NCBI GenBank assembly: GCA_001599975.1
Contig: BCIO01000002.1
Span: forward strand, 1,426,001 to 1,490,000
Direction: 5' to 3'
Origin: Cystobasidiopsis lactophilus
Taxonomy: Eukaryota; Basidiomycota; Agaricostilbomycetes; Agaricostilbales; Chionosphaeraceae
DNA: 64,000 nucleotides
Shown here one piece after another: positions 1 through 64,000 of the stretch. Positions within the stretch are counted from its first letter, which is position 1; each line of letters begins with the position of its first letter. Under the pieces are notes generated by a model. It was not told the DNA's origin. It made no database searches and saw only the letters and a program-made list of their open reading frames with translations. The translations under genes were made by a program, and so were the position numbers.

Positions 1-268
1 TTTCAATGGTGGCCGGTTGCAGCTCCAAAGAACCTGGGAGAATGGCATTCTTGGAAGCGACGATCAGCTTGCTCATGGAGAAGGCGGCATCAAAGTCTGG
101 GGCAGGACAAAAAGTTCGCCTGGCGACCTCTCGTTTTTGTTGGGCTCGAGAAATGCTGGTGCAAACCAAGTGTGGAGTGATATGATTGTCTTTTGCAAGG
201 TCATTATTGTACATGATTATGGCTTAAAAGTGTCCAAATGGGCAGAGCGCCACTCAAAAGGAAGCCAT

Positions 269-1467
269 CTATTTGCCGGGGAGCTCGACGATGGCGGGGC
301 CGGCGAGGATGTTGTCGTCGGTGATGGAGGTGTTGGACGAGGTCAAAACAACGTAGGTCTGGCCGGCGAATCCCTCTGCGAAGCGTAAAGGGCGTCGAGT
401 AAGAAAATTGCCTTTAAGAGCGCAGAAAAGAGCCTCACCTGGGATCTGGACGAGCATCTTCGAGGGGTCGTAGAGACCGAACTGGGTGTTGGTCAAAGAG
501 ACCCAGCCGGCATAGATGGGGCTAGTGCCAGCAATGGAAGACATGTTGGCAGGGGTGACCTTGATCCAGTCGAGGGGCTTGAGGTCCTGGTACTTCATGA
601 CGGAGAGGCCGGGGAAGGCCTTGACGGGCAGAGCGGCGTTGCTCGAGGGGCAGCCAGTGATGAAGCCGGCGGCCAGCGAGTAGACCTCGTCGAAGTCTGA
701 GAAAAGGAACAGTCAGCAATGTGAAAGGAAAATGCAATCCATGGCAGCGGAGCTCACCAAGAGGAGTGTCAAGGGGAGCGGGGAAGGGGTCGCTGCCAGC
801 CTGGCCGCGGATGTAGGAGGCGTGCCTGGACTCGACGGTGAGAACGGCGCCGGCAATGGTCAAGTAGGTCTGCAAGAGGAGCCAAAGTTAGAGGCAGCAG
901 GCGAAAGCGGAAAGCGAAGAAGCTCACCTTGTCCACAATGCTGGCGGCGGCTCCCAAGTAGGCCGAAACACCGACACCCTCAAGGATGGCAGCGGTGGCG
1001 ATGAACGACTTGACATCGGTGTAGCCGAAGTCGTCTGTTCAGGGAAGTGATGAGACTCGCTGGAAGGCAGGCTTGCAGAGGGTAATACTCACAAGTGCAG
1101 GCAGCAACGGGGGTGCTGTTGAGCGAGGAGATGGCGCCGGTGAGGAAGGCGACGTGGGTGGCCTCATGGCCGCCAATCTCGGCAATGCGAGGGCGAACGC
1201 TCGAGTCGAAGCCGGCGTTGGTGAAGTCAGAGTCAGAGTACTTGGCGAGACCCTGGCGGTAGAAGGTGTCCTCGAGGTGCTCCAAGGTCAAGGCGTCTGT
1301 GGAAAGCAAGAAATGTGAGTGGCGAAAACATGCGGCGGCGCTGAAGATGGCTTACACTGGAGAATGGCGATGTCGTTGATGCCACTGTCGCTCTGCCTCT
1401 TGGAGACGGGGGCAGCAACGGCGGCGGAGGCAAGAGCCAAGACGGAGAGGGAGAGAGCAGATTTCAT
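269..1467 (-). CDS. Secreted ferritin-like domain protein (Rds1-like)
   Basis: The start at 1467 opens a signal peptide (MKSALSLSVLALASAAVAA) followed by a KR dibasic site that could be cut by a Kex2-type protease. After an intron the protein reads YALTLEHLEDTFYRQGL, then an E-I-G-G-H-E-x-T-H stretch. This spacing of Glu and His is typical of the fungal Rds1/ferritin-2 fold family, whose members are stress- or stage-induced and of unclear biochemistry. Later exons keep family-like segments (AAASIVDK, AVLTVESRHASYIRG, DFDEVYSLAAGFITGCPSS), and the last exon ends in AGPAIVELPGK. I count about six exons. Metal binding is inferred from the family. No adjacent partner gene is evident. Confidence 0.85.
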
Positions 1468-3151
1468 GTTGACTTCAGGAGTGTTGAGCTTTGGAATTCT
1501 GAGGGAAAGAAAGGTGAATCGAGCAGGTCGAGCAGCCCAAATGTGCGGTTACGACACATCGTGCGATGAGAGGAACCCGGCTGAGCCGACGAGTGGCCTT
1601 TCATTTGGTCCTTTTTGGCACTTTTGGAAGACTGTCTCCGCGCTGGAAGCCCAGCCAGTGTCTTTCGCGCGAGAGGTGGGGTGAGACGTCATGCTTCGAA
1701 GGGATTGCCATTAGGCGACCTTCCAAATCTCAGGCACGGTGTCGCCCGATTGCCCTCAGGCAATGACGACTTGCCGGGGTAAGCCTTTTTTAAGGGGCCG
1801 GGCTTAACAATATCACTCGCCTTGGGCTCCAAATAGCTGGCCGACCCATACTTAGGGTCAGGCGGAACATGACCCGATGAAGGTGAGACAGAAAGCAGGC
1901 CAGGGAAGCGAATTTTCACCCAGGGCTAATGAGATTTGGGCAGGCAGGGCATCGGCTAGCTCTCCGATGCGACAACACGTCTTGCACACAAGTCGAGGCA
2001 GCAAATGGTGGCCAATAGGAAACACCACAGCTCGAGTGCACCGATGGTTCATGCGATTTCACGTGCATAATTTTGTTCGCTGACTTTGCGATCCCTCAGC
2101 TGTCGCCTTTCTAGAATTATTACTCTGTGCTGCCATGCGGAGTGCGTGCTCTCGAAAGATTTCCTCGGACTCCGAGCCCAACCGTTTCGAGGCGCTCTCG
2201 TCCGAGCCAACTTGCGCGCAAACCGAGACATCGACAACACGCCGTTTCGTAGCAGCGTGTTCGAGCTGGGCTTTTGATTCGCATTACCTCCCCTATTGCA
2301 CTGCCATCATGGTGTCTTGTCCGGCTCGCGCTGCATCGAATTTGGGCTGAAGTGACGATTGTCTTCTGTCGATACCTGGCCAATAATGACACATTTGCGC
2401 GCCCATTATACTTCTGCTGCAAGTCAAGAGATGTATGCGTCTCCAGCCACTCGCCGAAGAAGGGTCTCGCTACCCAAACCATGGCAATTCATGTTCAGCT
2501 AGCGTCGCCACCAACTTCCAGGGCCAACTGGCCCGCATCAGCAATGGCTCGATCCATTTTGCTCTTCTTCACGCGCAAGCACAACTGCCCACAGCTGTCA
2601 GCTTGTCTGGTCTCCTGTCTTGGACGGACGAAACGCAACTCCTCTATCGCTCCTCAACCTTCAAGACAATTGGGCGCCTCGGCCCAACCTTTCGCGCCTC
2701 AGTCTTCTGCACGACGACAAGCAAGGCATTCTCGTTTGGGCTATACCAGGTAGCCAGCGAAAGAGCCCAGCCAGCTATCACAGGTGGCGCGCGCACTGGG
2801 CCAAGAGCTTTGTCCGCCTTCGTACATAAAACCAGCGCATGCAATCCTCCGGGCAGCCTCATGCCCATGAATGAGCTGTACGCCTTCGAGAGCACAAACC
2901 AGCCAAGCTGAGCCAGCGACAAAGAATAGTCGCCGTCCGGACCTCTTCCCACGTCGCCGACTCCTTCTTTGTTCACGTACAACCGCAGAAAGGTGGAACC
3001 GGGCTGTCCTCCGACGTCGTCACCCAAGGGCCTGCAGCTTGGCCACCCCTACAAGCATGGCCCAACGCTGTTCAACGAGCGCATAATAAGGGGACCTCGC
3101 CCCTTCAGCTTGTTGTTTTTCGTAGAACGCTTTCTTCCCTAGGCTGCCGGC
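1468..3151. other. Long intergenic stretch with no convincing gene
   Basis: This 1.7 kb gap separates two divergent genes and must hold both promoters. Open frames of 100-160 codons overlap on both strands between about 2270 and 3030. None resembles a known family, and none has a start, splice sites and frame that agree. A short exon-rich orphan gene cannot be ruled out. Confidence 0.5.
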
Positions 3152-6100
3152 ATGCAGAGCGTGTCCCAGCTGTCACCCATGACATCAATTGCTGGCCTGT
3201 CGTCGCTGGATCGAGGACACACCAAGATGGCGGAGGACCAGGACGAGACGAGGCTGGCTGCGGCCTCCATTCGGGCTTCCCTTTCGACCTTCTCCTTTGC
3301 CGCGCCGCCAACGCTGGCACCATACCAAGATGTTGCTCAACCACCTTCCCCCAGATCAGTGCCAGTCACCCCGGCCTTGGACGACGACGACGACGTGCCG
3401 AATTATTTCGCCAAGCTGCAGCTAGCGCCTGGGGGCTCGGACGACGCGACGACGGCCATGCTGCCGCCTCCTGTGCCTCTTCCAGACCTCATCAGGCTGC
3501 AGCACTCCTCGGGTACGTCTCCGTTGGCTGTGCTTCCGGCCTTTGAAACATTGAGTTGAATTCATGCGAACGCAGCTCCGCCCACCGCCCTCCCGCCTCA
3601 AGCTGTCCCAGAGGATGTAGAGCTGTTTCGCAAGAGCTTGGGAAGGCTTTCAGCAGCAACGGGGGCCGCAGGACTTCTGGCTTTGGCTTCAATGCCGAGC
3701 AGCGAAACGGGCCCGTCCTCGCGGCGGTCGAGCATTGCCAGTTCAGACGGCTACCACTTCCACGGCCATGGGCGCTCCAGATCTACGTCCTACTCCGCCC
3801 AAATCAATCGCCGGCACTCGCGCAGAGGTAGCATTGCCTCTTTCGCTGGCTTCTCAGACCTCGGGATGCTTCCAGTGCACGCCGCGCCACCAAGCCTGTC
3901 GTCCGCCTCGGTCTCTGTCACCCATCTTGGCCACTCCGAGTCTCGAAGCAACGACCCCCACAACCTGATGAACGACGACATGCTGCCGGCGAATTTGGCG
4001 ACGCCCTTGCTCCCCGTTTCGTCGCCGATGGCCAAAGGGCACTCGGATCCAGGCTATCATTTGCAGCATCCTAACGACACCCGGCCTACGTTCACGCACC
4101 TTCCCAAATCAGACGTGCCTTTCCGCTTTCCATCACAGCCTGGTACGCCGTTCGACGAGCAGGAGGCATACTTCATGTCGAGGGAGAGCAGCTCGAACGG
4201 GCCTTCTGCCGAAGACGTGGCAGATGAAGCCGACAACAACCCCCTTTACGTGCTACTTTCGACGTGTCAAGAGCCCGAAGTCAAGGACGCCTGGCTTCGG
4301 GCTGGCCTCATCCTGCTGCCGCCGCGGTCCACCTTGCCCGATCCAGAAGACATGCTGGCGGAAACAACGTGGATCAAGGGCCATGCTTTTGAAGAGACGA
4401 AAAAGGACTCGGGTCTGTGGTCCAGCTTGGGGTACGACTGGAATTTGGGGATCCAAGGCGACACAGTCACTTTGCGGAATCGGGTGCCAAACCTCAACAC
4501 CCGCACTTCGCAGATCGCCCTCACCTCTGGGCCTTCTTCGCTGTCGGCACGACCGCCACCGTCGCTCCGGAACGTGTCCAGCAAGTCGGTCATTTCCGAC
4601 GTGCCCTTCCCTTCATCTCACGCCGAGTCGGAAGACGAAGACGAGATCTTGGTTCCTTACCGCCACCGCAGGGTCTCGCCTGCGTCAATCTCTGCGCCAA
4701 CCACCAGGACGTTACACATCAAGAGCGAAACCGTGGTCTATCGCCGAGCTCAACCCAAGCTGTCCCATTCTTCGTCGAATGCCTCGCTTGCCCAGTCCAT
4801 CTCCTCAGGCCCCACGCTTCGGCAAAAGCTCTCCTCTAGCAAGCTGAGGGCTTCGAGATGGCTTCAACGCGCCTCTTTTAGCAGATCCAATTTCAACATC
4901 GCGGCCATTCAAGAGAAGGCTTCCCCACCTAAGCCTCCGGAGGAGCCTGTGCTTGAACGATTGAGGGTGCTCAGTGTGGACTCGGAAATCTGGGCCTGGA
5001 CGGGCCACATGCGGTCTTTCGAGGCCATCCAGCCCGGTCTGGTCACTAAAGAGCGAGAAGTGCCCAGCGTCCGCAACATCTATTCGCAAGTGCCATGCTG
5101 TCCCTACCCAATGCTCTCTAACATATCATCTATCGCAGGGACCTTGCGTTCTTTGTGGATCCTGAATATGACGACGACAACGCGGCCGCCGTGCAAGTGG
5201 TGATCAGGGAGATGGCGTCTCTGTGCCACCAGTTCGCGGCGCAGTTCGTTTACGTCAAAGGCTTTGAGAAGTACACCGCTCAGCGAATTCGGCGGGGTAT
5301 TCTGGACAAGATGTGGGGTGATTTGGTCGAGCTCTTCGATGCGTCGACCAAACTTTTCCAGATGATCGAGAAGTGGGTCGTCCCCAAGCGCGTTCACTTG
5401 CTGGCCGCTAATACTAAAGTCCTTCTAGCGTCGTCCTTGGCTTTATCCACCGCAAGATCTACTTCCAGTCGATCATGCCGCTATACGCCATCGAAAACAG
5501 CCGCATCAACATGATCACGGCGCACTACCGGGAGCACTTTGAACTGGAAGACTTTGCAGTGGCCGACCACGTCGACTGCAGCCGCGCCATCGCCATCTTG
5601 GGTCAGCTCGTCGTTCCCAATTGGAGCCGTGATTTGCTGTCCGAGGCCGCCTTCGAGCGCCTGCACCTACTGACCGAGCACGTCCCCGATCACGACGCTT
5701 TCGTCAGCGCTGTTGTCGACGCTCGGACGCCTTTCGACACCATCACGATTCTGCGGATGGCTATCGACGAGTTGGTCAAGTCGGCTGATGGTGCAGCCGG
5801 GTCTCGCACGACGGGCACCGACGAGCTGCTGCCTTTGCTGGCCTTTACCATTGTCCAGTCCAACCTCCAAAATCTGGAATCGCTGCTTTTTTACATCAAG
5901 AACTTCACGCAAAGCTCTCTGGGTGCTGAATACGAGTGCGTTTATTACTCTCCCTTGCACTCCTCTCTTGCTTACTTTCGTGCGAACAGGTGGTCGGTAG
6001 CGACATTCCAAGCCGCTGTGGCCTATTTGCGCACGGATCCCTTGGCCAACACTGGTTCCGCACTCAGCACCAGCCCCCTTTCTGTGAATGTTCGCCGGCC

Positions 6101-7424
6101 CAGTCCTCTCACCCGGCGTCACACAGACGACCGTCTGCATTCACCTGAGCGCCCACATCTCAACAGGCGCCTCACAGCGGTCTCACCACTTCTGCGAGCG
6201 CACTCTGGCTCGCGCTTGTCATCCGAGAGCATGCTCGGCTCGCTATCCCTCGCGTCCAAGTCGACCACCTCTCTTCTCGACCTCAATGATGAACGTAGAG
6301 CGAGCCTTTATGCTCGTCGGACGATGGCAGACAAGCACGTGCCGTCTGACCTGAACGACTTGCTGGGCACCTCGCCCGGTAGCCGTAGGCGGCGCCCATC
6401 GGACGCCAGCAGCATACGCTCCCAGCCGCTTCCAGAGTTGTCTGAAGGCCCCGTCTTATCCAAGTCGGCGGAGGAGCCTAACGACTTCGGGACGATGCGT
6501 CCTGCGCGGCGCCCGACCCGCGGAAGCATCGATAGCAGCATGCTCTTCGACGCGGCCAGCTTGCACAGCTCCGTCAACAGCGATCGGGACTCCTTTGATC
6601 TACACAGCGAGCTGCTCATTCGACCGCAAATCGTTTTGAAGGCCACCAACAGCAGCAGCCGCATGAACCGGCAGTCGCTGTCAGTGGACGGTTCGGACGT
6701 GGTGCTGCCCAGTCGCCCGATTCGTCAGCTGGGGGTTCAGGGCAGCGACATGCGTCGCAATGGGAGCGAACCCGGTGCCAAACGCAACAGCGTGGACTCT
6801 TGGAGCAGCTTGTTTGGCCGGTCGCCTGCGGCAGTGTCGGATCGGCCCTCGTCCATGGCCTCGCCGCGGTCTTCTTCGCCTGCAGACAACAGCACAGAAG
6901 AGGATTGGTTGGGGTGGACACGGCGGCGGCTGTCCAGCGTCACGTCGCTGGGATCGTTCTCGTCACTGGACGGCAGCCATCAGCACACCCGCCGAGGCTC
7001 GGACGCACCCTTGAACAGCGAGAAGTCGGATCTCCACTCCAAGCAGCTGAACCGCACCTATTCACTTGACGATACCGACTTGTCGACTCGAAGAGAGGCC
7101 ATGCCGCACGCGCTCATGCGCAGCGGCAATCGCCCTCGCCCACTCTCTTCCATCTCTATCACCTCCTCTGGCTCGGAACACTCGGTCACTTCGACACCGC
7201 CAGTTGTTTCTCCTGTCTTCCAGACCCCAAGCACGAATCCTCCGCGGCGCCGCCACCGGTCAGGAAGGCTTCGACGAGATCTGCTGGCCAGCGCCACCTC
7301 GGCGACTTTGCCGCCGCATATCGACTTCGCTACCGCTTCCACCATGAGCCCTCCAGCATTCCGGCCTGTCCATTCTCCTATAAGGGAGACATTCAATCCC
7401 GTCGAGCCCATCGGCTTGCCTTGA
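3152..7424 (+). CDS. VPS9-domain protein, putative Rab5-type GEF
   Basis: A large, mostly disordered serine-rich protein with a central VPS9 domain. The start at 3152 opens a Ser/Pro/Asp-rich leader. The intron from about 3514 joins it to a long low-complexity exon with many RRxS-like phosphosites. The VPS9 core spans roughly 5160-6060 over several exons. It includes FVYVKGFEKYTAQRIRRGIL, then DELLPLLAFTIVQSNLQNLE and LLFYIKNFTQSSLGAEY. The acidic residue before LLPLL and the following hydrophobic helix match the catalytic segment of Rabex-5/Vps9 proteins, which load GTP on Rab5/Vps21 at endosomes. No CUE domain is visible, so it is closer to Muk1-like VPS9 proteins than to Vps9 itself. The C-terminal 400 residues are Ser/Arg-rich. 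Stop at 7424. Confidence 0.85.
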
Positions 7425-7811
7425 AGCCTAATCTGTCGCCGTTTATCTTCCTATTTCGACTTCGCCTTTTTGCCGCTTCCCCGTCCACCCACTTTCCGAC
7501 TTTGTGAAGAAGTTTCGTCTTTCTTTCCTGCGGGCCACTTCAAGTGACATGTACAATCGACGTCCAAATCACCCATTCACTCAGATATCCTAGAGGTGGC
7601 GACTTTCCTCTCCCACTGCTTCAGCCTTTTCTCTCCTCCACGATATACCACGACCTTACACGCCGCAATCTTGCAGAGCAAACATGTAGATTAGAACATT
7701 AATTCAGGGCTTGGGCAAATGCAGTTCATCTCCTCCTCGGCACAAATATCATGGGTCGCACTACTTGGCGTTCAGCATGGTCAATTGCACGCGCTGGGAA
7801 GTCTATGGCAA
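7425..7811. other. Convergent 3' intergenic region
   Basis: About 390 bases between two stops facing each other. It is pyrimidine-rich on the plus strand after the VPS9-domain gene and probably holds both 3' untranslated regions. I see no gene or repeat. Confidence 0.6.
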
Positions 7812-9654
7812 TCAGAGCTCTTCGTCGTCGCCTTCTTGAGGCTCCGCTTGTTCGTCGACGATCGCAAGGTGGTCAATGTCATCCAGCAGCTCGTCCATGC
7901 GGATCTGAGAGGTCAATAGAAGTAAGCAGCTATCTCTAAGAAGTGTGGATGAGGCCTTGTTCACCTGCGGGAAGTCGTCATCTGCTCCGTCGGTGTCTGC
8001 GATGGACGCGGTGTCTGACTCGACGTCCATCGCTTCCGGATCTCTTCGCTTGGGCCTGGCCTTGTACAGGTTGACCGCCGTGCGCATCTCCTCGTCCTCC
8101 TCCAGATCCTGCAAGAAGCGCTCAAAGTCGGCCTCGGCCCTAGCCTGCTCAATGCCCGCTTGCTTCTTGCCGCCCGAGCCCTTGGTCCGACCAAGGCCGG
8201 TGTGGTCGCCTTCGAGGTCAATCTCCTTGGCCATGGTCTTGACGCGCCATTTTCTGGGCTTGGCCTTCTTTCTGCGTTCGGGGTAGGTCTTGCGGACAAG
8301 GATGACCTGGGGCACGGCGTTCGGGTCGAGCTCGTCCCAGGCCGAGGAGTTGAAGTTGGATGACGTCAAAAGGTAGCCGAGCACAGTGTCGCCGGGCTTA
8401 AGAATGGCGCCGAGGTGAGTGCGGGTGTGGAAGATGGCGTCCGAGTCCATGTTGGATGAGACGGGGGTGACTTGGGCGTCGGCCAGAAGCAGCTTGCCGC
8501 GGTTGGCCGTCTTGGGCGGGTGATGCGAAGGTTCGATGTCCAAGACGACAAACTCGGTGCAGCCGGCCGGGCAGTCTGACAGGGCGGCAAAGGGTGCTCG
8601 CCAGTAGATGGGCGCCGCAATTTCAGCCGTGGCCAATGTGACTGGGTCGACCAGATGGAGCGAGTTGCCGACTCGGCTGCAGACAGTGAGCTGGTTGATG
8701 TGCGACAGACTGTTGGCGAGCTTCTTGGGCAAGCAAACCAGGTCGTCCTTGCAAATGGGGATGATCTCCACGCTGTAAGTCGACTTGTAGTTGGTGGTAG
8801 AATTCTGGACGTCGAGCGAGATGAGCTGCTCGGACGCCTTCATTCGGACAGGGGCCACGGCGGTCAGGAAGTCGACCATCTTAAGCGCATGCTGCCGGGA
8901 AGCGTAGAAAAAGTCGAGGCCATCCTTGACCTGGCGAATGGAGACCGTGTCTTTGTCCGCGCCGTGCTTGAGGATAAGTTGCTCCAGGAACAAGAAGGTA
9001 CGCTTGTGGTTGACCTTCTGGCGGATCTGGACGAGGGCCCGCCAGGTATTCTTGGCCGCGAGCCGAGCGCACTCCTGGCATTGGGTGTACTGGATGACGA
9101 ATTCGATCTCGAACACTTGCTGCAACACCGTTCCCGTGAGCACCTGCATTCAAAGTCAGCATTCCGAGAGTTGAGGGGCTATGAGCAGTCGCCAAAACGC
9201 ACCTCCTTCTGCACCGTCAATTTTAACCGCAACCTCTTGCTGTGGGGTTCCGTCCAAATGAAGCCAGCGTCGATCAACCGGACTTCCTTGAGACCTTTCA
9301 GCTTCCTCAGGCAGATGGCCAGCAGTTCGCGGGACTCGAGGTCGGCCAAGAGCCAGGTGTTGGGAGGGGAGAGGTAGCGCTCGCAGTTCTTGCAGAAGTT
9401 GACGGTCGCCTGCTTGGGAATGCTCTCCGTGATGTCGATGCTGTTCCTCAGGCAAGCTACGCAGAGCCCAGCATTGTCTGTTTGCCACCAAAAGACCCGT
9501 GCAAAGTCAGCAAAAAAATCCTGCCAGTTTCTGCATGATGCCTCGAGGCCGACGCACTGGGTTGAATTGGGTCTCCGCAGCTGGCGCAAAGGATGTAGCT
9601 CTTCTGCGTCGAAGGGCCAGCAGCCAAGTTCAAAGGCACAGAATCGACCTCCAT
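7812..9654 (-). CDS. NMD3: 60S ribosomal export adaptor NMD3
   Basis: Nmd3 binds the pre-60S subunit and supplies the nuclear export signal read by Crm1. The start at 9654 gives MEVDSVPLN and leads into zinc-binding pairs ILCASCGDPIQP, LCVACLRNSID and FCKNCERYLSPP, the four-pair N-terminal zinc module of the family. The body has LADLESRELLAICLRKLKGL, FVIQYTQCQECARLAAKNTW and VRQKVNH-like segments typical of Nmd3, then the eIF5A/OB-like region (YSVEIIPICKDDLVCLPKKL). The acidic tail (DELLDDIDHLAI) resembles the leucine-type nuclear export signal. Introns interrupt it near 9565-9480, 9200-9140 and 7965-7910. The length is normal for the family. Confidence 0.95.
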
Positions 9655-10173
9655 CGTTGCACCTCTCCACAAGGCGCTGGCGACGAAACTTCGCCACCAT
9701 TTCACGTGCGAGGAAGCTGACTGAGCTCCCTCCCTCCTTTCCCTTTTGACAGCGACGACTTATTGCTGCGGCCATACTCTTGATCAGAAGGCAAGGAACG
9801 CGACGACCTTGAGAGCGAGTGGCATCGAGTTGCGCGCTCGATTTTGTCCGCTCGTAATGAATCCAGACCTCTAACTCTCGACTCTGGCTTTTGACTACGT
9901 GTGCGGATCTGACAGCGCGTTCTCTGATGCGTATGGCTGCACGGTGAACTCTAAACAACGACGTCTGCTCCGGCCGACTTCTCTGGCCAGAATTTGCCAA
10001 ATCCGTCTTGTTTTAATTTACTGCTCTTGTGTGCTTCCCTTTGGTCCCTAGCTTGCTTCCTCTTCTTCTCCAAGACTACCACTCGCTCTTCATCTCATCA
10101 AGCTTAATTCGAGCGCGGCAGCACAAAGACCGGCTCACCTTCCACTCTTTAACGTTCAGTTCCACTCAACACG
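9655..10173. other. Divergent promoter region between NMD3 and a secreted-protein gene
   Basis: 519 bases separate two start codons that point apart. The plus-strand half is pyrimidine-rich close to the secreted-protein start (runs of CTT/TCC near 10050-10150), which is common in fungal 5' leaders. No TATA box was seen and no ORF is supported. Confidence 0.5.
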
Positions 10174-11264
10174 ATGCGCAACTCCGCCTTGGTTCTGCTT
10201 TCCTTGTTCGCTGTCAGCGGCATTCATGCCTCGAGCATTCAAGTCGGCACTCCACGCCATTTACTCGAGAAGATCATAGGACCAGTCGGACTCTCTAAGA
10301 GAGGTGATGGCGTTCGTCTCTGCGCAGATCACCCAGCTCATTGTACATCTGTCAGCAGACGATGGCGTTTTCTCTGAGGACAACCTTATGGCCAAGATCG
10401 TCGCGCTACACGCACCGGGCGAGGAAGCCACCGCCCAAGTCGAGCGCCGCCAGATCACCGTCGAAAAGGTCTTCCACGGAGGAGCCGGCACACTCAAGCT
10501 CGAGGATCGCGAGTTGCATGCTCGTAACGCCACCTCTGGAGCTGGCAAACCCGACAAGTGGCACTTGGTCGGCGACGGTCCCAAGTCGGCCTCCCCCAAA
10601 TCCAGCGGCAGGAAGAACCATAATCAAAAGATGGCTTCTGCCTCCGCGGGGTCGCCTGCTGCTTCAGCTTCGGACTCGCCTTCAGTAGATCGTAAGGTTA
10701 AGCCTATCTGTGTGGCTTCATTCAGCTAATACTGTGTTGCAACCAGAATCAATCAAACCCAGGCCCCAAAAGATTGGTGTCGTTGCCCTTCCAATGGCCA
10801 GTCAAGGCATCATGGGCGCCAACTCTACCGACACGGCTGTGCCAGTGGCAGAGACCCAGTCCAGGGTAGCCGAAGCCATTGAACAACATGTTCAGGAGGC
10901 AGCAGTTGTTCAGCACTCTCTTGGCGCATCGGCCGCCCCAAGCTCTCAGCCAGCCGCGCAAGGTCCAGCTTCCCAGCCATCTCGTGGTGCCGGAGCACCT
11001 CCAGGACACGGCTTCCCAGGCGGTCCGTTGGGCCGCCCAACTCCCACTTTCATTCCCCAACCTCCTTCGTCTTTCCCTCCTCGTCAGCCAACCATGGTCA
11101 AGCGTCAAAAGCGCAATTTGGCCCAAGACCTATTGGAACATCTCAAGGAGAAGAGGACGGACGGGCCATTCGCCGCGCCGGTCGCCGCAGAATATCGTGA
11201 GCTTGCTCCCTCCTCAAACCGCGACACGACCTCGCAGCTGACCGTTTCTTATCAGTGTTGTAGT
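10174..11264 (+). CDS. Small secreted protein of unknown function
   Basis: The protein starts with a clear signal peptide (MRNSALVLLSLFAVSGIHAS) and has a dibasic KR site about 43 residues in, at the first intron (10304-10358). Exon 2 (10359-10691) holds an amphipathic segment (AKIVALHAPGEEATAQVERR). The last exon, from 10747, is rich in Ala, Pro, Gln and Ser, with basic residues near the end (VKRQKRNLAQDLLEHLKEKR). Splicing GTGAGC at about 11198 to the acceptor at 11256 gives a stop at 11264; if unspliced, the frame runs to 11390. There are almost no cysteines, unlike many effectors. I recognise no domain. The repeated dibasic sites would suit a processed precursor, which is an inference. 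Confidence 0.6.
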
Positions 11265-11352
11265 TTGACTTTGTCCTTGTTATTGGGAAACGTTGTATCT
11301 TGTTGTCTTGCAATCATACCCTGCTTCGTATCACACCTTTACCCCTTTCGCA

Positions 11353-13013
11353 TTACACCTTTCGCTGCTGTTCGCGATCGCCGTCCTTAACACAGGGTCC
11401 CCTTCCCCTCATATCGAGCCATTCAAAGAACCCGCAGCTCTTACCCTGCTGAGCTGCTCCTGCGCCACACTGCCAGAACTGCATCGCTCCGCCTGTAAGA
11501 CAACGGCTCTGCAGCGGAAACGACGGCCACGCACATAACGCCACGGCCCATCTTTCGCTTCTTCTGCAGATTGGCGATGCTTGAGATCGGGGCGCAGAAT
11601 GCACGGCTGGCCGCATTTGCACACTGGCGTGGCCGCGTAGCCATCTCCAGGGGTTGGGTTGAAGTCTGGCCGGTAGAAGCGGAAGGTGATGTTGATGCGC
11701 TGGTTGAATGGCTTCAGCCTCCCATCGTCTTCAAATTCCAGCTTCAAAGATGAAGGTAGGTCGAGAGGTGGATCTTTTAGCCTGAACAGATCGAGCTAAT
11801 GGCCACAACCCGTCAGCCCCATTCAGGCTCCGAAACAGAAGGCTTTGTGCACACCGTCTTTTGTGGAATTATGGAATGCTTAAAGCCTTCTTGACAGCCC
11901 GCATGCATGACCAAGAGAGAGTTGTGCGGCAACGGGATGTCGTACGTCCGATTGCTCCCTTCCTCAGCAGACGAAAAGGAGGATTGCTGCGACCGAAGGC
12001 GAAATATTCGTGTGCAGCCGAGTGAGATGGAGGCTATAGTTGGTGCTGGTCCGAGGTAGTTCAACCGACTGATCGCCACAGTCTTTAGCTCGCTCCTTCT
12101 GCGGTTGTGGAGGGCTCACTCCGAATGATCTGTAAAGTATCGGGCCCAGCTCAGCCAGATCTGATGGGCAATGGATGAGACAACAATTCTTACAGCCCAC
12201 ACTTTCTTTTGAGCTTGCGTAGCAATTCGCAGCCGCCACATTAGCCTTCCACCCGCCACGCCACTCCAAAGGCGTTCTCTGTCTCTTGGCCAGAAGATCG
12301 TTAATGAGCGGCTCCACCCGATCTCGAGCTTTCTGCATAGTTGGAGTGAAAGGCATTGTTCCTGCTGGTCGTCCGTTGTACCAGTATCTCGAGGCAGATT
12401 CGAACGAGTTGGACGCTGGATCGACATAGAACGTCGTGGTGTGTGGACTCTCGACTTCTCTTTCGAAAAGCCACCATTGGTTCCGCTGCCAGGACTGGGC
12501 TTGGTCGAGCTGGTCCAAATACAGAGACGCGGCGAGCTCGGATGGCAACGCATTGAGAATGAGAGTGCATGGTGTGTGTTTAGCGACCAGAGCAGGGGTG
12601 GCCAGTGTCAACGGTGGCAGATTGGTCCCTCCCTTTGAAGTCGAGTTGCCCGTATCGCGCAGAGCGTCGTTGACCGTAGGCAAGTTGCTCCCTGCTCTTG
12701 AAGAGGTCGAGCTACCCGCCTCGTGCAACGCGTCGTTCACTGTCGATCCGGCTTCTGTCTTTGCTTTCTTCTTTGGTCTTGCGATGTCTGGGGTCTGAGG
12801 AGCAGCTGGGACAGGAGCAAGCCAGGCTTTCAGCGATGGACCCCGCAGCTTTGTTCGCGCCCGGCTTAATAAGCCCTCGGACTCGTTCAAGGCAGACAGG
12901 ATCGACTCGAAGCTCTTCAAAGGGAATTCTGCGGTCAAGATAGCGAGCTTCTCGTCAAAATCCATTTGAGCTTCATGGACGGCGCGGAGTACGAAGCGCG
13001 AGAAATTTGCCAC
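11353..13013 (-). CDS. AlkB-like 2OG-Fe(II) dioxygenase with GRF zinc finger
   Basis: The likely role is oxidative repair or demethylation of nucleic acid. The N-terminus (from 13013) has a CUE-like helix pair (DEKLAILTAEFPLKSFESIL, then SALNESEGLLSRAR). A disordered linker follows, with a basic patch RPKKKAKTE. The catalytic part starts at CTLILNALPSELAASLYLDQ and carries WYNGRPAGTMPFTP and NCYASSKESVG. A 10-base exon at 12120-12129 then supplies the HSD (HxD) iron ligands. After it come LGPAPTIASISLGCTRIFRL, the distal His in GCQEGFKHSI, and RINITFRFYRP, where Arg binds 2-oxoglutarate. All key ligands are present. The C-terminus is a GRF finger: CKCGQPC, then FWQCGAG and GKSCGFFEW. The final introns are short and their edges are modelled. 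The same domain set occurs in other fungal AlkB relatives; the substrate is unknown. Confidence 0.85.
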
Positions 13014-14322
13014 CCGCTGTTTTGCTTCTGCGGTGCGAGTCGTGGTTTTGGTTTGCAGAGAGCGTCTAATCCTCAGATTTAAAGGCAGTGACAGACAAAA
13101 TCTGAGCCAATAAGCAAACTGTGACAGATTTCCTCCCCCCTTTCCGAGCTCCGCATGAAAAGTTCAAAGGCCCATCCCACTCGCAATTCTTAGAAGTTAT
13201 CCTGCCTACCGATCTTTATTCTCGACCGCCACATCATAGGAACTTATCTGTCGGATTCCAACGATGGGCGGCAGCTCAGTGGAAGAAGGCGAGTGCTGCT
13301 GCTGCAATTCTAGTGCTCGATGGGTCAGCATCAATCACGGTCCCCCGTACAGGCCACGTACCCAGTTTCCATGACAGTGCCGTTAAGACGAGCTTGCTCC
13401 AGGCAGAGGTGATTGAGAAATGTAAGACCCTTCAAAGGTAGGAATGAGGTCGGTTTTGTAGTGGGAGCCATCTTGATCTACTCGGGAAAGGAGTTCATCG
13501 TCTCGTACGCAACTATGGGCTTGAACGGCGTCTTTCGGGAACAGCTGCACCATCGCCTGCCCGGGTGGACTTCTCTGCTTTCACCGAAGAGACACAGCGG
13601 TGAGTACGTGCTGCATGCTTGCGGGTTGAACCTCGATGTGGAATCCAACCAACAACGGTCGGGAACGTCCATTGACCCTTGTTACGACACTAAGTTGCAG
13701 TCTCAGGGGATTCCGGTTGCAACGAAGAGACATTCTGGGCATGGGGCTGAATTCACGCTTTTGGCCCAGAGGTCGAAGCAAAGCCTTAGAAAGATGGTGA
13801 AGACCTTGAAGCAAAGCATCGACTCTGCCGGCACGACTGAGAGGGAGGGAGAAGAATGCCTTCAGCGCCCAGCCTGTGGATTGGCCATCAAAGGCTCCAA
13901 GGCTGTTTGCTCATCGCAAGCAACCATGTTCTGAGCCTGTGGGTACCATGCAAAGGAACGAAGGCGTTAGAGCGACTAGAGGAAGACGCCTTCTCGGGGT
14001 CGACGTCGGCATTCGTGCGTCCTCCTCGGAGGTCTTTAGATGACAATTCTCGAAGCGAGACCATTTTTGCAACATAGACCGAGAGCAAGCTTAGTAGAGA
14101 GGAGCAGCCATGTCAGAAGCAGTCGTCTTTCCCGCTGGGCCTGGCAACGCCCGCAAGCGTCGCGGGAGCCAATCATCCGCCTCTGAAGCGGGCAGCAGCG
14201 CCCCGCCCTCCCAGCCATACGCTGTCGCATACAGGGCAGCCAGAGAGCGATCAGAAGGCAGCAGGGGGACTGTGGTGGGCAATTCAGCACTTGGAGGCGG
14301 ACGACCGCAACCTTCGCACAAT
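13014..14322. other. Intergenic region with a weak orphan ORF
   Basis: This region lies upstream of both the AlkB-like gene and TUP1. The plus strand has an open frame at 13413-13934 (173 codons) with no recognised domain, no signal peptide and no clear intron signals. A second frame at 14110-14322 precedes the chosen TUP1 start and is open only by chance or as a leader. I treat the stretch as promoter and 5' untranslated sequence. Confidence 0.4.
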
Positions 14323-16917
14323 ATGAGCTACGGCCAGGGCTCCTACAATCACAAGTGGGTGGCCTTTGCCCTTGCAGACGCTTGCTTGCAGCTCATCGAA
14401 TGCACAACAGGCCGCTGGGGTCGACGGCCGAGCCTGTCAGGGGAGGGCAGGGCGGCGGCGCATCTGGGGCAGCGAGCAGCAGGCTGGGCGACTTGCTCGA
14501 GTTTGTGCGGCAAGAGTACGAGGCCGTGGCGGGTGAGGCGTCGACGATGAAGATGCAGAACTCGGAGTACGAGTCGCACGGTGAGCAGGCGGCGCAGTGT
14601 GATTCAACATTTGCTGATTGCCCAAAACAGCGCACGGCCAGATCAAAGAGGTCTCTGCCCTGCGCCAGAACTTTGCCGAGCTGGAGCGGGAGCACGCCAA
14701 GCTCAAAGAGCAGTGCGTATTCCTTGCAAGCCGCCCCGTTTGGGAGCGCAAACAGCTGAGCGTGCGCCAAACATCAGGTACGAGGAGGAGATCATGAGAC
14801 TGCGAAGGGAGCTCGACTCTCGGTGAGCAGCTCTCTATTGTTACCAAGGATATGTCAGAGAATGCTGAGTGGTCTTGACAGACGAGGCAGTGGCTCCGTA
14901 GCGTCGCCGACCACCGAGCGACCAGCCGCTTCCAGCTCTGACAACGGGGCCAGGCAGCAACCTGTCCTGCCCGCTCCCAACGTCGGCCAAGGCACCTCGC
15001 TCTTTGGTGGCCTCGCCAACAGCGGCAACAGCTCGAACAGCAACGCCCCAGAGCCTTACAGCGGCTCGAATGGCCAGAGCTGGGACTCGAGCCGGGATCG
15101 GCTGCCCATGATGCGCGATCACCGCCAGGCGCCCGGCCCGGCCGCAGACGAGCCCTCCAGCAAGCGAATCCGCCTCAACGAGGAGCAGCGCCCTCCTGCC
15201 GGACCACCCCAAGGCGCCCAAAGCCTGTTTCCCTCAGCTTCCTCGTCTTCCGCCGCGCCGCCCGCGCCGCCAGCGGCCGCCTCTGCCCAAGACTCCAGCA
15301 AAATTGGCACACCGCCGCTCTCTTACTCCTCCAAACCACCTATTTCCATTGCGCCCCAAGAAGCGCCCGCCAGCTTCAGGTCGACTTCTGGCTCGACGCC
15401 CACCCCTCAGCAGCCTGCTCAACCTCCAGCTTCCACCTCGTCCGGTGAATCGGCCACTGTGGCAGCTGGCGCCAGGGATTCGCCGGCCGCGCCTTCAGGA
15501 GGGTCGAAAAAGGAAACGTCGACCGGGCCCGCGCCGCAGGACTGGCAAATCATGCACAACCCAAAGGTCAAGCGCACCTTGGACGTCGAGCTCGTTCATA
15601 CCCTCATTCACGACTCGTACGTTCTCCTGCCTTGCCTCTTCTTCCATTGCAAGAACGAGCTCATGCCGGAACGCTTCAGGGTGGTCTGCTGCGTCAAGTT
15701 TTCGCCAGACGGCAGGCTTTTGGCTACCGGCTGCAACCGCAATACCATTCTCTACGACGTGGCTTCTGGTGCAAAACGATGGTGCGTTTGGTGGCCTGCA
15801 ATCAGCTGTCTTGAGGGCAGAGCTAAAAGACGGGCACAATGATAGCATTCTCACCGATCACCAGCCTGGCCCGAAAGAGGACAACTATATCCGCTCGGCC
15901 TGCTTCTCCCCAAATGGCTCCCTCATCGCCACTGGCTCTGAAGACCGCAAAATCCGCATCTGGGACATCGCCAGCCGGGCCATCCGCCACACTTTCGAAG
16001 GCCACATGAACGAGATCTACTCTTTGGCTTTCTCTCCAGACGGGCGCTTCCTCTTTTCTGGCTCGGGCGACCAAACGGCGAGGGTGTGGGACATGGAGGC
16101 TGGCTCCTGCAAGTTCCAGCTGACCATCGAGGACGCCGTGCTGTCGTCCACCGGCCAACCCGTCGACGCTGGCGTCACTTCCATTGCGCTCTCGCCCGAT
16201 GGCAAAATCCTAGCTGCCGGCTCGCTGGACACCATTGTGCGGCTGTGGGACACCAACACCGGCACTTTGGTCGACAAGCTCAAAGGCCACAAGGACTCGG
16301 TCTACTCAGTCGCTTTCGCCCCAGACGGCAAATGGCTCGTGTCCGGCTCGCTGGACAAGACGCTCAAAGTGTGGGACGTGTCCTCTGTCAAGCCGCACCC
16401 GCCGCCACCTGCCGAAGGCGCCCCGGCTCCAGAGCCAGCCGAATCTAAAGTGTCGTGCTTGTCAACGCTTACAGGCCACAAGGTGCGTAACGAACTGATG
16501 GCCACATTGCTCTCGCTAAAAGTTTCCATTGCTTCGATCTGCACAGGATTATGTCTTGTCGGTGGCCGTGTCGCCGGATGGGCAGTGGATTCTGTCCAGC
16601 TCCAAGGATCGCGGTGTCTCCTTCTGGGACCCCAAGTCGACCTCGGCTACTATTGTCCTGCAAGGCCACAAAAATTCCGGTGCGCGATCCATGCTTCCCT
16701 AAGCGCCCTGGAAATTAGCTCATCATCCTGGTTACGGCTGCAGTCATTTCCATCGCGGTGGCAGAGACTGGGGGACTGTTGGCGACTGGGTCTGGGGACT
16801 GGAGTTGCAGGTGAGGCTCTCTCTTTCCGATAAAGGAATGGGGTGGACCAGATGCTGAGACGAGAACATAGGATCTGGAAGTTTGGCCCAGCAGCTCAAC
16901 AACAACCAGCCAACTAG
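14323..16917 (+). CDS. TUP1: Transcriptional corepressor TUP1, WD40 protein
   Basis: Tup1 pairs with Cyc8/Ssn6 and represses genes through DNA-bound factors and histones. Exon 1 (14323-14354) reads MSYGQGSYNHK and is joined at 14411 to PLGSTAEP. Then comes the N-terminal tetramerisation helix (LGDLLEFVRQEYEAVAGEAS, and after introns KEVSALRQNFAELEREHAKL and YEEEIMRLRRELDSR). A long Ser/Pro/Ala/Gln linker follows, then DWQIMHNPKVKRTLDVELVH, a Tup1 hallmark just before the propeller. At least seven WD repeats follow (CVKFSPDGRLLATGCNRN, SACFSPNGSLIATGSEDRKI, SLAFSPDGRFLFSGSGDQTA, SIALSPDGKILAAGSLDT and others), ending GDWSCRIWKFGPAAQQQPAN at 16917. Many introns fall between blades. The upstream ATG at 14110 is an alternative start but is less family-like. 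Confidence 0.93.
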
Positions 16918-17694
16918 TAGCTGCACGTCGCCTGCAAGTCTTTCAGCTACTCGAACACCAAAAACTATTGTGTGCATGCAACCGTTCTCGCTTCTCTCGA
17001 CCTTCAGCTTCACCTGTAGCCTTCTCTCCTTCCCGCCCCTTTCGCCTCCACTCTTGGCGCCCCGCGTCCTTTTGCCCTCTGTATGGTCTTTCGTGGTCGT
17101 TCTGTTGCTTTTTTCGGTCGTTTCTGTCAAAGAGAAGGGGAGAGGCCAGGGCCTGGCGCCGTCCCCAGTTGGGTTGCACCTTCGGACAATTCTTCGTGCT
17201 CTCGCAACTCTTTACAGGCCCACGAGAAACAAGTTACCTCTCTTGTTGTGCAATGCTTAGCAAAGCTAGAAGACCTCGCCCGTGCATGCACCGCCGGTGG
17301 CGGCGCTTTGACCTTCATCAGCTCGCTTGGGTTGAGCTGCGACCTCCATGCGAATGAACAACCAGTTGACTGGTGTGAAGGTGTCATAGCCTGCCCTCGG
17401 CGTGCTTTGCAGACATGCTGGTGGCGAAGCGGGGTGCCCTAGTGCCACGCCCGAACTTGAGTTGGGCCCCAGAGTTCTGTGTAGCCTGCCCGGCGTTCGA
17501 AAGGTCGACGTCGACATTGGCTCCTTGTCTTGCGCAGAGTGGTATTTAAAGCCTAGGCAGCGGTTGATCGAGCCCCTCAAAGCGTGCCGGTCGTCAGCTC
17601 GAGGTTTTTCCGCCACCGTTCAACCCTTGCTCTCCGCATCGACGAGTCCGCCTCGCATCTTGAATTGGTACATCACGAATACTTGATCCTCAAC
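16918..17694. other. Intergenic region, promoter side of a dehydrogenase gene
   Basis: 777 bases after TUP1. The first half is very pyrimidine-rich on the plus strand (16980-17130). No supported ORF is present. The later half contains the TATA-like element listed separately. Confidence 0.5.
17543..17550 (+). promoter_or_regulatory. TATA-like element
   Basis: TATTTAAA lies about 145 bases before the ATG of the short-chain dehydrogenase at 17695, a plausible core-promoter distance for a fungal gene. No mapped transcript start is available. Confidence 0.45.
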
Positions 17695-18868
17695 ATGCCC
17701 AGTGTCTTTTTGGTGACTGGGTGCTCTACGGGCCTTGGAAAGGAGTATATCAATGCAATTCTGGCTGCCGGAGACTACGCTGTGGCTACGTGAGCCCTCT
17801 GTGTTCCATGCTTGTGAGGTCTTCTGATCTGACCTCCTTCTTCCAGAGCCCGCAAGCCGGAGGGATTGAAGTTTGAGGGTGGAAATGAGAAGAATCTGCT
17901 GATCACCAAGCTTGATGTGACCAAGCAAGAGGATATCGATGAAGCTTTCGCTAAGGCTGTGGCTAAGTTTGGAGTAAGCCACAGTTGACAGTGCGGGCTT
18001 TAAAATGCTAATATTCGCCCCAGAGAGTTGACTGTGTCTGCAACAACGCAGGCTACGGCCTGGGCGGCCCCTTCGAAACGCTGAGCAAAGAACAGGTGAT
18101 TCTGCTCCGCGCCCTCGCTTTCACTGTCCATGTTGAAAATGTTATTCGTTAGATCCGAACGCAATTCGAGATCAATTGGTTCGGTTTGCTGGACGTCACT
18201 CGCGCAGCCATGCAAACGATGAGGAAGCAGCAGCCTCCAGGCGGGGTTATCCAGCAAATTACCTCCATCGGAGGGCAGCTGGGCAAGCCATCCTTCAGCG
18301 TGTACTGTAAGCCACCATCCTACCATCGACCAGACGCAGTGTGCTCGATGTCCCGCGATCGACACAGGTGGCACCAAGTTTGCGGTTGAAGGCTTTACGG
18401 AAGGCATTGCCCAGGAGGTGAAGCCCGAATGGAACAGTGAGCGCGCCGCTTCTTGCGGGCCAGAAGACGTGTTGATCTACGTGCCGAACGCAGTTCGCTT
18501 CACCTGTATCGAGCCAGGTGCATTCCGAACCGACTGGTTGTAAGCGGCTCCCTTGCACTCTGGGACACGAGTTGAAGAGGACATTGAATAGCGGGCGCTC
18601 TATGGATTTCGGCCAGAAGGACCATCCGGACTACGACCACATCGACACGAGGGCTTTCAGCGAAAGCTTCAGCGGTACTCAGAACGGCGACCCCGTCAAA
18701 GCAGGGGAAGCCATGCATAAGCTCGCTCTCATGAAGAAGCCGCCTCCCCGCGTAGCTCTTGGTGTCGATGCATGCGATCAGGTCAAAGCCAAGTACGGGC
18801 CCGATGGCCACATCAAAACGTACAACGAATACGAGGCCATGGGTAGAGGCTGCGCTTATGACGCTTGA
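17695..18868 (+). CDS. Short-chain dehydrogenase/reductase, classical type
   Basis: An NAD(P)-dependent oxidoreductase of the classical SDR family. It begins MPSVFLVTGCSTGLGKEY, which gives the TGxxxGxG cofactor motif right at the N-terminus. LDVTKQEDID (the Asp of the adenine-binding region), NNAGYGLGGPFE, an ITSIGG segment with the catalytic serine, and YCGTK with the catalytic Tyr and Lys follow in the right order. IEPGAFRTDWL follows the active site. About seven exons; one intron (about 18437-18502) splits NIRFTCIEPG. The cofactor motif and the C-terminal half resemble short-chain enzymes acting on small alcohols or ketones, but the substrate cannot be told. No linked pathway genes are seen nearby. 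Confidence 0.85.
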
Positions 18869-19036
18869 TTTTTTAGTTACATAGGCTGTGCTTGCATCCC
18901 ATGTTTGCCACCCTATCCTCTGAAAGTGAAAGTTTGCTTGCCGACTTTCAATTCTCGCCGCCGACGTTTTCAAAAGTCTAGGCCGCCGCTTTGCAGTTAC
19001 ATCCATCTCAGGTACTAGGCAAGGGCGCCCGCCAAA

Positions 19037-19955
19037 ATGCTGGAAGACCTTTTCGGCTTCCGGAGCGCGACCGAAGAGCCACAGTCGAGTCTGCCACCCG
19101 GGCTCAGTCTCCTTGTCGTGGACTGCTTAGAAGCGCCCTCCCACTTTATCACCTCCAATCTGTTGTGCGAAGCTTTGAAAGATGGGAGGCATGTTTGCCT
19201 GGTGTCCGTTGCCGAGACGCTGTCGTTTTACAGCGCTGTGGCCAGGAAGGCTGTTAGTGATCCTTCTCGGTTGGCATAGAAGTGCTGATAGAACCATTTG
19301 AACAGAGTGTCCAACTAGCTGCTCATCAACGCAGCGGCCGTTTCTCTTTTGTGGACGCGACAGGCTTCTTGGGGCTGTCGGCTTCTGCAGCCGGCCTCTC
19401 CAGCTTGCTGGCCACCATCCGCACGTCGCTGCAGACCGACTCTCTACTGATATTCAGCAGTCTCACACCGCTACTTTGGTCCGAAGTGTGCGATGCAGCG
19501 ACGCTGTCGGTGTTCTATCGCAGCCTTCAAAGCTTAGCCGATGAGGTGCGCTCGTCTCACACGGGGTGGTCTACCTTTCTAACGATCTGTACAAGCAGAG
19601 AACGGCGTCTCTGGTGGCCACTTTTCAGGGCGACTGCACGTTTACCCATTGTGCCGAAAATCTGCCACCGGACGCCACAGCCGACCAAGCCTTGCGACGT
19701 CTGATCAGATCGACCCACGTCTGGGTTCGACTGAAGAGTCTCAGACCCCAGTCTATGGGAGAGGTACGATACAGGTACACTTCAACGCGAAAGCGCTGAG
19801 GTCAGAGCTTGCAGATAACTGTCCACCGCGGACCGGCTCTGCTGGGAGATCAAGAGCACCTGGCGGTTTCGACGTCTGCAGCTCCTCTGCAGTACAAATT
19901 GGAGGAAACTGGGGCGAAAACGTGGGCCAAAGGAACGGCGCGGGGGTTCGTGTGA
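19037..19955 (+). CDS. ELP6: Elongator complex subunit ELP6
   Basis: Elp6 forms the Elp4-5-6 RecA-like ring of Elongator, needed for wobble-uridine modification of tRNA. The start gives MLEDLFGFRSATEE. The RecA-like fold shows in LSLLVVDCLEAPSHFITSNL, GRHVCLVSVAETLSFYSAVA, RSGRFSFVDATGFLGL and SLLIFSSLTPLLW. As in other Elp6 proteins there is no intact Walker A motif. Introns fall after ARKA, after QSLADE and after SMGE. The last exon gives ITVHRGPALLGDQEHLAVST and LQYKLEETGAKTWAKG, and the stop is at 19955. Similarity is by pattern across the whole length rather than by one diagnostic motif. The stop of the minus-strand neighbour is only 33 bases away. Confidence 0.8.
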
Positions 19956-19988
19956 GGCAGTTGCGCAGTTAATATACAGGATTTGACT

Positions 19989-22074
19989 CTAGAAGGTGGC
20001 TCGCGCATCGAATGCTCGCCCTCGAGGATAATCTTCGGCGTGTCGGCCCATCTCTAGTTGCTTCAAAGAGAGCATCATTTGAACCGCGAATAGTTTTTGG
20101 ACGTAGTCGTTTTGGACTTGTCCATCCGGCTGAACGTAACAAAGCTTCGTGAGCGAGAGAGACCGAATAGCCTATGACCTGAAAACTTGCATTTCGTGGC
20201 AAACGCCCGCCAGGCGGCAACACGGCGATTTGCTTGATAGATTCGATGGCCATGGGCAAGTAACCGATCTTGAAAGTCGAGAGCAGTCTCATGTACAACT
20301 CGGCCCTTAGGTCTTGTGCCGACAAAGGGCAGCCGACTGCGGGCTCGATGACCAGGCCATACCTAATCGAATCGTGAGATTCGGCCTGCACATGCGACAA
20401 TATCCAAAACGCACCGGGGATTGCAAGTCCCTAGAACCACGCAGGCGGAAACGAGATCAGAGCAAAAGTTCTCCAAGAAGACTTCGAGGGAATCCGAAGA
20501 CCGGAAACGAAGGACCTTGAGCTGGCCTTCGTCAGTGATTCGGCCGCGATACTTGTAAGAGAGCAATCCGTTTTCTGTCCGCTTTGGCCCTTGGATGAAA
20601 ACATGCCCTGTCGCAAAAGAGCCCTTCTTGTCTTTCAGGTATGGGTAGAAGTGTGTCACTGGTGACGAGTTTGTAAAGACAAGCTGAACGAAAGGCGACC
20701 CAGGCTCCAATGGCTCGAAGCGTTGACATGCGTCGGGGTAAAGTCTTCGGGTCCGCACTTGAGACGAGCAGATTGTTAAGAGCCAGACTTAAGTGGTCAC
20801 TCACGGCACAAGCTCAGTACCGTCTGGCGAAGAGAACATCTGTGCAAGACTGTCTGCCGCGCCATCTGCATGATTGTCGGTATGAACTTGTTTAGAGCGC
20901 CAAAGTCGGAGTTCTCACGCACAGGATACCATGACGTCCAATCCCGCCCGCCGAGCCTTGTAGCAATCTTCGTGTTGCATCGGTGCAATAACGACGAACT
21001 GGACGCCGGCCAATTCGTAAACCCGGTTTTGCAACAATGCCTCGTCTACGAGAGCATCTAGCACGGTCGACAGCGTGTATACTTGTGCACAGCCAACCTC
21101 TTTCTTAGTCTTGACAACGAGATCCACAGTGAGGTGCGGAGTCGGCGGGACGACTGTCGTGGTGCCATTGTAAAGGCCCGAGAGGAATGCTGGGGAAGCA
21201 GAAATTAGATGCAATAGGTAAGCAGAAGAACTGGAAGCTGCAATTGGTGCTGCAGAAGTTGCTTACTGCAAATGAAATAGATGCTGCACGTTTTTCAGAA
21301 AAAGCAAAGTTGCTCCGAGCGGGAGGTGCTCACAGAGACGATAAGGGGCCGAGCATGAGCGACGTGGGCTTCGGTGGGATAATTCGCTGGTATAAGGCGA
21401 AAGCCGTCTCAAGTTGGTCGAGGCACAAGCCGAACGCCGACTTCGAACCGAACGTGAGGTGGCTGTCGCAAATTATCCCTCGATATCTGGTGTAACCACC
21501 AAAGTCACCTACTCACCTATGGGAGTAGACAAAAGGTTTGTCCAGAACTTCTTGGGTGAGTCGGAAGGTGGCATTTTCCGAGCAGGAAAGACGCTCTAAT
21601 TGCGGCAAGACATAGCAAGGTTTCGATGTCGCTTGCATACAAGTGGGTAAAAAGGCAATTGAAGCGACGATAGCGTCGGCGCCGCAGAGATTCAATCGTC
21701 GCGAGATTGTGAGGTGGCTAGCTGGCGGCGAATCGTTCGGCAGCAGTTGAATTCGAAAGCCGCAAAAGTAAAGCGAAATGAACGCCAAAAAGCTGTCGTA
21801 ATTGCGACCTTCCAAGTATAGGGCCACAACGGATCGTGGGGGCAGATCGAGCAGCCTTTGGAAGTGCAGAGCGCCTGCTCAGCATTGAGCCCACGCTATT
21901 TGGCAAGCCGGTGGAAGTAGATGGGAGAAGCACACCAGCAACAGCCTGCTCGAGCAAAGCAGCGAAGGTTATTGTTCTCCATCCGCCCGAGTCCTGAGGA
22001 AAGACAAAAGCGGCGTCATTGGGCCGCTGTGAGGCATGCAAAATCAACCTGTTCTGCAGCCCCCTGACAGGCAT
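19989..22074 (-). CDS. AMP-binding (ANL) enzyme-like protein, NRPS-like type, possibly degenerate
   Basis: Several segments follow the order of fungal NRPS-like adenylation domains: LILHASQRPNDAAFVFPQ and WRTITFAALLEQA near the start; SLMLGPLSSL; a long middle exon (GLYNGTTTVVPPTPHLTVDL, then VQFVVIAPMQHEDCYKARRA); FEPLEPGSPFVQLVFTNSSP; and GSFATGHVFIQGP with LLSYKYRGRITDEG. I cannot place the usual TSGTTG-type P-loop: the spliced sequence there reads FVYSHSHLTFGSKSAFG. The C-terminal catalytic lysine motif is also not seen (VLPPGGRLPRNASF). It may therefore be a non-catalytic or decaying member, or my splice model may be wrong. A final intron (donor near 20183) would give the stop at 19989; unspliced it is at 19969. 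Confidence 0.45.
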
Positions 22075-22267
22075 GAGGCATCACTTTCAACTACAAGACT
22101 AGTCTCGTTGAACGGTTCGATGTCTGGGAGCAAGAGTTGGTCATGCGGCCGGCTTGCTTTGAGCATGTGCAAACGCCGCCGGTCGCCGCGGCGTGGGATT
22201 TGGAGTTTATGGCCTCGCTTCGAAGCTTCGAACGCATCAAACTGAGTATATGAACCATTGCATAGTC

Positions 22268-23692
22268 CTAGCTGGTCTTGGCCGCCGTGTTCGCGTAGCC
22301 ACTGCCCACACAGGAAAGCCGCACGCCACCAGACCCCTCTGCCCCGTTTTTGACCTTGAAAGTGGTGCCAACAAAGTGGTGCAAGTCTCGCAAGTGTTGT
22401 ATACTGTGACAGAACGATGTGAGCCAAGGTAGTCGGGCGAAGAGAGATTTTTAAGGCATCACTCACAGCGCCGCGTCAGGTGCCTCTCCTCCTATATGGC
22501 ATCTCACCACATCCCCCTCGGCTCCTAGCGTCATCAAAGTCGTGACGAGAAGTTCGCACCCTTTGTCGATGCAGCCGCCGGCACTTGCTCGCTCCAGCAA
22601 GCTGTAAGCCGCTTCTGTGGCCACATCTTCCGGTGTCAGGGTGTCATCGTCCGAAGCTGCTGACGATGTGACTTCAGAGGAGAAGATGGCGCCCGTTGTG
22701 GTGTTGCCGATCAATGTCAGCGCGTAGCCTGGGCTCTTGCCGCTCTCTTCGCCCTTGTAGTGGTCGGTGTAGATGTAAATGTCCGGGATGTAGCGGTTGA
22801 GGACAGAGCGAGCAGCTGACACCAGTCGAGCGGAGAACTGGGGTGACACTCGGACCGAATGAGCGATGCCGCGAATGCGGTTGATCTGGCCGAGGGCAAC
22901 GAAATCCAGCCCAGGTTTTAGCTTTTTGACGGAAGGGCAGCGAAACGTAATCTCGCCGCCTCCCAGAGGAGGGTGACCTCTTTTTGATATCTGGCGCAGA
23001 GAGGGGGGCATCAGCGCCAGATCCTAAGGCACCGGTTTGAACATCCTCACCCGGAGTTCCAAGTTGTCCGCCGACTCGAGAAACAATGCGAGATGTGGTA
23101 AACACGATAACCGTAGAATGTCGGCCTGCTCAGCATCTTAGAAGTCTGGCAGCAAGAAGACCAAAGGCGACGAACGCTAGCATCTTCGACATTTGTGGTG
23201 ACTCCCTTCAATGTCAACACTAACTCCTTCTTGCAGAATGGCGCCAGAGCCAGAATCGGCTCCAGAAACCAGCCAACAGAGCGGGTCAGCGGACATTGGT
23301 GGATGTGAGTGCCTCCTTGAAGTGTGCCCGGCGAGAACAGCACCGAGGTGCCTGTGGCACTGATTCAGCTTCGAGAGAGCCACAGAATACAAACTATGTA
23401 CCGGTGTAGGAAATCTCGACCACGCTTCCGTTGGAAATGCGTTCACAGAGGCGCAAGAAGGACACCTCAAAATCTGCGCCAAGTGCGATTAAGAGCAATT
23501 TCGAGGGCGCGTTCGACCGACAGGCAAACCTTTCAAGCCTGGTTCATCATCTTGAGACCGAATATCGTCGATTCGCACAGGCTTTCGTGTCAAGAGGCTG
23601 AGGACGATTCGATGTCGGAATTGGGCGTGCCCAGCAAATTTTACTAGCCGCCCTCTGGAGCTTTCTGCCTCGTCCGCCTTGGCAATAGACAT
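22268..23692 (-). CDS. RCL1: 18S rRNA processing protein RCL1 (RNA 3'-terminal phosphate cyclase-like)
   Basis: Rcl1 works with the GTPase Bms1 in the small-subunit processome and is needed for early pre-rRNA cleavage. The start at 23692 gives MSIAKADEAESSRGRLVKFA and then GHAQFRHRIVLSLLTRKPVR. Further exons give FEVSFLRLCERISNGSVVEI, GGTHIHQCPLTRSVGWFLEP, DILRLSCLPHLALFLESADN and KRGHPPLGGGEITFRCP. The C-terminal part has VALGQINRIRGIAHSVRVSP, IYIYTDHYKGEESGKSPGYA and the last exon HLRDLHHFVGTTFKVKNGAE ending in SGYANTAAKTS. The cyclase active-site histidine region differs, as is usual for Rcl1. Seven or more exons; length normal. Confidence 0.93.
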
Positions 23693-23847
23693 CTGGTTTG
23701 ATCAAAAAAAGAGAACGATGGTGTCGGTTGCAAGGCAAGACGTGATTTTGGACCAGCGGGAGCGGAGCTTCCTCGGCAGCTGCATTTCACCTGCCAGTGG
23801 GCAGATAGTGGCAATACAGTATTTTACAGGTTCCCCAGACATATCTA

Positions 23848-24680
23848 CTAGACGGTCGCGTGCTTTTCGGTGCGAGCTTGGAAGCGCTGCTTGGCCAAAG
23901 CCAGCCGAGCTCGCATTTCGTTCGCTTCGTCGATCTCCGCCCTCTCCTGCTCGTGCTGCAGGAGGACACCCAGAGCAACCGCCTTCAGTCTTTTGACCCC
24001 TGAGAGAACCCTAACATCGTTCAATCTGCTCTCGGGCAGGCCGTTGACCGCTTTTCGCATGGTGAAGGCATCTATCCAGTGCTCTCCTTCCGCTTCCCGA
24101 TGTCGACCCAAAACTGAGGGCACACTGAGCAGATAGCCAAGTTTGGTCTCAGTACAGATTCATGGGTGAAGGCGACAAGGGTTGCTTACAATTCTGTGGA
24201 GTCCACCAGCTGCGCGAGGACCAGCAGCATGTCTTCCGTCTGGCGCTGTGCGAGCTTCTCTTGTTTTCGCCCGAGAAGTTGTAGAGCCAAGACTGCTAGC
24301 GTCGAGGTCAAGCTGATGACGGAAAAGACAAGAGACGACAGGTTCCACGGATAGGCGTTGAAGTCGGTGTTGAACTGGCTTCGATATGACGCAACCGACC
24401 CCAGCATGCCACCAATTGCCAAGGTCAGAGACACCAAGCCAAGGATGATAGTTGACTTGCTTTGAGGCTTGAGGAAGTTTTCGAGTTTGAGCAGTTTCTT
24501 GGATAGAGAGAATCGGGCGTTCTGGAGCCACGCGGCCGCTCTGGCGCGATGGAAGTAGAGCAAAGGGACAGCATCTGGTGCTATAGAGCGAGGGACGGAT
24601 AGATGATCGTCCTGCAAAGGCTCCTTCGGTTTGGCTGAGGGCATGGGCGAAACCAAGTTCAAGTCGGGAACGAAGCCCAT
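23848..24680 (-). CDS. Predicted two-helix membrane protein of unknown function
   Basis: The first ATG in frame is at 24680 (MGFVPDLNLVSPMPSAKPKE); the open frame itself extends further upstream without an ATG. Two hydrophobic helices are visible: TIILGLVSLTLAIGGMLGSV and LSSLVFSVISLTSTLAVLAL, with about 20 polar residues between them. A positively charged segment (RFSLSKKLLKLENFLKPQSK) precedes the first. An intron at about 24124-24185 joins VDSTEF to VPSVLGRHREAEGEHWIDAF. The C-terminus is a charged helix (HEQERAEIDEANEMRARLAL) that may form a coiled coil. The layout fits a hairpin membrane anchor with both ends on one side. I recognise no family. Confidence 0.6.
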
Positions 24681-25129
24681 CGGAGGATGACAAGCGGGAG
24701 ACGAGCTGACAAGAAGTGAGCTCAAATGAATAGAATCCAAGGCAGAGAGTCATTGCAACCTGCCTTGAGTTAATTTACCGCGCCTAGGGAGCGCCGCGGT
24801 CGAACCACTGCGCAGAGCGTGAGAGGTAGTAGTGGTGGAGAGAAACAGAGAGCAGGCGGCTCAGAAAGCCCGAGGAAGGCAGCACAGCATGATCAAGCGC
24901 ATTAGCCAACCCTGCTCTGGCGCAAGGTTTCGACAAACAAAGCTCGGAAGATTTCGACCTGAATGTCGGTTGATAGGGTTCAGCGACAGGTGCCAGTGAG
25001 AGAGGATCAAGCTGCCAAATGACATTCGTAAACAAGGCGTGAGTCGTTCATTCCATCTTGAAAAGTCCAACTGCCTTTTTTCGTGGGCGCACTCCCCGCC
25101 CTGCCCAATGCCCTCAATGTCGCGGGCGC
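24681..25129. other. Intergenic region between two minus-strand genes
   Basis: About 450 bases between the PMT2 stop and the membrane-protein start. An open frame of 83 codons at 24784-25035 has no recognisable content. It most likely holds the PMT2 3' end and the downstream gene's promoter. Confidence 0.45.
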
Positions 25130-28100
25130 TTATGGATACAAGTTCCAACTCTGTGTTGCGAAGGTGCGTCAGCGGGGCATTCGAGGGAAGAGAAGAAGAG
25201 ACGCACGCTGCGCCACCTCAGACCCCAGTGGTCGGTGACCGGCCCGTCCATCCCGAATGCCGTGTTGCGGAACCAGAGGAAGGTGCCGACGATCAAAAAG
25301 ACGCATACGCCAAAGATGAGCGTTTTGGCCCTGTACGTGACGAACCGCCGCGCAAAGATGAAGTGGTCTAGGAGGAAGACGGAAAGAATGACGGAAAACC
25401 ACAATGTCGGCACTGGCATACTGTGGATTAGGCAGGCCCGCTCGTCGCAGAAGGTAAACATACGGTAGTGGTGCACATAAGTAACACGGCCCTGTGAAAA
25501 CTTGGAATCAGATGGCGACCGATGGGCGTGTGCCGCCGTAAAACTCACCATAATAAGGAAGGGGACTGCCGTCGCGATGAGCACGCAACTCCACTCATAC
25601 TTAAGGTCAAGAGATCTCACCATAATGAAAGAGCCAGCCTCCCAAGCCGATCGTGCCGACGTAGCAAAAGTGGTCCCAGTACCCTGTGCGCGACGAATGA
25701 GTCCGGAAACAGATTGCGGTGCATCAAGAGGGATACCTGGGGCAAAATCGTTGTATTTGCGCTGGAAGCGGGCTAGATACCAGATCACGCTGAAGACGAA
25801 GATCACCAAGCTCGCGCTGGACCACCACCAGACGATCGGGTTGCCGACCAAGTAGTACCTGTAAAGAGCCATCAGCGATCATTCGATTTAAAGAAGAAGA
25901 GAACGTGGGCTGCTCACTTGGTTTGGTGGTCACCCCACCCATTCATGCGCATGCCCAGGTAGAGGAACGGCCAGTCCGCTGGCTTGGAGGCGATGATGTC
26001 CTCCTTATCGGCATCAGGCACCAGCGCGTTGTTGGACTGCATCATGGCCACGTTCAAGTGCCAAAAGTCCCGGAAGAAGGGCGAGCGGTAGAGCTTGGCG
26101 TTGCCAGGCGGCACTGCACGTTACGAGACGAAGAAGTCAGCAAGGCGCTTTTCTGACAAGGGTGCGCGGGAACGTACACCGGTCGTTCCAGTGGCTCTCG
26201 ACGTTCCAGTAGGAGTGCTCGTCCTTGGGCCGGTTGACTTTGTCGCAGCTGACCTCGACCTGCTTGAAGCCCCAAGCGGGCAAGGAGGTGCCGCCAGCTC
26301 GGAGGTAGCAGCCGGTGTTGAGGTGCTTGATGCGAATGCGGGTGGTGAGGGAGTGGATGCGCTTGAACTTGTGGCGGCCGCCGCGAATCATGTCGTCGAC
26401 GGTTTCGATGACCCAGTAGTCGTTCGAATCGCCGGTGGTGGCGTTGCCGTAGCAGGACACCTCGTAGTTCATCTTGCTCATCGGCGCGGCGACGGTGTGC
26501 GAGTGCAAGTTTCGGCCAGTCGCCTCGTGCACCAGCCGCACCAGAGCGCCGTCCTCCAAGTATCGCAGCTCTCCTGCGTCGTCCAGCGGAGGGTCCTCCC
26601 ACGTCGGCGTGATGATCCAGTCGTTATTCGTATCTGCGAAGCCAAAATTCGGACACCGTGAGCTAAGGGCGATCTCTAGCAACCGGTGGAGGAACTTGCC
26701 TTTATAGTGGTAGCAGGTGATCTGCTGCTGCTGGCTTCCAACGGGGTAGACCGAAGGATGCGAATGCAGCAGGCCTCCACCATAACCCATATTCTTGAGC
26801 GTGAGCTTGGAGCCGTACGCGGGCTCGAGCGGGTTCTGAGCAAAGTCGTTGCCGTAGAGGTGGGCCTGAAAGAGGGAGGACATCTGGGAGTCGCCCGGCC
26901 CAGAGCGGTTGAGGATGAGGAAGTGGATCTTGAAGCAGAGCATGTAGACTGAGAAGGGCACGATCATCAGGCAGATGATGCGCGCGATCCAGTGCTTGAC
27001 GTAGACTTTCTGTAGGTTTTTGAAGAGGGCGCACATTCAGCGCTTGCTTGATGTCACGGGGATCGAAAGCCTACAAAGGGCATCCGTAAGTCGCCAAATT
27101 TGTCCCAGAGATCTTGGATCGTGTAGACGCCAACTAGCGCAGTCACGAAGAGGCCGACCCATTTGACGCTGTTCGAGCACCCCAAACGGAAACATAAACA
27201 AGAGGTTGAAAATCAGGGGGTAGGGCTACCAACCTGGCGACACAGCCAATGGAAATGCCTGTTAAAGTGAGCGACGCCCACCAGTCGAGCGAGAACGACC
27301 TGCGAATCCCACCTTCGGCGACATTCCTGATGAACATGAAAAGGGAAAAGGTAGTCTCACCACCGCTGATGATTGTGGAAGACGGAGAGGCAGTAGACGG
27401 TGGTGAAGGTGAAGAAGAGGAGCATGGAGTCGAGCAACACGAAGCGGCTGATTACCAGCCAAGCCAGATCTGTCTCCACCTTTGAGCACCATAGCATTCG
27501 ATCCAAATAAGGAAGCCAAAAGCGCACCGCAAAGGACCATGAGGGTGACGAGATGGCGCCCGTACCAAGTGAAGCCGAGCTCGAGGGCGGTCCCCCACGC
27601 CAGTGGCACCATGGCCACTCCGGGTAGCGCCATTAGCACGCGCATGGCCACATAAGGCACATGGTCTGGGTAGGTAGCCCCAGACGGGAAGTCGAAGGAG
27701 CCATTGTAGCCGGAGAGCAGGCCGGCGAGGCCCACCAGCATCTTGCCCAGCGGCGGGTGGACATCAAAGTAGAACGTCTGATTTAGGTAGTACTGTGTGA
27801 CCATTTGGCTCAGCATAGAGCACTACTCTTAAGTCGTTGTGCCACAACGCACCGAGCCGAATTTCCCAAAATGCGCCTGTGGAGGAGGATCAGCGCTGCT
27901 CCTCGCCACGTTGGCCGACCCAGTCAAGCAGCTCACCTCGTCCCAGACGACTGTGTTGTTCTTCCCGATCTGCCACAGTCGCGTAAACAGTGAAAGGATG
28001 GTGTACACGACCAGCGGCGCCTGGTCTCGATTCTCCTTGAGGAAGGACCACTGCGAACCTCGCCTGCTTAGCTTCTGGCCTGCAACCCAACAGACGCAGC

Positions 28101-28339
28101 CTTACAACATCAGCTCCCGCTTTACGAGCCCGGTTCGTCTTGCGCGACGTCGCAGCAGGCGGGATCAGCGCCTCCCATTTGGAGGGCTGCGTTGGCGGCG
28201 TGCTGCTGGCCGCGATGAGGTCGGAATCCGACTTCTTGTGGGAGGACGAGTCCATGTGGTTCAGTTGCCAGGCAGACCGCTGCGGCGGGCTGTGCACGAT
28301 GGGCAGAGGCAGCTCCTCAGCGTCAGAATCGGCTCCCAT
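25130..28339 (-). CDS. PMT2: Protein O-mannosyltransferase, PMT2 subfamily
   Basis: An ER membrane enzyme that moves mannose from dolichyl-phosphate mannose to Ser/Thr of secreted proteins. The start at 28339 (MGADSDAEELPLPIVHSPPQ) leads a cytosolic tail, then ADVKLSRRGSQWSFLKENRD and the first membrane helix. VVWDEAHFGKFGSYYLNQTF and FYFDVHPPLGKMLVGLAGLL carry the essential acidic loop-1 motif (DE) and the PPLGK region. Three MIR repeats follow MSSLFQAHLYGNDFAQNPLE: LKNMGYGGGLLHSHPSVYPV, VRLVHEATGRNLHSHTVAAP and RIKHLNTGCYLRAGG. The reading ITCYHYKDTNNDW separates PMT2 from PMT1 and PMT4 types. C-terminal helices include VHHYLPTLWFSVILSVFLLD, and the end is RWRSSWNLYP. Around ten exons. Pmt2 normally pairs with a Pmt1-type partner, not seen here. 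Confidence 0.93.
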
Positions 28340-28869
28340 GGGCTTCGCGCGACATCGACTCGGTGGTGTCTGCTCAACTCGCAGTATTCCTTTTGTTTCC
28401 CGGACGGCCAGCTTGCTCGACCGACTCTTGGTTTTGACTGCCTTGCTTGTTGTCCAATTGCAATGCGACAAGGCCGCCCAGTGGCTCTCTGGGCCTGCGC
28501 AGAAAGATTCCTGGGCTCCAGTTGTCTCGCGTCTGCTCTCGGACTCCGCATCTTGTTTCGGCCTTGCTTTGCCTTGATAGAACTCCTACACTCTGCTAAT
28601 TTCAGTATGCACGCGTTTGAAACTGGAAATGTTGCCCTATTCGATCTGGACTGGCTTTCCGTCGAATGCAATTGCTCCTGGCAACTCCACCGGTCGTTCC
28701 TCCTTACGCCGGATGCAAATTCTATGGCCGAGAAGAGGGATTTAGATACGACCTTATGGCCGTGTACAAGGCGTCATACTCGGCCCTCGGTCCTAAGAGC
28801 TCGGCCTCTGCGTGCGCGGTCTCTCTTGTTCTCTCTTCATCCTCTTCATCGACCACTTCGCTCTTGACC
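28340..28869. other. Divergent promoter region between PMT2 and an orphan gene
   Basis: 530 bases between two start codons facing apart. Open frames here on both strands are short and lack family features. No TATA box was seen. Confidence 0.45.
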
Positions 28870-30211
28870 ATGGCATTCTTATTCAAACTTGGAAAGAGCC
28901 GGCAAACTTCTGCCGGTGTCCAGCCCACTGGGCCTATCCCGACTCGTCACATTTCGACTGAACCCAATGACTCGCTGTCTTATGACACAGCATCGACAGC
29001 TGACGACGACAAGCACGCATCCTCTCAAAAGTGTTACAACGATGTCTTCCATGCCATCCCCACCGAGCCTGGCCATGGACTAGTAACAGTGCGATTTGTG
29101 CGTGCTCTTCTCACAAGCAGCCCACCTGCCAAGTCATCCTTTGATGTCCTGGCTTGCTGCAGCCAAGCCAAACGCCTATAGGCTCCACGGTGAAGACTCC
29201 AGTGTTCTTCCCTCAGGCCAAAGCTTGGGGGGAGCTGTGCAAGCTCATCCTGAGAATGCCGGACGTTCTCGATCTGTTGAAACCAGAGCGCCACCCTTCT
29301 TGGCAGCTCCATTTGACTTTGGAGATCTCGGGACGCTACGATCACTTGGTGCAGCTTGAGTTTGTGGTCCCCCAGGTGGGTACCGCCTTTGGGATGGTCA
29401 ACCTGTCTTGATTGTTGGCAAAAGCCGAACGGTAAGAACAAAGAAGCCATGATGATCATTTCTGGGCAAGCTGGTGAAGCGCACATGGGGTGCTTCTTCT
29501 TGAGGCCCGACTATGCTCCGGACAATGCCCAACACGACATTCGCAAGTTTGTCATCCACCACGACCCCTTGTCCAAGCTGGACGCCGCGCTGTTGAAATT
29601 GGCATCGACCCAGCAGTTTCGAAGACTGCACGTCGCCATCAACGCCTACCTCGAATGCCGCCGGTTCCCAGGGTTCAGCGTCGAGAGCGCCTACCGCCAA
29701 AAAGCCGGCCGCTTCCACTACTCGCCTTTTGTTCTTCTCAAGGATACCAGACAGGACAGAAGTTATAATATGGACAGCCCAATATACGTCATCAAGCGTT
29801 GGGCTGCCGGAGTAAGTCATCTTTTGGACGCAATGAAGCCAAGTCTAAGATGCGGTGGCAAACAGGTTCACTTGCCCGGCCGCGTAGTGACCAAGGTATG
29901 TCCAGCCCTAGATTCCGCTCTGCATTCTAATGTGCCGTGCAGGGCTTCGCTGCGACCCGCAACATCGTCCGCCGTGCAAACACCGCTCTCAAACGCGCCA
30001 ACGGCGACCAGTTGCCCGCATACGACGATAAAATGCTGAACCCTCGCACGAGAAACCGTACGGTCTTTTTGTTCGCCAAAGTTTTCTGGCCATCTGTTGA
30101 AGCAGAAATACAGAGGTCATCACGCCGATGTACAACCGGATGAAGGCCGCGCGCGCTGCCTATCTCGAAGAGGCCAAAATCCAGAAGGCTCACCGCCAGG
30201 GCTTCCAATAG
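28870..30211 (+). CDS. Protein of unknown function
   Basis: The start at 28870 gives MAFLFKLGKSRQTSAGVQPT and an N-terminus rich in Ser/Thr/Asp. An intron from about 29090 joins GLVT to PSQTPIGSTVKTPVFFPQAK. The following exon has an alternating pattern (WQLHLTLEISGRYDHLVQLE) that suggests beta strands. Further exons give EAMMIISGQAGEAHMGCFFL, RRLHVAINAYLECRRFPGFS and SPIYVIKRWAAG, then short exons and the basic helical C-terminus MYNRMKAARAAYLEEAKIQK ending GFQ at 30211. The frame stays open over six or seven exons with good splice signals, so I believe the gene is real. I recognise no domain, signal peptide or membrane helix. Confidence 0.55.
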
Positions 30212-30293
30212 ATGCCCACAAATGCATTGCTAGAACTGTTCAGCCTTCGTCTCCCGATTTGAGTGGCAAATTGCTTCTTGGACCACGCCCACG

Positions 30294-31032
30294 ATGTCCA
30301 GCGCGGGAGATGACGACTCTAATGTGCCCGAGCTTGATGTGCTTCTGCGCTACTTGGATTCGCCGCCCGCACGCGCTGCTGCCACTGCCCTTCCGCCTGC
30401 TCCTCCCAATACCAGAGACCTCGCCGCCAACCTGAGCTCCTCTTTGAAGAGCGCGCTGGCTTCTTCTTCGAATGTGCTGGCTGTGAGATCGACGGCGACC
30501 AAGCCATCGTCGCAGCCAGAGGCTTCATCACCTTCCTCGAGCGCGGCGGCAGTCCAGCGTCTCACGCGCCAAATTGCTGACCTTGAGTCTCTTGTGACCG
30601 AACTGGAGTCCGAAAGAACAGAGTGAGCGCTTGATTTGGGCGACGACAGTTAGATGCTGAGCAAAGGCAGAGCCTTCGGCGGGAGGGAGCCTGAAGATCG
30701 AGCCACGGAGGAAGACCAGGCTCACATAGCTGCTGTTAGTGAATCAGTTTCTCTTCAGTCATTACTGAGTGGTTTCATGGTAGCATCTGCGGGCCGTCAA
30801 AGGCGGAGACCTGCAGTCAATAGCGCGCTCTCTAGATCTCGTCAGTCGCCTTGACCAACTGCTCCTTGATGCCCCAGAGCCCCGACGAGCGTATGTTGTT
30901 TCTTTGATCTTTCAATTCGAAGCGTGAGGTCAGTCCAAACCAAACAACAGTGAATTCGTTTTCGAGCCCGGCAATCTGGCCGCCATCTACTCACGCATCG
31001 CAAGCTGGGCTTCGGTGATCAGAGGCAGCTGA
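30294..31032 (+). CDS. Small coiled-coil protein of unknown function
   Basis: The start at 30294 gives MSSAGDDDSNVPELDVLLRY. Exon 1 ends in a heptad-like helix (VQRLTRQIADLESLVTELES ERTE). The middle exon edges are unclear. A later exon reads DLQSIARSLDLVSRLDQLLL DAPEPRR, and a clean intron (from about 30891, acceptor near 30951) leads to EFVFEPGNLAAIYSRIASWA and a stop at 31032. The two helical blocks and small size recall subunits of tethering or kinetochore complexes, but I cannot name one. It starts only about 80 bases after the stop of the gene before it and ends 113 bases from the convergent BCK1 stop. Confidence 0.5.
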
Positions 31033-31145
31033 AAGGGGCATCTAGAATTGCATATGCATGCGATGAAAGAGAAGCAGGAGCTCGGGTATGTGGTTCGTGA
31101 CAAGAAGGTCAGGTTTTACAATCGACCTTTAATAATACATTTTCT

Positions 31146-34100
31146 TCACACAGTCGGCGGCTTCTGCACCTCGCGATGAAGCATCTTGCCAAGGCTGCTC
31201 TGCCGGAAGACCCAAGAGGGATCGGCTTTCTGGATGAACGGGTCCAGAGCAAGCTGCTCTGCAGTTGGTCGGGCTTCAGGGAGGCTGTTTGAAGTTGCGT
31301 TAGTCCAAATCCTCCGAACAAGCTGCGGGCAACCAACATAGTGAAGCATCGGCCAAGGAACTCGGTGGCCTCGGGAGTCACCACAATGTCGTCCGGAATC
31401 GGCGGCGCAAGGCGCTCAGCACCCAACTGTTTTGTCACATTGGTTTGCGCTTCGCCCAAGGACAATCAGTGTCTCTTACCTTGTAGAGGGCCACAAAAAG
31501 CTGCTCCGAGTTCCATGGACGGCGGCCACCCAGCATCTCGAGGACCACACACCCTGAGGCTGCCTTGAGCTTTCGGACATTTGCGCGGGTGAGGCGTAAA
31601 CGCACCTAGAGACCAGATGTCCACTTTGGCAGAATACCCTCGTTTGCCGTTTTGGATGACCTCGGGAGCCACTGCGTGTAGGGTATTTGAGAACAGGAGC
31701 AAGAATCCGAAGCGGGCCGCACGCACTCCAGAAAACGCTGCCTTGCATCGACATCTCCACGTTGTCATTGTAGATGTCATCGCTCTTCTTGCTGATGCCG
31801 AAATCCGAGATTTTGCAAAGCCCTTGAGTGTCGACCAGAACATTGTCCGCTTTGAGGTCGCGGTGGATGATGCCAAGAGCGTGCAGATATGCCAAGCCAT
31901 CGATAATCTGCTGGGTGAAGAATCGAACGATGGGCTGCTCGAAGCCGGTGTGGGTGGCCTGGTAGTGCTTGCGGACGCAGCGGCCAATGCTGCCACCGGG
32001 CACATATTCCAAGAAAATGGACAGATACTGCGAAGTCTCCTCGTAGCCTACCAACCTACTCTCAGATCCTTTTTGTCATACGCGGAGAAAGAGTGGTAAA
32101 ACCCACCCAAATACTGAACAATGTTTTGGTGGTCAAGATCTTTCAGGGTCTGGATCTCGAACTTGAGCGCGGTCACGTTGCTCGTCTGCGCTTCGTTGTC
32201 CTTGTCGCTCGAGGTTTGGGGCATTTCGACCTGTTTGACAGCCAGCATGTCGCCCGTGGTGACGTTAAAGGCGAGGTAGACCTGTGACGCCCGAGGTTAA
32301 CATGGCACACGGACACCCGAAAAGACTTCGCACCTTGCCGTAGCTACCTTTGCCGATCATCTCACCCTTGACCCATTTAAATGAGACTAGGGGGATGTCA
32401 GCAAATTTAGGGACGCGGCCGAAAATGAGGTACGAACAGGTCTCAGGATCCGGTGTTGAAGGGCTCTCGGCGACGCTTGAGATGTGCGCCATTTTGTTGA
32501 ACTTGCTCGGAGTCACTTCTTCTGTCCGTGTGCCCCATAGCCGTGTGCTCCTCCGCCTGAGCAGGGTTGCCCTGTCCGTCACATTCTTCAACGCCGTTTC
32601 AGCCTTGGTCTGGAGCGCCTTTTTGCGGTCTTGGGCAATCAAGCGGATTGACTTTTTGTGCTTGAACTTTTGAGGGGGCATGTTCTGGTCGGCAGCCGTC
32701 TGTGAAGAAACGGGCGAGGTGACGCCAGCATCGACGATGGGTTTGTCCAAGTCGTGGTGAGGGAAGAAGACGTCGATATTCTCGTACAGCCGTTCCACAC
32801 TCGGACGGACGGCCCACTGGTCGTCCTGCTCCTTGGAAGAGAAGAGACCGGCAGTAGAAGGCGTGACCGCTGTGCCTGTAGCGCTGCGACTGGGCAGAGG
32901 TGGCGGAGTGGGTTTGGCTGGCACTGGCAGCTGCTCAATCTCCAGCCGGAGAGACGGCTTGGGAGGGGTTTGTGCGAGCGAGGGCTCCGGCTTAGGCTTG
33001 AGGGCGCTTTGCATTGGCTTGGCCCACGTTGCACCGTCGTCGTCTTCGTCATCGTCGTCGTCATCCTGGAATGAGAACGGGTTCACGGCTGCATCGGCGG
33101 TCTCAGGGAGCGTGGGCAAATTCTTGTCCGCAGGCGAGGCGGCCTTGATTGTGCTGTTGGAAGCCAGCGTGCCGTCCCCGTCGATCGCAGCAAAACGCTC
33201 GAGCATGGCGGCCCATTCGTCGGCCTTGACAGTTCCGTTCTCGTCTTGCGGCAGTTGCAGCATGGCAGCAGCAACGCTCAGAGTAGCGTTGTCGTTGTTC
33301 AGGGTGCTAAGGTCGTCAACGTCGTCTTCCCACAGGATTGGCGCGGACGGCTCTGGCTGCGAGAACTGGACTGGGGGAAAACTTTCGTCATTTTCGTAGG
33401 CCAAATCGGGCGAGGCAACCAGGAGGAGGTCGTCTTCCGCCGAGTTGGCAGTGCCGCCGTAAGCGTCGTCCGTTGTGAGTTCTGGCTGTGAGGGAGCAGT
33501 GGATTGCGAAGAGAAGGTCGAACTGGAAGGAAGAGAAGGTGATCCGGTGGCAGACCGCGCATTTGATGGCGAGCGCCTCCGCGAGGAACTGGTGCTGCTA
33601 CTCTGGAGGGAGCTCAACGATGACCCAGAGGACATCGGAGTGTGGTTGTTTGGCCTCTCTGTACTGGGCTGTCGTCGAGTCGCTCCTGGGCTGAGCAGGG
33701 GCGAACGAGTGTCGGCATCGTCTCTGGCGTGGACCTCGTAGTAGGTCTTCGAAGGGTCGGCGTAATGCATGAACTGGTTGGAGGGGCCCATGGACGAGTG
33801 TTGTTGCTGCTGCGGCGGTTGAATTAATGAAGAAGAGGGCGTGGAAGATCGTTGCGGGGTGACAGAGCGCCCCGGGTGCTGTTGCTTGGTAGAGGGCGCA
33901 GGGTGGTCGCCGTTCATCAGCACCTGCTGGAGAACGCCTCCTGGCTCCAAACGGAGAGCGTGGGAAAAGTCAGCCTGTGGCATTGATGGCTGACGTGGAG
34001 ATAGCTCGTATCGCTGCAGCGGATAGTCATAAGGGCTGGGCTGGGCGTTATTGCTGGGACGGGAAGAAGAAGGGTGCACGTCTGTGCGAAGGGGCGGCCC

Positions 34101-36009
34101 GGCAGTGGCCGGGCGTGGCGCTCGGTCTGGTGCAGGCCGAGCATTGGTGACATAGCCGGCAGAGTAGCTGGGCATGACCAGCGGCGGTCGAGACGGGTGT
34201 TGCGGCGGAGGCAGCATCGGCTGGGAAGGCTGCCGAGAAGGGCCCGGTGGAGGCGGGTTGGACCTGAAATCAGGTCGATACTGCCGCGTGTCATAGCCGG
34301 GTGGCACTTGCTGCCCAGGAAAAGGCAGGCGCTGCGGCACCTTTTGTTGCTGGTTGTTGGCCCGAGACGAAGACGGCCCTTGGGGCCTGAAAGGCGGGGG
34401 GATGGCATGAGAGCTTTGGCCAGACGGTTGCCGGGACGGCAAGGGGGGCATTGGCTCGGTCGGGACCATGTACCGAGACTGTTGCCTAAGGTCGTCCGTG
34501 CTCCGCGCAGCAAAGACCGCCCGATTCAGTTGCTGGGGCCCATAGATGCCTCCTCCTCTGGATTGTTGTCCGCCGCCGTACGGGTCGTTCATGCGGCCTT
34601 TGCTTGGGTCGCCAACAGGCTGCAAATAGGGGCCGGCTGGGGAGAGGCCTTGCAGACGTGGCCCCAGTCGCTGAAAGCTGTTGTTCTCTGGCTGCCTCCT
34701 ATTGAAATCTTCAGAAGAGGAGATGTTGGCGTAGGATTTTGCAGGCTGTACGGTCTTGTGCGGCAGCGGCGGAGGATTCACCGGGGTTTGAGGCGAAGGC
34801 GTCATCTCGCCAAAACTACGGCGGCGAGAGATTGAGGACGGCCCAGCAGCAGGTTGAGATGGACCGGGGCGATAGGAGGCGGACTGATTGAAGGTGTCAA
34901 TGTGCATCGGCGGTGCACCTTGGCCGTGGCCAGGAGGTGGCCGGCGCCGGTCATCGGAGGCGCTGCGGATGTGCTGATCTTGGCGATAGCTGGGCTCTCC
35001 AACGGAAGGGCGCCTGTCGTAGGACATGCCCCCGTGGCCGGCGGGTTCGTCGTGGCTGCTGCTGCCACCGGAAGAGGACGGCGGTTTCGGCAGATTGACC
35101 GACTTGGACAGGTTGGCCTGTCGGCGGTCGGTTCCAGAGAGCTGTAGGGAAGAGGAGGAAGGACTGGGGTCCGAGGCACGGCCCTTGTGCCAGTGAGCCC
35201 GGCTGGACCGAAGTTCACTTTGGCTGACGGGCTCGTCGCCTGCGACCCGGTTCTCTGGCGGAAAGAACTCTCCGGCTCCCCCTCCTCCTATTGACCTCAG
35301 TGGTACTGCTGGTGTGCGACTAGGCGATGGCCGATCCACAATACAGACGAACAAAGGCGGTACGGACGAATTCTTGGCTTGGAGGCAGGCCGTCCGGAGG
35401 TCGTCCAAATTAAGAGCTGGCCCATCCGCGCCCGACCCAAACCTGCCCCGGTGTATGCTGGTTCGGCAGTGGAACTCGTCTTCGATGTGAAGGCGGGAGA
35501 GCATGATCTCTCGCAAGGCGGCCGCGGACTGACGCAGGTCGAGGTCGGCCGCAACCAGTTGCTCGCTGCAAAATTGACGTCGTCAGTACAGGGCCAACGC
35601 TGAGCAAGCGAATCAGAGGGCAAGCTACCTGTCCTGGGTGAGGAGGACATGGACCAACTCGCGGCCGGGAGACGGCGACCGCTTGTTTTCCATGATCTCG
35701 GCGGCGGCGAGCTGCGGCGACGCTATGGGCGGAGACCGCGGCTTCGATAGGGAGTAGATGGAGGTGGGAGGGGAAGAAATGGACGACTGCGTGGGCTAAG
35801 ACATGAGCTGGAGTTGCTTTGGAATCACTTTGAATCCAGCGCACCTGCGAACTTGACGAGCCGTCCCGCTCATGGATCGACGAGGCCGGTTGATGCTTGC
35901 GAGAGACGACCTCGAATCCAGAAGACGAGCGCGGGTGGCTGCCAGCCCGCGGCCGGCCAAACGAAGGCTCAGTGAGACCAGAGAGTTCAAGGCCTCGCAC
36001 GGCTGTCAT
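31146..36009 (-). CDS. BCK1: Cell-wall-integrity MAP kinase kinase kinase BCK1
   Basis: Bck1 acts after protein kinase C and phosphorylates the Mkk kinases that switch on Slt2/Mpk1. The start at 36009 gives MTAVRGLELSGLTEPSFGRP. A long Pro/Ser/Gln-rich disordered region of about 1,000 residues follows, mostly in one exon, including an acidic patch (DDDDDDEDDDGA). The C-terminal kinase domain starts FKWVKGEMIGKGSYGKVYLA. It has the invariant lysine in MLAVKQVEMPQ, IVQYLGGYEETSQYLSIFLE, the catalytic loop HRDLKADN, the DFG in ISDFGISKK, and the activation segment up to MAPEVIQNGKRGYSAKVDIW. It ends EARPTAEQLALDPFIQKADP and a short basic tail at 31146. The reading GEMIGKGSYG with VEMP is closest to Bck1 rather than Ste11 or Ssk2. 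Confidence 0.9.
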
Positions 36010-36770
36010 CAAGTCTTCGACGGTTGCAGCAGACTAGGCTGGCCCATCAGCCTTGTAACGCTTTGGGCTGCTTCGTCGCCTTGGCTAGGAATGCCGGTTC
36101 GTTGATTGCGGACGACCCTCCGTCGCCGAATTTGGCGCTTCTCTGTTTGAGACGACGATGGCGCTCTGTTGCTTCTTTTGCTGCCCCGAACGGCTGAAAG
36201 CTCTTCGAGAAGACCTATAATGCTCCGGATACACTGCGCTGCCCTCCCACGCTTGCCAGCAATGTATTGTACACCCTGCTTCATCCACCGAGTACTGTAT
36301 CCACCGCCACCTTGCCGCTCTGCCGCAAATGCCACGAGGTCCCAAGAATGCTGCCCGCCTACAAACTCTGTGGCGTTAATGAGGTTTCCTACGTGCCCTT
36401 GCCTCGCTTGATAGCCCCGTAGACGAGCCAATTGGCCTTGAGATTTGCCAAGAGCCAAGCAGCGTGTCTCTCCGCAGACAGGAGTTCTGCGCGTACCATC
36501 CTTCTTGTGGTTGTGGATCATCACACGAACAGCTTGGTCAGACCTTACAAGGTCACATCGCGTGAAGATGTCAGTTGCCACTTCGCTGTTAAGAAAACAC
36601 CATCGCCCCCAAGTGTGCGCCGCCGTCATCTCGTCGACCTCCCATGACGATAATAATGAAATCAGCATGCTTAGAAGAGTCTGATTGACGAATGTGCAGG
36701 CCATGACGTGCAGAATGGCGTGCAGAGCCGTTGCCCAAACTTTTGGTGGCGACACCCTCGCTTTCAGCAT
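36009..36770 (-). CDS. Uncharacterised ORF directly upstream of and overlapping the BCK1 start
   Basis: A single open frame of 253 codons runs from ATG at 36770 to a TGA at 36009-36011, which overlaps the BCK1 ATG (36007-36009) as TGATG. It begins MLKARVSPPKVWATALHAIL and has helical stretches (VNQTLLSMLISLLSSWEVDE) and a very basic C-terminus (EKRQIRRRRVVRNQRTG). Base composition is less GC-rich than in neighbouring coding exons. It may be a separate gene, an upstream ORF in the BCK1 leader, a further 5' exon of BCK1 if the stop is spliced out, or chance. I recognise no family. Confidence 0.35.
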   Translation of the reverse strand: MLKARVSPPKVWATALHAILHVMACTFVNQTLLSMLISLLSSWEVDEMTAAHTWGRWCFLNSEVATDIFTRCDLVRSDQAVRVMIHNHKKDGTRRTPVCGETRCLALGKSQGQLARLRGYQARQGHVGNLINATEFVGGQHSWDLVAFAAERQGGGGYSTRWMKQGVQYIAGKRGRAAQCIRSIIGLLEELSAVRGSKRSNRAPSSSQTEKRQIRRRRVVRNQRTGIPSQGDEAAQSVTRLMGQPSLLQPSKT

Positions 36771-37086
36771 AGCTCGCTTTGCCCCGAGATACAGCTCGTC
36801 TCGGCCTTCTTCTGATCGGCCTCTTAGACAAAAGGTCTAGACCTTCTCTGGGTCTTGGTGGCTGCAGGTTGGCTGCATCTTCCTCGGATTTTGCTTGTCA
36901 ACAGCGCCTTCTCACATTGCTTGAGCATTGCTGCTCTGCTCGGTGATGGCCAAGGATGCTATCGGATCATTAGATTGCCACCGCTGGGGATTTGGAAGAA
37001 AGCTATGCGATGTCCAAAATGCGAGGCAGAACTTGTCGTCACCCCTCTTTCCCCATTGGGAAGGGATACACCGCTTGGTGGCAACC

Positions 37087-37093
37087 TATAAAA
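37087..37093 (+). promoter_or_regulatory. TATA box of the proline-rich small gene
   Basis: TATAAAA lies 117 bases before the ATG at 37210 and is followed by a pyrimidine-rich leader (TTGCTCTCGG, CTCCTTCTTTG). This is a consensus core promoter, unusual in this window, and suggests a strongly or conditionally expressed gene. Confidence 0.65.
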
Positions 37094-37209
37094 GCCTCCG
37101 TTCGACTCTTGCTCTCGGTTTACCATCTCCTTCTTTGTCGACTCGTTCGTTGTTCGACAACACACAGCCTCCCCTTACCGTCACCCCTTATCCAAGCACC
37201 TCATCAACA

Positions 37210-37533
37210 ATGGCCTACCACCCAGGTTACGCTATGCCCATGCCCATCAGCGGCGCACCTGTCATGGCCGGCCCAGCAGTCTTCGTGCCGCCTCCTCCCA
37301 TGGTGGCGACTCAGGTTATGCCTGGGCCCGGCCAAATCCCTATTATGGGCGCCCCCATTCAGCCCGTTCCAGGCCAGCCGGTCACCGTCATGAATGCATA
37401 CCCGCATGTCATCACGCCATCCTCTGGAATCGCTGCTCCTGCCATTCCCGTGATTCCGACCTCTTCGTCAGTACGCTTCCCTATCTCACCATTGGAGACC
37501 CCCTTTAACTCAAGGCGGCGAACACAGAGATAA
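37210..37533 (+). CDS. Small proline-rich protein of unknown function
   Basis: The ATG at 37210 follows a TATA box and short leader. The protein is about 90 residues, very rich in Pro, Met, Gly, Ala and Val, with loose repeats around PGPGQIPIMGAPIQPVPGQP and MVATQVMPG. There is no charge until the end, no signal peptide and no cysteine. A likely intron (about 37475-37527) joins VIPTSSS to R and a stop at 37533; a nearer acceptor would give a longer, basic tail. Low-complexity proteins of this kind are common in basidiomycetes and often stress-linked, but the function is unknown. Confidence 0.6.
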   Translation: MAYHPGYAMPMPISGAPVMAGPAVFVPPPPMVATQVMPGPGQIPIMGAPIQPVPGQPVTVMNAYPHVITPSSGIAAPAIPVIPTSSSVRFPISPLETPFNSRRRTQR

Positions 37534-37814
37534 CAAGGTGCCATTGGAAAGCCGGACCGTTGCCGCCTTGCACAGCAACCATTAGTTTCGTTTTGTCGGT
37601 GAGTTTCGAGCCAGTTTGCCACTCGGATCCGCGCATGCTCAGACGACGCCCGAACGGTCGAGCAGCATGACCATCCCATCGCCACTGTGCGCACCCGGGC
37701 AACTCAGGAAGGGACTCGCTCCTTGTAATTAACAGTAGTGCCTTTTGTTGAATTACATGAACGATACCCATAGAAAAATATATCCTTCGTTGGGCGGCTT
37801 TGCAGGGTCTTAAA

Positions 37815-38730
37815 CTAGCTAAATTTCCACAGTTTTGCCCTGAGATCGGAGACGCGCCTGCGAAAGTTGTCAAGCATGATCCAGAAATTGGGCGGGTGAT
37901 TCTGAGGGTATCTTGCCTCGAATTGCGCGAATGCGTCCAGGGCCACCTCCTCCTCCGGGTTCATCACTTGCTCGACCGCCTTGACCTCTGGCACGTAGTG
38001 CATCCTGTGATGTCGGAAGAATTGCTTTAGAGGCGAACAACTGAAGGAAGAAAAGGAGGGACAAACAGCATGCGCTCGATGCCCGACTTGAGAGTGACGG
38101 TGGACGAGTCACACCCTCTGCAGCTCCCCTTGAGGCTTAACGTCACGATCCCGGTGCCCTCATCGAAGCCTTTATACTCCAAGTCGCCACCGTCCTCCTG
38201 GATGGCCGGCCGCACCCGGGTGTCGAGCAGCTCCTTGATCATGGCGACGGTCTCCGAATCCGTGTCCAAAATCCGCGTGTCGTCCGGTCCATCGTCCATC
38301 TTGGGGTCCTTGAAGAGCGGCGCGCCGGCGGTGAAGTGCTCGATGATGACCGAGTAGACCTCGGGCTTCATGGTGGCCCACGGCTCTTCGGGCTCCTTAT
38401 TGACGGCGATGAAGTCTGGGCCAAAGAAGACGGACTTGACGCCGGGGATGTTGAACAGCGAAGTGGCCAAGGGAGAAGCCAAGGCGGCAGTGGGCGTGAG
38501 AAATTCATGCGTCGAGTTGGTGGTCGACAGCGGCTGGCCGGGGATGAACTTGAGCGAGTCGGCGTTGGGCGTCGTCTCCGTTTGCACAAACAATGCTGTA
38601 GCGTTTGCAAAGTTCAGATCGACCTCAATTGGGGGGCAAACAGAGCCGCAGAAAAGGACGCACAGCGGGCGGGATTTTGGAATGCGGGCAATCGAGGCTT
38701 GGGCAGCTGAGGCCGGCGAGCGGTGGCCAT
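37815..38730 (-). CDS. NFU1: Mitochondrial Fe-S cluster scaffold NFU1
   Basis: Nfu1 hands 4Fe-4S clusters to lipoate synthase and other mitochondrial targets. I favour the ATG at 38730, which gives a basic presequence (MATARRPQLPKPRLPAFQNP). An intron of about 70 bases then joins AR to SLFVQTETTPNADSLKFIPG, the start of the Nfu N-domain. NIPGVKSVFFGPDFIAVNKE and VIIEHFTAGAPLF follow. The C-terminal NifU-like domain has IKELLDTRVRPAIQEDGGDL and GSCRGCDSSTVTLKSGIERM; the CxxC (CRGC) binds the cluster. A last intron leads to LMHYVPEVKAVEQVMNPEEE and an extra tail ending at 37815. An upstream exon (ATG at 38927, MGKSVWFFEGK) could lengthen the N-terminus in frame. Confidence 0.9.
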
Positions 38731-39142
38731 CGTGCGGGCCTGCCAGCCGCAGGTGCATGGCAGAGAGCTCAATCTTGCCCTCTTGGCTTGTCGGAACACG
38801 GTCTGCATCGTCGGGTGGCAAAAAGAGTCAGCGAATGGGGTGCGCACTTTTTCGCTTGCCGGCTGCCAAGTGCTGGTGTCAGAAGGTTACGCACCTTGCC
38901 CTCGAAGAACCAAACAGACTTGCCCATACCACCCTCCGAAGGCGCCCACAGTCGATTGATCGAAGCCAGCGCACCCTGGACGGCTTTGATGCCTCTTGGT
39001 CGCAAACAACGATCCAAACAGAGCGATCTCGCTGTTTGCTGACTGTGCCGCTCCCTTGCTGCCTCTGGCGCCCTCACATCGCCACCAGCGGATAGCCAGC
39101 CATATTCTCGTCTGGGGACAGCCCTCCAAACACGCTTCAAAG

Positions 39143-40016
39143 ATGGACTATCCTCTGCCCGTGGCCTCTACCTCGCGCCTCCCGGTCGACGGCTCCTTGC
39201 TCGACCCAGCCCTCGCTGGCCTGTCCGACGATCCGTTCCCTCAAGTCATGCTAGATTACGCCCACGAGGAGGCTCGCCAAGAACACCCAACCTCGAACCA
39301 CCAGCTGACAGGCCCGCCAGCGCCCTCCGCCGTCGTTTCGACGGGCCCCTTCGCTCCCTGCGCCAACTGCAAGTCGGCCGAGAACTTGCGCCCCGATGGC
39401 CTCAGCTGCTCCGCCTGCCAGACCTGGTGCGCCAAGTGCGTCAAGTGGAAGCTGAAGGAAACTATCCACTACATCCGCGATGGCCAGCACATTTGCAACA
39501 CCTGCTGTGAGTCGCTTCGCCAGACTTGCGAGAGCGGTCTCGCTGATCCCGTCGCTCGCCCTTGCAGACCAACACGAACAGTATGACAACATCAAGTGTG
39601 TGTCCTGCGGCAAGGTGAAAGAGTGCCAATACGGAAGCGGCGAAAGCACTGGCGGACGAATTTGCTCCAACTGCTGTACGCGTCTTCTGCTCTTGCTCCT
39701 GCCAGACTGGCCTCACATTCCCTCTGCAGACAACAAGAGGCGAACGAAGAAGGGCGTGCCACCCAAGCGAGTGGACATCTGCCCAGGCTGCCAAAAGGAG
39801 AAGCCCCTCACCAGGCGAGTGGAGGGTGTCTTCCACTGCAAACCCTGCTGTAAGCTTGCTTGGATTCTTGCCACGGTGCTTGTCTTACTCTTCGTGGCAG
39901 ACGAAAAATGCCGCAAAGCCGCCGCCAAGAACTCGACCGCAGCGCCCACTCCGCCGCCACCTGCGCCGGCAGAGCTTTCGCTCCCGCTGTTCAAGCCCGA
40001 CCTCGACAACCCATAG
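39143..40016 (+). CDS. Modular CxxC zinc-binding-like protein
   Basis: The protein begins MDYPLPVASTSRLPVDGSLL and then carries a chain of CxxC pairs: CANC, CSAC, CAKC, CNTC, CVSC, CSNC, CPGC and CKPC, most likely zinc ligands. Three introns (39507-39567, 39676-39729, 39850-39900) all split the codon right after the second Cys of a pair, and each junction rebuilds a Tyr (CY). Exons 2 (108 bases) and 3 (120 bases) are therefore interchangeable in phase. The C-terminus is basic then proline-rich and ends LFKPDLDNP at 40016. The pairs recall GATA-like or zinc-ribbon fingers, but spacing does not match a family I can name. DNA or protein binding is inferred only. Confidence 0.7.
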
Positions 40017-40557
40017 ATTCCTTTGTACTTGTAAAGTCTGCGCTGGTGGAGACCTCACTGTATAGTAGCATTGGGTTTTGCATTGAAACCCCAAGTCCTC
40101 AATTGGGCCAGAACGAAGGTCCGGAGCGAGAGCATTGACTCCTTCCCTTGACAGCGGCCCTGCTCAAGCCACTTCGCTTCAGTAGCATCCAATCCAGCTT
40201 AGATACCCAAGCGAGGCTCCTTCCAGGTCCTCTAGAGCGTCCACTCGATTCGGAACAGGCCTTCCTGACGATTTGCCCCTGTCGACCTCTTTGGCCGACC
40301 TCTAGCTGTCGTGCACCACCGCATCCCTCCAACCACTTGCCGTCTAACACGCAATTGCGCTGCTCTGCCTTAGTCCTTGCTCCGCGGCTCTTCTCACGGG
40401 ACGCCTTAGCTCTTTGTCGGGCCCTATATTCACAGCTTCCTCCGTCCTCCTTCAACTTTCGCCGCATCTTGCTAGTCGGCACCCACTAGAAACACTTGCA
40501 GGCTTGAACCGTAGAGCAAATCAACGCCTTCACTTTCGGGGTCGACTTCATTTCTCC
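40017..40557. other. Intergenic region
   Basis: 540 bases between two plus-strand genes. The plus strand is pyrimidine-rich from 40240 to 40470, as in a fungal promoter. No ORF with family features and no TATA box. Confidence 0.5.
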
Positions 40558-41469
40558 ATGGCTTTGAGAATAGCGAACAGGCGGCTGCAGAAGGAGCTCG
40601 ACGAGCTTCACCGCAACGGATGCGTGAGTTTCGTTGGTGACTTTGATAAGGAGTAGTAACTTATGTCGGAGCAGCCTGCCGGCATCACGCTCTTGAAAGC
40701 AGAAGACCTCAAAGAGTACGTGTCGTCTCCCTCGACCTCTTTCGTACGCTCTGACCAAGCGCTGCCCATAGATGGACCCTATCAATAGAAGTCTTGGGCG
40801 AAAGCGTCTTCCAGCATGGTGGGCCTCGCTTCTTGGGAACAATCGCTGGATCAGCTACTGAACGCACAGTTGCTGCAGAGGTATTCGCACTGCGGTTCAG
40901 ATTCAGCGACCGCTATCCCATCGACTGTGAGTTCATTGTCCGATGTGAGCATACGAACCCGAAATTTGAAGATCCTTCTACACAGCCCCCGAGGTCGTTT
41001 TCTTAACTACGGACGGCTACAAGCCACCAATGCACCCTCACATTTACACCAACGGGTGGGTGATCTCTACACGCTCATAAGCCCTGGCTCACACCGTGGG
41101 CAGCCACATTTGCGCATCCATTCTCGACCAAGGCTGGTCGCCTGTGCTCAACGTAGAGTCTGTGGGTTTAAGTTTAAAGCTGAGCTGTGCCACAGAACCA
41201 AGCTTAATGCGAAGAGACAGGTCTGTATCACCCTACAGAGCATGCTAGCCAGCTGCAAGGTGGGCTTCCACGGATACTACTTTGCCTTCGCCACGCTCAT
41301 ACCAACATCGACCACAGGCCAAGGCATTGCCGCCAGGGAACGACAGATACGTTCGCACCGCCCCAAAGTCTCCCAAGGACACGCAATGGGCATATGTAAG
41401 CTCTCGACCTGACCAGATCTGACTCGCTCCTCATGTCACTCCCTTGGCCAGCACGATGACACGGTTTGA
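40558..41469 (+). CDS. Ubiquitin-conjugating enzyme E2, UBE2W type
   Basis: UBE2W-type E2 enzymes place ubiquitin on protein N-termini. The first exon gives MALRIANRRLQKELDELHRN GC. Splicing then gives PAGITLLKAEDLKE, WTLSIEVLGESVFQH, EVFALRFRFSDRYPID, SPEVVFLTTDGYKPPMHPHI YTNG, HICASILDQGWSPVLNVES, VCITLQSMLASCK, AKALPPGNDRYVRTAPKSPK and HDDTV. The active cysteine sits in NGHICASIL. The HPH in place of HPN before it, and the short C-terminus ending in a YHDDT-like motif, are UBE2W features. Eight or nine short exons, all with good donor and acceptor sites, cover about 150 residues, the full family length. Stop at 41469. Confidence 0.92.
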
Positions 41470-41779
41470 TTGGCGGCGGACGGCGGCGCATGCCCAGTTC
41501 TGATTTTTGTAGCATTTGCAACAAGGGATTGTAGACGGACCGGGTCTGGGTTCCTTTCCCTCGGGCTCGGGTATTGGAGGTGGTCTGGGGGAGGACAGGA
41601 CCTATGCTTGTACAACTTGCAAAACGACTACGACGAGCCGAAAATGGAACACCAAGAGATTGCGTTCTACAAAGAAACGGCTACAACATTTGTTTGCGTG
41701 AGCGAACAGTGGTGGCCCCAACATGCCCACAGAGCGAAACCAGTAGGTGGGCTCCTAATGGTGCCAATAAATAGGGCGT

Positions 41780-43130
41780 TCAACAGCTGTCTCCCGGCTT
41801 GCAGTCCCACCACAGCTTGACGGACCTTCTCTCGCACTCGCTTTTGAGCTGGGAGAGGTTCTCAACGAGCGAGGAGGAAATGGACAGATGGAGGCGAACG
41901 AGGAACGGCAAGAAAGTGACGGACTTCAGCGAGGTGGTCATGATGTTGGCCAGCAGCGTGTCTTCGCCCAGTGAGTCGGAGTCATTATCGAAACAGACTT
42001 TGGTGAGATTGAAGGGCAAATCGCGAAGCGCATAAAGGAGCTGCTGTTCGAAAATGAGGTCGCCTTCCGTTTGGAAGTTGAGGAGGCCTCGGCCGGATAT
42101 CTTGAGGGAGGTCAGGCGTCGAAAATGGCTGAGGGTACGCCATGGTGGCGTGAGAATGGTACACCTGGAGAGCCGAAGCCGCAGGTGCTCGATCGTCGAG
42201 GGAATGGTTTCGATTAAGATGGGCCATTTCTCGAATGTGGTAGCGTCGGCACGTAGCGTCAGGGAAGTGAGGCTAGGCACGGCTTGGTGGAATAGTGAGA
42301 GGGTGTCAAAGTGCAGGCTTGCCGCCTTCGAGCTGACGTCCAAGTCGAGGAATGTTAGACCGGTACCCCGCTCGTAGTGTAGGCCCGGTACAACTGTCTT
42401 GGTGAGCGACAGCGTGCCAAATTTGAGGGCGTCAACCTTGAGGTCGAGGTGCTTGAGCGCCGGAAACATTGACTCGTCCTCGAACAGGGCCATGTCCAAC
42501 TCTTGCCCTCCTTTCATAGCAATCGACAATGATCCTAGCTTGTAAAAGTACTCCGAATTGTCGATCACTTGATCCAAGGCCAAGCCATCCAGAGTGACCT
42601 CTAATCGATCCAAATTGGGGCAAGCGGAGTAGAGAAGATCCAGGAGTTGGCCGGTAGCAGCCGTTATGGACGGGGCCGGGCCATCCAGCTCTTGAGAAGG
42701 CAAGAAACACAGCCGAACCTGTCGGACGCGGCCATGCGATGCCGCCAGCCTGGCTTTGAGTGTCCTTACGAAGGACGCTGGACAGATACATGTCAGCCTA
42801 TCTCAAAAGGCGCTATCCAATGCTTCCCCCACGCACAAGCTAGAAAGTCGTCTATCTCGACCAGCCCGGAGAACTCCAACACCGCTTTGGTGCGGTGCCA
42901 GAGGGCCACATCAACCAAGGGCTTTAGGCGCTTGCAAACGAAACGAAGCGGGAGGAGTTCTTTAGCGGCGCTACCAAGGAGGGGACCAGTAAGATCGATA
43001 GGCCGCCTCATTGCCAGGTGCATTACTGCGCGGAACAGAGCGAATGAGTCCTGGTTCGCCTTGACGCGAGCACCACCTCGGGCCTGGACGCACCGAGCTC
43101 GAGCAGCTCATCGGGGAGATTAAGGAGCAT
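41780..43130 (-). CDS. F-box protein with leucine-rich repeats
   Basis: The start at 43130 gives MLLNLPDELLELV, and splicing to 43023 gives MHLAMRR and then LPLRFVCKRLKPLVDVALWH, the two halves of an F-box (LPxEL...VCKxL). An insert between them (RPIDLTGPLLGSAAKEL) makes it longer than the standard box. After a second intron the rest is one long exon with irregular leucine-rich repeats (NLDRLEVTLDGLALDQVIDN, LKHLDLKVDALKFGTLSL, LTSLTLRADATTFEKWPILI, IEHLRLRLSRC, LTSLKISGRGL). It ends RSVKLWWDCKPGDSC. F-box proteins select targets for SCF ubiquitin ligases. Fast-changing F-box/LRR proteins of this form are common in basidiomycetes. The target is unknown. Confidence 0.75.
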
Positions 43131-43403
43131 TTTCGGCCTTCTGAGTCCTCGATCCTCTTCGTACAAGCCAGGCGAGTGAGAGTGAGCGAGGCAGGACGCC
43201 GGCCTTCTGAAAGCTTGGAGGGCCTCTGGAGCCGCCTGAACTGGCCAGTCCTCGACGCTGAGCTGCGAAAATCTGCCGAGGTCTTCCAGCTTCAAGTGAG
43301 ATGCATCGCCCAGACGTGCACAAAGATCAAGAGGTTTCCTCCTTCGCCGTTGGCGGCAACTCGTCATTCCAGGCCGGTGAGAGCTTAACCCAATCCCGCC
43401 AAT

Positions 43404-44576
43404 ATGGTGCCGCTATACACTTTATTCAATGGTCCTACCTACGACCCATGGCAAGCACCTTCGCTAGAAGGACAGATCGCAGTAGTAACGGGTGGTGAGT
43501 TGCATGATTTTATGAGCATTGACCTTCCATTCAGCTTGCTTCTAGGCAACACTGGCATTGGCTGTGATCCTACCTTCTCTTTCAAAGCATAAAGTATGAC
43601 TGATGCATGTAAGAGGCAGACGAGACGTGCCGTGTGCTGGCTGCCAAGGGCGCCCAGGTCCGCATGCTCTCAAGATCTGAAGAGCGAGCCACCGAAGCTA
43701 TCACTCGCATCAAGCAGCAGCATCCAGGAGCACAAGTGGAGTATGTGCACCTCGACTTGCTGGATCTGCGACAGTCGAAACAAGTGGGAGAAGACCTTGC
43801 ATCGAGGCTGCCTCGGCTGGACATCTTAGTGGCAAACGCGGGCATCATGGCCTGGCCTCACAAGCTTTCAAAGGATGGTGAGCATGTAAACCGCTGCTCC
43901 TTTTGCCTGCTAACATGGTTGATCGACAGGCGTCGAAGTCCAGTTCCAAACTAATCATTTGGGCCACTTCGCACTGATCGTGCCTTTGCTCGACTTGATC
44001 AAGAAGACCGATGGAGCTCGAATAATCACCCTTTCTTCAGCTGGCCACCAGATGGCACCCTCCGACGCTAACTTCACCTCCCTCGACGCCGTCAACCGCC
44101 CATTTTGGAACACAATGATTCGATATGGTCAATCTAAACTGGCGAACATCTTATTCTCGAACGAATTAGCCAGACGACTGCCTAACGCCTTCGTTAACGC
44201 GTTACACCCTGGGGCGGTGACTTCAGAGCTCGGACGTGGCATCATTGATTCCATCCCAATGTTCCACTTCAAGCCGATTGAGGTGAGTCCAAGCTATCTG
44301 TACTGTTGTTGTTTCGTGGTTCAAACAGGCGCACAGAACTTCTTGTATTGGTTCTCGGCTTTCTTTACTGCGACATCCTTCGAGGGAGCCCAGACGACTC
44401 TGTTCCTCGCGGTCGATCCCAGCGTTGCCGAAAAGAAATTGACGGGCCGTTACTTTGTGCCTTTTGGCAAAGAAGGAAAGCCCTCGGCCCAGTCTCAGGA
44501 CGTCCAGCTCGCGTCTGACCTTTGGGAGCTCTCGGAGCGCCTCGTTGCCGCCGCGACCGCCGAACGGCAGTTCTGA
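43404..44576 (+). CDS. Short-chain dehydrogenase, retinol-dehydrogenase-like
   Basis: It begins MVPLYTLFNGPTYDPWQAPS, then IAVVTGG. An exon of only 18 bases (43546-43563) supplies NTGIG, which completes the TGGNTGIG cofactor motif. ETCRVLAAKGAQVRMLSRSE gives the Arg/Ser that suggest NADP(H). LDLLDL, LVANAGIMAWP, ITLSSAGHQ and the catalytic YGQSK (in MIRYGQSKLANILFSNELAR) follow. HPGAVTSELGRG and a C-terminal hydrophobic helix (FLYWFSAFFTATSFEGAQTT) suggest loose membrane association. It ends AAATAERQF at 44576. The layout is that of the WW-oxidoreductase/retinol-dehydrogenase-like group; the substrate is unknown. Confidence 0.85.
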
Positions 44577-45074
44577 ACAATCCTTTGGACCTCCTTCCTC
44601 TCTTCGTGGGCCACCCCCTGCAGTCCTTTTAGGGGAAGTGGCGGTGGCAAGGCGCGAGGAAAGCTTTAGTCTTGGCCGTGAAGGCGTCTGCCCAGGAGGC
44701 CGGGTAATGCCAACGGCGAGGGTTTGAAAGTATTTTGTACTTATAGAGAGACTGGCTGAAGAGTGCATTCGAAAGAGGGTTTGCTGCACCAAAAGTCCCT
44801 GCGCGTCTCTGAAACAGGCTGCGCTCAGGCCACGTCTGCGCTGCCTTCCCTCGTCTCCCACGGCCGACATGTCCCTCTTCTGAAGGGCAGACCCAGCATT
44901 CCTTGACGCACGACACCTGCAAGCCCCAGCAGAGCCAGATCGACGCGCCTTTTGGACCCCGTTGGGACTTCATCTCTTTGTTTTGAGCCTCGACTTTTCG
45001 GTTTCACGCCCTTGCTCCTTTCTTTTGGCAGCAGCGACCAGCCTGCCCAACAGCTATAGCGAAGGGCTGCAACC
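44577..45074. other. Intergenic region upstream of FKS1
   Basis: About 500 bases holding the 3' end of the dehydrogenase and the FKS1 promoter. No TATA box, ORF or repeat is supported. Confidence 0.5.
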
Positions 45075-48000
45075 ATGGCTCAACAGCCTCAGCGCCCGCC
45101 GCAGCAGCCGATGCGATATGGCCAAGAGTCGTATGCGCACACTCCGCCTGGCCAGCCGGACAACCCGTTCGGGCAACGGGGTGCCTTCAACGATGGCCAG
45201 AGCGAAGATGAATACTCGCTTAAGAACGACAACTACTCGCGTGAGTGCTGCTTCCCGCCCGGCGCCTAGAGGGATCGCCCAGCTTATGCCGAGGGCGCAT
45301 GAAAAACAGGCGATGTCAAGGGCGGCGCTGACAAGGGCGTCTACATGCGCGGCGGTTACGGTGCACCCTCGTCGGAGTCGCTCATGCAGAACGCCAGGGG
45401 CTACTCGGGCGCCTCGACTCCCATCGACGCGACTTTGCACTCGAGGCTTCGGGAGACGTACCCAGCGTGGGCCACGGACCGCAACATCCCTCTCTCCAAG
45501 GAGGAGATTGAAGACATCTTTGTCGACCTGGCCAACAAGTTTGGCTTCCAGCGCGACTCGATGCGCAACATGTACGACCACTTTATGATCCAGCTCGACT
45601 CCCGCGCCTCTCGCATGGCCCCCAACCAGGCCCTGCTCACCCTGCACGCCGACTACATTGGCGGCGAGCACGCCAACTACCGCAAATGGTACTTTGCCGC
45701 CCAGCTCGACCTCGACGACGCGATCGGCTCGGCGCAGAGCATGGGCCCAGCCGCCCGCCTCGCTCGCCGGGCCACCCGCAGCAAGAAGCAAGGGCCCGTT
45801 TCGCAAGGCGAGCGCAAAGTCGAGTCGGCCTCCCAGCGCTGGCGCCAGGCGATGGCCAACATGTCCCCCTACGACCGCGTCCGCCAGATCGCTCTCTACC
45901 TCCTGTGCTGGGGTGAGGCTGCCCAGGTCCGCTTCACGCCTGAGTGCCTGTGCTTCATCTTCAAGTGCGCCGACGACTACTACCGGTCGCCCGAGTGCCA
46001 GAACCGCATGGAGCCGGTGCCTGAGGGCCTCTACCTCCGCGCCGTCATCCGCCCCCTCTACCGCTTCCTGCGCGACCAGGGCTACGAAGTGCAGGACGGT
46101 GTCTTCTTGCTTAGACGGGAAAGGGACCACGACAAGGTGATCGGCTACGACGACGTGAACCAGCTGTTTTGGTATCCAGAGGGCATCAACCGCATTGTGC
46201 TTAACGACAAGGTGCGTTCGCCCTGCTCCGTTCTCGTTGATGATGGCTGATAGTCCCGATTGCTCCCAGACACGACTGGTGGACGTCCCGCCCGCTCAGC
46301 GGTTCATGAAGTTCGACAAGATCGAATGGCACCGCGCCTTTTTCAAGACCTATTACGAATCGAGGTCCTTCTTCCATTTGCTCGTCAACTTCAACCGCAT
46401 TTGGGTCCTCCACATCTCCGTCTTCTGGTACTACACGGCTTACAACTCGGCTAGCATCTACACCCTGCCCAACGAAAAGAACCCTGCCCACGCTGCGCAG
46501 TGGTCCGCAGTCGCCCTTGGTGGCGGCATCTCCTCCATCATCATGATTGCTGCAACACTGGCCGAGTTCAACTACGTCCCCACAACTTGGAACAACACCT
46601 CGCATTTGATGCGTCGTCTCTTGTTCCTCCTTGTGGTCCTCGCTCTCACTATCGGTCCCTCGGTCTACATCTTTGGCGTGGCGCACCCCACGCCTGAAGA
46701 CGATGCAGCTAACCCGTGGAGTGTACCTGTCATCATCGGCATCGTCCAGTTTGCCATCTCGCTCAGTGCCACAATCTTGTTCTCGGTCGTGCCCTCGGGC
46801 CGCTTGTTTGGCGACCGCGTGGCTGGCAAGGCTCGGAAATACCTCGCCAGCCAAACGTTCACCGCTTCCTACCCCAAGCTTTCCAACCGCGCGCGCTGGG
46901 CGTCTGTTCTGCTCTGGGTCTTGGTCTTTGGCTGCAAGTTCACCGAATCCTACTTCTTCCTCACCCTGTCCTTCAAGAACCCCGTGAGGGCCATGGTCGG
47001 CATGCGCATCCAGAACTGCAACGACAAGCTGTTCGGCAACAGCCTCTGCCGATATCAAGCCAACTTCACCCTGGCGATGATGTTCTTCATGGATCTCGTC
47101 CTCTTCTTCCTCGACACCTTCCTCTGGTACGTCATCTGGAACACTGTCATGTCCATCGCCCGCTCCTTCTCGCTGGGCCTATCCATCTGGACGCCGTGGA
47201 AAGACATCTACACTCGGTAAGTGTCCCTGTTTCTTTGGTCCAGCCTCCTCTGATGCCCATGCGATGATACAGGCTGCCCAAGCGCATCTACGCCAAGCTT
47301 CTGGCCACGTCGGAAATGGAAATCAAGTACAAGCCCAAGGTGTTGGTGTCGCAAATCTGGAACGCGATCATTATTTCGATGTACCGAGAGCACCTGGTGC
47401 GCTTTTTGCCCTCAAATAATGCCGAGCAAGTGCTGATGGTCGAGCAGCTCTCAATCGACCATGTTCAACGGCTGCTTTACCACCAGGTGCCTTCCGAGAA
47501 CGACGGCAAGCGCACACTGAGGGCGCCGGTCTTCTTCATCAGCCAAGACGACCGCGGCATCAAGGCCGAGTTCTTCCCTCACGGCTCCGAAGCTGAACGC
47601 CGCGTCTCGTTCTTCGCCCAGTCCTTGACCACTCCCATTCCGGAGCCGCTGCCGGTCGACGCCATGCCCACCTTCACCGTGCTCACGCCCCACTACTCGG
47701 AGAAGATCCTCCTTTCCCTGCGCGAAATCATTCGCGAAGAGGATCAGAACACGCGCGTCACTTTGCTCGAATACCTCAAGCAGCTGCACCCCATTGAGTG
47801 GGCCAACTTTGTGCGCGACACTAAGATCTTGGCCGAAGAGAGCGCCGTCTTCCCGTCCTACCCCTTTGCGTCTGGCACCGGCAACGACGAGAAGAATGCC
47901 AAGGCGGCAGACGACATCCCGTTCTACACCATTGGTTTCAAATCGGCCGCACCTGAATTCACTCTGCGAACGCGCATTTGGGCCTCGCTTCGCGCGCAGA

Positions 48001-51000
48001 CTCTTTACCGCACCGTGTCCGGCTTCATGAACTACAGCAAGGCCATCAAGCTCCTTTACCGCGTCGAAAACCCGGAAGTCGTCCAAATGTTTGGCGGCAA
48101 CACGGAACGCTTGGAGCGTGAGCTCGAACGCCAGGCCCGCCGCAAATTCCGCTTCGTCATCTCGATGCAACGCTACTCCAAATTCAGCAAGGACGAAATT
48201 GAGAATACCGAGTTCTTGCTGCGCGCCTACCCGGACCTCAACATCGCTTACCTGGACGAGGAGCGCCCACGCAAGGAGGGCGGCGAGCCCCGCATCTTCT
48301 CGGCGCTCATTGACGGCCACTCCGAGATCATGCCTGATGGACGCCGCCGACCCAAGTTCAGGATCGAATTGCCCGGCAACCCCATTCTCGGCGACGGCAA
48401 GTCGGACAACCAGAACCACGCCATCGTCTTCTATCGCGGCGAGTACTTGCAGCTGATCGATGCCAACCAGGACAACGTGCGAGGTCTCTTATTTGCCCTG
48501 CTGCTTGACGCTGAACCCATTCCTTGCAGTATCTCGAAGAGTGCCTCAAAATCCGCAATGTCCTCGGCGAGTTCGAAGAGTTCCACCTGTCCAACCAGAA
48601 CCCATACTCGGCCTCCGGGAAGAATGATTTCTCGAGTGACCCAGTCGCCATTGTGGGCGCTCGAGAATACATCTTCTCGGAGAACATCGGCATCCTCGGC
48701 GACGTGGCTGCAGGCAAGGAACAGACCTTCGGCACGCTCCTGGCTCGTTCGCTCAGCGCTATCGGCGGCAAATTGCACTACGGCCATCCGGATTTCCTCA
48801 ACGCCATTTTCATGACCACGCGCGGTGGTGTGTCGAAGGCGCAAAAGGGGCTGCACTTGAACGAGGACATTTTTGCGGGCATGAATGCTTTCGGAAGAGG
48901 CGGTCGTATTAAGCATACCGAATACTATCAGTGTGGCAAGGTGAGTTGGTTCCTCTTCAGCTTCTCAAAATCCTGGCTCATACGATTTGGGTAGGGACGA
49001 GATCTTGGTTTCGGCACCATCTTGAACTTCCAGACCAAGATTGGCACCGGTATGGGCGAGCAGATGCTCTCAAGAGAGTACTACTACCTCGGCACCCAGC
49101 TCCCCATGGACCGCTTCCTCACTTTTTACTACGGACACCCCGGCTTCCACATCAACAACATCCTCGTCATCTTCTCGGTCAAGGTCTTCACATTCGTCTT
49201 GGTCTTCTTGGGCACCTTGAACGCCAACGTCTCGATCTGCCAATACGACTCATCCGGCAACTACCTCGGCACGCCTCCCGGCTGCTACAATCTGATCCCG
49301 GTGTACGACTGGATCAAGCGCTGCATCATCTCGGTCTTTATCGTCTTTTTCATCGCCTTCTTGCCCTTGGTAGGTCGCTCGACTATTTGCGTGGTGTTGG
49401 TCTAACTGTAAGGGCCCGCCAGTTCTTGCAAGAACTGACCGAGCGTGGTGTCATCCGAGCCGTGATCCGTCTTGGAAAGCATTTCCTGTCGCTCTCGCCC
49501 ATCTTCGAAGTCTTCTCCACTCAGATTCAGGCCCACTCGATCCTCAGCAACTTGACATTTGGCGGAGCCCGGTACATCGCCACCGGCCGTGGTTTTGCCA
49601 CCTCCCGCATCTCCTTCGCCATCCTGTACTCGCGCTTTGCTGGTCCTTCGATCTATATGGGCATGCGCTTGCTGGTTTTGCTGCTTTACGTGACCATGAC
49701 GCTTTGGTGCGTCGTTTCTCTCGTTGGTAGTGCGACCCTGCTTACCCTCATGCAGGCTTCCGCACTTGATTTATTTCTGGGCCTCCATTCTTGGCCTCTG
49801 TCTGGCACCCTTCATTTTCAACCCGCATCAGGTGGGTGGCTTGAGGTCGTTGCCCGCATCCTGCTTACCCGGCGATGCCACAGTTCTCCTTTGGTGACTT
49901 TGTCATTGACTACCGCGAGACACTGCGCTGGTTGTCGAGGGGTAACTCGAGGACTCACGCCAACAGCTGGATCGGCTACTGCCGCTTGACCAGGACGAGA
50001 ATCACCGGTTTCAAGAAGAAGAAGCTCGGTCACCCATCAGAGAAGCTGTCAACCGACGTACCCAGAGCTGGGTGGCGGACGGTGCTTCTTTCAGAAGTAC
50101 TGATCCCACTGTGCTTGGCCGTCTGCTTCGTCATCGCTTACATGTTCGCCAAATCGCGTCAAGAGAAGTCGGTCAACGCTCTGCTCCGCATCGCTATCAT
50201 CTCTTTTGGGCCAATCCTGCTCAACATGATCGTCCTGATTACCCTCTTCTTCATCTCGCTGACCGCCGGCCCGGCCTTGTCAGGTTGCTGCGAGAAGTTT
50301 GCAAGCATCATGGCGGCCATCGCGCACATGTTGTCGGTCATCGGTCTGGTGGCCTTCTTCGAACTTCTGTGGTTCATCGAGGCGTGGGAGATCGCCAACG
50401 CTGTCTTGGGCATGATTGCAGTCATTGCCGTCCAACGCTGCTTCTTCAAGGTGGGTATCTTTTGTTGCTTCCTTTCCCGCGGGCCACCATGAAGTTCTGG
50501 CTATTTTTCATGATAGATTCTCATCGCCATCTTCTTAACGAGAGAGTTCAAGCACGACCAGACCAACAGGGCATGGTGGTCCGGGAAGTGGTGCGCTTTG
50601 CCCCCTCTTTCCTATTGTACCAATCCTCAATCCTGTGGCGCTAGGTACGGCATTGGCATGGGATCCAGCGCATTCTCGCAACCGCCGCGAGAGTTCGTGG
50701 TCAAGATTGTCGAGACATCGCTTTTCGCGGCCGACTTTTTGACGTGAGTCTCTGCTTGCCTTATTTTTATGCATCCAACTGACCACCTACACTTTTAGCA
50801 TGCACTTCCTGCTGTTCTTGGTGTCGGTGAGCCACTTTTCGAGCCGTCTTTGGTCAGAAAGACCTTCCGCTGACCGNTCGTTCAGATCCCGCTGCTCATC
50901 CCGTTCATCGACCGAGCTCATTCGACCATGCTGTTCTGGCTGTCACCGTGAGCTTTCTCACTTGTTGACCTCGTGCAGGTCGCAGAATTTGACCTTGGAC

Positions 51001-51195
51001 GCCGCAAACAGGTCCAAGCAAANCCGCCCGCCGGTGTACAGCTTCCGGCAGATCGCCCAGCGGCGGCGCATCATCGCCAAGTACTCGGTGCTCTACGTGC
51101 TCACGCTGGCCTTCTTCGCCGCCTTGATCGTCCTGCCAGTCGTCTTCCGCAAGAACATCGACGAGACCAACTGCTCCATCTGCAACTCGATCTAA
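45075..51195 (+). CDS. FKS1: 1,3-beta-glucan synthase catalytic subunit FKS1
   Basis: The plasma-membrane enzyme (GT48) that makes the main wall glucan from UDP-glucose under Rho1 control. My model has 14 exons totalling 1,804 codons including the stop: 45075-45240, 45310-46211, 46270-47216, 47273-48476, 48530-48940, 48995-49369, 49423-49706, 49756-49831, 49884-50450, 50517-50590, 50645-50743, 50799-50826, 50886-50947, 50979-51195. Every phase closes. N-terminal motifs include [20 protein letters not shown] and [20 protein letters not shown]. The cytosolic catalytic part has [34 protein letters not shown] and [20 protein letters not shown]. Two clusters of membrane helices flank it. Hot spot 1 reads FLTLSFKNP and hot spot 2 starts DWIKRC. 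Undefined bases at 50877 (intron) and 51023 (codon ANC) affect the last exons. Length is normal. Confidence 0.96.
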
Positions 51196-51439
51196 AGCCC
51201 GATCTTCCTCGCCGCCACTACCTTCTTGGCACCTTCGCCACTCACTTGTGGCAATCGCAAGGGTCGACCTACTTCTTCGTCTTGGTTGCTCAAGGTCGCG
51301 AGGTCTCATCTCTCTCGCCATCAAAACGGACACTTTGCTCCTACCACATCACATTCATTGGCTTTTGTCCATTAGAGGCCGCTTTCCCCTTTCATATCTC
51401 TCCACATCCATGTAATTGATGACCCTTTCAAGTTCCAAT
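50799..51439 (+). repeat. Direct repeat copy A: 3' end of FKS1
   Basis: 641 bases that recur at 54481-55121 with no indel (constant offset 3,682). Differences seen are G/A at 50821 and N/T at 51023; both copies show N at the equivalent site 50877. The repeat begins exactly at the first base of FKS1 exon 12 and ends about 244 bases after the stop codon. Confidence 0.95.
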
Positions 51440-51633
51440 CACGCGGTGGCGAATAAGCTCGGCTGGGGCGGGTCAAGCAGGGTTGACCCCGACCTGCGCC
51501 GCGCTCGGGTTGAACGAATCGTTTTTCGATTTCTTCTCGATATCAGCTCCTCCTGAGATCATAGCAGCCGTCCGAAGGCGCTTGCCCGCTCCCATCAAGT
51601 CGATTCACTCTGAGTCGCCTCCGTCGGTCGACA

Positions 51634-52624
51634 ATGTCGTCTTCCAAGCCCACCCTGATTTTCATCCCTGGAGCTTGGCACAAGCCCTCGTGCTACGACA
51701 AGCTGATTGCCATCCTCGATTCGCAATACCATCTGAAGTGCCTGAAAGTGACGCTTGCTTCGACGTCCGACAACCGCGACGCCACATTTTTGGACGATCT
51801 GACCAACGCCCGCCGAGTCATCGAAGGCGAGATTACTCAAGGACGCGACTGCGTAGTAATCGCACACTCTTATGGCGGGATGGTCGGCAACAGCGCCATC
51901 AAGGGGTTTGCTCGATCTGCTGCGACTCCGTCGACCTCTGGGACCTGCATTGGCTTGATTCTCATTGCGTCGGGATTCACTTTGACTGGTAAGCTGGGCT
52001 CCTGTAATCCAAGTATCTTGTCTGAGTCAAGCTCTTCTAGGCGTGGCCTTTATGGATCCACTGTTCGGACGGCCACCCCCGGCTTGGAAAGCCAACTGGG
52101 AGACCGGCTTCGCAGAGCTCGTCGTTTCACCAATCGAAGTCTTCTACCACGATGTGCCGGCCGATGACGCGGCGCTGGCCGTTGCGCAACTGACCAACCA
52201 AAGCCTGAAAGCGCTGTTCGAGGGCGGTGAACATGCGTACGCAGGATGGCAAGAGGTGCCAGCCTGGTACATTGGCACTGTCGAGGACCGAGGCCTGCCT
52301 GTTGCCGTTCAGCGCATGACCGTGGGCGTGGCAAGGCAGCTCGGTGGCAACGTCGAGCATCGCGAGCTGCAGACCAGCCATTCGCCTTTTCTCAGCAAGC
52401 CGGGCCTGGTGGCGGAAATTGTTGCCGAGGCGGTCGCTTCGTTCACTGGCGAAGGCGTCAATAGTGCTGAAAAGAACGACGTGGTCACGCCGGCAGTCAA
52501 GCTATTCCACCCCGGGACCTGGTTCCGATTCGGCCTGCCATTGGCCTTTGGACGGTTTCTCGGCTGCGGCTTCTTGCTTTATGGAGGTGTTAGCCGATTG
52601 TTCAGGGCTGTGTTGCGACGCTGA
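51634..52624 (+). CDS. Alpha/beta hydrolase
   Basis: It begins MSSSKPTLIFIPGAWHKPSC, with the oxyanion-hole region IPGAWH. The nucleophile elbow is VVIAHSYGGMVG (Ser), and the family histidine is in ELQTSHSPFLSKPGLVAEIV; the acid lies between. This is the EstC/pyrethroid-hydrolase-like subgroup that acts on small esters or lactones. An intron at about 51989-52041 joins GFTLTG to VAFMDPLFG. A C-terminal hydrophobic segment (FRFGLPLAFGRFLGCGFLLY GG) may anchor it in a membrane. The gene lies between the two copies of the FKS1 repeat. The substrate is unknown. Confidence 0.85.
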
Positions 52625-53388
52625 GCAACCTTGTAAAGCTCACGGTCGAGCTGTGGCATCCTTATCTTGAATCCCTGGATTATCAACTGGACTGGTCGTT
52701 CGACTCGCCCAACCGATCTTCGGGGCCAATGCCTACACTGAGGTCTGCTGCTTTGTTTGGCCATGCTCGAGCTTGTTCGTGTTTGCTTCTTGTTCCTGAC
52801 AGCTCCGGTGCGATTCGATTTCTCGCTGTCCGCGCTTCGGCCGCCCTAACCAAACTTTCACTTCCCGCAACAACGCCTTGTACCAGACTGAGCAGACAAC
52901 AAGGGAACGACTGTTCATTACTGTGTCGAAGATCTCTGACGTTTTGCCCTCTGGCCTCGTTGGACCGGCTTGATGAGCTTGACAACATTGCGCGGCACGA
53001 CTTTTTCTGCCGTACCTTCACAACTAGAGGTATTGTGGCTAAGTAGTCTGCGCCGGATTGGAGCCGACACGATTCCAAATTGCCGTGCGCAGAATCGCGA
53101 CGGACAACTTCTTTCCGCGGAGCGCGGAACGGAATGCGGACTGAACCTCTTGCCCTGCAACCACGACTAGTTTTTTGGGCCGGTGTGAGTAACATTTTGT
53201 TCTCCTACCAGACCAGGCCTTGACTCATAGGCTCGTGCGGCAGATCTCCACCCTTCATTCTGTCCTCGATTCATCACGCTTAGAAGCTTGTCAGTCCTCC
53301 TTAAAGGCCTTCTAGGCATGCCTGCTAAAGGATAACAAGGTGCTAAAGACTTACGCTTGGTTGTTTAGACCTTCGCTGCTCTCACGAA
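52625..53388. other. Intergenic region
   Basis: About 760 bases. A minus-strand open frame at 52683-53195 (170 codons) is rich in Arg and Ser with no recognised motif, and I judge it chance. Nothing else is supported. Confidence 0.45.
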
Positions 53389-53937
53389 ATGTCGTCGCCA
53401 CCGTTGCCTGCAACCTTCGCCGAAATGTCCGACGCCGATATCAAGAGCTACCTTCAAGCCCGCACCTATCTGCGCCAGGGAAATGCTCTCCTCGCCGCGG
53501 TCATCGGTGGTGCCTTCCAGGCGGGTTTTGGTGTGCTCAACCAATTGCAAGTCTCTGGTCCCTCTGGGGATCAACACTGGGCCAGCCTGGTCACTGTGTG
53601 CACCACTCTTGGTGCGATGATTACGGCGTACGAAGCCCACCACTTTCACCAATCTACCCTAGCATACCTGGATCTCCGAGAGAAAGCTCGAGTGGACTTG
53701 CGCGGCGATCTGGCTCAACTCTTGGACCTATTGCCTCTCTTGGGCAACACTCGCCGGTCAGGAACATCAGACCCTGAACAGCAGTGCGAGGCCTACCGCA
53801 TCAGGCTGGTCGAGTGGCGCGTGCTCTTCACCTGCCTGCCGAAGGTAGAAACCGAAGCGATGGTCCGACTTCGCCCCGACGGAATTCTATTCCTTACAAA
53901 CAGACTTTCAACCTTTGCTTACGGTCTTTCGAGTTGA
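53389..53937 (+). CDS. Small membrane protein of unknown function
   Basis: An intronless frame of 182 codons: MSSPPLPATFAEMSDADIKS, then YLQARTYLRQGNALLAAVIG. Two hydrophobic segments (NALLAAVIGGAFQAGFGVLN and HWASLVTVCTTLGAMITAYE) fit a membrane hairpin. The C-terminal half is soluble, with ARVDLRGDLAQLLDLLPLLG and a Trp/Arg-rich end. It has no signal peptide. Related small four-exon or intronless DUF proteins occur in basidiomycetes, but I cannot name this one. It lies between the two FKS1 repeat copies. Confidence 0.5.
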   Translation: MSSPPLPATFAEMSDADIKSYLQARTYLRQGNALLAAVIGGAFQAGFGVLNQLQVSGPSGDQHWASLVTVCTTLGAMITAYEAHHFHQSTLAYLDLREKARVDLRGDLAQLLDLLPLLGNTRRSGTSDPEQQCEAYRIRLVEWRVLFTCLPKVETEAMVRLRPDGILFLTNRLSTFAYGLSS

Positions 53938-54480
53938 GAGTTGCGACATTGAAACAGCGAGGCCTGCTGCGTCCGACCTTCTTGGTTGGTGTGGAACACC
54001 TACCTTGAGTAGTACGGCGACATTCATCGCCCTTATACGGGATTCGGAGCTCACTTCCCATCTCGATAGACCGTTAGCGTCCAGCCTGACGGGCACTGGG
54101 TGCTTTCTTGCTCCCGATCGCTTTCTGTTCTCTAAGTGCCGTTCTTTTTCCTGCTCTGCTCTATCTTGCCCTTTGTCCCTATCCTAAATTGAATTCCTTG
54201 CTTCCTCTTCATTTAAATTCTTTGTTGCGTTTGTGGTGCTGCTTCTAGCTGAGCGCTTCGGTCTATGTTTCGAAAATTTGGCACTGGTTGAAAACGCCAT
54301 CCACACGACTTCCCCTCCCCATCTTATCCAAACATGGAGAATAGCTCATTTTTTGTGCATCTTTTTAGTGGCACACATTGGCCAGCGGGGACAATGACTC
54401 GATTCGAGCACACACTTGGCGAGACGAGTGAGCGACCTTCCTTCCCGGACTGCTTCAGAGAGCTCCCAGAGCATCCTTAT
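53938..54480. other. Intergenic region before the FKS1 fragment
   Basis: 540 bases, rich in T and C between 54120 and 54320. No gene is supported. There is no FKS1 coding sequence here, so the downstream copy lacks its upstream exons. Confidence 0.5.
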
Positions 54481-54877
54481 CATGCACTTCCTGCTGTTCT
54501 TGATGTCGGTGAGCCACTTTTCGAGCCGTCTTTGGTCAGAAAGACCTTCCGCTGACCGNTCGTTCAGATCCCGCTGCTCATCCCGTTCATCGACCGAGCT
54601 CATTCGACCATGCTGTTCTGGCTGTCACCGTGAGCTTTCTCACTTGTTGACCTCGTGCAGGTCGCAGAATTTGACCTTGGACGCCGCAAACAGGTCCAAG
54701 CAAATCCGCCCGCCGGTGTACAGCTTCCGGCAGATCGCCCAGCGGCGGCGCATCATCGCCAAGTACTCGGTGCTCTACGTGCTCACGCTGGCCTTCTTCG
54801 CCGCCTTGATCGTCCTGCCAGTCGTCTTCCGCAAGAACATCGACGAGACCAACTGCTCCATCTGCAACTCGATCTAA
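54481..54877 (+). pseudogene. FKS1 C-terminal fragment without upstream exons
   Basis: The last three FKS1 exons with their introns (equivalent to 50799-51195), ending in [20 protein letters not shown] and [16 protein letters not shown]. Nothing resembling earlier FKS1 exons lies upstream, so it cannot encode a synthase. Retained introns show that it arose from DNA, not from a spliced transcript. It is either a true segmental copy or an assembly duplicate. Confidence 0.85.
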
Positions 54878-55121
54878 AGCCCGATCTTCCTCGCCGCCAC
54901 TACCTTCTTGGCACCTTCGCCACTCACTTGTGGCAATCGCAAGGGTCGACCTACTTCTTCGTCTTGGTTGCTCAAGGTCGCGAGGTCTCATCTCTCTCGC
55001 CATCAAAACGGACACTTTGCTCCTACCACATCACATTCATTGGCTTTTGTCCATTAGAGGCCGCTTTCCCCTTTCATATCTCTCCACATCCATGTAATTG
55101 ATGACCCTTTCAAGTTCCAAT
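54481..55121 (+). repeat. Direct repeat copy B: 3' end of FKS1
   Basis: The second copy of the 641-base repeat. After its end the two flanks stay weakly alike for about 25 bases (GTGGCGA-ATAA-GCTCGG-TGG pattern) and then diverge. Has T where copy A has N at 51023. Confidence 0.95.
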
Positions 55122-55211
55122 GACAATGTGGCGAGATAAAGGCTCGGTTGGAACTTGACCCTCTCGAGAAGACAGGAATATCAAAATGCTATTCATACAA
55201 TGAGTCTAAGT

Positions 55212-57039
55212 CTAGGAAGTAGCAGCCGCAGCAGCCTTCTTCTTCTTGCCTCCCGACTTCTTGGCCGATACCGCGGGCGTGACGAGGGCGTCCTTGCTCT
55301 GGTTGGCGGCCAGCGTGACGGCGGCGTCCTCCTCCTCCTTCTTGACCTGGTGGTAGAGGGCCTCCTTGGCCGCGTCGTCCTCCTGCTTCTGGACCATGCC
55401 GGCCAAGAGCTGGTTGATGTCTGGCCGGAGGATGAACTTTTTCGTCGCCTGGCCCATGATGTACAAGCCCGGCTCGTGCTTGGTGAAGCCGTACTGGTCG
55501 TCGATGGGCTCGGTGACTTGCATGCCGATCTCTTGCAAGAACGAAGTCGGCGCTCCCGGCAGCACCTTTTGTCGGCATCTTCAGTTTTGTTTCTCAAGAG
55601 AGAAAAAAGGGAAAGCGTTGGGACTCACATCGTACCGCAGCTTGTCCTTGCCCTTTCCCAAGACCACCTTGACCTGCCCGTTCTGGTATACCTTGAGCTT
55701 GCCGATGACGCCGTCGAAGGCGAGCTCGCTCAGGTCCCTCGTCTCGCGGCCGCCGCTCTTGCCCCACCCCTGCCACTTGCCAGGCACATAAGCGGGCACT
55801 TTAGCCTTGTTGACGTCGGCCGGCTTGACGTCCTTCTTCTCGTCCTCGTCGATGTCCATGAGGTCGATGGGCTGGGTAGGGGGCAGGGCGTTGGGCTTGA
55901 ACCTGGGGAAGAGCCTGGGGAACTGGAAGACGTAGAGCTGCTCCTGGTCCGGCGGGGGCTCGAGGAAGCCGGCCTCGACCCGCTCGTTCTTGACGACCAG
56001 AGGCTTGGGCTTCTCCCCTTCGTCCAGGTCAGGCGAGGTGGGGCGGGAGAGGGAGTTGGAGAGGGTGGCGCGGGCCAACAGGCTGGACTCTGCCTCTTCA
56101 AAGTCGGGGTCTTCTTTGATCTTGGGAATGGCCGAGGTCGAGCGGGAGTCGACGAGGATGGGCTCGACGGCGGAGAGCATCTGCTCCTGCACCTCGCCCA
56201 GCACCTGCCCCCGGTCTTTGGGCAGGGTCAAAGGGGCCATGGGGTGTTCTAGCCGGATGTCGCACAGGTCAGAGGTGGCCAGCTTGCCCTTGGACAGGGC
56301 GACGGACGCGTCCTCGTCGGCGTCCGGCCCGAGGTCGTCTTCGTCGGAGGAAGGGTAGAACAGCTGGTCGCCAATCTTGACCGCCGCCCCGTCGTCCTTC
56401 CCACTTGTCCCCGATTTGGAGGCTCCAGAAGCAGAACCGCCGCCGCCGCCACCGCTGGCTCGGGCGAGCTTGGCCTTTTCTGTGAAAGTCCCTCGCAATT
56501 TAAGACCAAAAGGGGGGAAGCAAAGACAGAGTGTGTTCCACTCACCTGCAGAAGGCGCGGCGCCATAAGCGAACACGCCGGAAGCGGTCTGCTCTTGCTG
56601 CACCCGACCTCGACCCCTGCCCCGGCCTCTTGGTTGGCCCAAATCAGCATTCCCATTGTCCTGTCCAAACCCTTAGTTAAGCAACAACACGAGATGCCTT
56701 GGTAGAATGGGACGAACCAAAGACAAGCTTCACAGCGAACGGCTCATTGAGCACTTGAAATAATTTGTAAATGAAGAACGCTCACTCTTCCAGCTTGGGC
56801 TTGCGCCTGACCATGGACGGCGTGAACTTCATCGCCGGCTTGTCCTTCCTCGTGTAGTCCGACTTGCGCAACAACGCGGCCACCGATGAACTCGAACTCG
56901 AAGCAGACGAGGGCCCAGCAGCGACGGGGGCGACCGAGCCAAACCTGGCCGCCGCTGCTGCTGTTGTTGGCGTGTCTGTTGTAGATGTGCTGGGCAGGGG
57001 AGAGCCTCGCCCTCGGCCTCGACCCCGAGAAGGCTGCAT
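55212..57039 (-). CDS. RPC53: RNA polymerase III subunit RPC4 (RPC53)
   Basis: Rpc53 forms a TFIIF-like pair with Rpc37 and acts in Pol III termination and reinitiation. The start at 57039 gives MQPSRGRGRGRGSPLPSTST; a basic segment (DYTRKDKPAMKFTPSMVRRK) follows, typical of Rpc4 N-termini. A second GR-rich exon (GQPRGRGRGRGRVQQEQTAS) leads to an acidic middle part. The conserved C-terminal domain has PLTLPKDRGQ, LYVFQFPRLFPRFKPNALPP, FDGVIGKLKVYQNGQVKVVL, and after an intron VLPGAPTSFLQEIGMQVTEP and FILRPDINQLLAGM, the family signature. A Lys/Ala-rich tail ends at 55212. The intron between 56786 and about 56670 does not join in phase in my reading, so that junction is uncertain. Confidence 0.9.
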
Positions 57040-57142
57040 CTTTGAATGACGGTGCGGAAGCAAGAAGCGACTCGGACTCGAATTTTCTTGGACGCATTCC
57101 GCCACCCACGCAGAACTTGTGACTTTGAAGTTTGTTTGTGTA
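57040..57142. promoter_or_regulatory. Short bidirectional promoter, RPC53/FAP1
   Basis: Only 103 bases separate the RPC53 start (57039, minus) from the FAP1 start (57143, plus), so the two genes must share one core promoter region or have overlapping leaders. No TATA box is present. Confidence 0.6.
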
Positions 57143-60100
57143 ATGAGTGAAGCAGTAGTACCGCCTGGTGGCAGCAGCAGTAACCCCAGCCAAAGGTCGA
57201 GGGGCAGAGGCAGGAGGAGGCCACCTCGGCAAGGAGCTCCTCCATCTCAGCAACAGCAACCTCCCTCAGCATCTGCACCCGCTGCCTCTGATCGACCTGA
57301 ATCATCCACTGGTCGACCTCCCAGAGCCAACAACAACAGAGGCAGAGGCGGGCCTAGACGGGCTGGAGGAGGAGGAGGACGAGGTGCCACTGCTCGAAGC
57401 AACAATGCCGTCGCCACCGACCACCGAGGCGCCAACAACCATGGCCTAGAGCCAGAGGAGGTGCCAGAGCACAAGTCGCTCCAGGCCAGGCTGGTCTACG
57501 AGATCGCCCACAACCAGCTCGACTGCGTCATCTGCTTCAACGCCATCCAAGCCCAGCAGCCCACCCACGGCTGCGGCGTCTGCTCCTCCTTGTTCCACCT
57601 CAAGTGCATCTCAGAGTGGGCCAAACGCTCCATCTCAGACACCAAAGAGCGCGCCGCCCTCCAACCGCCCGGAACGACCTTGCTCGTCCAGTGGCGTTGC
57701 CCCTCTTGCCAATCCCCATTCGACGAAGCCTCCGTGCCCACGCAGTACCGCTGCTTCTGCTCTCGCACGGCCAACCCCAAGCTGCACCCTAGGGACTCGG
57801 GCATCACCCCCCATTCGTGCGGCCAGGCCTGCCTCAAGCCTCGGCCTTTGGGGTGCACCCACAAATGTCCAGCCTTGTGCCACCCGGGCCCCTGCGAGCC
57901 GTGCTTGGCCACGGTCAGGGTGAGGTGCTATTGCGGGAAAGACGAGAAGCACTTCCAATGCGCTGCCCTACACCCCCCGTCTTTGAAGGAAGACTCGACA
58001 GCGACCATCAAGAGCTGCCATGCCATCTGCGGCAGGAAGTTGGGCTGTGGAATGCACGAGTGCAAGGAGCTCTGCCACCCTGGCGACTGCGCGAGCTGCG
58101 AGGAGGTCAGGGACAAAAAGTGCTTTTGCGGCCAGACCGAGGTCAAGGAGGTGTGCTCGACGCCGGAGCACGATGCGTTGGAGCGCACGGAGTGCGTGGG
58201 CCCGACTGGCGAGACATGGATTGGTGAATTCGAGTGCGAGCTCTCGTGTCCTTGGTTCGTTGGCGCCTTTCCTTGCCTGCACTTTCGATCGAAAAATGCT
58301 CAAAGGTTTGCCGCGAACAGGCAATACGATTGTGGCCAGCACCCATGCGAAGAGCGCTGTCGACCGCACGCCCACCCGACCCCGCCTCCCTGTCCCTACT
58401 CGCCTTCTAAAATCACCCACTGCCCCTGCGGCAAGCAACGCCTGGTCCAACTCCGCTCCTCTTGCCTCGACCCGGTCCCCTCTTGCTCCCAACCTTGCCT
58501 CAAACCTTTGCCCGACTGCGATCACGTCTGCCAGCAAGTCTGCCACTCTGGGCCCTGTGAGCCGTGCCGAGAGCTGGTCACTTCCGTCTGCCGCTGCGGC
58601 CACGACAAGCGCACATTGACCTGCTCTGCCCTGGCGAACGAGACGGCCGAGTTCAAGTGCCACCGCGTCTGCAAGGCCCTGCGCCACTGCGGCCGCCACC
58701 CGTGCAGCCGGGCCTGTTGCCCGCTCAGCTTCCAAGAGGCCCTGCTCGCTGCCAAGAAGTCGAAGAGGTCCAGGACGACGGACCTGTCGACCGCGGCCAT
58801 GCTGGAAGACCCGGCCGGCATCCACACCTGCCCTTTGATCTGCGGCCGGGCCCTCAGCTGCGGCCTGCACACCTGCCAAGCCAACGACCACCGCGGGCCG
58901 TGCGGTCGGTGCTTGGCCTCGGAGTTCTCGGAAGTGGCCTGCGCCTGCGGTGGCACCGTCCTCATCCCGCCCGTGCCGTGCGGCACCAAGATCCTCTGCG
59001 ATCTTCCCTGCCACCGCCCACCCCCTCCATGCGGCCACCCGAAAACGCCGCACACGTGCCATGAGGACGACGCGGGCTGCCCGCCGTGCTCGTTCTTGGT
59101 CGAGAAGGAGTGCCAGTGCTACAAGAAGCTCAAGGTCAAGAACGTCAGGTGCGCCCAGGACAAAGTGGGCTGCGGGACCGTCTGTGGAAAGTGAGTTGCT
59201 GGCTTCATTTCATCGACTTAGGGGCGATATGCGTTGCTAATGACGACCACAGAGCGCTCGGATGTGGAGCGCACAAGTGCCGGCTGATGTGCCACAAGGA
59301 AGGCGAGTGCGAGCCTTGCACTCAGACCTGCGGCAAGCCCCGTCGCTTTTGGTAAGGAACCCAAAGCCCCCATCCTGTTGTCCAAATTTCGCGTTTCTGA
59401 CTTGTCCGAGAAACAGCGGACATCCCCATGAGGCGTCTTGCCACGCGCCCTCTGCTTGCTCGACGACCATCGCTTGCCCAGTCATGGTCGACGTCCAGTG
59501 CGCTTGCGGCAACATCAAGCAGCGGGCTTTATGTGGCGCTTGCACCAGCCGGCCGACCAGCACGGCTGCCAAGGTGCTGCCTTGCACAGATGCCTGCGCC
59601 GTCTTGAAGCGCAATGTGGCCTTGGCCGAGGCGCTTGGCATCGCGCCGGATCGAGCGGCAGGAGTGACGGCTGGGAGGAAAGAGGTCGAGTATGACGAGG
59701 AGCTCCTCGACTTTTACGGCCAGCACCAGGTATGCTCGGGTTTGTTTCAGGCTCGTGTCATTTATTGAGATGGCCACTTCCACCAGACTTGGGGCAACGA
59801 GATCGAGTCGCTGCTGCGCAGCTTCCTAGGCTCAACTCGCCAGACCTACTTGTTTCAACCGATGAAGCCTCCACAGCGCTGGTTCACCAAAGACTTGGCC
59901 GCCGCCTGGAATCTACGAGCGGAAAGCTTGGACGCCGAACCACATCGCGCCGTCCACATCAGCAAGCGGCCCTCCGCCTCCGAGCCGCTCAACCCTCTCG
60001 CCGAATCCTACGCGCGCTCTGGCAACACCAAGCATCTCCCCAGTGGCTTCAACTCTGCAGGCCAGTCTTCGGCCGCCAGCGCGTCTGGAACGACAACACC

Positions 60101-60512
60101 AGAAGCCCAGTGGAACGCGCTGATGCTGGCGTCGGTCTTTGGCCACGACGAGGCATCGTTGACCGACCTCATCACGCCACTCACACAAAACGTGCCCTTC
60201 CAGCTCAAGTGGGTCGGCGAAGAGGACGTCCTCTTGGTGCCAGCGGCCCCCACCACAGAGAGCCAGCTGCGCAACATCCGGCTGAGCTTGTCCGCTGAGC
60301 GGCGCCTCTTGACTGGGGGTATCGACGGGGCTCGCGTGGACGCCAACGGCGATCTCACATGGCGCGAGAGCTGGAAAAAGGCGGGCGACAGCAAACCGCC
60401 TGCCTGGGGAGGCCAGCGGCCAACTCCAATGCCACAGCTCGGCAGCTCCAACAGATGGGGCCTCCTCAGCTCGACTTCGACTGGTCAAGGCCACGATGGG
60501 AGCAGCCAATGA
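57143..60512 (+). CDS. FAP1: NFX1-type zinc finger protein FAP1
   Basis: A homologue of yeast Fap1 and human NFX1, a cysteine-rich RNA- or chromatin-linked protein; yeast Fap1 binds the FKBP Fpr1. The start gives MSEAVVPPGGSSSNPSQRSR and an RG/Q-rich leader. A RING-variant domain follows (LDCVICFNAIQAQQPTHGCG, SSLFHLKCISEWAKRSI, WRCPSCQSPF). Then come at least nine NFX fingers (CTHKCPALCHPGPCEPC, GMHECKELCHPGDCASC, CDHVCQQVCHSGPCEPC, CGRHPCSRACCP, GAHKCRLMCHKEGECEPC). After VEYDEELLDFYGQHQ and an intron, the R3H-like region has QTYLFQPMKPPQRWFTKDLA and AEPHRAVHISKRPSA. It ends RWGLLSSTSTGQGHDGSSQ at 60512. Four introns are seen (about 58254, 59190, 59353, 59730). Confidence 0.92.
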
Positions 60513-61112
60513 TTGCCGACCTCTGAGTCTTTTTCCCACGCTGATCGGCCTCTCAAAATACACTATGTCGCGTTTGATCCCCTGGTGCTCCTATCTTCGC
60601 CAGCCTTGCCCTGGCCACTTTTGCCACTACTCTGCTATGATACGTTCGGAGCAACGCCGGATCAGCGCCACCCAAGCCCTGCTGCTGAAGTTGAACGACG
60701 AGCGTCGACGAGTCTCTGGGGACAACGCGATCGACTTTTTTGCCGAGAGCCCTCGGAGCGTGGCCGCCACCGGGGGTCAAGTCCAACCTCCCCAGCGATG
60801 GAAGCTTTTCAAACTCTTGGCAAATCACGAGCCTCTTCCTTATCGTCTTCTTCAAGAGCCTCAGATGGCGAAGGAGGCTAGAGAAGAGGCGGGAGGATCG
60901 AGGACACATAGGCTCTGGCAGCCACAGAAGTCTTTGCCTCACAATTTTTAAAAGGCGCCGGGGTCCTGAGATTGTCCCTGAAAAAAAAGGCCAGGGGTCT
61001 CAAGGTCCCCAAAGCGGACCGTGATAGATAAGGAGTCGGGCAACAAGTTTTTCCCTTTCTGCCTCTCAACCAACAACTCCCTTTTCCCGGTTTCTTTCTA
61101 GGGCCAGACAAG
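60513..61112. other. Promoter region of the ammonium transporter
   Basis: 600 bases between two plus-strand genes. Open frames here overlap and have no family features. It holds the GATA motifs listed separately and a pyrimidine-rich leader (61050-61100). Confidence 0.5.
61022..61031 (+). promoter_or_regulatory. Overlapping GATA-factor sites upstream of the ammonium transporter
   Basis: TGATAGATAA contains two overlapping HGATAR matches (61022-61027 and 61026-61031), 82 bases before the ATG. A further reverse match (CTTATCG) lies near 60840. GATA activators such as Gat1/AreA control ammonium transporters in fungi under nitrogen limitation. The sites may lie within the 5' leader, so the role is inferred. 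Confidence 0.4.
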
Positions 61113-63568
61113 ATGGTCAACGTTACCTACACCACAGCGGGTGACACTGTGAGTTGGATCTGGCCTTTCGCGTTGCCCTTTCGGGTCGATTCGCATGAGC
61201 TTGTTGTTGACCATTTTCCTGCCAACAGGTCATCACCCTCGATGGCACTGCATATGAGTACAACCCTGGGTGAGCTCAAACTTGCATAACTCCAGAGGCC
61301 CTAGCTGATCTCAGCTCCGACCGATAGTGACATGGGTGCGTAGATAACCGGGTAGCGTGTCGTCCGAAGGCTCACGGGCGTCCGACTCAACAGCATGGAT
61401 CACCGCTGCCACTGTCCTTGTCATGAGTAAGCCCCTTCTTCCTGTTGGCCCATATCCGGAAGCGGTCACTGATGGCCGAATTGCAGTCATGACCCGTGAG
61501 CCAAACTTTGTTATCCCGATGTTGGGGTCGCCCATCTCATCGACTTCGATGCAGCTGGTCTCGGCTTCTTCTATGCCGGTGTCCTCAGGCGAAAGAATGC
61601 GTTGAGCATGGTGCGTTTCCGCTCCCTCCGACAGTTGCTTTCTCGGTTCGGTTTGCCTTATTCGGTTGCGCACAGTTATGGGTCTCCTTGATGATTTACT
61701 GGTGAGGCTTCCTTCGGAGAGCACTCGACACTCCATCCTGAGCTGACATCCCTCCAGCACGGTCGTCTTCCAATGGGTGAGCGCCTTCGCCCCTTTGTCG
61801 TCTTAGTCTCAAACCCGGTTCTCATCGCCTTCTCCCTACAGTTCTTCTGGGGCTACTCTTTGACTTTCTCGCAAACCGGCTCCACCTTCATTGGTGACTT
61901 GAAGAACTTTGGCATGATGGGCGTCAACGGCTACCCATCCGCCGGTGGCTCCAAGATCCCGGATCTGCTCTACGCCATCTACCAGGTCATGTTCGCAGTA
62001 AGCTTGCACTCCCCTGCTTTGCCTCTGTGGGCAGGTACTGACGCGCTTGGCCGCAGACCATCACCCCCGTCATCGCTTTCGGTGCTTCGGCTGAGCGTGG
62101 TCGCCTCGCGCCTTTGATCATCCTCACTTTCTGCTGGACTGTCAGTCACTCGCTCCGCTCATTCTTGTGTTTGAGAATCCAAGCTGATTTCATGCTGTCT
62201 GCAGACCATTGTTTATGGTTCGTCTCGCCGCGGCTAACGCCTTTGTTTTCTTTTAGCTAACAAGCGCCCACAGACCCCGTTGCCCACTGGACCTGGTCGC
62301 CCCTCGGCTGGGTGAGTCTGGCTTGGCATTTAATGCAAAAGCCGTCGCTGACTTTGCGCGCGAATTCCAGGACTACATTCTCGGCGGTCTCGACTATGCC
62401 GGTGGAGGACCCGTTCACATGACCTCTGGCTGGGCCGCCCTCGCGTACTCCATCTACGTCGGAAAGCGCCGAGGCTACGGCACCGAGCGCCTCGCCGTTC
62501 GCCCCTCGTCTGTCGCCAACGTCGTTCTTGGCACGGCCCTGCTCTACTTCGGCTGGTTCGGATTCGTGAGTCCTTTCTCCCCTTCCAGCCTCCAGCAACA
62601 GCAGAGCTCATTCCTGGCACAGAACGGTGGCTCTGCTTGCAACATGTCCATGCGCGCCATCCAATCTATGCACGCTACCAACATCGCCGCCGCCACTGGA
62701 GGTCTCACTTGGTTGTTCATGGATTACCGCATTGAACGCAAGTGGTCGACCATCGGCATGTGCTCCGGCATCGGTGAGCCTTGACTTTCGATGCTTTGGA
62801 AGGAGCGGGCCGCTAAAATTTCGGCGCTCGCAGTCGCTGGTCTTGTCGGCATCACCCCCGCTGCCGGTTACGTTGGATCGCCCGCTTCCGTCGCCATTGG
62901 TGTCCTCACTGCCATCGCATGCAATTTGGCCACCAAGATCAAGTTCTGGATCCACGTCGACGACGCCCTCGATGTGTGGGCTCTCCACGGTGTTGGAGGC
63001 ATGGTTGGCGCAGCTCTTACCGGCATCTTCGCTGACTCGCGCGTCGCTTCCTTCGATGGCATCACCGCCATCCCCGGCGGCTGGATCAACCACCACTACA
63101 TCCAGCTCGGCTACCAGCTTGCCCACGTTTGCGCCGACTCGGGCTACTCTTTCGTCCTCACCCTCATCCTCTGCTTCCTCATCGACCACATCCCTGGCTG
63201 CTACTTGCGTGCCTCTGAGGAGGCTGAGATCATTGGCATTGACGTCGAGCAGATGGGCGAAGGTGGGCTTCCTCCCTGTCTCTCTGGGCTTCCTCCCTCT
63301 CCCTCTAGCAAACCCACACTGATCCTCTTCGATACAGTGAGCTACGACTTTGTCCATTACCGCAGAGATGCAGAAGGAACCCACGACGTCGACTACGAAA
63401 ACACCCACTCTGTGGCCAGCGACGAGAAGAAGCATTCTGATGATAAGGTTGCCGAGGCGTACGTTCCAATCTGCTGCTTGCGAACCTGAGGCTATCAGAA
63501 AGCTCATCCGCTGCTACAGACCTGGTGCTGGCGTTGGACGTGCAGGTGCCGAGATGACCGAGGCCTAA
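61113..63568 (+). CDS. Ammonium transporter, AMT/MEP family
   Basis: A plasma-membrane ammonium channel-transporter, usually trimeric. Exons at the 5' end are tiny: 61113-61148, 61229-61269, 61328-61335 (8 bases), 61394-61426, 61487-61495 (9 bases), 61555-61610, 61676-61701, 61758-61776, then longer ones. Spliced they read MVNVTYTTAGDT, VITLDGTAYEYNPG, DMAWITAATVLVMIMTPGLG FFYAGVLRRKNALSM, LWVSLMIYCTVVFQW, with every phase closing. FFWGYSLTFSQ, TPVIAFGASAERGRL, DYAGGGPVHMTSGWAALAYS (first pore His) and FWIHVDDALDVWALHGVGGM (the DxWxxHG second-His motif) are diagnostic. The cytosolic tail begins ASEEAEIIGIDVEQMGE and ends GAEMTEA. A GATA motif upstream suggests nitrogen control. I cannot tell whether it is a Mep2-type sensor. 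Confidence 0.94.
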
Positions 63569-64000
63569 GCGCCTCTGCCATCGCCCTGTGCAGCCGACCT
63601 CTGTTCCATCGGCCATCCTCCCGTCTCTGTTATATGGGTCTGTCGGCGATTATGTGCTATTGTTGCAGGACGTTCTTTTTCTCTTATTTCATGGAGCCCG
63701 CCACGCCCTCTCCTTCTCTCCAACCCTAATCTCTTCGCTGGCGCTTCAAAAACCTCCCCGACCCTCTCTCCCGGATTCCCAGCAACAACAAAAACCCCAA
63801 CCCTTAGAAGCTCTTTAGATCTTTTTGTTGCCAGGATCTCTAGGTTCGCAGAAGGGAGAACAACTTGTACAGGCCGCTACCCTCATTTTTGGCGGGAAAC
63901 ACGGGGAGAAATTCAACGCCTTTACCAGGCTTGTTTACAATCCAAATTGCCTCGATGCCACCCTTTAATGAGATGCCGCCGTCCTTTGAGTGCGTGGCAG
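63569..64000. other. 3' region after the ammonium transporter
   Basis: 432 bases to the window end. It holds the likely 3' untranslated region, pyrimidine-rich at 63650-63770. No supported ORF. Confidence 0.5.

Follow-up and report, generated by a model that had tools for sequence, protein, structure and literature searches.

The window analysed here is a 64,000-nt stretch of contig C2 (C2:1426001-1490000) from a genome of 22,136,282 bases in 8 contigs, and comparisons were made within this one genome. It contains a 1,3-beta-glucan synthase gene, FKS1, whose last three exons occur twice, 3 kb apart. The features discussed below are listed by window position and strand.

45075-51195, plus strand: FKS1, 1,3-beta-glucan synthase; complete, 14 exons, 1,792 aa
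46698-50642, plus strand: part of FKS1 duplicated outside the window, at C2:1652737-1656680, with 97.1% identity; residual likeness to about 50830
50799-51439, plus strand: repeat copy A; FKS1 exons 12-14 with the two introns between them (12 and 13), then 244 nt past the stop
51440-51466, plus strand: right flank of copy A; weak likeness to 55122-55151 (anchored score 25)
51440-54480, plus strand: segment X, 3,041 nt; its only match in the genome is itself
51634-52624, plus strand: alpha/beta hydrolase gene, 312 aa, one intron at 51989-52040; Abhydrolase_6, PF12697, E 2.4e-21
53389-53937, plus strand: 182-aa open reading frame (ORF) without a Pfam match
54481-55121, plus strand: repeat copy B, the FKS1 3' stub; splice sites intact, 90-codon frame starting at an exon 12 ATG
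55122-55151, plus strand: right flank of copy B; weakly resembles the beginning of segment X
55209-57039, minus strand: RNA polymerase III subunit RPC4, PF05132; convergent with the FKS1 stub

The FKS1 model has GT/AG at every intron and a single open frame, matches PF02364, and its C terminus aligns to solved Fks1 chains; one residue is unread because of an N at 51023. RPC4 was recognised by PF05132 matches in its larger exon (E 5.5e-11) and its last exon (E 5.1e-4, under the curated cut-off). The sequence after copy B, which holds RPC4, matches only itself in the genome.

Realignment returned the duplication as the earlier note had described it, ungapped over 641 bases with one clear substitution: 50799-51439 matches 54481-55121 with one substitution (G at 50821, A at 54503), one N opposite a T (51023 and 54705) and one N shared by both copies (50877 and 54559). 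A gapped self-BLAST alignment extended the pair to 50795-51466 and 54477-55151 at 98.4% identity, and this was the sole repeat pair within the window at E<=1e-3. Across the whole 22.1-Mb genome, the 641-nt sequence is present at two places only. The open frame of copy B (90 codons) aligns to residues 1750-1824 of the solved yeast Fks1 (E 5.4e-19).

The two edges of the repeat differ in character. Copy A starts at the first base of exon 12 in the complete 14-exon model, in agreement with the earlier reading that the copy begins there and keeps its introns. The four bases ahead of the copies, TTAG and TTAT, agree at three positions, so the coincidence with the exon edge may be due to chance. To the left, we found no likeness beyond the repeat, the score there being reached by 337 of 1,000 random pairs. 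To the right, the weak likeness previously noticed past the sharp end (27 versus 30 nt) was borne out: its score was equalled in 8 of 2,000 random genomic comparisons (5 of 1,000 random pairs, and 3 of 1,000 comparisons in which one real flank was kept). Likeness beyond the right edge thus exceeds chance, if not overwhelmingly.

Segment X, between the copies, carries the alpha/beta hydrolase that had been recognised there from the sequence and that the Abhydrolase_6 match supports. The hydrolase has no second match anywhere in the genome. A paralogue of the 182-aa ORF, 32% identical and likewise without a Pfam match, lies at C1:5121072-5121545 (L013); we rejected a paired paralogue of the two genes at C1:5.12 Mb, because the hydrolase is absent there (best tblastn E 0.22) and elsewhere. 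A bacterial origin of the hydrolase was also rejected, as no relative was confirmed in prokaryote genomes (0 of 49 pattern stretches, in a search that detects close relatives only), and plasmid records gave no match. X held no remnant of FKS1 coding sequence (51440-54480, best tblastn E 5.0), and a decayed tandem FKS1 within it was rejected because this interval shows no FKS1 likeness and X matches only itself.

A partial FKS1 body lies on the same contig, 172 kb past copy B, at C2:1652737-1656680 (L014:2737-6680). A family search of the genome found 11 PF02364 matches, confined to FKS1 and to C2:1.653-1.656 Mb. Aligned with window positions 46698-50642, the body is 97.1% identical (110 mismatches and 3 gaps in 3,946 columns) and keeps its introns. 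It is without the first 1.6 kb of the gene, exon 11 and the 3' end, and it has a single-base indel in exon 4; no second copy of the first third of FKS1 was found. Past the loss of exon 11, likeness resumes through intron 11 into exon 12 with a score of 48, which none of 1,000 random segments reached (maximum 44). An 11-mer at window positions 50801-50811 and at 54483 is found again at L014:6723. Together with the exon 12 likeness, this shared 11-mer indicates that the end of the body and the start of copy B lie no more than about 35 nt apart, in exon 12. With break points uniform over 6.4 kb, such a coincidence would occur by chance in about 1% of cases, a figure that rests on a single pair of break points, one of them the fuzzy end of the body. 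Beyond that end, 0 of 6 comparisons with the rest of the repeat or with X exceeded the 95th percentile of scores from 100 random segments, and the same was true of 0 of 6 comparisons for the left flank of the body, where the neighbouring 2,736 nt match only themselves.

The surroundings of the body include a second truncated gene copy. C2:1658148-1661025 (L040:2979-5856), 1.4 kb to the right, repeats C1:3640316-3643220 (L041:1501-4405), part of an RRM gene, at 93.6% over 2,916 columns. In this copy pS (0.09-0.18) exceeds pN (0.02-0.035) across three reading frames; two stop changes occur in these frames, and part of their length may be intron. The 1.65-Mb spot is thus a mosaic of two truncated gene copies of similar divergence.

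Comparing the body with FKS1, we counted 74 synonymous and 17 nonsynonymous changes (pS 9.1%, pN 0.63%), with 6 of the 17 nonsynonymous changes lying within 40 nt beside the exon 4 indel. With provisional exon limits, 20 of 434 intron sites and 91 of 3,509 exon sites differ. Since most differences are synonymous, the body probably belonged to a functional gene until recently; it would either have evolved mostly as a working gene and been disabled recently, or have come from a related lineage. Divergence is uneven along its length: 20 differences fall in the last 196 nt, the longest identical run is 410 nt (48983-49392, p 3e-4), and the dispersion of 3.0 was reached in 0 of 10,000 permutations. 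Gene conversion is the usual cause of such unevenness, and uneven selection could account for part of it.

The repeat pair is far more alike than the body. Differing sites number 1 of 639 in the repeat and 111 of 3,943 in the body (p 1.3e-6), and counting both N positions as differences gives 3 of 641 (p 5.6e-5). At the divergence of the body, copy B would be expected to carry about 18 differences, versus the 1 seen (at most 3). The 641-nt pair is therefore too alike for the age of the body, so copy B is either recent or converted. The positions of the differences favour conversion: the single substitution lies within 23 nt of the left end, and the flanks past 51439 and 55121 look diverged but related (matched by 8 of 2,000 random comparisons), whereas the left flank adds no support. 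If stub and body share an origin, as we infer, the repeat is a tract far above its surrounding duplicate in similarity, as in interlocus gene conversion. As in duplicated unprocessed pseudogenes, the body is truncated and keeps its introns, and copy B is without exons 1-11.

We favour the reading, at a probability of roughly one half, that the repeat pair goes back to a true and older duplication whose copies gene conversion has kept alike. A former second FKS1, several kilobases long and with roughly one synonymous site in ten different from FKS1, would have been broken within exon 12 by a rearrangement. Its body would now lie at C2:1652737 to about 1656750, and its 3' end would be copy B, now ahead of RPC4 and 3 kb behind FKS1. 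In that position copy B and the 3' end of FKS1 are closely spaced direct repeats, which would set the stage for gene conversion between them; conversion from about 50822 to 51439 would then have erased nearly all differences, leaving older ones at 54503 and past 55121. The common origin of the two fragments, conversion as the cause of near-identity and this order of events are what we infer from the comparison. Of the readings put forward earlier, conversion over an older duplicate is thus the one now favoured, on account of the older, unevenly diverged body and the contrast between 1/639 and 111/3,943; a recent segmental duplication or single-crossover event and a misjoin are less likely.

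Copy B could instead be a recent and independent templated duplication, such as break repair that copied 641 nt, unrelated to the body. We regard this as somewhat unlikely. An identity of 99.8% that spans introns and 3' flank would be expected of it, as would a sharp left edge with no older likeness, and local direct repeats of 136-1,560 nt at 74-89% identity occur in 4 of the 20 10-kb loci fetched. However, the break point of copy B coincides with the end of the body, likeness extends beyond the right edge, and the differences are located at the edges. Partial duplication is not rare in this genome, as gauged from smaller queries and the 20 fetched loci (17 of which were arbitrary picks), and none of the local repeats found was near-identical. 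The largest is a 1.56-kb direct repeat of 84% identity on the small contig C7 (L031:4189-5726 and 6110-7641); smaller ones lie in L016, L020 and L021. Two other modes of duplication were rejected: a processed (retro) copy, since copy B retains introns 12 and 13 and has no run of A after 55121, and a simple tandem duplication, since X occurs once and the sequence downstream of copy B is RPC4, which matches only itself.

An assembly artefact, in which the FKS1 3' end was placed twice through a misjoin or a mixture of two haplotypes, appears improbable. The window has only three Ns, at 50877, 51023 and 54559, all in the repeat and placed as the earlier note had them, one at a matching site in both copies and a second in copy A. 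This amounts to 3 in 1,282 nt of repeat versus 1 in the 258,718 nt counted outside it (the remainder of the window plus 196,000 nt from 20 loci), suggesting that the assembler was unsure there; at the Ns, it was probably impossible to assign reads to one copy or the other. Yet the one other N found (L018:1438) is in single-copy sequence, so Ns mark more than repeats alone, and those in the repeat do not by themselves establish an artefact. Also at odds with an artefact, the flanks of the copies differ and yet seem related past the right edge, the left junction of copy B adjoins single-copy sequence, and the body at 1.65 Mb has diverged and lies in a different sequence context. It is highly improbable that copy B is a short working gene under selection, encoding a putative 90-aa protein with two transmembrane-like Fks1 stretches: the ATG start, splice sites and frame are kept, but the match is just as close in the introns and beyond the stop codon, which means that selection on coding sequence does not explain the likeness of the copies. 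The truncated RRM gene copy at the 1.65-Mb spot led us to consider a Helitron- or transposon-like capture as well; the low pN in both the FKS1 and RRM copies fits former working copies better.

Within the duplication-and-conversion reading, an unlikely but specific version involves a circle. A circle carrying the 3' end of the second FKS1 together with its downstream neighbours, X, would have left the 1.65-Mb site and integrated into the 3' end of FKS1 through one homologous crossover. Its insertion would produce the order repeat-X-repeat before RPC4 and leave the donor, the second FKS1, cut off in exon 12; likeness comparison within this genome places the end of the donor-like body at the start of copy B. 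This model explains why the body is truncated, why X is single-copy and why the right flanks resemble each other, as well as the 54480/54481 junction, and it still needs conversion of the repeat. Because direct repeats would make such an insertion reversible, some strains may carry X behind an intact FKS1 while others lack X and still have FKS1 intact. If true, the circle version would be a clear-cut natural example of a gene end captured and then reinserted by homologous recombination in a fungal nuclear genome.

On the favoured reading, recombination between the direct repeats could delete X and leave an intact FKS1 beside RPC4. For annotators, the two extra FKS1 fragments could be miscalled as FKS paralogues, and the 97% body copy in particular will probably be mistaken for a second FKS gene. 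More generally, the locus illustrates how what remains of an older gene copy may look like a near-perfect local repeat and readily pass for a new duplication or an assembly error.

A titles-level search found no literature on this locus, and the events at the repeat are of known kinds. In fungal mitochondrial atp6, mobile elements swap the C terminus, so that a foreign 3' gene end and intervening DNA come before the old 3' end. Here, too, a 3' gene end and intervening DNA precede another 3' end, but FKS1 is nuclear and no homing endonuclease was recognised in X, which has the hydrolase and an ORF without a Pfam match. Integration of extrachromosomal circular DNA in yeasts, as Galeote et al. 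2011 (PMC3053389) describe it for wine strains, involves nonhomologous recombination and circular permutation. A moved circle would likewise give repeat-unique-repeat and a truncated donor site; unlike the nonhomologous process described there, the insertion of a putative circle at FKS1 would be homologous. With partial duplicates and duplicated pseudogenes homogenised by conversion, an instance of concerted evolution, the locus shares close direct repeats, near-identity across introns, what look like older differences at the edges and uneven divergence along a longer paralogue. Unlike the usual converted duplicates, the FKS1 duplicate seems to be divided between two sites of one contig, with both pieces breaking off in the same exon.
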